A stretch of 39,333 bases of DNA from an uncultured Eubacteriales bacterium (GTDB lineage: Bacteria; Bacillota; Clostridia; Peptostreptococcales; Anaerovoracaceae), in contig CACYHR010000044.1 of the NCBI GenBank assembly GCA_902774265.1, forward strand, positions 1 through 39,333, given 5' to 3'. Made by a program: the position numbers and the translations under genes. Below, in pieces: positions 1 through 39,333 of the stretch (position 1 is its first letter; every line of letters begins with the position of its first letter). Below the pieces are notes generated by a model, which worked only from the letters and a program-made list of their open reading frames with translations, did no database searches and was not told where the DNA came from.

Positions 1-71
1 ATAACCAGCGCCGCCGCTATCAATCCTGCCAGTAAACACGCTGCTATGATAAGATTTTTTCTGTTTTTCAT
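1..71 (-). CDS. N-terminus of an exported or membrane protein (partial, runs off the left edge)
   Basis: Read on the minus strand, an ATG at 71 follows a GGAG ribosome binding site about ten bases upstream. It opens a frame that starts MKNRKNLIIAACLLAG and continues with a hydrophobic run to the window edge. A short basic stretch followed by about 15 hydrophobic residues is what a signal peptide or N-terminal membrane anchor looks like. Only about 23 codons are visible, so no family can be named. A Cys in the hydrophobic stretch could suggest a lipoprotein, but no clear lipobox is seen. The gene lies downstream of, and on the same strand as, the giant surface protein gene, separated from it by a hairpin and a repeat copy. 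Confidence 0.6.
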   Translation of the reverse strand, partial: MKNRKNLIIAACLLAGLIAAALV

Positions 72-176
72 TTTTGTCAGTCTCCATCTATTCATTATTA
101 CTTCTGATAAGCGGAATGTGGAACAAGCTCTGTTTCATATCTATAAAGGGATCGAAAGCAGCTGTCTCCAGTATAT

Positions 177-347
177 AACAGACACCGGATGTCCCCCGCC
201 TCTTAGACGGCGGGTTCCATTTTCGACCATCAGTGGTGGGTAAAAATCCCCCACTGATGCTCTCAGAAGCTGAAGCTCCCGGTGTCTGTTGACGGCGTCG
301 CTCGCTCCAATCAAGCGAGCCTGTTGGAGCTTTGCTCCTGGTTGAAA
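177..347 (-). repeat. Hairpin-rich interspersed repeat, copy A
   Basis: On the minus strand this reads from TTTCAACCAGG (347-337) through a series of short hairpins. These are GGAGC/GCTCC, a GCTCGCT-containing stem, GGGAGCTTCAGC, an arm pair around ATCAGTGGGGG and CCCACCACTGAT, and a final CCCGCC/GGCGGG stem. The same order and almost the same bases occur at 32567-32717 on the other strand. Copy A is also bounded by a 12-bp inverted pair: AACAGACACCGG at 177-188 and CCGGTGTCTGTT at 279-290. No transposase is present. The chain of imperfect palindromes ending in a GC-rich stem resembles ends of IS200/IS605-type elements and their non-autonomous derivatives, but that is an inference. Confidence 0.8.
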
Positions 348-397
348 CTTTTCCGTATTCTTATTATTAATAGATGAGTTTTGCAACAACTCAGGAA

Positions 398-437
398 GCC
401 GCCAGGCACGTAATCTATTCCGAATGTGCCTGGCTTC
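398..437 (-). terminator. Hairpin just downstream of the giant surface protein gene
   Basis: GCCAGGCAC (401-409) pairs with GTGCCTGGC (426-434) across a 16-base loop, and the flanking GAA/TTC bases can extend the stem. It lies only 11 bases past the TAA of the giant gene. There is no clear U-tract after it, so it may be a weak terminator or a 3' mRNA-stabilising hairpin. Confidence 0.45.
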
Positions 438-447
438 TGTCCGGTTA

Positions 448-3400
448 TTATTTTGTAACTATTTTGATCTTTTTGTATACACCGTTCTGCGCATATGCAT
501 AAACATAGCACTTGCCTTTGCTCTTTGCTTTGATGACGCCTTTAGAGGATACAGACGCAATCTTACTGTTTGTCGATTCATATCTCAGACCGAAATATTT
601 CTTAACCTTTAATTTTTTTGATTGAGGAACCGGCGAGGCATTAAGCTTAAGAGTCGATCCTTTTTTGAGCTTCCTGGCTTTTTTCAGAGTCTTACTATCT
701 ACTTTAACACTCTTGTAGTTACCGCTGCTTCCGCCCTTAGTACTTACGCATATCAGTTTGGAAGTCGATACCACATTATTATCCTTGTCCAGTGATACGA
801 TGATGAATTTGTAGTATGTACCCTTTTTAAGCTTCTTTCCTCCGATCCTGCTGACTGTCTTAGAAGTGCCTCTCACAGAAACCAGCTTTTTCGGTTTGTA
901 TTTATCGCCGCATCTATTGCCATATATTACATATGTTTCTGCCTTGCTGACTTTGCTCCATTTGAGTTTTACGGAGGTCTTAGTCTGCCTGGATGATTTC
1001 AGCTTGAGCTTTGAGAATTCTGTTCCTTTCAGGTCTTTTTCACTATCCATCGAAGTGATCGCCTTATCTGCGGACGCAGCACTGGCCCCTTCTCCTACAT
1101 CAGTTCCGTCAATGCCCTTCTGATTCGGATCGCTTCCAGGTTCAGGTTCGGGTTCGGGATCTGCTTCGGCCCTGCTTACTGTTACATGGCAGCTTGCAGA
1201 CCTGATCCCAGGCTGACTGAAGCTGGCTGTTATATCACATTCTCCTTCTTTGAGTGCTGTAACGATTCCATCCGCTGTAACGCTTGCAACAGTGCTGTCT
1301 GATGACGCCCATGTGATAACACCCTCTGCTGTCGGCGGAACAGTTGCAGTAATCTGCAGATTCTTTCCTTCTTCAAGAGTTATACTGGAATCAACGTTCA
1401 GCTTTATTTCCTGATCGGCCTCAGTGCTGTCTCCGCTGGAGCTGTCTGAACCTCCGCCGCCTCCGGAGCCTCCGCCTCCGCCTGATCCACCGCCGGAATC
1501 GCCGCCACCTGATCCACCGCCGCTCGGGTCAGGATCAGGTGTAGGATCTCCGCCCGGTTCCGGATCGGTACCGGATTTTTCTACTGTTACATTACAGCTT
1601 GAGGATTCCGCGCCTTTGACATCAGGTATCGCCCTGATTACAGCAGTTCCTGCTTTGACCGCAGTCACTGTTCCGTCCGCAGCTACAGTTGCCACACTCT
1701 CATCCGAAGATGACCATGTCACATTTCCATCGGATCCTTCCGGAACTATAGAGGCCGTGAGTTTATAACTCTTACCCTCTTCAATCTCTATACTGCTTTC
1801 TGACAGTTCTACACCCTTGGCCCTGGAAACGACCGTGATCAGGCATATATCCGTCTCGTATGTACTATTTGATGTAAGCTTAACTGCTGCTGTTCCCTTT
1901 CTCTTCAACGACACCTTTCCGTTACTGTCAACGCTGATGACCGGATTTGTTTCATCATCCACTGTCGACCAGCTGAATGTATCATTCGGTTCCGAAGATT
2001 CCGCGGAGAGCTGCACAATGCGTTCAGCGGTACTCAGACCGGCAATATCAAATTCCTTCACTACACCTGAAACATGTGCGCCGTTAAATGTGATGTGCAC
2101 AAATTTAGATGAAGATCCGACCGTTACAGAGCATGTCTTTCTGATAGTCTCTCCGTTTTCTGATTCTGTCGAGGCAGTTACAGTCGCCGTTCCCGCCTTC
2201 AGGCCTTTGATGGTTGCATATGCTTCTGATGTTCCCTTTCCGTCTGCTGAGAATGCTGAAGTGAATGTTTCCGATGTTTCCATCTCACCGGTTTCTTCAT
2301 TTTTCACATAGAATGCAGCCGTATCCGGGTAATCAACAGTCCATGTTACGTTTCCATTGGCACGGGAGTTAGATGCCTCCGCCCGGATAACTTCAAAGTC
2401 TCCTTCGTGCATCAGGATCCCGTCTGATTGCAGTGTCATATCCTGTGCCTTCTCATATACGAATACCCTGCACGAGTCGGACAGTCCGCTCGGAGCGGAA
2501 ACAGTGATAACAGCTTCGCCGCCGCCTTTTCCTGTCAGATTGCCGCTTTGATCAACGACAGCGACGCTTTCATCTGATGAACTCCAACTCAGAGTATCTG
2601 TCGTATTAGACGGTGTGATATCAAGCTCAATTTCTTTCTTTTCATTTTTGCCTATTCTGATATCATCCCCTTTGATGCTGATATCCGTTATGTGGCTGAC
2701 ATTGCTGATCTCAACAGAACGGGATTTGATTGTCCCTACAGTATTTCCATTCACGTCCACAACTTTGACAGTGACTGTTGTCTTTCCCGGATCTCCTGCA
2801 GTTACCGTGCAGCTTGTGCCTTTCTCATTCGGGCTGATCGATACGATACTATCCGATCCGGTGGTCCAGACAAAACTTGTCTCGTAAGGAAGCCTTGACC
2901 TGAGCGATGCCTTCAGTGAAAAGATGTCCCCTGGCTTCACCTCATCTTCACTTATCTCATTGCCCTCTGCATCAGTCAGTTTCAGAAGCTCCGGAGTATT
3001 GTTAACAGCGATCTCATATTCAGCACTAAATCTGTCATATGTTACGATAACCCTGCCGCTGCCTTCTGAATCCAGCACAACGCCATTGGTGAGAGGTTTC
3101 CCGGCTTCATCTCCGAGACTGAGGGTGAGAGTGTAATCAGTTACCGCCGCCCTGGTTCCGTTAGTCAGGTTCGCTGTAACCAGCATTCCTTCGGTTTCGA
3201 ACTGATCACCGACCTCAAATACAGTCTTCTGAGGTTCCGTCGTGATCTCTATGCTCTCCACTCCTTCAGCAGAAGGATTCGGTTCGATCTCTTCTGTTTC
3301 CGTTTCGCCGCAGACAGTACATATACTCGTCCTTGTCCACTTTCCGTCTTTGTCAGGGGCATCCGCATATTTCCATGCTCCGTACATATGCGGTTTACAG

Positions 3401-6400
3401 TAGATCTTGCCGGTCACAGTACCGCCGTTCCTGTTAATGAAAGTACTTCCATAGTTGTAGAGTTTTGCCCCTTCAGCTATGCTGATACTTCCTTCATTCA
3501 CCAGGCTTCCATATTTGTGCACCACAGCCCCGTTCTCAAGAATGAGCTTACCTTTATTGTTGATCTGGGTTTTGTTGCTGATTTTCAGAGACGCTCCCGC
3601 TTTGACTGTTATGGTGGTATATTCGCTCACGTTCTGAGAATCTACCGAAATGACTGCGTTTCCTATGATCTGCAGCTTCTGATATGCATTTTCGCCACGT
3701 TCATCCGCTGCTGCTATCGCATCGTCTACATTCTTGTAGTAGACAGTGTTCAGCACCTCACCGGCAGCATCTGTCCGCGACAATGCCGCTGTGTATTCAT
3801 TCAAGTCATCTTCTATTATTCCGTTTATCCTCACATCATTCTGAACATCTATCTCCTCTCCCGGAAGGTATGCCCTGCTGCCGACCTCCCATGCATCCGG
3901 CGTTTTATCCGGGAAGAGATCTTCTCCCGGAAGCGTGATTTTACCCGGAACATAGTACTTGGTGATCTTACTTCCGGAGACAAACTCTACTTTGACCGGA
4001 GCAGCGATTTGCTCGTCGTTTCCTGTCAGTACATATACATATTTTTCCTCCGGATTCTTCTTTACTCCATAGATAGCTCCTCCGAGCTTGTTGTTCATCA
4101 CATACGCGAGTTTTCTATAGAATTCCGGTGTCTGTACTTCTTTTTCAGCCAATTCTTCAACATCCGGTGTCTCAGTCAGATCAAACGCGTTTTTACCATG
4201 CGAATCATGTGTGTCATATGTCTGCAGGTAGTAATTCGATGTGAAGCTGCCATTATGCTGAACTGACTCGCCGTCAAGAGCTACTATATTGTTTTTCATA
4301 ACACCTGCAGAAGTACCCACATTTTCGAAGTAGTTTCCGGTCATTGATGCATTCGACGCATCTGATGATTCGGATCCCGGGGCCGGTCCGTTATATACCA
4401 CTCCTCCTGCCACTGTACTGCCTGAAGCAGTGCTGTTATGGAAAGTCAGGTCTCTTATCATGCAGTGCTCTATCGTCCCCCGGTTCTCATAAGCGATCCC
4501 TGCTCTGGCGCTATCTTCGCTGACAGTTATGCTCGATCCGATGATGGACACTCCGCTTATGGTTCCGCAGTTCGTATCCGCCAGGAATCCGCAATTATTT
4601 GATCCATTAATCGTAAGATTGCTGAATACTACATCTCTGATCTCTGCACCTTCGTGGATCGTTCCGAACAATCCCCGGAACCCCCTCTCACCAGGCTTAG
4701 CAAATAATCTTAAATTACTGATCGTGTAACCATTGCCGTCGAAAGATGCGTACATATGCTGGAGCCGGAGATCTTCTTCGAGCTGGCCGATATCTATGCT
4801 TTGCATATCTATATCATTCATCAGAACACCGTCCGTCTGTTTCCCCTGTGTACTTCCGCTTTTTGCCATTCTGATGTAATTCGTAAACTGATCCGGGGTA
4901 CTGATATAGAATGTGTAGTGATCTGACACGGTTATTCTCGCATCAGAACGGATTATTTCCGGATTGTAGCTGTAACTGTAGTGGTATATCTCCAGGGCGT
5001 CATTATAAGTTTCATGCCCATCCGGATCCGGCCAGAGAATTTCCTTGCTGCCATACGTACTCGGATCCTTATCCGGATCAGCGACCCAGACGTAAGGATC
5101 ACTATTCTTAGGCACCACAACACTGAAAGCAAAGACTCTTTTCTTTGCCGCACGAATTATCTCGCCGTTTTTGATTTCTCCGCCGCTGCTATCTAAAATG
5201 CGCGCACGCTCATCCCTGAATTTGCTGCTTATCTCAGCAGAGTAATAATTGTTCGGGCTGAATGTAGCTTTTATATTTACATCACCGTCTATTCCGTCGA
5301 TCCTGAAAGTGCCTTCATCAAGGGTCTGCTTCTCACCGTTCACAGTAATGGAGGTCAGTGTGTACTCATTATCGCCCTCAGCCGAACGGAAGAGTACAGA
5401 CTCGCCCTTGTATACGTCAGTACTTAAGCTGGTGCCTTCTCCTACTGTGCCCTTTTGAACTTCTTTTCCTTCATCATTGCTTATAATGTACTCCAGAGGA
5501 CCGCCGCCTTCTGCGGACATGCTCATCGAGTATCCGGTCACGGTATCTGTAGTTGCTGAGACGTACATGTTCTCTGTGATATTGCATGTATATATCGTGT
5601 CTCTTGAGGCTTGCTCCTCACCGTTTATGATCCAGCCGGAAATGTGTTCTCCTCTGTTCTCCGGTGAGGCTTTGATATCTATCTGCGAGCCGCTTACGAT
5701 ATCTTTCACAGTCGAGCCTTCCATCTCCTGTCCGTCGACTGAGATCGTAAACTTTACCCCTTCAGCCTCAGTCTCAACTGTATATTTTCCCTTTTCGGTC
5801 TTTGCATTTACTACAGCGGATATTGCGTTATCCGGAAGCGTGAAGGTACAGGCAGGCCTTCCCTGTGACTCCGTCTCTGTCACAGGTATTTGTTCAGTGC
5901 CGTCAGCATTCACGATCAAAGCATTCCATTCTGCGTCGGAAGCAAGCACGAAGCCCGGCTTGGTTCGTACGATGACTTCCGATCCCAGAGGAACATTCCT
6001 GCCCTTCTCGGTCTTTACGAGTTCTCCCACGTCATGGTAAGGATCGCCTCCATTGTTGACATACAGGACCTCCAGCCCTTCCGCAGCGGCCACATCGACG
6101 CTGATCCTCGAGAATACAGCATACACCTCAGCTGAGCTGTCAGGCATAGTGTATTCCTTTGTATTGCTTCCGTCTTCGTTTGCAGTTCCGCCGGACACTA
6201 CATTATTACCGCCCAGGGTCGTAAAGCGCCACTCCTTGAACTCCCATCCAGGTGCAGGAGTAGCCGTGAAGGTGAGCTTTGACCCCGCGAGGACATTGTC
6301 ACCGCTCTGTATCTCAGGTGTTACGCGTACACTTCCGCTATCTTTACTTCCGATATAGCCGAACTTGATCCTGTTGTTCTTAGGCTTCATCACAGCAATG

Positions 6401-9400
6401 ATGTTTACTTCCCCGGCACCGTTGGTATTCTGGCTCCTGACTGTGAAGGTGAAGCTTTCTGTACCCGGATATGTTGTCTTATTACCGCAGTCATCGACTA
6501 TCCATTTACTGATCTCATATCCCGGATTAGGTTCAGCTTTAAGCACTATCTTTGTACCGCCTACATAACCTTCTTTTGTGAAATCTGTCTTCTTGTCAGG
6601 CGATACCATCCTGACACTTCCCGTGCTGTTGTCCTCAGGCCCGGCGGATATCAGATAGTAATTGCCTACCACCATGAACCTGCCCTTTTTATATACAGGT
6701 GTATAGAACCAGCTTGTGTCAACTCCGCCTGTAACAGCTTCCAGCTCAACGGCACCGTAATACGACGCAGGAATGAACTTACCGGAATCGAAATTTTTAG
6801 AGCTGCATATATAATCACCATTCTGCTGATAGTACTTGAACAGCATAAAGTCAGACAGGCTCTTGTTGCCGTCGGCTGTCGGTATATTCTCTTTCTTTGG
6901 ATCTATGCCGCCTGAAAGTTCTAAATCATCACTTGTCAGTTGCTCCAGAAGTGTTCCTGTACCTGTGGTCTTATCTTTTACGTCTATCTCCAGCGGCACC
7001 TTGCGTGTAACGATCACTTTTGACGCGGCCGGTTCGTTGCTCCCATGCATGTACACTTCAACATATGCCTTGTTTGCGAGCCGCTTGTCGAGTGGCAGTT
7101 CAGCGGCAGCATTTGTACTCGTCATATCGCATGAAGCGACGAGTTCCCCTTTCTCGATGCCATCTGCTTTATAGAAATTAACTGTACTGATCTTGTCTGT
7201 ATAGTCTTTTCTGGAGATCTTGCCGGAGATATTCTGACTGTATTCGAAGAGCCCCATCGTGGCCGCCAGATCTTCTCCGAAATAGTACGAAGACTGAAGA
7301 GACAGGAACATGCTGGAATCAATATTCCTGAGATAATGGTATTCTTCAGGATCTCCTGCCGGATAGAATATCGCGTTTCCTGCATAGTAGCACGTGATGA
7401 CATAGCCACCGTCCACGAAACCGATTGCACCGAGATCCTCGATACGGTCTTCTATGCTGTTTATCGTTACATCACCGGTCTCTTCGTTGATATTTTCCGC
7501 GACCCTGATATTACCGTTCGGGCCGTCAATGTCAAAGACCACCATCCCGGTAGGTTTTTCCCTGCTGGTCTGGCTCGTATTGGAAACATTCACATAGAGT
7601 CCCGTATTTGTCCTGGAGACACCCTCGCCTTCGAACACTTGTATATCGCTAAACTGTACCGATCTCAGCGAAAAGCTCACAATGCAGCTCTCAGTGAACG
7701 TTGAGATGTACTGTGGGCTGCTCTCCCTCTTCCTTACGAGATTCATACGGCACCGGTATGTCCCGGCATCCTTCGGTGCGCATCTGTAGAAATGCAGCAG
7801 TTGCTTATTACAGCCTTCGATATCCTCCCACTTGCGTTTCTTTGTATTATATTTCTGCCATTGATAGCTTATATTGCTCTGATAGTTCTCAGGATCTGCC
7901 AGCCGGGCTTTGATGTCATATGTACTGTCCGGATAAATAGTGAGTTCATCGGCAGAAAGCGAGATATCAGGCTTTGTGCCGACATCTGTCCGTGCCTCGA
8001 TCACAGGGCTGAATATACTCTCACCCGGCAGTTTTGCCGTCCTCACTTTCACCCTGTACTTATATTTGGTATCGGCAGTAAGATTTTTGTCGGTAAATGA
8101 ATATCCGCGGATCACATGCCCATCCTTGTCTCTGAGCGTATTCCCGTCTTCATCCTTAAGGATCTTATAATCACTTCCGTCAACAGTGCCGATCAGCTTA
8201 TCTCCGCCTCCGATTGGGAAGTCCTCATATCTGTAAATCTCAAACCTTTGCGGGTTACCATGGTTGTAGGTCCATGTAAGAGCGATCTCTGAATCCGTAG
8301 ATTTCTCAAAGTCCTGCTCGATATTATCCGGAAGCTTTGGCGGCGCGGTAACATCGTTCACCATATATGTGACCACAGGGAAAGTGCAGTTTTTGTCCTT
8401 TATGTTATATTTGAATAACTTCCATGAGAAACCATAGCCGTAGTCCTTTGCGGCCCTCGGCATGTTCTTTATCGTTCCCGAGCAGTCTGCGCCTTCAATG
8501 GAAGCCGCAATATCTCCCTCTACCTGACTGAAAGAGAAAGTCGCTCCACCCGCTATTGATGTGAACCAGAACATGGTATCAACATCGGAGCCGAAACCGA
8601 GTTCTGTCGAAAAGAACGCTCCATCAAGATGGTTATCATATCTGTCACGCGTTTCCTTGGAATATGAGAGTGTCTGCGTTATGCTGCCTGTGCCGAATGC
8701 TGTGCCGGCCCATTTCTCACCGTAATCGACTGGGTGATCGGTTTTCCAGTCGATATGGGACTTTGCCTCATCCGACAGATCATTCTGGTTCATAGGATAC
8801 GACGCCGGATCTCCCGGAGTCGATGTCAGATACTTGGAAACATCAGGGAGTATGTCTGAGTACCTCTTTTGGATCTCTTCATAGTCTTCCATCGTAAGAG
8901 TCTGCGTGACCGGCTTATGAGGCTTGGTCACGACCATCGTATTGGTGAACTCCTCATAGTCCCCATCGTCGTTTACCATGACGCCTCTGATTTTATATAC
9001 GTAGTTTTCCGTCGGGATCGAGTACATGACCACGGCATCCTCACCGCCCTCGGTCCTGTATGATATTTCAAAATCTCTTTCTTTTTCCCATCCCCAAGTC
9101 TCAGCGCTTGCCCAGCCTACACTGACATTGGCGATCCCGTGGGCTGAAGCGACGCCATGCTTTGTATTCAGGAATCCACCGAATTCACTTGAGAAAGAGT
9201 ATTCTATTCCATGAGTGGATCCGGTGATTTGGCCGTAATCTGTAGTGAGGAACGGAAGCATTCCGCCTTCATCATACGCGGCTACATCTTCAAAGTACGG
9301 CGGCGAAGCAAGCACAGCAAGGACTGCCGGATCCTGATACTGGATATCATGCTCGCCGGTATATTCAGCTATAAGGCCATCTTTATCGGTGTCAGCCGCA

Positions 9401-11253
9401 ATGATAAGAGTCGGCGCCCCGTAAAAATGATAATTGTCCTCAGTATTCTTTTCGAAGGGATCGCACCTTGTCAGATTTCCGTTTCCATCACTTATGATCA
9501 TGGAGGATGCATTCTTTATACCGGCATTTACGAAATCCTCGCCATGTTGCATAGCTGCTTTTCTTGTACTGACCCTGTTCACGATCAGCTGATCCGCGAC
9601 CGAAGCGGTAAAGTTGGCGCAGTCTGCCCCGAACTCATAGTAGGACGAAGGTTTTCCATTTGCGAGCTTCATCGCCTTGTTTCCGGCAAATAAAGCACTG
9701 CCTTTAGCTTTGTCGTCATCCGTCGAATCATCCTCAAGTTCATCCACGATCTCAAACACTCCATTGTCATATGAGTACAGCACACTGTCAAGATATATCT
9801 TGGCATCGCCGGCGCTTCCCGATATATTACCTACAGCAAGATTCGTCTTCATGAGAGGTGCGCTGTAGTAGTTCTCATCCCAGCCGTTTGCAGAAACAAA
9901 TTTGCCCTCTTCCGTTGTCGATCCGTCTACGACAGCCATGTTCTGTATGGATTCAAGCACCATTTCACCCTTGTCTTTATCGTATATATAGCGGCCGAGA
10001 ACTCTGGATGCGTTCTTATCCTGCTCACTCCTCAGTTGTCCGGCGAGGAACATATCTTCATTTCCGTCTTCGTCCACATCTCCAAACGCAAATGAAACTC
10101 TGATAAGCTCCTGTCCCCCATATGAGATATTCTGCGAGTCTCTCAGCATCTGGCCCTTATCACTTCCGTATAGCAGGACGGATTTGCTCGGGAGAGATTT
10201 TCTAATCAAATCTTCTGAACCGATATTTCCATAGTGATAATCAGTATCTGATGCCCCGCAGGAAATAATCAGGTCGTCTATGCCGTCATTATCCGCATCC
10301 CCGGACGTCAGATCGATATCGTTATACGCGTTGGAAAACCCTGTCATCCGTGTATTTGGTATAAACACAGTAACAGTTCCTGAGGTATTTTTCGGAAGCG
10401 CATAATTCCATGCGCATCTCCATGAGCCGATATCGTAAGGATCTTGGCACTCCTTACCATCGGTAAGGTCGAATACCTTGACATAATTTGTGCCGAACAA
10501 TTCCCCTGTAGGCGCATAGACCGCGATCTCATCGACCGAGTCCTTATCGTAGTCGCCTGCAGTTATCTGGAGCTGGGACTGTACCTGAAAGTTATAGGAC
10601 GCTACATAACCTGTAAGCGTTGTGATAACAACACTATCGGAATACCTTCCGCTTACGGGATCGTAAAGGCACATATATAGATTTTTGTCAGTCTTTTCTT
10701 GTGTAGATATGTCCCTGTAATGGTAATGTGTATAGACTATAGCGACAGCCGAGGCTCTTCCGTCTCCGTTTATATCGCACTTTACCGCATCCACAAAGTC
10801 ATGTTGTTTTATTGGATTAGCTCCGCCGGTTTCGGTATCATAAGGTATTACATTTTTTATCGGCTTATCCAGGAACTCATTAAGATTCCCGTTTAGTTTT
10901 TTGTTGTGCCCGTACAGCAAAGACTTGTTTCGATCATCCTGATTCGCATTATTTGAATCAGAATGTGAAATATCGAAAAGCACCGCCTCGTCCACTTCAC
11001 TCAGATTTGTTACATCAGAACCGTACGGATTGGTCGTCGCATCCGGATCATAGTCCTCCGGCATTTTTGACGTGTCAAAGCCCATGCTCGCAAGCACGCC
11101 GCCGTTCTTATCATATGAAATGTCTTCGCCGTCAGCGATGGATCCCACTTCCGCGAACACATCTCCATTCAGCGAGCTCAGTCCCAACGCTGCAGGCAGA
11201 CATAACGCTGCCGCGATCATAAGGATCAAAATCCTTTTCACTGTACATGACAT
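448..11253 (-). CDS. Giant secreted multidomain protein (FG-GAP, fn3, Ig-like, InlB-like and beta-helix-like modules)
   Basis: About 3600 residues, predicted to be exported. The start chosen is the ATG at 11253: AGGGGG stands seven bases before it and a clean signal peptide follows (MSCTVKRILILM, then a hydrophobic core). An upstream in-frame ATG at 11286 also has AGGGAG. In order: Ca-binding FG-GAP/VCBS-like repeats at about residues 158-405 (DINGDG, GDYDKD, GDADNDGIDD, GDVDEDGNED); a fibronectin III module near 980-1080; an Ig-like module with YQWQKY and GTYRCR near 1100-1190; two InlB-like B-repeat modules near 1545-1680 (GYEISKW, GWEFKEW); a GLUG or beta-helix-like stretch near 2150-2290; several bacterial Ig-like (BIG_2) modules with the WSSSDESVA signature; a Gly/Ser linker and a Glu/Pro linker; and a Lys-rich fn3-like end. 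No LPXTG anchor or dockerin is seen. Adhesion or matrix binding is the likely role, inferred from module types only. Confidence 0.9.
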   Translation of the reverse strand: MSCTVKRILILMIAAALCLPAALGLSSLNGDVFAEVGSIADGEDISYDKNGGVLASMGFDTSKMPEDYDPDATTNPYGSDVTNLSEVDEAVLFDISHSDSNNANQDDRNKSLLYGHNKKLNGNLNEFLDKPIKNVIPYDTETGGANPIKQHDFVDAVKCDINGDGRASAVAIVYTHYHYRDISTQEKTDKNLYMCLYDPVSGRYSDSVVITTLTGYVASYNFQVQSQLQITAGDYDKDSVDEIAVYAPTGELFGTNYVKVFDLTDGKECQDPYDIGSWRCAWNYALPKNTSGTVTVFIPNTRMTGFSNAYNDIDLTSGDADNDGIDDLIISCGASDTDYHYGNIGSEDLIRKSLPSKSVLLYGSDKGQMLRDSQNISYGGQELIRVSFAFGDVDEDGNEDMFLAGQLRSEQDKNASRVLGRYIYDKDKGEMVLESIQNMAVVDGSTTEEGKFVSANGWDENYYSAPLMKTNLAVGNISGSAGDAKIYLDSVLYSYDNGVFEIVDELEDDSTDDDKAKGSALFAGNKAMKLANGKPSSYYEFGADCANFTASVADQLIVNRVSTRKAAMQHGEDFVNAGIKNASSMIISDGNGNLTRCDPFEKNTEDNYHFYGAPTLIIAADTDKDGLIAEYTGEHDIQYQDPAVLAVLASPPYFEDVAAYDEGGMLPFLTTDYGQITGSTHGIEYSFSSEFGGFLNTKHGVASAHGIANVSVGWASAETWGWEKERDFEISYRTEGGEDAVVMYSIPTENYVYKIRGVMVNDDGDYEEFTNTMVVTKPHKPVTQTLTMEDYEEIQKRYSDILPDVSKYLTSTPGDPASYPMNQNDLSDEAKSHIDWKTDHPVDYGEKWAGTAFGTGSITQTLSYSKETRDRYDNHLDGAFFSTELGFGSDVDTMFWFTSIAGGATFSFSQVEGDIAASIEGADCSGTIKNMPRAAKDYGYGFSWKLFKYNIKDKNCTFPVVTYMVNDVTAPPKLPDNIEQDFEKSTDSEIALTWTYNHGNPQRFEIYRYEDFPIGGGDKLIGTVDGSDYKILKDEDGNTLRDKDGHVIRGYSFTDKNLTADTKYKYRVKVRTAKLPGESIFSPVIEARTDVGTKPDISLSADELTIYPDSTYDIKARLADPENYQSNISYQWQKYNTKKRKWEDIEGCNKQLLHFYRCAPKDAGTYRCRMNLVRKRESSPQYISTFTESCIVSFSLRSVQFSDIQVFEGEGVSRTNTGLYVNVSNTSQTSREKPTGMVVFDIDGPNGNIRVAENINEETGDVTINSIEDRIEDLGAIGFVDGGYVITCYYAGNAIFYPAGDPEEYHYLRNIDSSMFLSLQSSYYFGEDLAATMGLFEYSQNISGKISRKDYTDKISTVNFYKADGIEKGELVASCDMTSTNAAAELPLDKRLANKAYVEVYMHGSNEPAASKVIVTRKVPLEIDVKDKTTGTGTLLEQLTSDDLELSGGIDPKKENIPTADGNKSLSDFMLFKYYQQNGDYICSSKNFDSGKFIPASYYGAVELEAVTGGVDTSWFYTPVYKKGRFMVVGNYYLISAGPEDNSTGSVRMVSPDKKTDFTKEGYVGGTKIVLKAEPNPGYEISKWIVDDCGNKTTYPGTESFTFTVRSQNTNGAGEVNIIAVMKPKNNRIKFGYIGSKDSGSVRVTPEIQSGDNVLAGSKLTFTATPAPGWEFKEWRFTTLGGNNVVSGGTANEDGSNTKEYTMPDSSAEVYAVFSRISVDVAAAEGLEVLYVNNGGDPYHDVGELVKTEKGRNVPLGSEVIVRTKPGFVLASDAEWNALIVNADGTEQIPVTETESQGRPACTFTLPDNAISAVVNAKTEKGKYTVETEAEGVKFTISVDGQEMEGSTVKDIVSGSQIDIKASPENRGEHISGWIINGEEQASRDTIYTCNITENMYVSATTDTVTGYSMSMSAEGGGPLEYIISNDEGKEVQKGTVGEGTSLSTDVYKGESVLFRSAEGDNEYTLTSITVNGEKQTLDEGTFRIDGIDGDVNIKATFSPNNYYSAEISSKFRDERARILDSSGGEIKNGEIIRAAKKRVFAFSVVVPKNSDPYVWVADPDKDPSTYGSKEILWPDPDGHETYNDALEIYHYSYSYNPEIIRSDARITVSDHYTFYISTPDQFTNYIRMAKSGSTQGKQTDGVLMNDIDMQSIDIGQLEEDLRLQHMYASFDGNGYTISNLRLFAKPGERGFRGLFGTIHEGAEIRDVVFSNLTINGSNNCGFLADTNCGTISGVSIIGSSITVSEDSARAGIAYENRGTIEHCMIRDLTFHNSTASGSTVAGGVVYNGPAPGSESSDASNASMTGNYFENVGTSAGVMKNNIVALDGESVQHNGSFTSNYYLQTYDTHDSHGKNAFDLTETPDVEELAEKEVQTPEFYRKLAYVMNNKLGGAIYGVKKNPEEKYVYVLTGNDEQIAAPVKVEFVSGSKITKYYVPGKITLPGEDLFPDKTPDAWEVGSRAYLPGEEIDVQNDVRINGIIEDDLNEYTAALSRTDAAGEVLNTVYYKNVDDAIAAADERGENAYQKLQIIGNAVISVDSQNVSEYTTITVKAGASLKISNKTQINNKGKLILENGAVVHKYGSLVNEGSISIAEGAKLYNYGSTFINRNGGTVTGKIYCKPHMYGAWKYADAPDKDGKWTRTSICTVCGETETEEIEPNPSAEGVESIEITTEPQKTVFEVGDQFETEGMLVTANLTNGTRAAVTDYTLTLSLGDEAGKPLTNGVVLDSEGSGRVIVTYDRFSAEYEIAVNNTPELLKLTDAEGNEISEDEVKPGDIFSLKASLRSRLPYETSFVWTTGSDSIVSISPNEKGTSCTVTAGDPGKTTVTVKVVDVNGNTVGTIKSRSVEISNVSHITDISIKGDDIRIGKNEKKEIELDITPSNTTDTLSWSSSDESVAVVDQSGNLTGKGGGEAVITVSAPSGLSDSCRVFVYEKAQDMTLQSDGILMHEGDFEVIRAEASNSRANGNVTWTVDYPDTAAFYVKNEETGEMETSETFTSAFSADGKGTSEAYATIKGLKAGTATVTASTESENGETIRKTCSVTVGSSSKFVHITFNGAHVSGVVKEFDIAGLSTAERIVQLSAESSEPNDTFSWSTVDDETNPVISVDSNGKVSLKRKGTAAVKLTSNSTYETDICLITVVSRAKGVELSESSIEIEEGKSYKLTASIVPEGSDGNVTWSSSDESVATVAADGTVTAVKAGTAVIRAIPDVKGAESSSCNVTVEKSGTDPEPGGDPTPDPDPSGGGSGGGDSGGGSGGGGGSGGGGGSDSSSGDSTEADQEIKLNVDSSITLEEGKNLQITATVPPTAEGVITWASSDSTVASVTADGIVTALKEGECDITASFSQPGIRSASCHVTVSRAEADPEPEPEPGSDPNQKGIDGTDVGEGASAASADKAITSMDSEKDLKGTEFSKLKLKSSRQTKTSVKLKWSKVSKAETYVIYGNRCGDKYKPKKLVSVRGTSKTVSRIGGKKLKKGTYYKFIIVSLDKDNNVVSTSKLICVSTKGGSSGNYKSVKVDSKTLKKARKLKKGSTLKLNASPVPQSKKLKVKKYFGLRYESTNSKIASVSSKGVIKAKSKGKCYVYAYAQNGVYKKIKIVTK

Positions 11254-11449
11254 TTCAATACCCCCTGTCTTTACGAACATCTGCATTGCCTGCTCCCTGC
11301 AGGCACAATTCACACAGACTGCCGGATAGTATATTTATTGAACAATATCATAATATATACAAATTTACACCGCTTATTACGCCTTTTATTTTACTATAAC
11401 ATTTCCATAACTTCATCCGAAACATTCTTCCGGGAAAGATTATGGCATT
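11254..11449. other. AT-rich leader and upstream region of the giant gene
   Basis: This stretch is markedly AT-rich between about 11325 and 11410 and must hold the promoter of the giant gene on the minus strand. Several TATAAT-like boxes (TATGAT, TATACT, TATAGT) can be seen, but none has a convincing -35 box at 16-18 bases, so no single promoter is called. Confidence 0.4.
11288..11304 (-). promoter_or_regulatory. Leader hairpin with a Shine-Dalgarno-like loop upstream of the giant gene
   Basis: On the minus strand GCCTGC and GCAGGC form a 6-bp stem around the loop AGGGA. The loop sequence could serve the in-frame ATG at 11286, one of two possible starts of the giant gene. If that start is used, the hairpin would hide its ribosome binding site. 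The downstream ATG at 11253 has its own unstructured AGGGGG. Confidence 0.3.
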
Positions 11450-11478
11450 TTCAACCAGGAGCAAAGCTCCTGGTTGAA
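11450..11478. repeat. Perfect 13-bp palindrome matching the end of the interspersed repeat
   Basis: TTCAACCAGGAGC, AAA, GCTCCTGGTTGAA: two 13-base arms around a 3-base loop with no mismatch. The left arm plus loop and half of the right arm are identical to the start of the interspersed repeat (copy A at 347-326, copy B at 32568-32588). It stands alone here, without the rest of the repeat, so it may be a solo end or a remnant after deletion. No T-run follows on either strand, which argues against a simple terminator. Confidence 0.75.
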
Positions 11479-11538
11479 TAACAGTTTTCATGTTTAACGG
11501 AACATAAAATAAACTATCTTATTCAGTTCTCCTGCTAT

Positions 11539-11724
11539 TTATGAAAGATACAGGCTCTCCCCAGTTGATGTAGTGCCATTGTGTGACGTGGCTGACCTAA
11601 GACCCCGCGGAGCTGTATACTTCCTGGCCTGTAACGTCCGTATCCATGTTGCCTTCCATGGGTCAAAACATGTCAGCGCTCCGGTTGTTATTAGATTTCG
11701 GGGCTGAATGCTAGGCCGTTGAAT
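11539..11724 (-). pseudogene. Startless 61-codon open frame, possible scar of a mobile element
   Basis: The minus strand carries an uninterrupted frame of 61 codons between two stops, with no start codon and no ribosome binding site. Its C-terminal part reads APRGLRSATSHNGTTSTGE and ends a few residues later. The stretch is richer in G+C than the AT-rich DNA around it. The end faintly recalls 3' ends of IS605-type tnpB genes, but the family is not recognised with any certainty. It sits about 60 bases from the palindrome at 11450-11478. It may instead be a non-coding structured remnant. Confidence 0.25.
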
Positions 11725-11787
11725 TTACTAAGTAAGTAAGAAATTCGAATCTGGTTATCTGTATCTGAACTGATACATAATTAAGGC

Positions 11788-11816
11788 TTGAAACCATAGA
11801 CTTCTCTCATTAAAAT
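11788..11816 (+). promoter_or_regulatory. Sigma-A type promoter of the CPBP protease gene
   Basis: TTGAAA (11788-11793), a 17-base spacer, then TAAAAT (11811-11816). This is close to the consensus of the vegetative sigma factor and places the transcription start about 30 bases before the ATG at 11852. Confidence 0.6.
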
Positions 11817-11851
11817 TGCAATAGTAGTTTTAGTTAGCGAGGTATAATTAT

Positions 11852-12709
11852 ATGTCCAAAGTGAAAAAGACTAAAGAGCACAAGTTTTTAAACAAGCATA
11901 CTATACTGGGGGTAATCTTGCTGATGTACTTTAACTTTGTGCTCATCGATTTTGTTATAGGAGCTACTTCTGCGATTATTTGTAAGCATGCCGGCATAGA
12001 TAGTAAAATCGGGTTGGGAGCAGGGAGCACTATCGGAAGCATATTGGCACTGGTCATATGGTTCCGGTTCTTCTCGCCTGAGTACAAGTGGAAACCTGAA
12101 AGCGGCAGTTGGGGTAAATCCTTCAGGCTGCTTATACCGCTCTATATATACTGGGTGTTCTTGTTCAGTGTGTTTGGATACTTAGCTAAAAGCATTCCGT
12201 TTGGAGCTATCAGCCTCTCGTCATTCCTTGCTGCAATAATGGCAGGAGCCGGCGAGGAGGTCGCTTTCCGCGAAGTCGGCATCTCATATCTGGCAAGGCA
12301 GTGGAAGGATGAAAACAAGATAATCCTGATGGCAGTAATCCCTGCAGCGGCATTTGCACTGACACACGTGACGAATATTGTTTCGATGGGTCTTTCGGAC
12401 GTTCTTAAACAGGCTCTGCTGACACTCTTTATGGGAGTATTCCTCGGCGCTGTTTATATAAGGACCGGTAATATCTGGCCTATCATACTGGGCCATTCAC
12501 TGCACGACATTATGGCATTCAGCGCAAGTGATAAACTGTCAATGCTCGGATTGAATCTCCCGGATTGGTCCGTTACACTTCTTACCGTTATAGAAGCAGG
12601 ACTGCTCATCAGCGGTCTCTACATGCTGCGCAAATCCAAGAGGGCTGAGATAATTGCACTTTGGAATAAACGGTGGAGCCGCGATACCGGTGTAACCGAA
12701 GAAGCATAA
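11852..12709 (+). CDS. CPBP (Abi/CAAX-like) family intramembrane metalloprotease
   Basis: A 285-residue integral membrane protein. The CPBP signature is present: GEEVAFRE near residue 134 gives the EExxxR motif, a conserved His follows in ALTHVTN near 172, and GHSLHD near 213-218 supplies the last metal-binding His. Multiple hydrophobic segments surround these motifs. Known family members are Rce1-like glutamic or metal-dependent membrane proteases, often linked to bacteriocin maturation, self-immunity or signalling. A basic N-terminus (MSKVKKTKEHK) and a basic C-terminal tail suggest cytosolic ends. A GAGG ribosome binding site precedes the start, a promoter lies upstream and a strong terminator follows, so it is a single-gene unit. 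Its substrate cannot be told. Confidence 0.85.
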   Translation: MSKVKKTKEHKFLNKHTILGVILLMYFNFVLIDFVIGATSAIICKHAGIDSKIGLGAGSTIGSILALVIWFRFFSPEYKWKPESGSWGKSFRLLIPLYIYWVFLFSVFGYLAKSIPFGAISLSSFLAAIMAGAGEEVAFREVGISYLARQWKDENKIILMAVIPAAAFALTHVTNIVSMGLSDVLKQALLTLFMGVFLGAVYIRTGNIWPIILGHSLHDIMAFSASDKLSMLGLNLPDWSVTLLTVIEAGLLISGLYMLRKSKRAEIIALWNKRWSRDTGVTEEA

Positions 12710-12777
12710 TCTGAAAGGGGAAGCACGAAGCTATTCATAACCCGGCTTCGATTCCTGTCGCCTTCACCATTGATCAG

Positions 12778-12810
12778 GCTCCAGAGAATAATCTCTGGAG
12801 CTCTTTATTT
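12778..12810 (+). terminator. Intrinsic terminator after the CPBP protease gene
   Basis: GCTCCAGAGA (12778-12787) and TCTCTGGAGC (12792-12801) form a perfect 10-bp stem with a 4-base loop, followed by TCTTTATTT. It lies about 70 bases past the stop. Confidence 0.85.
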
Positions 12811-13003
12811 GCAACGAACACGGGCGATTCCAGGCGATGCAGGGATTTCGCAAATGGTTGCAAAAATGGTCTCACTCAAAGAACGGAAAAACGCATAATT
12901 TGTACAAATTTCGAAGGCATAATTCACAGACGTCCAAGTGTTGTCCAACGATAATTCAGGTAGATATATTATGAGATCCCTCGGGCGAAAAATCATAGAT
13001 GTC
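12811..13003. other. Upstream region of the MATE/ATP-grasp operon with a 14-bp palindrome
   Basis: No supported gene is seen here; a 63-codon minus-strand frame has no ribosome binding site or recognisable product. It contains the perfect palindrome AATTTGTACAAATT (12897-12910), flanked by two near-direct GCATAATT repeats (12894 and 12917). Lying about 95 bases before the operon's -35 box, these could be a regulator binding site, but that is a guess. Confidence 0.35.
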
Positions 13004-13032
13004 TCTACATGCTTCGAAAAATCGTATATAAT
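13004..13032 (+). promoter_or_regulatory. Promoter of the MATE/ATP-grasp operon
   Basis: A perfect TATAAT box (13027-13032) lies 17 bases after TCTACA (13004-13009), which matches four of six positions of the -35 consensus. The ATG of the MATE gene follows 65 bases downstream. The ribosome binding site there is weak (AAAAAGAT), so translation may be limited. Confidence 0.6.
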
Positions 13033-13096
13033 TAGGTTTGATTTATAGCTATATTAAAACTAGAGAATAGTTCTGCAAAATGCAGACAAAAAGATA

Positions 13097-14851
13097 ATGA
13101 CATATCCAAAATACCAGAGAACCGGAACTGTTTTGAACAGAGAATACATTCGTTTCATGATTCCGGCAACGCTGTCCGCTATAGGAATTTCACTGAGTGA
13201 ATTTGCGGACAGTATGGTCGTCTCGAATCTGCTTGATTCAAATGCTTTCGCGATCATCAATCTTGCGTTACCGATCATCTTTATGGCCACGATGATCTAT
13301 ACGATAACCGGGCTGGGAGGGTCGCTTCTCTTCGCCGAATGTCTGGGAAAAAAAGAGAGCAAAAATGCAGATAACTATTTTACGATATCATCGGGCCTGT
13401 CGGTTTTGACAGGGATCGTGCTTATTGTGATCCTTATTGCCTCGCACTCCTTTCTCGGCGATGTTTTCGGTTGTCCGGAGGAGTTGAGGTCGGAATTCGA
13501 TACGTATGTACGTGTCCTGTGTTTCTTTGTTCCGGTGGGAATCCTGTGCATGCACTTCACCTATTTTTTTCCGATCATTGGAAGACCGTTTCTTTCCATG
13601 GGGATCGTGATCTCGGTGAACGCGCTGAACATCATTCTTGATTTTGTTTTCATTCGAACATTCGGAATGGGTTGTGAGGGGGCAGCGGCAGCCACACTGG
13701 TGTCATACGTTCTCGTATTTGTCGTAATGCTTTTTATCTGGCATTTTGGCAAGATTTCCATGAATCTTTGCAGAGTAAGCAATACACGAAAGTGTATAGA
13801 GGAGATCGTAAAAAAGGGATTGCCGGCGGGAGTCGTACAAGCCGGTTATATGGTGACAACCGTCTTCTGTAATCATTTCATGAATCTTGCATTCGGATTG
13901 AGCGGTGTGGTGGCCATGTCTCTCTTTAGTCAGCTGGATTCGTTCATTTCCATAGCGCTGACGGGGATCGTGGATAACAATGCCTCCTTTGCAGCTATGC
14001 TGAAGGGGGAAGGGGATTATTATGGGATCCGCAATCTGAGCAAGCGTGTAGCAGTGATGATCGTAGTGGCATGTTCCGCGATGTCAGTTGTTTTCGTATT
14101 GTTCCCGCAGCACCTGGCTGCGATGTTTAATATTCGCGATCCGAAAACTCTGGCATTGATTGAGAAGCTGATATGGATATATGTCCTGTATTATCCTTTG
14201 CGCGGGATCCTGCTCGTTCTCAGGGATATTTACAATACGCTGGACAGAAGCACGTATGCGACCGTTATTGGCATTCTGGACAAAGTTGTTTCCATTCCTC
14301 TTATCGGCGGAGCACTGTATATTTTCTTTGGAGGATACGGGCTGATTGCGGCTTTCCCAATAAGTGTGACTCTGCTCCTTTTTATCATAGCAGGGGTCAA
14401 TCACAGGATCGTTATAAGATCGAATGGAAGATACTCGCCCATATTGCTTTTGGACGAAGAGTATCCGTTGAAAAATATCAGCAGCTTTTCAGTAGACTCC
14501 CTGGAAACCCCGGCGCAGATCGGGACATATATAGCAGACAGTCTGATGCATAGCTCTATGGATCCTTCTGTCTCGCACAAAATATGCCTTGCCGCTGAGG
14601 AAATGGGATTATATATAATAGACCAGTGTGGGATCGATAAGGCTGTGGATTTTCTAATCAGTCACAACGGCAGTGAATATATCCTAACATGCAGAAGTTC
14701 GGGCAAACCATTTTATCCCATCAAAACAGACAGAGAAGAAATGTCTTTGAATGAAATGCTGCTGACTGGTCTGTTCGAAATCAGACACGAGTATATTTTT
14801 GGCTTGAATTCCACGAGCCTTACCATAGGAGACAAAAAACATGACGAATAA
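13097..14851 (+). CDS. MATE family exporter with an extra C-terminal ATPase-like domain
   Basis: 584 residues. Residues 1 to about 440 are a polytopic MATE transporter with about twelve hydrophobic segments, including FMIPATLSAIGISLSEFAD near the start. Ordinary MATE proteins end near residue 450. Here about 130 further soluble residues follow, including SHKICLAAEEMGLYIID, which resembles the N-box helix of RsbW/HATPase-like domains. The Asn expected in an active N-box is not visible, so the domain may bind a ligand or be degenerate. MATE proteins export drugs or metabolites using Na+ or H+ gradients. The gene overlaps the ATP-grasp gene by 11 bases, implying coupled translation and a joint role. 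The start follows a weak AAAAAGAT site; an ATG at 13079 leads straight to a stop. Confidence 0.85.
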   Translation: MTYPKYQRTGTVLNREYIRFMIPATLSAIGISLSEFADSMVVSNLLDSNAFAIINLALPIIFMATMIYTITGLGGSLLFAECLGKKESKNADNYFTISSGLSVLTGIVLIVILIASHSFLGDVFGCPEELRSEFDTYVRVLCFFVPVGILCMHFTYFFPIIGRPFLSMGIVISVNALNIILDFVFIRTFGMGCEGAAAATLVSYVLVFVVMLFIWHFGKISMNLCRVSNTRKCIEEIVKKGLPAGVVQAGYMVTTVFCNHFMNLAFGLSGVVAMSLFSQLDSFISIALTGIVDNNASFAAMLKGEGDYYGIRNLSKRVAVMIVVACSAMSVVFVLFPQHLAAMFNIRDPKTLALIEKLIWIYVLYYPLRGILLVLRDIYNTLDRSTYATVIGILDKVVSIPLIGGALYIFFGGYGLIAAFPISVTLLLFIIAGVNHRIVIRSNGRYSPILLLDEEYPLKNISSFSVDSLETPAQIGTYIADSLMHSSMDPSVSHKICLAAEEMGLYIIDQCGIDKAVDFLISHNGSEYILTCRSSGKPFYPIKTDREEMSLNEMLLTGLFEIRHEYIFGLNSTSLTIGDKKHDE

Positions 14852-16340
14852 GATAGTAGTCGCGGAACCGATGTCCACAGCTTTCAACTTTCTCGAAGAT
14901 ATACGGCAGAGAGGATTTGAGCCGGTCATACTCGAAGCATATATACCCGAAGGATATGCGAGAAGTCTCATGGATGCGGAAAGGGAAAGCAAGTATTCAA
15001 GGATAGATTACCCAATCACTATCATCAGGGAAAACCCTGAATACGAGGAGACTCTTAAGGAGATACGTGAACTGGATCCATTTCTTGTCTTAGTAGGTGG
15101 AGAAGAAGGAGTCATCATAGGGACTCGGCTGGCAAACGATCTGGGAATGACGGGCAATCCTGCTTCTAATATCGACAAGATGACACAAAAAAGCGTTATG
15201 CATAGAACTCTACAGGAGGTCGGACTCAGATCCATACGATTTATGGAGGTTTTTTCTTGTGAAGACTGCCTGAGATTCATGGAAAAAATTGGATCAGAAG
15301 ATTTGGTTCTGAAACACGATCATGGCGTTGCTTCTGTCGGTGTACATATGGTGCATGGCAGGGAGGAAGTGCTGGAAGCATTTCGACAGGAGGAGACGGC
15401 AGAGAATATGTTTGGGGAAGAAGAAAACCGACTTATTCTTCAGGAACGCATTTTCGGTGAGGAATACATCGTGAATACGATCAGCAGAAACGGGATTCCC
15501 GCCTTGACGTCAGTGTTCAAGTATTATAAGAAGCAGTTGGCTTCGGGAGCTATCATTTACAGAGGCCTGGAAACGGTCATGGAACTCGATAAGAAAGAGC
15601 GAGAACTCGTCGAGTATGCATTCGAGACAGTCCGCGCGCTTGGGATCACCGACGGTCCTGTTCATGGAGAGTATATGATCGATGAGAAAGGGCCGGTTCT
15701 TATCGAAGTAAACTGTCGTGCTATGGGAGGAAGTGCTCCCGTCGATTTTCTCGACAAAGTATTCGGATATCATGAAACGGATGTGATATTGGAAAGCATG
15801 CTGGACAGTGACTATCACAGCGAATTCCTAAAGAGAACGTATCGCCCCCTGAGAAAAGGATACGTCAAGGACTTTTATTCCGATATGGACAAGCCCATAT
15901 CTTCCTCCGGAATCATTCCGATAGTTCTTAATCTGAGGAGCTATAACTCAGGATGGTTGGAAAATGCAGGAAAAACGTCTTTTCTTCACGAGACCGTCGA
16001 CCTTGAGACTGAGACCGGATGTGTCTATCTTGTCCACGATGATCCGGAAGTGACAAAAAAGGATTTCGAACTTCTGATGCTCATTGAAGAAAAGTATCCA
16101 AACTTGTTACATTCGGACAGTCCGCTGTTTATCCCGCCGGAAAAAAATGAGGATATAACGCCCCAGATCCGGAAGACACTTGAAAAAGACACGGAATCTT
16201 TGATCACAGACATCATTGCATTTTACAGAAACGGTGCCAAAGGGGAACCAATCGTGCCTGTGGCGCTTCTTGAATCGAATCCGTATAACCGTGAGGTCAT
16301 GGAATTGTTAGGGGAGATAGCAGGCTCGGTGGGTCGCTAG
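14841..16340 (+). CDS. ATP-grasp ligase, carboxylate-amine/L-amino acid ligase type
   Basis: 499 residues, start preceded by AGGAG nine bases upstream and overlapping the end of the MATE gene. The fold signature is clear: an N-terminal preATP-grasp region with DPFLVLVGGEEGV near residue 75, the nucleotide-binding strand EDLVLKHDHGVASVGVH near 155, and the Mg-binding end of the site GPVHGEYMIDEKGPVLIEVN near 275, followed by CRAMGG. This arrangement is typical of ligases such as BacD-like L-amino acid ligases, which join a carboxylate to an amine at the cost of ATP. A further C-terminal region contains GCVYLVHDDPE, as seen in that group. The substrate cannot be read from the sequence. Pairing with a MATE exporter suggests that the product is exported. 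Confidence 0.85.
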   Translation: MTNKIVVAEPMSTAFNFLEDIRQRGFEPVILEAYIPEGYARSLMDAERESKYSRIDYPITIIRENPEYEETLKEIRELDPFLVLVGGEEGVIIGTRLANDLGMTGNPASNIDKMTQKSVMHRTLQEVGLRSIRFMEVFSCEDCLRFMEKIGSEDLVLKHDHGVASVGVHMVHGREEVLEAFRQEETAENMFGEEENRLILQERIFGEEYIVNTISRNGIPALTSVFKYYKKQLASGAIIYRGLETVMELDKKERELVEYAFETVRALGITDGPVHGEYMIDEKGPVLIEVNCRAMGGSAPVDFLDKVFGYHETDVILESMLDSDYHSEFLKRTYRPLRKGYVKDFYSDMDKPISSSGIIPIVLNLRSYNSGWLENAGKTSFLHETVDLETETGCVYLVHDDPEVTKKDFELLMLIEEKYPNLLHSDSPLFIPPEKNEDITPQIRKTLEKDTESLITDIIAFYRNGAKGEPIVPVALLESNPYNREVMELLGEIAGSVGR

Positions 16341-16366
16341 GAGACAGCGAACCGCCCCATGTCTCC
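16340..16366 (+). terminator. Hairpin overlapping the end of the ATP-grasp gene
   Basis: GGAGACA (16340-16346) pairs with TGTCTCC (16360-16366). An alternative stem uses GGTCGCT and AGCGAACC just before. The hairpin begins at the last base of the stop codon but is followed by AACTGATTATTC rather than a T-run, so termination may be weak. Confidence 0.35.
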
Positions 16367-16447
16367 AACTGATTATTCTCAGATCTGCCTTGCAATACCA
16401 CAGCAGGTACTCTGTATAGTCATCAGTATCTAAGGAAAGCTGAATAG

Positions 16448-16935
16448 TTAGATATTTATTTCAAAAGCAGTCTTCATGTATTTTATCTGTCCTCTGGATA
16501 AGCCGCTCCCTCTCGCTATGTGTTCCCAGTTATCTTTGACTGCAGTAACTATTTCAGATGCGATTTTGTCAGCACGATTATTATCGATTCCGAATCTTAC
16601 GGCAACCGAAAGTGCAAGATCTATTGATATGCTGTTATCTGTTTCACTCACATTAAGAGCAAGTTCATTTCCATAAGGCACTATCAGAATCATCAGATAA
16701 AAACGGCCCGTCTTCATCAGTCTTAAAGCGAAGTCCTCCCATTCGCGTTCCGTCATAAACTCCAAGAAGATAGTCGCTGTCAAAAAGCTTATCCGGCTTC
16801 CTGCCTTCCTTTTCAGCAAGGCTCCGTTCTCTTCTGTTCATTAATGTTCTTCCCCAGCGATCGGGTGATGAATCCTGAAAGATACCGAATAAGCGGCCGT
16901 CTACGGGAAACGCTTGTTTCAAATCGCTTCTGCAT
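16448..16935 (-). pseudogene. hipA-family kinase/toxin remnant (N-terminally truncated, internal deletion)
   Basis: Two pieces of a HipA-like protein lie end to end on the minus strand. The upstream piece, read in the frame of the preceding secreted-protein gene, contains LFGIFQDSSPDRWGR, LLGVYDGTRMGGLRF and GPFLSDDSD, typical of the region after the HipA N-terminal domain. The downstream piece, in another frame, contains ELALNVSETDNSISIDLALS and KDNWEHIARGSGLSRGQI, typical of the HipA C-terminus. The N-terminal coupling domain and the catalytic core with its ATP site are missing; the pieces meet near 16665-16690. HipA proteins are Ser/Thr kinase toxins of type II toxin-antitoxin systems. No hipB-like antitoxin is next to it. 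It cannot be functional as a kinase. Confidence 0.8.
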
Positions 16936-19900
16936 CGCAAAAGGCACCTCCGCGGGGGAGATGCCTCTGATGAGTGTATGTGTGTCCTTATGCTTATCTT
17001 TTTGCTTTGATTTTCATTCGACCACTTGCCGTATACCTTTTTGATAGCGCCGTCAGACAGGTTTTCAACCTTCGTATATGTACGGATCCTGAAAGCATAT
17101 TTCTTTCCGGCTTTCAGCTTCTTAACGGTCTTCCTTAATGTCCCGGCATTGCTGATATTGATCTGCTTAGCCTTGATGCCTTTAGCCTTGTAGCTGAGCT
17201 GATATCCGTCTGCGCCATTGGATTTCTTCCATTTGATTACAGCCTTTCTTCCTTTCACAGCCTTTACTGAGCTTATCTTCGCTTTAATCGCAGCAGCCGG
17301 ATAGTCCACAGCCGCCTGGAGTTTATCAAGCTCCGATGAGCTGATACTGCCCTTAGCCGTATCAGGCAGTGCCTTGTATGCTTCAACAGCATTTGCTACA
17401 TCATCCGCGTTGGCCTTTGCCGGATCATCCGGAAGGCTGCTGATAATATCTATGACATATTGTTCGGACGGCGTCAGCTTCGGGATAGATTTTGTCTCCT
17501 TATGCGAAGGATCATTCTTACAAACACGAGTCTCAACGCCTTCCTCGGTCTCTGTTGATCGTTTGGTCACAGTCCATTCATCCCAGTCGTGACCGAGTGC
17601 AGCAGCTGCGCGATGTGTTCTTCTGATTTCGGTCCCGCATTCCGCACAGTAAACTACTTCATCGAATTCACCGTCTGTTTCCTTATCGATTTCTTTTTTG
17701 CCATCTTTGTCTGAAAAACACTTGCCGCAAGGATGATCTCCCTTATTGCAGATATAGTACCCTATGTTACCGGCCTCTGTGCATGTTGCATTTTTCGGAG
17801 CAACAGAACTTAAATTATGTTTGTGGTCTGACCGCGGAATGCTGCGTTCCTCCTTATGCGAAGGATCATTTTTACATACACGGGTCTCAACGCCTTCAGC
17901 GGTCTCTGTTGCCTGCCTGGTCACAGTCCATTCACCCCAGTCATGACCAAGCGCAGGGATAACCGTACCGTCAATAACAGCATCACATCGAGAGCACTTC
18001 TGATCAGCTTCTTTGCCGGGCTCAGTGCAGGTCGCGGCAACGGCAGTATTTTTGACTTCCTGATAGTCATGACCTTTCGGGTCAGTAAACTTTGCCTCTT
18101 TCTGATTGCTCCTGGTAGTGAGATCGGGTGCATTTACCGATGCGATCTCCACTCTGTATTCTGTCCATCCGCCGCTCGTGCAGCCCGGCTGAACAACTCT
18201 TGTTGTCGGTGTGATCCGCCTGTTTATGATATCACCGCAGCCTTCTCTGATGCATATGTAGCCGGCAACTGCTTCCGAGTATCCCCGTTCTTCATTTCCT
18301 ATCCAGGTCCAGCCGGTGAATTTCCGGGAGTGACCGAGATTACTGCCCTCTTTTTCGCCACAGATTTTGCATGTTTTCGGATGTTCGCAGTCAGCAGCGT
18401 TCCATTCGTGCCCGGTAGCCTTTATAACAAAATCTTCCTGAGGTTTTGGTTCTGATCCGGCTCCGGCTCCGGAGTTTTCGAACCAGCCGCCGCATGTGCA
18501 GACGTAGTGCGCCCTTACACCGTCAGCTGTGCACGTTGCAGGGGTCCCATCATCTTTACTCATCGGAGCTCTGCTGTGTTCGTGGTCTTGCTCATATTCT
18601 CTCCGCTCCGCAAATTCGCAGCGATTGCATCTGCGTTCCTGATGCACCCTGTCTCCGGTAGTCCAGGAGCGCCAGCCATCCTTATCGGTAGTTCCGTCAA
18701 CGACCCATTCATGGCCGAGGGCAGGGAGAGCCTTACCTTCGATCACATCGCCGCAGAGAGAGCATTTCTGATCTGCTTCTTTCCCGACATTTGTGCAGGA
18801 TGGCTCGACTGCCGTACCGGCAATTACCTTATAGTCATGAGGCAATGCTTTTCCTTCAGTTTTTCCGCATATTTCACATGTTTTCGGATCTGTGCAGGTG
18901 GCTGCTGCCCACTTGTGAGATCCTGTCGTTGGCAGGGCAAGTTCTTTTAAATCAGAAGCGTAGTCCGAAGTCTTGTCACCATTGTACTGTTCATTGAATA
19001 CATACAGCTTGTCGCCGCTTTCCATTTTTCCGGATGTATTGACAGCGACCTGCCCGCCTTCTTTAGATGCTTCTGCTATCCTGCCGTAATACTTGATGCT
19101 GTCATCACTTCCCACGATGATGGCAGAAATAAAACTGTTTGATTCTGCTTTAGCTCCGCTGTATCGGAACGTTACCATACCGCTTGCACTATCATATGAG
19201 TCGCTGCAGGTAGTGATTGCAAAATTCCTACGATCTGCGTCTCTTATCGTAAGTTTCCATTCGCTGTTCTTGTTATTACCCACTTTGGTGAGTGCATCAG
19301 CACCCGATCCGCTGACCTTACCGCCCTCCGCTGCAGATGTGAACAGTATGGCGTTCATATCCAGATCGCATGCAGGGCGCACACCATGATAGGTATCAGT
19401 GCTCACTCCATCCCGGATTACAGCGGTAAAGTCATAATTATAATCGGTCCAGCAATAAGCTACTTTACCATCATATTGGCCCGGCGATCGCAGCCACCAT
19501 GAATTATCGTTATATAAATGTCTTATTCCACCCGGCAAAGCCTCAGCTTCTCCACAGGAAAGGAGCCAGAAGCCGGCGTCTTCTACAGGATTGCCTTTGA
19601 TCTTATTCTCATCATACCCTTTTTCGCCGTAATTGCTCCCGCCGCCTTCCAGGGTACGCTTGACTATGATTCCTTTTTCCTTAGAGTTATTCCACTTCCA
19701 GTCTCCATCACCGTTATAGTATGAATTCACTATCCATCTGATGTTCGCGACAGAGTACTGATTCGCATACGACACATTAGAATTTCCGGAGAATCTTTCT
19801 CCGCCGCTAAATGACGGTATATTTTTATGGAGAATCGTGATCAATCCTTCCCTCGATGCCGGGTTGCTGCCTTGTCCGTCATATCCGATCACATACCACA

Positions 19901-20111
19901 TGCGCTTTTTGGTCTTAGGCTCAAGGTATCTTCCTAACCAGACCTTTTGCAGACCGTCTTTATTTACATTCTTTGCCAAAACCGATGAGCCGATCACCAT
20001 AGCGGGATCGCCGGAGTCAGCATAGGCTTTCTGTATGGTATTCGGCATCATCGTAAATACGACAGCAAGCATCAGCACAAATACCAGCGTTTTTGAAATC
20101 ATTCGTTTCAT
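16665..20111 (-). CDS. Secreted DUF6273 and CxxC-repeat protein with fn3-like end, reading through into a hipA remnant
   Basis: The open frame is 1148 residues. AGGGGG stands eight bases before the ATG at 20111. A signal peptide (MKRMISKTLVFVLMLAV, cleavage near AYADS) is followed by a DUF6273 domain up to about residue 260, with its hallmark NSWWLRSPG and GVRPACDLD. Next come about eight short modules with paired CxxC motifs and a GHxW motif (such as CEICGK and CSLCGD), likely metal-binding or structural. An fn3-like domain with VYGKWSNENQ ends near residue 1040. The original stop should lie near 16970-17000, since a terminator hairpin with a T-run sits at 16939-16965, inside the present frame. 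The remaining residues come from a hipA remnant, so the stop has been lost by a small mutation. It follows the FIST/HD-GYP gene by 40 bases and is probably cotranscribed. Confidence 0.8.
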   Translation of the reverse strand: MKRMISKTLVFVLMLAVVFTMMPNTIQKAYADSGDPAMVIGSSVLAKNVNKDGLQKVWLGRYLEPKTKKRMWYVIGYDGQGSNPASREGLITILHKNIPSFSGGERFSGNSNVSYANQYSVANIRWIVNSYYNGDGDWKWNNSKEKGIIVKRTLEGGGSNYGEKGYDENKIKGNPVEDAGFWLLSCGEAEALPGGIRHLYNDNSWWLRSPGQYDGKVAYCWTDYNYDFTAVIRDGVSTDTYHGVRPACDLDMNAILFTSAAEGGKVSGSGADALTKVGNNKNSEWKLTIRDADRRNFAITTCSDSYDSASGMVTFRYSGAKAESNSFISAIIVGSDDSIKYYGRIAEASKEGGQVAVNTSGKMESGDKLYVFNEQYNGDKTSDYASDLKELALPTTGSHKWAAATCTDPKTCEICGKTEGKALPHDYKVIAGTAVEPSCTNVGKEADQKCSLCGDVIEGKALPALGHEWVVDGTTDKDGWRSWTTGDRVHQERRCNRCEFAERREYEQDHEHSRAPMSKDDGTPATCTADGVRAHYVCTCGGWFENSGAGAGSEPKPQEDFVIKATGHEWNAADCEHPKTCKICGEKEGSNLGHSRKFTGWTWIGNEERGYSEAVAGYICIREGCGDIINRRITPTTRVVQPGCTSGGWTEYRVEIASVNAPDLTTRSNQKEAKFTDPKGHDYQEVKNTAVAATCTEPGKEADQKCSRCDAVIDGTVIPALGHDWGEWTVTRQATETAEGVETRVCKNDPSHKEERSIPRSDHKHNLSSVAPKNATCTEAGNIGYYICNKGDHPCGKCFSDKDGKKEIDKETDGEFDEVVYCAECGTEIRRTHRAAAALGHDWDEWTVTKRSTETEEGVETRVCKNDPSHKETKSIPKLTPSEQYVIDIISSLPDDPAKANADDVANAVEAYKALPDTAKGSISSSELDKLQAAVDYPAAAIKAKISSVKAVKGRKAVIKWKKSNGADGYQLSYKAKGIKAKQINISNAGTLRKTVKKLKAGKKYAFRIRTYTKVENLSDGAIKKVYGKWSNENQSKKISIRTHIHSSEASPPRRCLLRCRSDLKQAFPVDGRLFGIFQDSSPDRWGRTLMNRRERSLAEKEGRKPDKLFDSDYLLGVYDGTRMGGLRFKTDEDGPFLSDDSDSALWK
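16939..16965 (-). terminator. Intrinsic terminator now inside the secreted-protein reading frame
   Basis: On the minus strand GGCATCTCC and GGAGGTGCC pair around CCCGC and are followed by TTTT. It is a normal intrinsic terminator, but the frame of the DUF6273 protein passes through it, which indicates that the gene once stopped just upstream. Confidence 0.8.
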
Positions 20112-20151
20112 AGCTCTAACCCCCTGTGTCCTTTCTCTTAGATCGACATTT

Positions 20152-22110
20152 TTATTTCTCGCGCATGTTGTACTCTGTGTCTTCGTCCATCATCTGCAAC
20201 ATGATATCCGCAAATCGCTCATCGAACTGTGATCCGCGTCCTCCCTCTATCTGGCTGCGGACTTTGGACTGTTCCATAGCGCCGCGGTAACTTCTGTTGC
20301 TCGTCATAGCATCATATGCGTCTGCTACGGCTATGATGCGCGCCTGTTCAGGGATGTCCATACCCGAAATACCGTCCGGATATCCTCTGCCGTCCCAGCG
20401 TTCATGGTGCCATCTGGCGCCGGTCACGAGTTCAGGACGCTCTTCGATATTGCCGAGGATCTTTGCACCCATCACAGGATGCTTTTTCATTTCCGCAAAC
20501 TCCTCATCGGTCAGTTTGCCCGGCTTGTTGATCACGGCATCCGGCACGCCTATCTTGCCTACATCATGCAGCAGACCCATCATGTATATCTCATTCTGCG
20601 CTTTTTCGCTGTATCCGTATCTCCTCGCTATCTCGCGTGAGTAGTCAGCAACACGGCCCGAATGGCCGTTGGTGTATGTATCCTTGGCATCTATGGCATC
20701 CGCAAGAGTCTGCACCACATGCAGCGACAGGCCTTCATTTTCCCTGGTCTTCTTTTCGACCTCATCCTCGAGATTGTTCTTGAGCTGCATGAGTTCTTCG
20801 GTGGCCCGTTCGAGATCGCCAGTTACGGCTTTCATGAAGGACATCAGCCTCAGATCGAGCGGGATCACTGTATCTCTGGCCATATTGTTTTCGTCAAACG
20901 GTAATTTGATGAGTGATCTCGCACCTGTCATGTCGCTGCCTTCGCGAAATCCGACCGCGATCAGTGCGCTGTGCATTTCTCCTCCTGCACCTCCGCTTCT
21001 GAAGATCTCTGAATTGCCGTGCATGAATGCTGCTTCCGGCACAAGATTGCGATAGTAGTCTGTCTCGATATGTTCAGCATCTCTGAGAAATATCATGCGG
21101 TTCATACATATGACCATCAGCATTGCCTGAGGCACAAAGCTCATAAAACTGCCCGAATCGTCCTTAACCTGCTCGAATATATTCTGAGGCAGACCGTATG
21201 TGAATCGTATCTCCTCACCCTCATGCATAGCAACCGCGAAATGAAGACTGCCATCATCCGTCCACGAATAAGGGATCCTCGCCATATGACGCTTAGCCTT
21301 TTCTTCTCCCTTGACATCGCGTGAGACAGAGAGGGGAAATTCACATATGTTCTCCGTCGCCATATCGAGCCTTCTCCACGGTATCCCCAAATATTTCTCA
21401 AATATGTCTGCTGCCGTCATGCCGTCTATTTCAGTGACAGTATACGGATCTTTCAGACCTGTGATAGTCATAATGCGGCCAACTTCCGTCCAGCCGAAAT
21501 TGTATGATGCCTTGATATGCAGATCTTTGCCGCAGAACAGAACTGCAAGCAGAGAACTTTCATGTACCCCCTCATCATCTATGACATATGATATCGAGCC
21601 ATCATGAAGAATTAACGAATCAAGTCCGGCAGTCGCACCGAATACAGGGATATCCGGATTGCCTTCCTCCGCAGCTTCCAGCATTCTTTCGACATCAAGC
21701 GGTTTGCCTGATATCAGCGTCATAAGGCACTTAGGCGTTTCATTCCGGCCGATCATTTGTCCCAGTTCTCTGCCCGCCTCATCTTCGCTGATTCCGTTCA
21801 GCTCAAAGCGTCCGATCTCAAATGCAGGATTATCAAAAAACATGAAAGTAAGAATGGTGTTATTCGGTGCTGTACCTCCCAGCACAAGCATATTGTCAAA
21901 GTGAGTCGCTCCGGCGATCTGCACCTTAGGCAGTACGGTCCTGACCATTGAGATCTTTCTATTGATAACAGTTTTGTCCCATCCCTGCTCCAGCATAATG
22001 AGCAGTATCTGCGACGAAGACTCATATTCCGGCATCGCAGCGATTTCGTCAAGCACTGAGTTAAACTTCGCCTCAGTATATTCATGTATGTGATATGTTT
22101 TCTGAATCAT
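20152..22110 (-). CDS. FIST-domain sensor with HD-GYP cyclic-di-GMP phosphodiesterase output
   Basis: About 652 residues, predicted cytosolic. A FIST N and FIST C sensory region occupies the first 390 residues or so (VQIAGATHFDNML and IPVFGATAGLDS are visible). A charged coiled-coil linker rich in Glu and Lys follows near 425-455. An HD-GYP domain then carries LLHDVGKIG near residue 511 and HHERWDGRGYPDG near 567, with the metal-binding and GYP residues intact. FIST domains are thought to bind small ligands such as amino acids; HD-GYP domains hydrolyse cyclic-di-GMP. The ATG at 22110 with GGGAG about 12 bases upstream is preferred over an upstream in-frame GTG at 22140, which lacks a ribosome binding site. 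It precedes the secreted DUF6273 protein gene by 40 bases, suggesting that the two are cotranscribed. Confidence 0.88.
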   Translation of the reverse strand: MIQKTYHIHEYTEAKFNSVLDEIAAMPEYESSSQILLIMLEQGWDKTVINRKISMVRTVLPKVQIAGATHFDNMLVLGGTAPNNTILTFMFFDNPAFEIGRFELNGISEDEAGRELGQMIGRNETPKCLMTLISGKPLDVERMLEAAEEGNPDIPVFGATAGLDSLILHDGSISYVIDDEGVHESSLLAVLFCGKDLHIKASYNFGWTEVGRIMTITGLKDPYTVTEIDGMTAADIFEKYLGIPWRRLDMATENICEFPLSVSRDVKGEEKAKRHMARIPYSWTDDGSLHFAVAMHEGEEIRFTYGLPQNIFEQVKDDSGSFMSFVPQAMLMVICMNRMIFLRDAEHIETDYYRNLVPEAAFMHGNSEIFRSGGAGGEMHSALIAVGFREGSDMTGARSLIKLPFDENNMARDTVIPLDLRLMSFMKAVTGDLERATEELMQLKNNLEDEVEKKTRENEGLSLHVVQTLADAIDAKDTYTNGHSGRVADYSREIARRYGYSEKAQNEIYMMGLLHDVGKIGVPDAVINKPGKLTDEEFAEMKKHPVMGAKILGNIEERPELVTGARWHHERWDGRGYPDGISGMDIPEQARIIAVADAYDAMTSNRSYRGAMEQSKVRSQIEGGRGSQFDERFADIMLQMMDEDTEYNMREK

Positions 22111-22231
22111 GCTGTCACTATTGCTCCCTGATATATTCACGGTATTAATGTTTCCGATATTCCCGTTTTTCGATTAGTTCCCAACTGTATTTCAGTAATG
22201 GTATCACAGAATGCGCCGCTGTTTGTGCGCA

Positions 22232-23122
22232 TTAAACGATGATGTTTATGCAGCCTATAACCAGTCCAATAAGGGCGCCGAGGCTTACTATCATGTTCAG
22301 CTCCGTCTTCATGACTGTCAGTACGCCTTTTTCGAGTTCTTCGACAGACATTGAATTGATCTTGTCCTCAACCACCTGCGATACATTGATCCGTTTAAGC
22401 GCAGAATTTACAGCGTTGACTACAGATTCACGGTAAGCCGCCTGTATCTTGTTTCTGACAAATTCAGGATCGTATCCTGCGAGGTCGAGTACATACAGAG
22501 GCGTACGCTTACCCAGATCATGTATCTTTTCGGAAGTGATCTCTCCGATCATTTCCGGTCCTCGTAATTCGATAAATTCCTCCATCTTACGGCCGACATT
22601 TATCATCGCAATGTCTACCAGATTATCCGAAACCAGCGTCCTGAGGATACGCGACTCTGAGATGTGCTGCCTGATCATCTGACCGCCCTCATCTTTGACC
22701 AGCTCAGGCAGATCCATCTTTTTGAATGCCTCCAGTATTTTCATATTGAGAAGCTGAATAAAGCTCTCTTCAAGTTTGTCATATTTCTCGGCACTTCCGG
22801 TCAATATGGCTCCTGTATCGCGTATCTCCTCATCAAGAATACTCATAGCCTTGTCGATAATAGGATTCTCGACTTCATCCGAAAGAAGTCTTACCGAGAT
22901 ATCTTCTCCCGTGAAGAGTTCATTCTGTACTATCATGCCCGCAGACTTCGCAAGGCGGGCCTTGCCCTTAGGGATCGCGCCGGGTGTAAACGGCACGTGC
23001 CAGCCGAATATCCGCTTCTCCTCATGAGGGAAGAAAAGCATTTTGACCGCTATGAGATTGGTGAAATAACCTATAACCGCACCGACGAGAGGCGGCAGCA
23101 AATAATTAGTGAAAAAATCCAT
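22232..23122 (-). CDS. DUF445 family membrane protein (YheB-like)
   Basis: About 296 residues. The N-terminus holds the family's typical PPLVGAVIGYFTNLIAVKML stretch with FGWHVPFTPGAIPKGK shortly after, and the C-terminus ends in a second hydrophobic segment (IVSLGALIGLVIGCINIIV). Between them is a long, charged, probably alpha-helical region. The function of DUF445 proteins is not established; Bacillus YheB has been tied to spore-coat or envelope processes. The ATG at 23122 has AGGAAGG eight bases before it, a better fit than the GTG or ATG three and two codons upstream. A well-formed promoter lies at 23184-23212. The stop codon overlaps a hairpin, AATGCGC/GCGCATT, at 22210-22233. Confidence 0.85.
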   Translation of the reverse strand: MDFFTNYLLPPLVGAVIGYFTNLIAVKMLFFPHEEKRIFGWHVPFTPGAIPKGKARLAKSAGMIVQNELFTGEDISVRLLSDEVENPIIDKAMSILDEEIRDTGAILTGSAEKYDKLEESFIQLLNMKILEAFKKMDLPELVKDEGGQMIRQHISESRILRTLVSDNLVDIAMINVGRKMEEFIELRGPEMIGEITSEKIHDLGKRTPLYVLDLAGYDPEFVRNKIQAAYRESVVNAVNSALKRINVSQVVEDKINSMSVEELEKGVLTVMKTELNMIVSLGALIGLVIGCINIIV

Positions 23123-23183
23123 ATCCATCACCTTCCTAATAATATATCAGCCCCGATGATCCCGACGGGTTTTCAGAAGAGTT

Positions 23184-23212
23184 ATTATAATTCTAAACTA
23201 CTGCCATTTCAA
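23184..23212 (-). promoter_or_regulatory. Promoter of the DUF445 gene
   Basis: On the minus strand TTGAAA (23212-23207), 17 bases, then a perfect TATAAT (23189-23184), about 60 bases ahead of the ATG. Confidence 0.7.
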
Positions 23213-23277
23213 TCAAATTATTTTGAATATTAACACTGCAATTTATGCGGATTTTGATCGCTGCTGCTTTGTTTCGA

Positions 23278-23306
23278 TTGACTTTGAGTATTTTAATGAA
23301 TATGAT
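23278..23306 (+). promoter_or_regulatory. Promoter of the yitT-like gene
   Basis: TTGACT (23278-23283), exactly 17 bases, then TATGAT (23301-23306), about 45 bases before the ATG at 23351. It diverges from the DUF445 promoter. Confidence 0.7.
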
Positions 23307-23350
23307 TAGCTTTGCGGCATAGACAATGAATGTTAAAGAGGATTAATAAG

Positions 23351-24256
23351 ATGTTCAGATCACCCAAAACAAAAGCAGGCAAATTCTTTAGAGAAGCCTT
23401 GATAGTGCTGGTTTCAGCATTCTGCGGCTCCTCTGTACAGATATTCGTTATGATACCTAATGGCATGACATCAGGCGGTATTCCGGGCGTAGTACGTATC
23501 ATCACTCACTTCTTCCCTGTCAGTTATTCACTGGTATATTACTCACTGTCAATGGTGATCCTTATCATCGCTTATTTTACTATGGGCAAGGGTGAAGTAC
23601 GGCGTATAATAGCACTCGGATTCGCATATCCTATTATGCTGTTTATATTTGAACATATCGACTATGAATTCCTGAGTTCGCCGGATCCTTTGCTGGCTTC
23701 CCTGCTGATCGGAGTCTTTTACGGTCTGGCAACAGGTGTCGGCTACATAGGAGGATATTCATCAGGCGGAACGGATTCGATCTCAAGGATACTCAAATTC
23801 AAATGCTTCAACCATCTCAGGACCGGCGATATACAGATGGCTATCGACATGACGATAATCGCAATCTCAGCTTTTGTATTCGATACCAATATTGCGATGT
23901 ATGCTCTTGTAAACGCCTTTGTTGCGGCTAAAGTCATTTCGATGATCACTATCGGTTACAGCGGCAAATTCGTACAGTTTGACATAATTGCAAGCAGCAA
24001 AGAAACATCCGAAGAGATCACGGAATATATAATGAAAGATATCGGCCGCGCAGTCACATCACATGTATCCAGAGGAGAGTATACGAAGGAAGAACGCAGG
24101 ACGCTTACTGTTATCTGCACACCTTCGGAGAGCATGAAGATAAAGAAATACATAGCAAACAAGGATGCACATGCATTCGCAACTGTTATGCCTATAAGTA
24201 TGGTATGGGGACTGGGCAAAGGATTTTCGGATATTACTGAAGTGGATAATATTTAG
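23351..24256 (+). CDS. YitT family membrane protein (DUF161 plus DUF2179)
   Basis: About 301 residues. The N-terminal two thirds contain five or six hydrophobic segments with the family motifs GMTSGGIPGVVRII and GYIGGYSSGGTDSISRIL. The C-terminal part, about residues 210-295, is a soluble DUF2179 domain with GRAVTSHVSRGEYTKEERR and a final PISMVWGLGKGF. YitT proteins are widespread in Bacillota and their transport substrate is not established. The ATG at 23351 has AGAGG nine bases upstream and is preferred over the ATG at 23330, which has no ribosome binding site. The gene has its own promoter and a terminator shared with the convergent permease gene. Confidence 0.9.
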   Translation: MFRSPKTKAGKFFREALIVLVSAFCGSSVQIFVMIPNGMTSGGIPGVVRIITHFFPVSYSLVYYSLSMVILIIAYFTMGKGEVRRIIALGFAYPIMLFIFEHIDYEFLSSPDPLLASLLIGVFYGLATGVGYIGGYSSGGTDSISRILKFKCFNHLRTGDIQMAIDMTIIAISAFVFDTNIAMYALVNAFVAAKVISMITIGYSGKFVQFDIIASSKETSEEITEYIMKDIGRAVTSHVSRGEYTKEERRTLTVICTPSESMKIKKYIANKDAHAFATVMPISMVWGLGKGFSDITEVDNI

Positions 24257-24298
24257 CAGCTCCCAGGCGGCAACGCCGCATCGTACTTACTGACAAAA

Positions 24299-24343
24299 AA
24301 CTCCGGATAAGCAGACTCACTGCTTTTATCCGGAGTTATTTTT
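24299..24343. terminator. Bidirectional terminator between the yitT-like and permease genes
   Basis: AACTCCGGATAA (24299-24310) pairs perfectly with TTATCCGGAGTT (24326-24337). ATTTTTAT follows on the plus strand, and an A-run before the stem gives a T-run on the minus strand. It can stop transcription from both convergent genes. Confidence 0.9.
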
Positions 24344-24358
24344 ATCGTTCATACATTA

Positions 24359-26389
24359 TCATGCCGTAGCTTCCGGGCTGCCTGCAGGCTCTGTGAGGCT
24401 GAGGAATTTTTCGATGTTTTCCTCGAGTCCGACTACCCAGAGGTCGTCATCCTCTTCTATCAGAGTGTCCGCATCAGGCATCATGAATGTCTTGCCGAGC
24501 GACTGCAGTCCTATGACCATGCACTGTGTATAATCTGTGATTCCGGAATATTTAAGAGGTTTGTTGCAGTACGGCGCGTCTTTGGTTACTTTGACTACCT
24601 TGCAGATCAGCGGTACCTGAGCCTCTGTGGATCCCAGACCCATGAAATCCTTGAGATTTCCCATTGTATACTTATCACCTATGTACTGTCCGTCACGGAA
24701 TCTGATTATGGATTTTTCTATACCTACAGCGAACACGCGGTCTCCCTTGAATACCTGCGTCTTGCCGTTAGGCAGGAATATCATCTGCGTGCCATGCTCT
24801 ATCTTGATTATGAATACGTTCTGGCTCTTGCCCCATCCGAGTTCTATCAGTGTCTTGCCTGAGTAATCGGCCTCTTTAGGAACAACGAAAGAAAGATATC
24901 TGTAATCATCTTCAAAGAATTCAGTATATTCAGGCAGTACTGTGTCGCCCTGCGCCATCATACTGGCAAAGAGAAACGACGCTCTCTTGAGCTGTGAATA
25001 ATGCCTGCGCTGGCGGTAGTCGATTATAAAGAGCACAAGTCCTATAAACATCCATCCGGCGAACATCGCTGTAGCGAAGCCGCCCATGAATACCGGCTGT
25101 CCCGGTATGATGAGGAGGGCGAGCAATGCTGTCATACTGATGCCTGCGAACCAGGCCGTCTTTTCCCCGCCCGGGATCTCGTACGGACGGTTGAGGGTCG
25201 GTTCTGTATGTCTCAGCTTTATGAGGCTGTATGCGGTTATCATCCAGCTTGTCACATAGCCTGCTGCGGAGAATGTAGTGAGTGATCCGATCAGTCCGCT
25301 TCCGAGGAAAGGTCCTGCTATGGATGCGACCAGGCAGACCTTGAGAGCGTTGATCGGAGTCTTGTAGACAGGATGCTGCTCAGCCAGTACATCCGGAACT
25401 ATACTGACTCTCGCCATGGCCATGAGTATCTGTGAGGATGCCATCATGAATCCGTTCCATGTAGTGATCAGTCCGGAAATAGCTCCGATTAGGATAAAGA
25501 GATAAAGACCCATTCCTATCGGTCCGCCGTATACATCACGGAACAGCAGAGCCGCAGCAGGGCTGTCAAAGCCTATAAATTCCTTCCACGGCATTGCTCC
25601 GCCCAGTGTGAACAGCAGCAGAGCATAGAAAAAGCAGGATAACACTACCGTAAGAACTACGGTTTTTCCCACGGATTTGACGTCTCCACCGGCACTTTCA
25701 ATGCCCTGAGGAATAGTCTCGAATCCGGCCAGGAAAAACGGCGCGGATGCAAGTATTACCATCGCACCGCCGATAAAAGATTTGTGCGTTCCCTTACCGA
25801 TGTTCTCATATATCGGCTGGAAATTGGCGGTATCGAATTTGAACATCGCAAAAATCATTGCCAGTATGCCGGCACCTACCAGAATAAAACAGAGAATTTT
25901 CTGTATTGAAGCCGATGAAGTAACACCCTTTCTGTTTATAAGGTAAAGTATGACTGAGATCACCAGACCGACGACGATGTGACCGAGATATATGTCGGCG
26001 CCTGCCAGTGTGTACAGCGGAGCCCCAGCCTTTAACACAGGTATCAAAATGCTTAGAATATCAACTACATAAATAGCTTCCCACGGGATAATAGTCACGA
26101 ATGCACCAAAAGCCGCCCATCCCGAAATAAAGGCTATATTATCGCCGAATGCTCTGAAGGCATACGCCATTCCTCCGCCCGATACAGGCAGCATTGCGCA
26201 GAGTTCGCAGTAACATAAAGCGATAGGTATCATTATTATCAGCGCCAGCATATATCCCACAGCCGCCGGCAGCGGGCCGCCGCTTCCGGCCATCCAGCTG
26301 TTGATCGAAACAGCCCAGCCTACTCCGACAATGGCGCCAAATCCTATGCAAAAGAAATCGATTGCACTTACACCCTTTTTCTCACTCAT
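24359..26389 (-). CDS. APC family amino acid permease with C-terminal TrkA-C-like domains
   Basis: About 676 residues. The first 470 or so form a typical APC-superfamily permease: an opening helix with FFCIGFGAIVGVGWAVS, LPVSGGGMAYAF, and about twelve hydrophobic segments. A soluble tail of about 200 residues follows, with two TrkA-C-like lobes (YSGKTLIELGWGKSQNVFII and KVVKVTKDAPYCNKPL), which in other transporters bind nucleotides or act as gates. It probably imports an amino acid, or exchanges one, under ligand control. The ATG at 26389 begins the conserved part and has GGAGGT 15 bases before it; a TTG at 26479 would add 30 residues but lacks a ribosome binding site. The start is therefore less certain than the family call. 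Butyrate kinase is divergent from it. Confidence 0.87.
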   Translation of the reverse strand: MSEKKGVSAIDFFCIGFGAIVGVGWAVSINSWMAGSGGPLPAAVGYMLALIIMIPIALCYCELCAMLPVSGGGMAYAFRAFGDNIAFISGWAAFGAFVTIIPWEAIYVVDILSILIPVLKAGAPLYTLAGADIYLGHIVVGLVISVILYLINRKGVTSSASIQKILCFILVGAGILAMIFAMFKFDTANFQPIYENIGKGTHKSFIGGAMVILASAPFFLAGFETIPQGIESAGGDVKSVGKTVVLTVVLSCFFYALLLFTLGGAMPWKEFIGFDSPAAALLFRDVYGGPIGMGLYLFILIGAISGLITTWNGFMMASSQILMAMARVSIVPDVLAEQHPVYKTPINALKVCLVASIAGPFLGSGLIGSLTTFSAAGYVTSWMITAYSLIKLRHTEPTLNRPYEIPGGEKTAWFAGISMTALLALLIIPGQPVFMGGFATAMFAGWMFIGLVLFIIDYRQRRHYSQLKRASFLFASMMAQGDTVLPEYTEFFEDDYRYLSFVVPKEADYSGKTLIELGWGKSQNVFIIKIEHGTQMIFLPNGKTQVFKGDRVFAVGIEKSIIRFRDGQYIGDKYTMGNLKDFMGLGSTEAQVPLICKVVKVTKDAPYCNKPLKYSGITDYTQCMVIGLQSLGKTFMMPDADTLIEEDDDLWVVGLEENIEKFLSLTEPAGSPEATA

Positions 26390-26572
26390 CGTTTTATTCT
26401 GAGTACCTCCGTTTTCCTTCTTTTGATAAAAGCCATGCGTACTGAATGCACGCACAGCCTTCTGTAATTTCTGAATCAAACAGAATAGTACAACAAGAAA
26501 AAATACAATTCAAGGAGATTCTCATCCTCTTTTGATTATTATTTTTTTAACGCAAAATTCGCAAAAGCAACA

Positions 26573-26601
26573 GGCCCTTCTAGCATTTCGGGTCTTTTTT
26601 T
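26573..26601 (+). terminator. Terminator-like hairpin between permease and butyrate kinase genes
   Basis: GGCCC (26573-26577) pairs with GGGTC (26590-26594, one G-T pair) and seven T residues follow. The stem is short. It would act on plus-strand transcripts entering from the antisense side of the permease gene, isolating butyrate kinase. The rest of 26390-26570 shows no gene. Confidence 0.4.
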
Positions 26602-26638
26602 GCTCTAATCTCCCCATTGACTCATCACATTTTTGCAG

Positions 26639-26662
26639 CTGAGTTATGATACAATAACTCAG
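26639..26662 (+). promoter_or_regulatory. Operator-like palindrome upstream of butyrate kinase
   Basis: CTGAGTTAT (26639-26647), GATACA, ATAACTCAG (26654-26662): perfect 9-bp arms with a 6-base centre. TATGAT and TACAAT lie within it and could be the -10 box. A TTGACT lies upstream at 26617-26622, but at 22 bases it is too distant for an ordinary promoter with TATGAT, which fits an activator-dependent or repressed promoter. The palindrome is directly followed by TGATCAGGTGATCAG, a tandem half-site. Confidence 0.5.
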
Positions 26663-26730
26663 ATTGATCAGGTGATCAGTAATGGATATCGTTTTAACTG
26701 AAGATGAATACAGACAGAGAAAGGACTTAT

Positions 26731-27876
26731 ATGGGCAAGGAAAAAATACTGGTAATGAATCTCGGATCCACATCAAGCAAGATTGCAGTCTATGATGACG
26801 ATAAAGAAATGTTCAATGACACCATTCGCCATACGACAGAGGAGCTGGCTCCTTTCGGCGATGTGACAGAGCAGTATGAGTTCAGATACAACAAGATCAG
26901 AGAATCGCTCGAAAGCAACGGAATGAGCTTCGACTCTCTCACCGCCGCTGTATCAAGAGGAGGCAATATCGTCCCTTGTCCTCACGGAGCTATAGGCATC
27001 GATCAGGCTATGATCGATTTTCTTACCAGACCTGAGGATCTGGCAAAGCACCCTTCACTGATCGGCAGCATGATCGCATTCGATCTCAACAAAAAATACA
27101 GCATACCTGTATGCATCTACGACGCAATAGGAACAGATGAAAAAATGCCTGTCGCAAGGGTCAGCGGAGTTCCTGAGATCCCTCATTTCACTGTAGGACA
27201 TACTCTCAATACAAGAGCTATGGCTATTAAGTGCGCTGAGGAAAAGCTCGGCAGGAAATTTGATGAGTGCACATTCATCGTAGCTCATCTCGGCGGCGGC
27301 AGTTCGATCAGACTTTACAAGGACGGAGTCAACATCGACAGTGTAAACGACGATGAAGGTAACTTCACACCTGAGAGAGGCGGCGGAGTCAGTGCAAAGA
27401 GACTTGTGGATCTCTGCTACAGCGGCAAATATTCTTACAAAGAAGCTATGAAACTCTTCCACGGCAAGGGCGGACTTATCGCACATCTCGGCAATGCTGA
27501 CGCAAGAGATGTGGAAAAAATGATAGCTGACGGCGATCAGTATGCAGCTATCGTCTATGAGGCTATGGCATACAATGTAGCCAAAGACATCAGCAAACTT
27601 GCTGCCGTAGTATGCGGAAAAGTCGACCGTATCATCCTGACAGGCGGAATTGCTTACTCGGACTATATCACTGACTATATCAGCGAGCACGTTTCATTCA
27701 TAGCTCCTGTAGAAGTCATGGCCGGTGAATTTGAAATGGAAGCTCTTGCTGCAGGATGTCTGAGAGTACTGAGAGGCGAAGAGGAACTGCAGGATTTCGG
27801 CAAGATCGCAGCTACAGCAGAGGAGAGGATCAGTATCATACCGGGAGTGAAGCCGGGAACAGTTCCTAAACACTGA
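26731..27876 (+). CDS. buk: Butyrate kinase
   Basis: About 381 residues, ASKHA (acetokinase) family. It converts butyryl phosphate and ADP to butyrate and ATP, the energy-conserving last step of butyrate fermentation; some relatives act on branched-chain acyl phosphates. Visible motifs: MNLGSTSSKIAVYDDD at the N-terminus (phosphate loop), HPSLIGSMIAFDLN, AHLGGGSSIRLYKDG near residue 190, and DRIILTGGIAYSDYI near 305 (adenosine-binding region). The ATG at 26731 has AAAGGA five to six bases upstream; the in-frame ATG at 26704 has no such site. It stands alone: the usual partner, phosphate butyryltransferase (ptb), is not in this window. An operator-like palindrome precedes it and a strong terminator follows. 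Confidence 0.93.
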   Translation: MGKEKILVMNLGSTSSKIAVYDDDKEMFNDTIRHTTEELAPFGDVTEQYEFRYNKIRESLESNGMSFDSLTAAVSRGGNIVPCPHGAIGIDQAMIDFLTRPEDLAKHPSLIGSMIAFDLNKKYSIPVCIYDAIGTDEKMPVARVSGVPEIPHFTVGHTLNTRAMAIKCAEEKLGRKFDECTFIVAHLGGGSSIRLYKDGVNIDSVNDDEGNFTPERGGGVSAKRLVDLCYSGKYSYKEAMKLFHGKGGLIAHLGNADARDVEKMIADGDQYAAIVYEAMAYNVAKDISKLAAVVCGKVDRIILTGGIAYSDYITDYISEHVSFIAPVEVMAGEFEMEALAAGCLRVLRGEEELQDFGKIAATAEERISIIPGVKPGTVPKH

Positions 27877-27919
27877 TACGGATATGACAGCATCCATATC
27901 AAGCTGAAGATATTAAAAG

Positions 27920-27964
27920 AAACTCCGTTGCTGAGAGATGATCACTCAGCAGCGGAGTTTTTTT
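27920..27964 (+). terminator. Intrinsic terminator of the butyrate kinase gene
   Basis: A 16-bp stem, AAACTCCGTTGCTGAG (27920-27935) with CTCAGCAGCGGAGTTT (27945-27960, one G-T pair), a 9-base loop and a following T-run. Confidence 0.93.
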
Positions 27965-28027
27965 GCTTATACGCTAAGTCAGCGAAAGCCATCCTTACTC
28001 AGTTGAAATTCATGCAGTCTATAGATC

Positions 28028-29275
28028 TTATTCGCCGCGCGTGATCGTGTTGTAAATGAGTTCTGCTAGCTGTCTGTGTCCATTTTCGCTAAGGTGCTCG
28101 CTGTCAATAGCAGATACTTCGACAGTTTCTGTTGCGTCTATAGATTCGCAGCAGTGCTCCTCTGCGACTTTTCTGTACAGTGGAGCTATATCGTATGATA
28201 TTTGCACTGCCTCCGGAGTCAGCTCGTATGCAAAAGGTGAATTCTCATAATTATCTCCAATCGCAGCAGGAGCGATCACTATGATCCGCGGCACATAGCC
28301 CTGCAGGTCCGGCGCATTGTCTTCCGCAAGCTTTACCAGTTCTTCCATTCCTTTGGCTATCTTCTCTGCGCTTAGTCCGAGTTCTTTGTTGACATCGTTT
28401 GTTCCGAGCATGATCGTCAGTATATCCACCGGTTTATGGGTGCCGAGACATGCGACAAAACTGCTGCTGCCGTTCTTCCACGCAGCTCCCGGTCTGTCGT
28501 ATGCCGTCGTCCTTCCGTTCAGACCTTCCGGTATGATTTCGTATCTGTCCCCGAGCATCTGTCCGAGAATGGTAGTCCATCTCTTTTCATGGGGATATCT
28601 TGCACCGGTAGCAGGGTCATAGCCGTAAGTATTGGAATCTCCGTAGCACATAACGGTGATCTTCTCATGGCCATTGTCTTTTTTGAGCGCCTGATCAAGC
28701 TCTGTTGTGAGCTGTTCACGGCTTTTAAATACTATGCCCTTCCATCCCAGCATTTTTGCGGCAGCGATGTTTTCCGGATGATCGTCCACAAACAGACACT
28801 CCTCAGGGATCAGGCCGTATTTATCAGTCAGACTTCTATATATAGCGGCATCAGGTTTGATCAGCTTCACATCGCATGAATACACGCCGCCGTCCATATA
28901 TTCCGTAAAATAAAATGCCTCAGGATCTGAGCCCATTACATGCTCTGACATGTTCGAGAGGAAATATACATTATAGCCTCTCTCTTTGAGCGACTCAACG
29001 AAGGGCCCGGCCCAGTCACGCCGTTCAACGCACTCACCTATCCCGTAAAACGCCTTTTCGATCTCAGCCTTCATTTCGGGATCAGCCGCGTAAAAAGTCC
29101 CCAATATCTCATCAACGCTCATTACCGCCCTGTCAAGCTCATGCCATCTGCGATCACCGAAGATTGCCCTGCTGACTCTGTCTGCGATTTCTTCATCATA
29201 GAGGGATCTGATATACCTGTCCCAGTCAAAACCGAGCAGCACCTTTCCTATATCGAATACTATATTTCTGATCAT
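28028..29275 (-). CDS. Fusion of a HAD phosphatase-like domain and an SGNH/GDSL hydrolase
   Basis: 415 residues in one frame. Residues 1 to about 200 are a HAD subfamily IA hydrolase: motif I VFDIGKVLLGFD (DxG form as in YihX-like phosphatases), motif II FLSNMS, the Lys of motif III in VKLIKPDAAIY, and motif IV LFVDDHPENIAAAK. Residues from about 207 are an SGNH hydrolase: block I CYGDSNTYGYD (nucleophile Ser near 214), LNGRTT, block III MLGTNDVN near 288, and block V DSEHLSENGH near 390. All expected catalytic residues of both halves are visible. The fusion suggests that a phosphate and an acyl or ester group are removed from one compound or in one pathway, but the substrate is unknown. Start: AAAGG ten bases before the ATG. 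The beta-galactosidase gene lies upstream, 115 bases away. Confidence 0.85.
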   Translation of the reverse strand: MIRNIVFDIGKVLLGFDWDRYIRSLYDEEIADRVSRAIFGDRRWHELDRAVMSVDEILGTFYAADPEMKAEIEKAFYGIGECVERRDWAGPFVESLKERGYNVYFLSNMSEHVMGSDPEAFYFTEYMDGGVYSCDVKLIKPDAAIYRSLTDKYGLIPEECLFVDDHPENIAAAKMLGWKGIVFKSREQLTTELDQALKKDNGHEKITVMCYGDSNTYGYDPATGARYPHEKRWTTILGQMLGDRYEIIPEGLNGRTTAYDRPGAAWKNGSSSFVACLGTHKPVDILTIMLGTNDVNKELGLSAEKIAKGMEELVKLAEDNAPDLQGYVPRIIVIAPAAIGDNYENSPFAYELTPEAVQISYDIAPLYRKVAEEHCCESIDATETVEVSAIDSEHLSENGHRQLAELIYNTITRGE

Positions 29276-29390
29276 TATTTATCTGCCTTTCTTATTCCTG
29301 ATTCCCATTTTTGCTGTAAAAGCCGTTTAGGATCGCGTTATGATTCCCCGCGGAACTTGGAATGAGTCAGGGTACTGCCCTGCATTCTGA

Positions 29391-32480
<3,090 letters not shown>

Positions 32481-32526
32481 TTAATACATTTTACACGGCA
32501 CTGACACAAAAATAAACATCAAAACA

Positions 32527-32555
32527 GCTCCGGTCAGCAGGCTATATCCCGGAGC
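32527..32555 (-). terminator. Terminator of the secA-HD gene unit
   Basis: On the minus strand GCTCCGG and CCGGAGC form a perfect 7-bp stem around a 15-base loop and are followed by TGTTTTG. It is now separated from the HD-domain gene's stop by most of repeat copy B. Confidence 0.55.
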
Positions 32556-32566
32556 ATATCTTTTCC

Positions 32567-32717
32567 TTTCAACCAGGAGCAAAGCTCCAACAAGCTCGCT
32601 TGATTGGAGCGAGCGACACCGTCAACAGACACCGGGAGCTTCAGCTCCTGAGAGCATCAGTGGGGGATTGTTACCCACCACTGATGGTCGAAAATGGAAC
32701 CCGCCGCCTAAGAGGCG
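32567..32717 (+). repeat. Hairpin-rich interspersed repeat, copy B, inserted in the end of the HD-domain gene
   Basis: 151 bp running from TTTCAACCAGGAGC to CTAAGAGGCG, nearly identical to copy A at 347-189 read on the minus strand. Differences are few, such as ACACCGTC for ACGCCGTC and GATTGTTAC for GATTTTTAC. Identity with copy A stops right after AAGAGGCG, where the HD-domain gene sequence begins. The copy lies between that gene and its terminator and supplies the last 30 or so codons and the stop codon of the gene. Confidence 0.88.
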
Positions 32718-33329
32718 TTTCTCTTCAGAGGTCTGAACGTTATGATGAGATAATTCAGTACTCATTGTCTTTTTAAGTGTGTTTTTTACACCCGTACCGT
32801 TTATATCGCTGCCCTTTATCAGATCCTTAACGGCTGAATACTTATCTGCAGACGAGACGATAACGCCTTCCAGCGAATTCGGTCTCTGACTGTGACCGAC
32901 CGGCCACATATGACGCTCTATAATGTCAGCGGATTTGTCCGAAAGATCCGGCACAAGCTCCTTTGCGACCCTGACAGACTCCTTGGGATGCTCCTGACTG
33001 CATTCCTTTGCGGAATTGAATTTATCATCTCTTCCGAGTATGCCCAGGTCATGGCAAAGCGCTCCTACTACTACCGCAGGAATGTTCGCTTTGATATGGA
33101 GCTTGCGAAGCGCATAGCAGAGCATCACACTTGTCGCAGTTACCCTCAGCGTATGCTCTCCCACAGTAGACCACAGATGATGCGTCTGATCATATGCTTC
33201 TTTGATCTCATCCGAAGAGAGTATCTCCCCTCCGTACGCCTCTATATCATTCGCGATCCTTTCTTTGCGGTTTTCCCGCTTGTCCCTTATCTGCTTATGT
33301 ATGGTGCTTTCGTAGTACAGGTTTCTCAT
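32622..33329 (-). CDS. HD-domain phosphohydrolase with a repeat-derived C-terminus
   Basis: 235 residues. The HD fold is clear: GEHTLRVTATSVML near residue 57 (first metal-binding His), ALCHDLGILG near 90 (the HD pair), IIERHMWPVGH near 138, and SSADKYSAV near 160 (last Asp). Such proteins hydrolyse phosphates of nucleotides or related molecules; the substrate is not evident. Residues from about 205 to the end (RLLGGGFHFRPSVVGNN and onward) are translated from repeat copy B, and the TGA stop lies in the repeat as well. The original C-terminus has therefore been replaced. The metal site is upstream of the replaced part and looks intact. GAGGTGAT precedes the ATG, which lies only 6 bases after the secA stop, so translation is probably coupled to secA. 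Confidence 0.85.
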   Translation of the reverse strand: MRNLYYESTIHKQIRDKRENRKERIANDIEAYGGEILSSDEIKEAYDQTHHLWSTVGEHTLRVTATSVMLCYALRKLHIKANIPAVVVGALCHDLGILGRDDKFNSAKECSQEHPKESVRVAKELVPDLSDKSADIIERHMWPVGHSQRPNSLEGVIVSSADKYSAVKDLIKGSDINGTGVKNTLKKTMSTELSHHNVQTSEEKRLLGGGFHFRPSVVGNNPPLMLSGAEAPGVC

Positions 33330-33335
33330 CAGATA

Positions 33336-35858
33336 TCACCTCACTGTTATACTGTAGCAGGTTTTTACTGTTTCTTTTCTTATACTGTCTATCAGTTCAT
33401 CGAACATCTCATAACCCTCTTTGGAGAAAGCCATAGCAGGATCAATCTGTCCGATTCCTCTTAAACCTATACCTTCTTCGAGCTGTTCCATAGCATCGAT
33501 GTGTTCGATCCAGTGCTCATCCACTACTTTGAGCAGTGCCATTCGCTCGATATCGCGCATCTGACTGCTTCCGATTTCAGCTTCTTTTTCACTGTATATG
33601 TCATCAAAGACCGCAGTAACCTCATCTCTGAGTTCGCCTGCATCCATTGACATCACTTTTTCTTCTGACAGATCAAGTCTGTCTTTGCATTCAGGCGAGA
33701 TCTCGCACAGCAGCTCCTCCAGACGCTGCAGATCCCATTCCTCAGGGTATCTCGACTCATCTGTCACCGCCTCCGTGATATCCTCAATTATACCATGCGT
33801 CATTTCTCTTATATAGTCGGAAAGATCATCACCGTTAAGCACCATGCGACGCTGTTCGTAAATCGTCTCGCGCTGTTTGTTCTTTACATTATCGTACTGC
33901 AGCACGTATTTTCTTATGTAGAAATTCTTATCCTCCACAGCTTTCTGTGCATTTTCGATGGTTCGCATGAGATTGCCCGCGTCCACAGGATCGCTGTAGT
34001 CCGGATCGATATCTTCAAGCATGCGCTCTACTCTCTCTCCTCCGTGCAGTCTGACTATATCATCTTCGAGCGATATCATGAACCATGTCTCTCCCGGATC
34101 GCCCTGTCTGCCGGAACGTCCTCTCAGCTGGTTGTCTATTCTTCTCGCCTCATGACGTTCCGTTCCGATTATGACCAGACCGCCCAGATCTCTGACCTTT
34201 TCCTGCTCAGCATCTCTCTCTTCTTTAGCTGCGGTGTAATACTCTTTGAAAGCAGTTCTTGCCGCATTCATCTCATCATCGTCAGAAACTCCGAAACCGG
34301 TCGCAAAGCTGATCTGCTCTGCAGTATAGCCCTGCTTTCGCATCTGCCTCTTTGCTTCGAATTCAGGATTTCCGCCCAGCAGAATATCGGTACCACGTCC
34401 TGCCATGTTTGTCGCTATAGTTACAGCGCCGAGTCGTCCAGCATCAGCAACTATCTCCGCCTCGCGCTCATGCTGTTTGGCATTCAACACATTGTGCTTT
34501 ATTCCGCGCTTTTTGAGCTTTGCAGAAATAAGCTCCGAAACCTCGACAGAAACTGTTCCGACCAGCACAGGTCTGCCGCTCTCATGAAGTTCTTCCACTC
34601 TGTCCGCAACTGCATCGTATTTATCGCGCTTGTGCGCATACACGATATCATCGTGATCGACCCTTATCACAGACTTGTTGGTAGGAATCACAACGACATC
34701 CATATTGTATATTTCTTTGAACTCGGCTTCTTCTGTCTTGGCAGTACCGGTCATTCCGGCCAGTTTGCCATACATCCTGAAATAATTCTGTATCGTGATC
34801 GTCGCCAGAGTCCTGTCCTCTGAACGTACCTTCACGCCCTCCTTCGACTCTATGGCCTGATGCAGCCCGTTCGAAAAACGTCTGCCATACATGATTCGGC
34901 CGGTAAACTCATCTACTATCAGTACTTCACCGTCATCAACGATATAGTCTACGTCCTTCTTCATTATGTAATTGGCACGCAGAGCCTGATGCACATAGTG
35001 ATTCAGTTCGATGTTGTCAACATCCGAAAAATTATCGATTCCGTAATACTTTTCACACTTGTCGACACCGTATTCGGTCAGAGATATCTGCCTGTCCTTT
35101 TCATCGATCTTGTAATCATCGCTTTTGAGAGTCTTAACAAAAGTATCAGCACTTCTGTACATCGTTCCGGATTCATCACCGCTGCCGGAAATGATAAGCG
35201 GCGTCCTTGCCTCATCAATCAGTATGGAATCGACCTCATCGACAATGGCGTAGTTGAGTCCGCGCTGCATGAGTTCGCTTTTGTGCACAGCCATATTATC
35301 ACGCAGATAATCAAATCCGAATTCGCTGTTCGTTCCGTATGTTATATCCGCAGCATACTGAGCCTTTCTCTCAGCACCCTCCATGTCGTTGGTAACGCAG
35401 CCTACAGTCATGCCAAGGAAGCTGTACAGCTTTCCCATCCATTCCGCATCACGTTTGGCAAGATAGTCGTTAACAGTGATCACATGCACGCCTTTGCCCT
35501 CAATAGCATTCAGGTATGCAGGCAGAGTAGCAACAAGAGTCTTTCCTTCTCCTGTTTTCATTTCAGCTATGCGTCCCTGATGGAGAACTATGCCGCCTAT
35601 AAGCTGTACTCTGAAAGGTTTCAATCCAAGCGATCTCTTTGCCGCCTCTCTGCACACCGCAAAGGCCTCAGGCAGTATGTCATCACAGGTCTCCCCTTCG
35701 CTGAGACGATTTTTGAATTCATCGGTCTTTGCTCTCAGCTGCTCATCAGACAGAGCCTCCATATCTTTGTCAAATGATTCGATCCTGTCGACTATCCTGT
35801 CAATTTTATTTACTTCTTTTTTGTTTAATACATTCGTAATCTTATCAATTAAACTCAT
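33336..35858 (-). CDS. secA: Preprotein translocase ATPase SecA
   Basis: 840 residues. SecA drives proteins through the SecYEG channel at the inner face of the membrane. Visible motifs: [20 protein letters not shown] (Walker A) near residue 100, [35 protein letters not shown], the Walker B region [20 protein letters not shown] near 208, [31 protein letters not shown] and [20 protein letters not shown]. The C-terminus ends shortly after the helical scaffold ([20 protein letters not shown]) and lacks the Cys/His zinc-binding SEC-C tail seen in many SecA1 proteins. GGAGG stands seven bases before the ATG. The neighbours are unusual for secA: an EAL-PAS-GGDEF gene upstream and an HD-domain gene downstream, rather than prfB. 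Confidence 0.96.
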
Positions 35859-35888
35859 TCCAACGCCTCCGAAACAGACTCATGTCTG

Positions 35889-36304
35889 TCACTCTTTTTC
35901 ATTTACGGTCTGATTCCCTTTGAGCATCTGCTTGTTCTCATACATCGCCAGATCAGCCCGGTCGAATACAGCAGCAACACTTCTGTCGCCTTCATAACGC
36001 GCCATACCGCATGCTATTACGACATCATCAGGATCGAAATCATATATCTCACCTGCATCTGCGCCGGTATAATCAAGTACATGCTGAGCGTTTCTGTCAT
36101 GACTGCCTGCATGTATGGTCATTTCTTCAGCCTTTGAGGTTTTATCATCCGAAGCTGAGCTTATCAGGCTGTTTCTTTTTGCTATGCATCTTTCATTATG
36201 AAGCCGCATTTGTTCTACAAGCTCATCAATATGCTCATAATCCCGATGTCGCGCGATAACAGCGAATTCATCGCCTCCCACACGGAACACCGGACTGTGG
36301 TCGA
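35889..36304 (-). pseudogene. Detached GGDEF domain end of the frameshifted EAL-PAS-GGDEF gene
   Basis: This stretch codes, in another frame than the gene upstream, for the second half of a GGDEF domain: PVFRVGGDEFAVIARHRD, a long variable insert, and VFDRADLAMYENKQMLKG. It has no start codon or ribosome binding site of its own. Removing two bases from the AT tract at 36305-36312 would join it to the upstream frame as CDIFDHSPVFRVGGDEF, an ordinary GGDEF core. The GGDEF residues that make cyclic-di-GMP are intact, and no RxxD inhibitory site is seen just before them. As the sequence stands, this part is not translated with the rest. Confidence 0.85.
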
Positions 36305-38647
36305 ATATATATCGCAGATGGCGTGACAACCGGCCTTCAGGAAATTGTCACCGGTCTGATGTCCGTGCGCATCATTTATTGCCTTAAGTCCGTTCAGATC
36401 CAGCACGACTATGGCAAATTCAACAGGTATTTTGTTATCTATCAGATGATTGAGCTCAAGCTCCTGATCTATATAGGCATGCTTGTTTTTTACTCCTGTC
36501 AGCGGGTCGATATTTGCCTTATTTCTGGCTTCCTGCAGAGTATCGGCAAATTCCATGTCGCGTCTTACCCTCTCATCGATATTGCTGATGCCGACTATAA
36601 TGCGCGGACCATCCTTTTCGTCTATAAGAGCCGCTTTGAGTGATACATAAACAGAAACACCCTGCACAACAAGTCTGTAAATCATCTCAAACAAACCGGT
36701 ATTTTCGATCTCTTTAAGAACGTTTTCTTTAGTAAACATGGCTTTAAGCCTGCCGACATCATCCGGATGAACAGCACCGGCCGCCTGTCTGCGGCTTTCT
36801 TCAAAGAATGAAACGCCGGATTTTGCAAGACCGAGCTTATCATATGTGCTGCTCGAATTGTATTCAATATATTCTTCGCTTTCGGGATCGACTGAATATA
36901 TTGCGATATACTCTCCGGAAAGGGCCGTGATCCTTGCATATGTAGCCTGCTCTTCTCTGATCCTCTCAATCGCCTCAACACGCCTCATATATGCATCAAC
37001 ATCATTAACACCGATAATAATGTGTCTTTCATCCATACTCACGGCCTTCATATTTACATACCTGTATCCGTCATCTGCTATAAGGCGGTATGAAAGGGTG
37101 AATGTTCCGGATTCTTCTATTGCGCCGAGTATTATCTCTTTTTTAAATGCACCGAGGAAGCTGTCTCTGTCCGGGCCGTAGATAAGCTTGATCGCATCTT
37201 TGCGGCTCGTTTCAAAGAAGTCATACCCGTGCCTCTCAACTGACAGATTTGCGTGTTCGGCATCCGGACTGTACTCAATAAATCTGTCTGTCGCGATGTC
37301 AATATAATACAGATTGATATAATCTGCTGACAGTGCGCGCGCAACATGAGCAAAAGAAACACCGCTCATAGCTGTTTCATTCATGCTCAGTATAGCTATT
37401 GAATATGCGGAAACACCTGTCACCGGATTATCCGCAACATGCCTTACAAAAGAGTTTATATATAAACTATCACCGATGTTTTCTTCAAATAATACCCTGC
37501 CTGTCTGCCCGTGACTCTGTTCCAGAACCTTAAAAATTCCTGCACCATGATCACGGAGAATACGGGCCTGATCCACACCGCGGCCGATCTCATTTATCTG
37601 AAATGCTTCGCTGAGAAAATTCCTGTAGCTCTGATTGCAGCGAACGACATACAGGCTTTCTCCGTCATACTCCATTACACCTACCGGCAGAGCATCAAAA
37701 TATTTCCTGAGAGATGAATTATCCTCATTCACTATATGGTCAAGATCATACAGACTTATCCTGCCCAGACTTTCGTAGTATCCGGATTCTTCCGGATTTT
37801 CAAAGCCTATCTGTATTCCCTTTTCGTACCTTTCAACTATTCCGCTGAGAGGAATAGGTCTGCAGTAATAATATCCCTGCTGTTTGGTGCAGCCAATCTC
37901 ATAGAGAAATTCCGACTGTTCCTTTGTCTCTACTCCGACAGCAACCGTATCAATACCCATCCCGGAAGCCATCTTTACCAGCTCCTTGAGAATAATCTTT
38001 GTTCTTTGGTTATCGATACGCTGCATAAACCTTATATCGAGTTTGACTGTATCAAACTCGATGCTCTGCAGGCAGTCAAGTGAAGCATATCCCATTCCAA
38101 AGTCATCCATCCAGACCTGGAAACCTGCTTTTCTGAATCTTTCTACTTCTCTTCTGATAAAATCCGGTTCGGTTGCCACAGCGCTTTCACGGATCTCTAT
38201 GACAAGTCTTTCTGTACCGGCCCCGGCAGAGCTGAGGCGTTTATTGATCTCGGCAAGCATATCGCAGCACCTGAAATCCATGCCTGACAGATTTACCGAC
38301 TGCGGCAGGACATGCAGACCTGCTACAGCCTGTTCACCCGTATCTTTAAGGATCTTTTCAATCACATACAGATCCAGCCTGCAGATCTGTCCCGATTCCT
38401 CAAGAACCGGAATAAATACTGATGGATCTATCACACCCTTTACCGGATCTGTCCATCGTGCAAGAGCTTCTTCATTACAGACTGCTCCGTTTGCAGCACG
38501 CACCATCGGCTGATAATGGACATCGATCCATCCCTCAGCGATAGCTTTATCAAGATTTTCGTTTATGTAGTTTTTAATTGATATATCTTCAGCGGCTTTT
38601 TTGCGCGCATCACAAAGTCTCTCATTTTCATACTTGGTTCTGTCCAT
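36215..38647 (-). CDS. EAL-PAS-PAS-GGDEF signalling protein, truncated by a frameshift in the GGDEF domain
   Basis: 810 residues in the present frame; the full gene would run to 35889 and code for about 918. AGGAG stands seven to eight bases before the ATG at 38647. An EAL domain comes first, about residues 25-265, with EEALARW, MDDFGMGYASLD and FDTVKLDIRFMQ, so a cyclic-di-GMP phosphodiesterase is likely active. A PAS-like domain near 310-420 (YFDALPVGVMEYDG) and two related sensor modules near 440-700 follow (DRFIEYSPD and EEYIEYNSSS are their matching parts). The GGDEF domain opens with NIDPLTGVKNKHAYIDQ and DLNGLKAINDAHGHQTGDNF, then loses frame at 36305-36312 before the GGDEF motif. The last 30 or so residues are out of frame. 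Predicted cytosolic; no membrane segments. EAL before PAS and GGDEF is the reverse of the common order. Confidence 0.88.
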   Translation of the reverse strand: MDRTKYENERLCDARKKAAEDISIKNYINENLDKAIAEGWIDVHYQPMVRAANGAVCNEEALARWTDPVKGVIDPSVFIPVLEESGQICRLDLYVIEKILKDTGEQAVAGLHVLPQSVNLSGMDFRCCDMLAEINKRLSSAGAGTERLVIEIRESAVATEPDFIRREVERFRKAGFQVWMDDFGMGYASLDCLQSIEFDTVKLDIRFMQRIDNQRTKIILKELVKMASGMGIDTVAVGVETKEQSEFLYEIGCTKQQGYYYCRPIPLSGIVERYEKGIQIGFENPEESGYYESLGRISLYDLDHIVNEDNSSLRKYFDALPVGVMEYDGESLYVVRCNQSYRNFLSEAFQINEIGRGVDQARILRDHGAGIFKVLEQSHGQTGRVLFEENIGDSLYINSFVRHVADNPVTGVSAYSIAILSMNETAMSGVSFAHVARALSADYINLYYIDIATDRFIEYSPDAEHANLSVERHGYDFFETSRKDAIKLIYGPDRDSFLGAFKKEIILGAIEESGTFTLSYRLIADDGYRYVNMKAVSMDERHIIIGVNDVDAYMRRVEAIERIREEQATYARITALSGEYIAIYSVDPESEEYIEYNSSSTYDKLGLAKSGVSFFEESRRQAAGAVHPDDVGRLKAMFTKENVLKEIENTGLFEMIYRLVVQGVSVYVSLKAALIDEKDGPRIIVGISNIDERVRRDMEFADTLQEARNKANIDPLTGVKNKHAYIDQELELNHLIDNKIPVEFAIVVLDLNGLKAINDAHGHQTGDNFLKAGCHAICDIYSTTVRCSVWEAMNSLLSRDIGIMSILMSL
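36305..36312 (-). repeat. (AT)4 dinucleotide tract at the frameshift point
   Basis: The tract ATATATAT lies exactly where the frame changes from the EAL-PAS part to the GGDEF part. With three AT units (or six), the whole EAL-PAS-GGDEF protein would be in frame; with four, as here, it is not. Such a short tract may be a slip-prone site or simply the place of a random or sequencing error. Confidence 0.7.
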
Positions 38648-38773
38648 AAGAGATCTCCTTTTCCTGTATTAAGAATTATAGTTAACTCTGATAATTACAA
38701 TTCAGTATATCATGTTCTTATCAGCTATAATGTAAAATGTTTATGAAATTGTTGCAGCTGAATTCTTCGGTAA

Positions 38774-38779
38774 ATTATA
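38774..38779 (-). promoter_or_regulatory. Extended -10 box upstream of the EAL-PAS-GGDEF gene
   Basis: On the minus strand TGCTATAAT gives a perfect TATAAT with an extended TGn element, about 130 bases before the ATG at 38647. No good -35 box stands 17 bases upstream, which is common for extended -10 promoters. The region 38648-38808 is otherwise AT-rich without a gene. Confidence 0.4.
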
Positions 38780-38808
38780 GCACAGTTTATGTATGAATAT
38801 AAGTACAA

Positions 38809-39111
38809 TCAGCTGCCGTAAACCTTATCAATAATATATTCTTCGAGCTCAGCATCTCCGGCATTTATCAGTTCTTCAGGCACATAACAGAATATGAGTT
38901 CATCTATAAGCTCAGCTTCTCTCGAAGCATACCCGCTGTCCTGATCGAAGACTGCATGATCCAGTTCATCAGTCGATACCTTTACCGTGACTTCATAATC
39001 CGAAAGATATACATCCCTTGTTAAATATTCTATACCGTTAAACCTTATCTTATCCGTCTGCATCGTATTATAGTATTCTGCTTTGTTGTTAATATATATT
39101 GATCTGCTCAC
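38809..39111 (-). CDS. Small acidic hypothetical protein
   Basis: 100 residues from a GTG at 39111, or 84 from an ATG at 39063; neither has a strong ribosome binding site. The product is acidic, with DELDHAVFDQ and AELIDELIFCYVPEELIN, and has neither a signal peptide nor a membrane segment. No family is recognised. The N-terminal part has a strand-rich character (IRFNGIEYLTRDVYLSDYEV) and the C-terminal part looks helical. It lies just downstream of the 5S rRNA gene on the same strand. The even amino acid composition and lack of any overlapping gene suggest that it is real. Confidence 0.55.
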   Translation of the reverse strand: MSRSIYINNKAEYYNTMQTDKIRFNGIEYLTRDVYLSDYEVTVKVSTDELDHAVFDQDSGYASREAELIDELIFCYVPEELINAGDAELEEYIIDKVYGS

Positions 39112-39242
39112 TTTTCAGTGCATTGCTGTAATAGTACAACTAATAATCTCTGCTTGCAATGCTTTATGCGGCATCTTCATTACTGCTGAAACTGCTGCTC
39201 CGGCGCCGCAGATCAGTTGTTCCAAAAAACAAAAAAGAAAAA

Positions 39243-39333
39243 CTGGCGACGTCCTAGTTTCCCGGGAGGCTCCCCTCCAAGTATCTTCAGCGCTAAAGAG
39301 CTTAACTACTGTGTTCGAGATGGGAACAGGTGT
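39243..39333 (-). rRNA. rrf: 5S ribosomal RNA, 3' part (runs off the right edge)
   Basis: The minus strand reads ACACCTGTTCCCATCTCGAA, then AACACAGTAGTTAAGCTC, and ends GGACGTCGCCAG, all characteristic of bacterial 5S rRNA. About 91 of the roughly 117 bases are present. The gene is transcribed leftward, so the rest of an rRNA operon, if any, lies beyond the window. After the 3' end the minus strand has T-runs (TTTTTCTTTTTTGTTTTTT) that may end transcription. Confidence 0.95.

Follow-up and report, generated by a model that had tools for sequence, protein, structure and literature searches.

A mobile-looking, hairpin-rich repeat encodes the 31 C-terminal amino acids and the stop codon of a predicted HD-domain protein in a Mogibacterium-related gut bacterium

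The window analysed here, a stretch of 39,333 nucleotides from the draft genome of an uncultured Eubacteriales bacterium, carries an open reading frame of 235 amino acids on the minus strand (32622-33329) whose predicted product matches the Pfam HD domain at 37.2 bits (cut-off 22) over residues 56-166. The host is a gut bacterium with Mogibacterium kinship: 10 of the 34 named loci with relatives of the HD gene are labelled Mogibacterium sp., and many of the record titles mention ruminant gut samples. Residues H59, H93, D94 and D162 are invariant in the 23 of 26 HD sequences that make up our alignment (A1), and we take them to be the metal-binding residues of the protein. The same window also encodes a 3621-residue protein with bacterial Ig-like and InlB-type repeat domains (448-11313, minus strand), and a 5S rRNA gene (39241-39333, minus strand) is cut by its end. 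A 1148-amino-acid reading frame (16665-20111, minus strand) has a part after its fn3 domain (residues 949-1015) that looks unrelated by eye, and may represent a fusion, a frameshift or a misjoin near 17000.

Comparison of the window with itself revealed two arms, 197-347 and 32567-32717, that are 97% complementary across 151 nt and that represent two copies of one repeat. Copy A (175-346, plus strand) matches the 172-nt consensus over its full length (97.7%) and is complete, consisting of AT, a unit running from AACAG to GGTTG, and AA. Copy B (32568-32717, minus strand) is 99.3% identical to the consensus and matches it from position 23 only (positions 23-172, read from 32717 to 32568), so that the first 22 nt are missing, while its GGTTG end lies at 32570 with AA next. 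The C-terminal end of the HD reading frame, RLLGGGFHFRPSVVGNNPPLMLSGAEAPGVC, consists of 31 codons within copy B (32717-32625, residues 205-235) and is followed directly by a TGA (32624-32622), as read from the frame and the consensus match. Because the beginning of the consensus, with its edge TAA, is missing from copy B, the reading frame remains open. The sequence-only reading had proposed that about 31 codons and the TGA come from the repeat and that the metal-binding site is left intact, and both proposals hold: the predicted HD domain and the four invariant residues all lie upstream of the repeat. It was also right that copy B begins inside the 3' end of the HD gene; the true repeat start is not there, since other copies begin 22 nt earlier. 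A hairpin beyond the repeat (32527-32555, minus strand), presumed to be the terminator of the HD gene, is visible by eye as had been claimed, although it received no score in the terminator scan, whose sole scored site here is 32705-32717 on the plus strand, within copy B.

The repeat is an interspersed family across the whole genome. When complete, as judged from 120 stretches of this genome, the unit is about 170 nt long, follows AT, starts with AACAGACACCGGATGTCCCC (AACAGAC), ends in GGTTG and carries no gene of its own. A repeat search in which 40 of 137 candidates were scored returned at least 45 matches, and a genome-wide pattern scan allowing up to three mismatches located the 3' end at 95 sites and the 5' end at 90, against none for the reversed patterns of both ends, which places the abundance far from chance. 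Some module of the family is present in 38 of 47 same-genus genomes, this one included, when a long form of the repeat is used as query; the long form has an extra module that also stands alone in relatives. Three loci (L201, L203 and L204) contain the inner module of the long form by itself, and there it likewise starts at a TAA stop codon, which suggests a second family with the same target. Elsewhere in the window, two repeat 3' ends lie back to back at 11450-11478 as a near-perfect 29-nt palindrome with TAACAG next, either a mini element or an assembly join. Near it, a group II intron match (Rfam group-II-D1D4-6, 67.3 bits) covers 11593-11746 on the minus strand, with no obvious intron protein among the listed nearby reading frames.

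The draft genome contains probable assembly faults inside the repeat, and one alternative is that the assembler joined the HD gene to copy B, the real gene ending normally before a complete copy. In the copies of this genome breaks concentrate in two places, with 17 starts at consensus positions 75-79 and 16 ends at 95-99. Copies cut at contig or stretch ends are cut at those positions too; several copies contain runs of N, and a sample of five copies is 95.9-98.8% identical. Most of these breaks are taken as assembly faults, and diverged copies with deletions (for example L100 and L137) show real internal deletions too. Copy B, in contrast, breaks at position 23, the sole start between 20 and 29 among copies reaching the 3' end, and has its fault-prone core intact. 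It also carries a T where 43 other copies of that context in this genome have C. The unusual break position and the private T argue, short of proof, for a real junction away from the usual fault positions, and we regard an assembly artefact as unlikely.

The way in which the unit enters DNA can be read from other genes. The purD-like gene of this genome (Pfam GARS domains) encodes 321 amino acids from the query start and ends in FNQEQSSNKLA, supplied by a nearly complete antisense copy of 167 nt, whereas 29 of 29 fetched PurD relatives (from 31 strong matches) end at 311-313 amino acids. In-silico deletion of the unit from AACAG to GGTTG gives a protein of 311 amino acids ending in KAL, which is the end and length of the closest relative (L311). 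Similarly, the scpB gene (Pfam SMC_ScpB) of another species, G032, ends in NRRRMSPASTE within a copy, and removal of the repeat yields a frame of 219 amino acids that ends in DHNEESEA and runs up to the next reading frame; the 29 other fetched ScpB loci encode 194-224 amino acids. Flanking bases follow a consistent pattern, with T at -1 in 90 of 94 copies from this genome and 52/52 from relatives, A at -2 in 88/94 and 51/52, A or T at -3 in 89/94 and 46/52, and AA directly 3' of the unit in nearly all copies. In four loci (L056, L132, L136 and L179) GGTTG and its AA pass straight into the first bases of another copy. Together, the two in-silico empty sites, the flank statistics and the abutting copies indicate that the unit enters WAT^AA without target duplication, with the exact cut ambiguous by 2 nt owing to the AA at both edges. 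No duplication is evident at the two empty sites, both restored on removing the unit alone, and the ends AACAGAC and GGTTG share just AAC/GTT and form no terminal inverted repeat. The empty sites at hand include none for the HD gene itself.

Such an element could land on TAA stop codons harmlessly and regenerate the stop, as insertion between T and AA would duplicate nothing. Among copies with a readable 5' edge, 11 of 94 from this genome and 16 of 52 from relatives have an edge TAA that doubles as the stop codon of a co-oriented gene, and every other stop-to-edge distance occurs in at most two copies. As a control, we counted how often non-coding WATAA sites coincide with stop codons: about 25 of 613 times in stretches of this genome (element sites subtracted) and 51 of 254 times in relatives, the latter drawn from HD, PurD and ScpB loci and so from places chosen around three genes, not at random. 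Docking on stop codons exceeds this control in this genome (Fisher, P = 0.004) and less clearly in relatives (P = 0.10, or 0.14 once the same gene in two species, L189 and L285, is counted once). Strong stop-codon targeting is thereby weakened, docking being just mildly above the WATAA expectation, and, as the control explains much of the docking, our claim is one of stop regeneration and not of proven stop targeting. Forty-four coding-looking reading frames run into a copy across its 5' edge; 30 of them stop on the edge TAA and seven continue for at least 9 nt, namely L093, L104 (ending TEALISGG), L073 (ending RRVPFSTISGG), L307 (scpB), L153, the HD gene of the window and L140. The last of these (L140:2075-3448) holds a mini copy of about 30 nt within one frame that joins a GNAT acetyltransferase gene in frame to the following reading frame. 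Frames entering from the 3' side, L127 (purD) and L124, share the end FNQEQSSNKLA. Possible assembly faults apply here too where run-on tails come from truncated copies of this genome.

Complete copies from several species share a fold in which an outer stem links the 5' end with the middle, together with inner hairpins and two hairpins on the 3' side. In an alignment of 33 sequences (A2; 32 of 40 copies plus copy A), 98.2% of 1612 cells are paired, compared with 36.0-44.9% in slid controls; the 5' hairpin begins at column 17 and the 3' hairpin ends eight columns before the alignment end. In eight pairs both partners have changed, where shuffling gives a mean of 3.1, and none of 500 shuffles reaches eight, although kinship alone can lift related sequences above shuffles without any structure. 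No curated RNA family was recognised: Rfam gave no match over the repeat at gathering thresholds and none at E<=5 for a stretch holding one complete copy. A conserved, covarying fold is what would be expected if the repeat were a host-selected RNA or DNA structure, REP-like and acting past gene ends on the mRNA or the chromosome, and not a selfish mobile element. The prevailing orientation after genes is in keeping with such a role (relatives, 38 sense, 8 antisense and 8 undecided; this genome, 45, 26 and 24). Against it, near-identical copies are dispersed within one genome (six in G032 are mutually 97.7-98.9% identical), and the precise site, the copies abutting copies and the antisense copy that lengthens PurD look like transposition, so that a host-selected structure seems to us quite improbable.

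The orthologues of the HD gene indicate what the repeat has done to the protein. The 25 same-genus HD orthologues encode 182-220 amino acids, the start of L045 being uncertain, and differ from one another in the sequence and length of their tails. The repeat-coded tail is absent from 25 of 25, and their fetched loci (L022-L046) contain no repeat match at E<=1; three further genomes had a search match to the HD protein, in each case confined to the repeat-coded part. Repeat-free relatives sharing the last 30 residues, which would speak against the repeat as the source of the tail, were looked for among these 25 orthologues and none was found. It is thus scarcely credible that the last 31 residues are an ancestral HD tail from which the repeat family derived or which it merely resembles, a notion for which we found no supporting point and against which stand the 25 tail-free orthologues and close to a hundred non-HD copies in the same genome. 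Across 22 relatives, identity to the HD protein of the window is 0.52 over residues 177-184 and drops to 0.05 over 185-192, and homology therefore fades near residue 185, before the repeat, and not at about residue 205 as had been predicted. The DNA for residues 180-204 is single copy in the genome, which rules out that this stretch belongs to a second repeat. Nothing shows that the repeat replaced conserved protein, as the orthologue tails vary in sequence and length, and the earlier description of a rewritten C-terminus was too strong. Before the repeat the protein has 204 amino acids, an ordinary length compared with its relatives. Judged from these comparisons, with neither the repeat-coded residues nor the repeat at the 25 orthologous loci, the repeat has lengthened a normal-sized HD protein and given it its stop. 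The added tail is probably functionally neutral; the predicted structure of the protein (mean pLDDT 51) is too low in confidence for use as evidence.

We therefore favour, with a probability of roughly 0.7, the reading that copy B is a 5'-truncated, non-autonomous mobile element of about 170 nt that inserts into WATAA without duplication and now ends the HD gene. The element would go in between T and AA, leaving the target unduplicated; sense insertion at a TAA stop would regenerate the stop, whereas near a gene end an insertion in a different frame or orientation would add a short tail. In the HD gene, where consensus positions 1-22 are missing, the first stop read from the sequence is the TGA 31 codons into the repeat. 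Most likely, a complete copy originally lay at the HD stop codon or immediately beyond it, and that stop was later lost together with the start of the element in a small deletion. The HD gene runs through copy B in the frame in which complete copies of this genome read TAA (chance agreement, 1 in 3), as expected if a complete copy at the HD stop later lost its start. Without the repeat, the gene would end near residue 200-205, the DNA past the insertion point being AAAGGAAAAGATATG. A hidden, diverged 5' end in the flank of copy B was considered, with ATAA and CAGAC near the expected place, and dropped because equally good scores were reached by 1758 of 5000 random coding windows.

In its anatomy the element would work like those moved by single-strand HUH transposases. 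Y1 transposase matches occur in 24 of 47 genomes, the repeat-end patterns are absent from 34 fetched Y1 loci (L240-L268 and L051-L055, some of them truncated at contig ends), and the TnpB zinc-ribbon family has no match in this genome. These searches thus yielded no mobilising enzyme, and an IS605-type autonomous partner was rejected for want of shared ends in the fetched loci. Four genomes, G032 (27 repeat matches), G019 (21), G017 (22) and G034 (18), are 94-96% complete and lack a Y1 match at E<=0.001; the enzyme may have been lost later. One Y1 locus, L051 (around G000:C53:29300-29623), holds a 253-amino-acid transposase frame flanked by an inverted pair of a different repeat, of the GGAGACAG...CTGTCTCC type. 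A broader proposal, possible though doubtful as a whole, is that these are genus-wide miniature elements with T^AA insertion, no duplication and regeneration of TAA stops, moved by something other than a recognisable Y1 enzyme, and that insertion in another frame or loss of the leading TAA would produce recurrent new C-termini (HD protein, PurD, ScpB and others).

Other bacteria already provide examples of small repeats that contribute C-terminal tails to proteins. In the passage on EnhC of Coxiella burnetii Dugway, QMITE2 at the 3' end of the gene presumably supplies the last 33 residues, the stop follows shortly after, and an indel decides whether a stop precedes the repeat (PMC5896051). As in our case, a small repeat at a gene 3' end gives C-terminal residues and a nearby stop; QMITEs are described there as MITEs, whereas the present repeat has neither of the classical MITE features, terminal inverted repeats and target-site duplication, and the two are compared by description only. 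RU-1 of Erwinia carotovora, fused to the amidase gene ECA3499 with removal of its stop in the account of that locus (PMC2759123), is a different, enterobacterial repeat of 127 bp, again compared by description and not by sequence. The palindrome-associated transposable elements (PATEs) of Haloquadratum, as characterised in the relevant section (PMC3119063), lack terminal inverted repeats and target duplication, have palindromes near their ends, are too small for a transposase and show core deletions, and the present repeat likewise has palindromes near both ends with neither terminal inverted repeats nor target duplication, is similarly too small to encode a transposase and also occurs with core deletions. 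PATE palindromes have IS605-type relatives among the transposons of their own genome; such a partner with shared ends or palindromes was looked for here and not found, and we therefore do not class the repeat as a PATE despite its PATE-like anatomy. Rickettsia palindromic elements, of about 150 bp, are also palindromic and contribute protein sequence, and in the part of a review devoted to them (PMC10969869) are reported in frame inside genes at high frequency, whereas most of the copies seen here lie outside genes or at stop codons (30 of 44 entering frames end on the edge TAA and seven run on). On Borrelia plasmids, IS605 stem-loop sequence overlaps lipoprotein gene 3' ends at a TAA stop in the examples described (PMC2775950), a comparable placement of an element-derived stem-loop over a coding 3' end, although those stem-loops match a known IS605-type element of the host and none was found for the present repeat. 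REPs are defined, in the definition given in PMC3733652, by a short palindrome with a GTAG tag at one end, and our repeat, with the ends AACAGAC and GGTTG, does not fit this definition. Among the top-ranked literature entries on Mogibacterium repeats or stop-codon repeats we found no description of this family; in all likelihood the HD gene is a genuine example of an established process, in an element family that these entries do not describe.

The finding is in most respects one further case of an established process. Beyond this, it offers a natural series for protein lengthening by small mobile repeats, from PurD, in which the pre-insertion end can be read and matches that of a relative, to the HD gene, in which a truncated copy now serves as the stop. 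Insertion by the T^AA rule may explain how such an element packs into a gene-dense genome with little damage.
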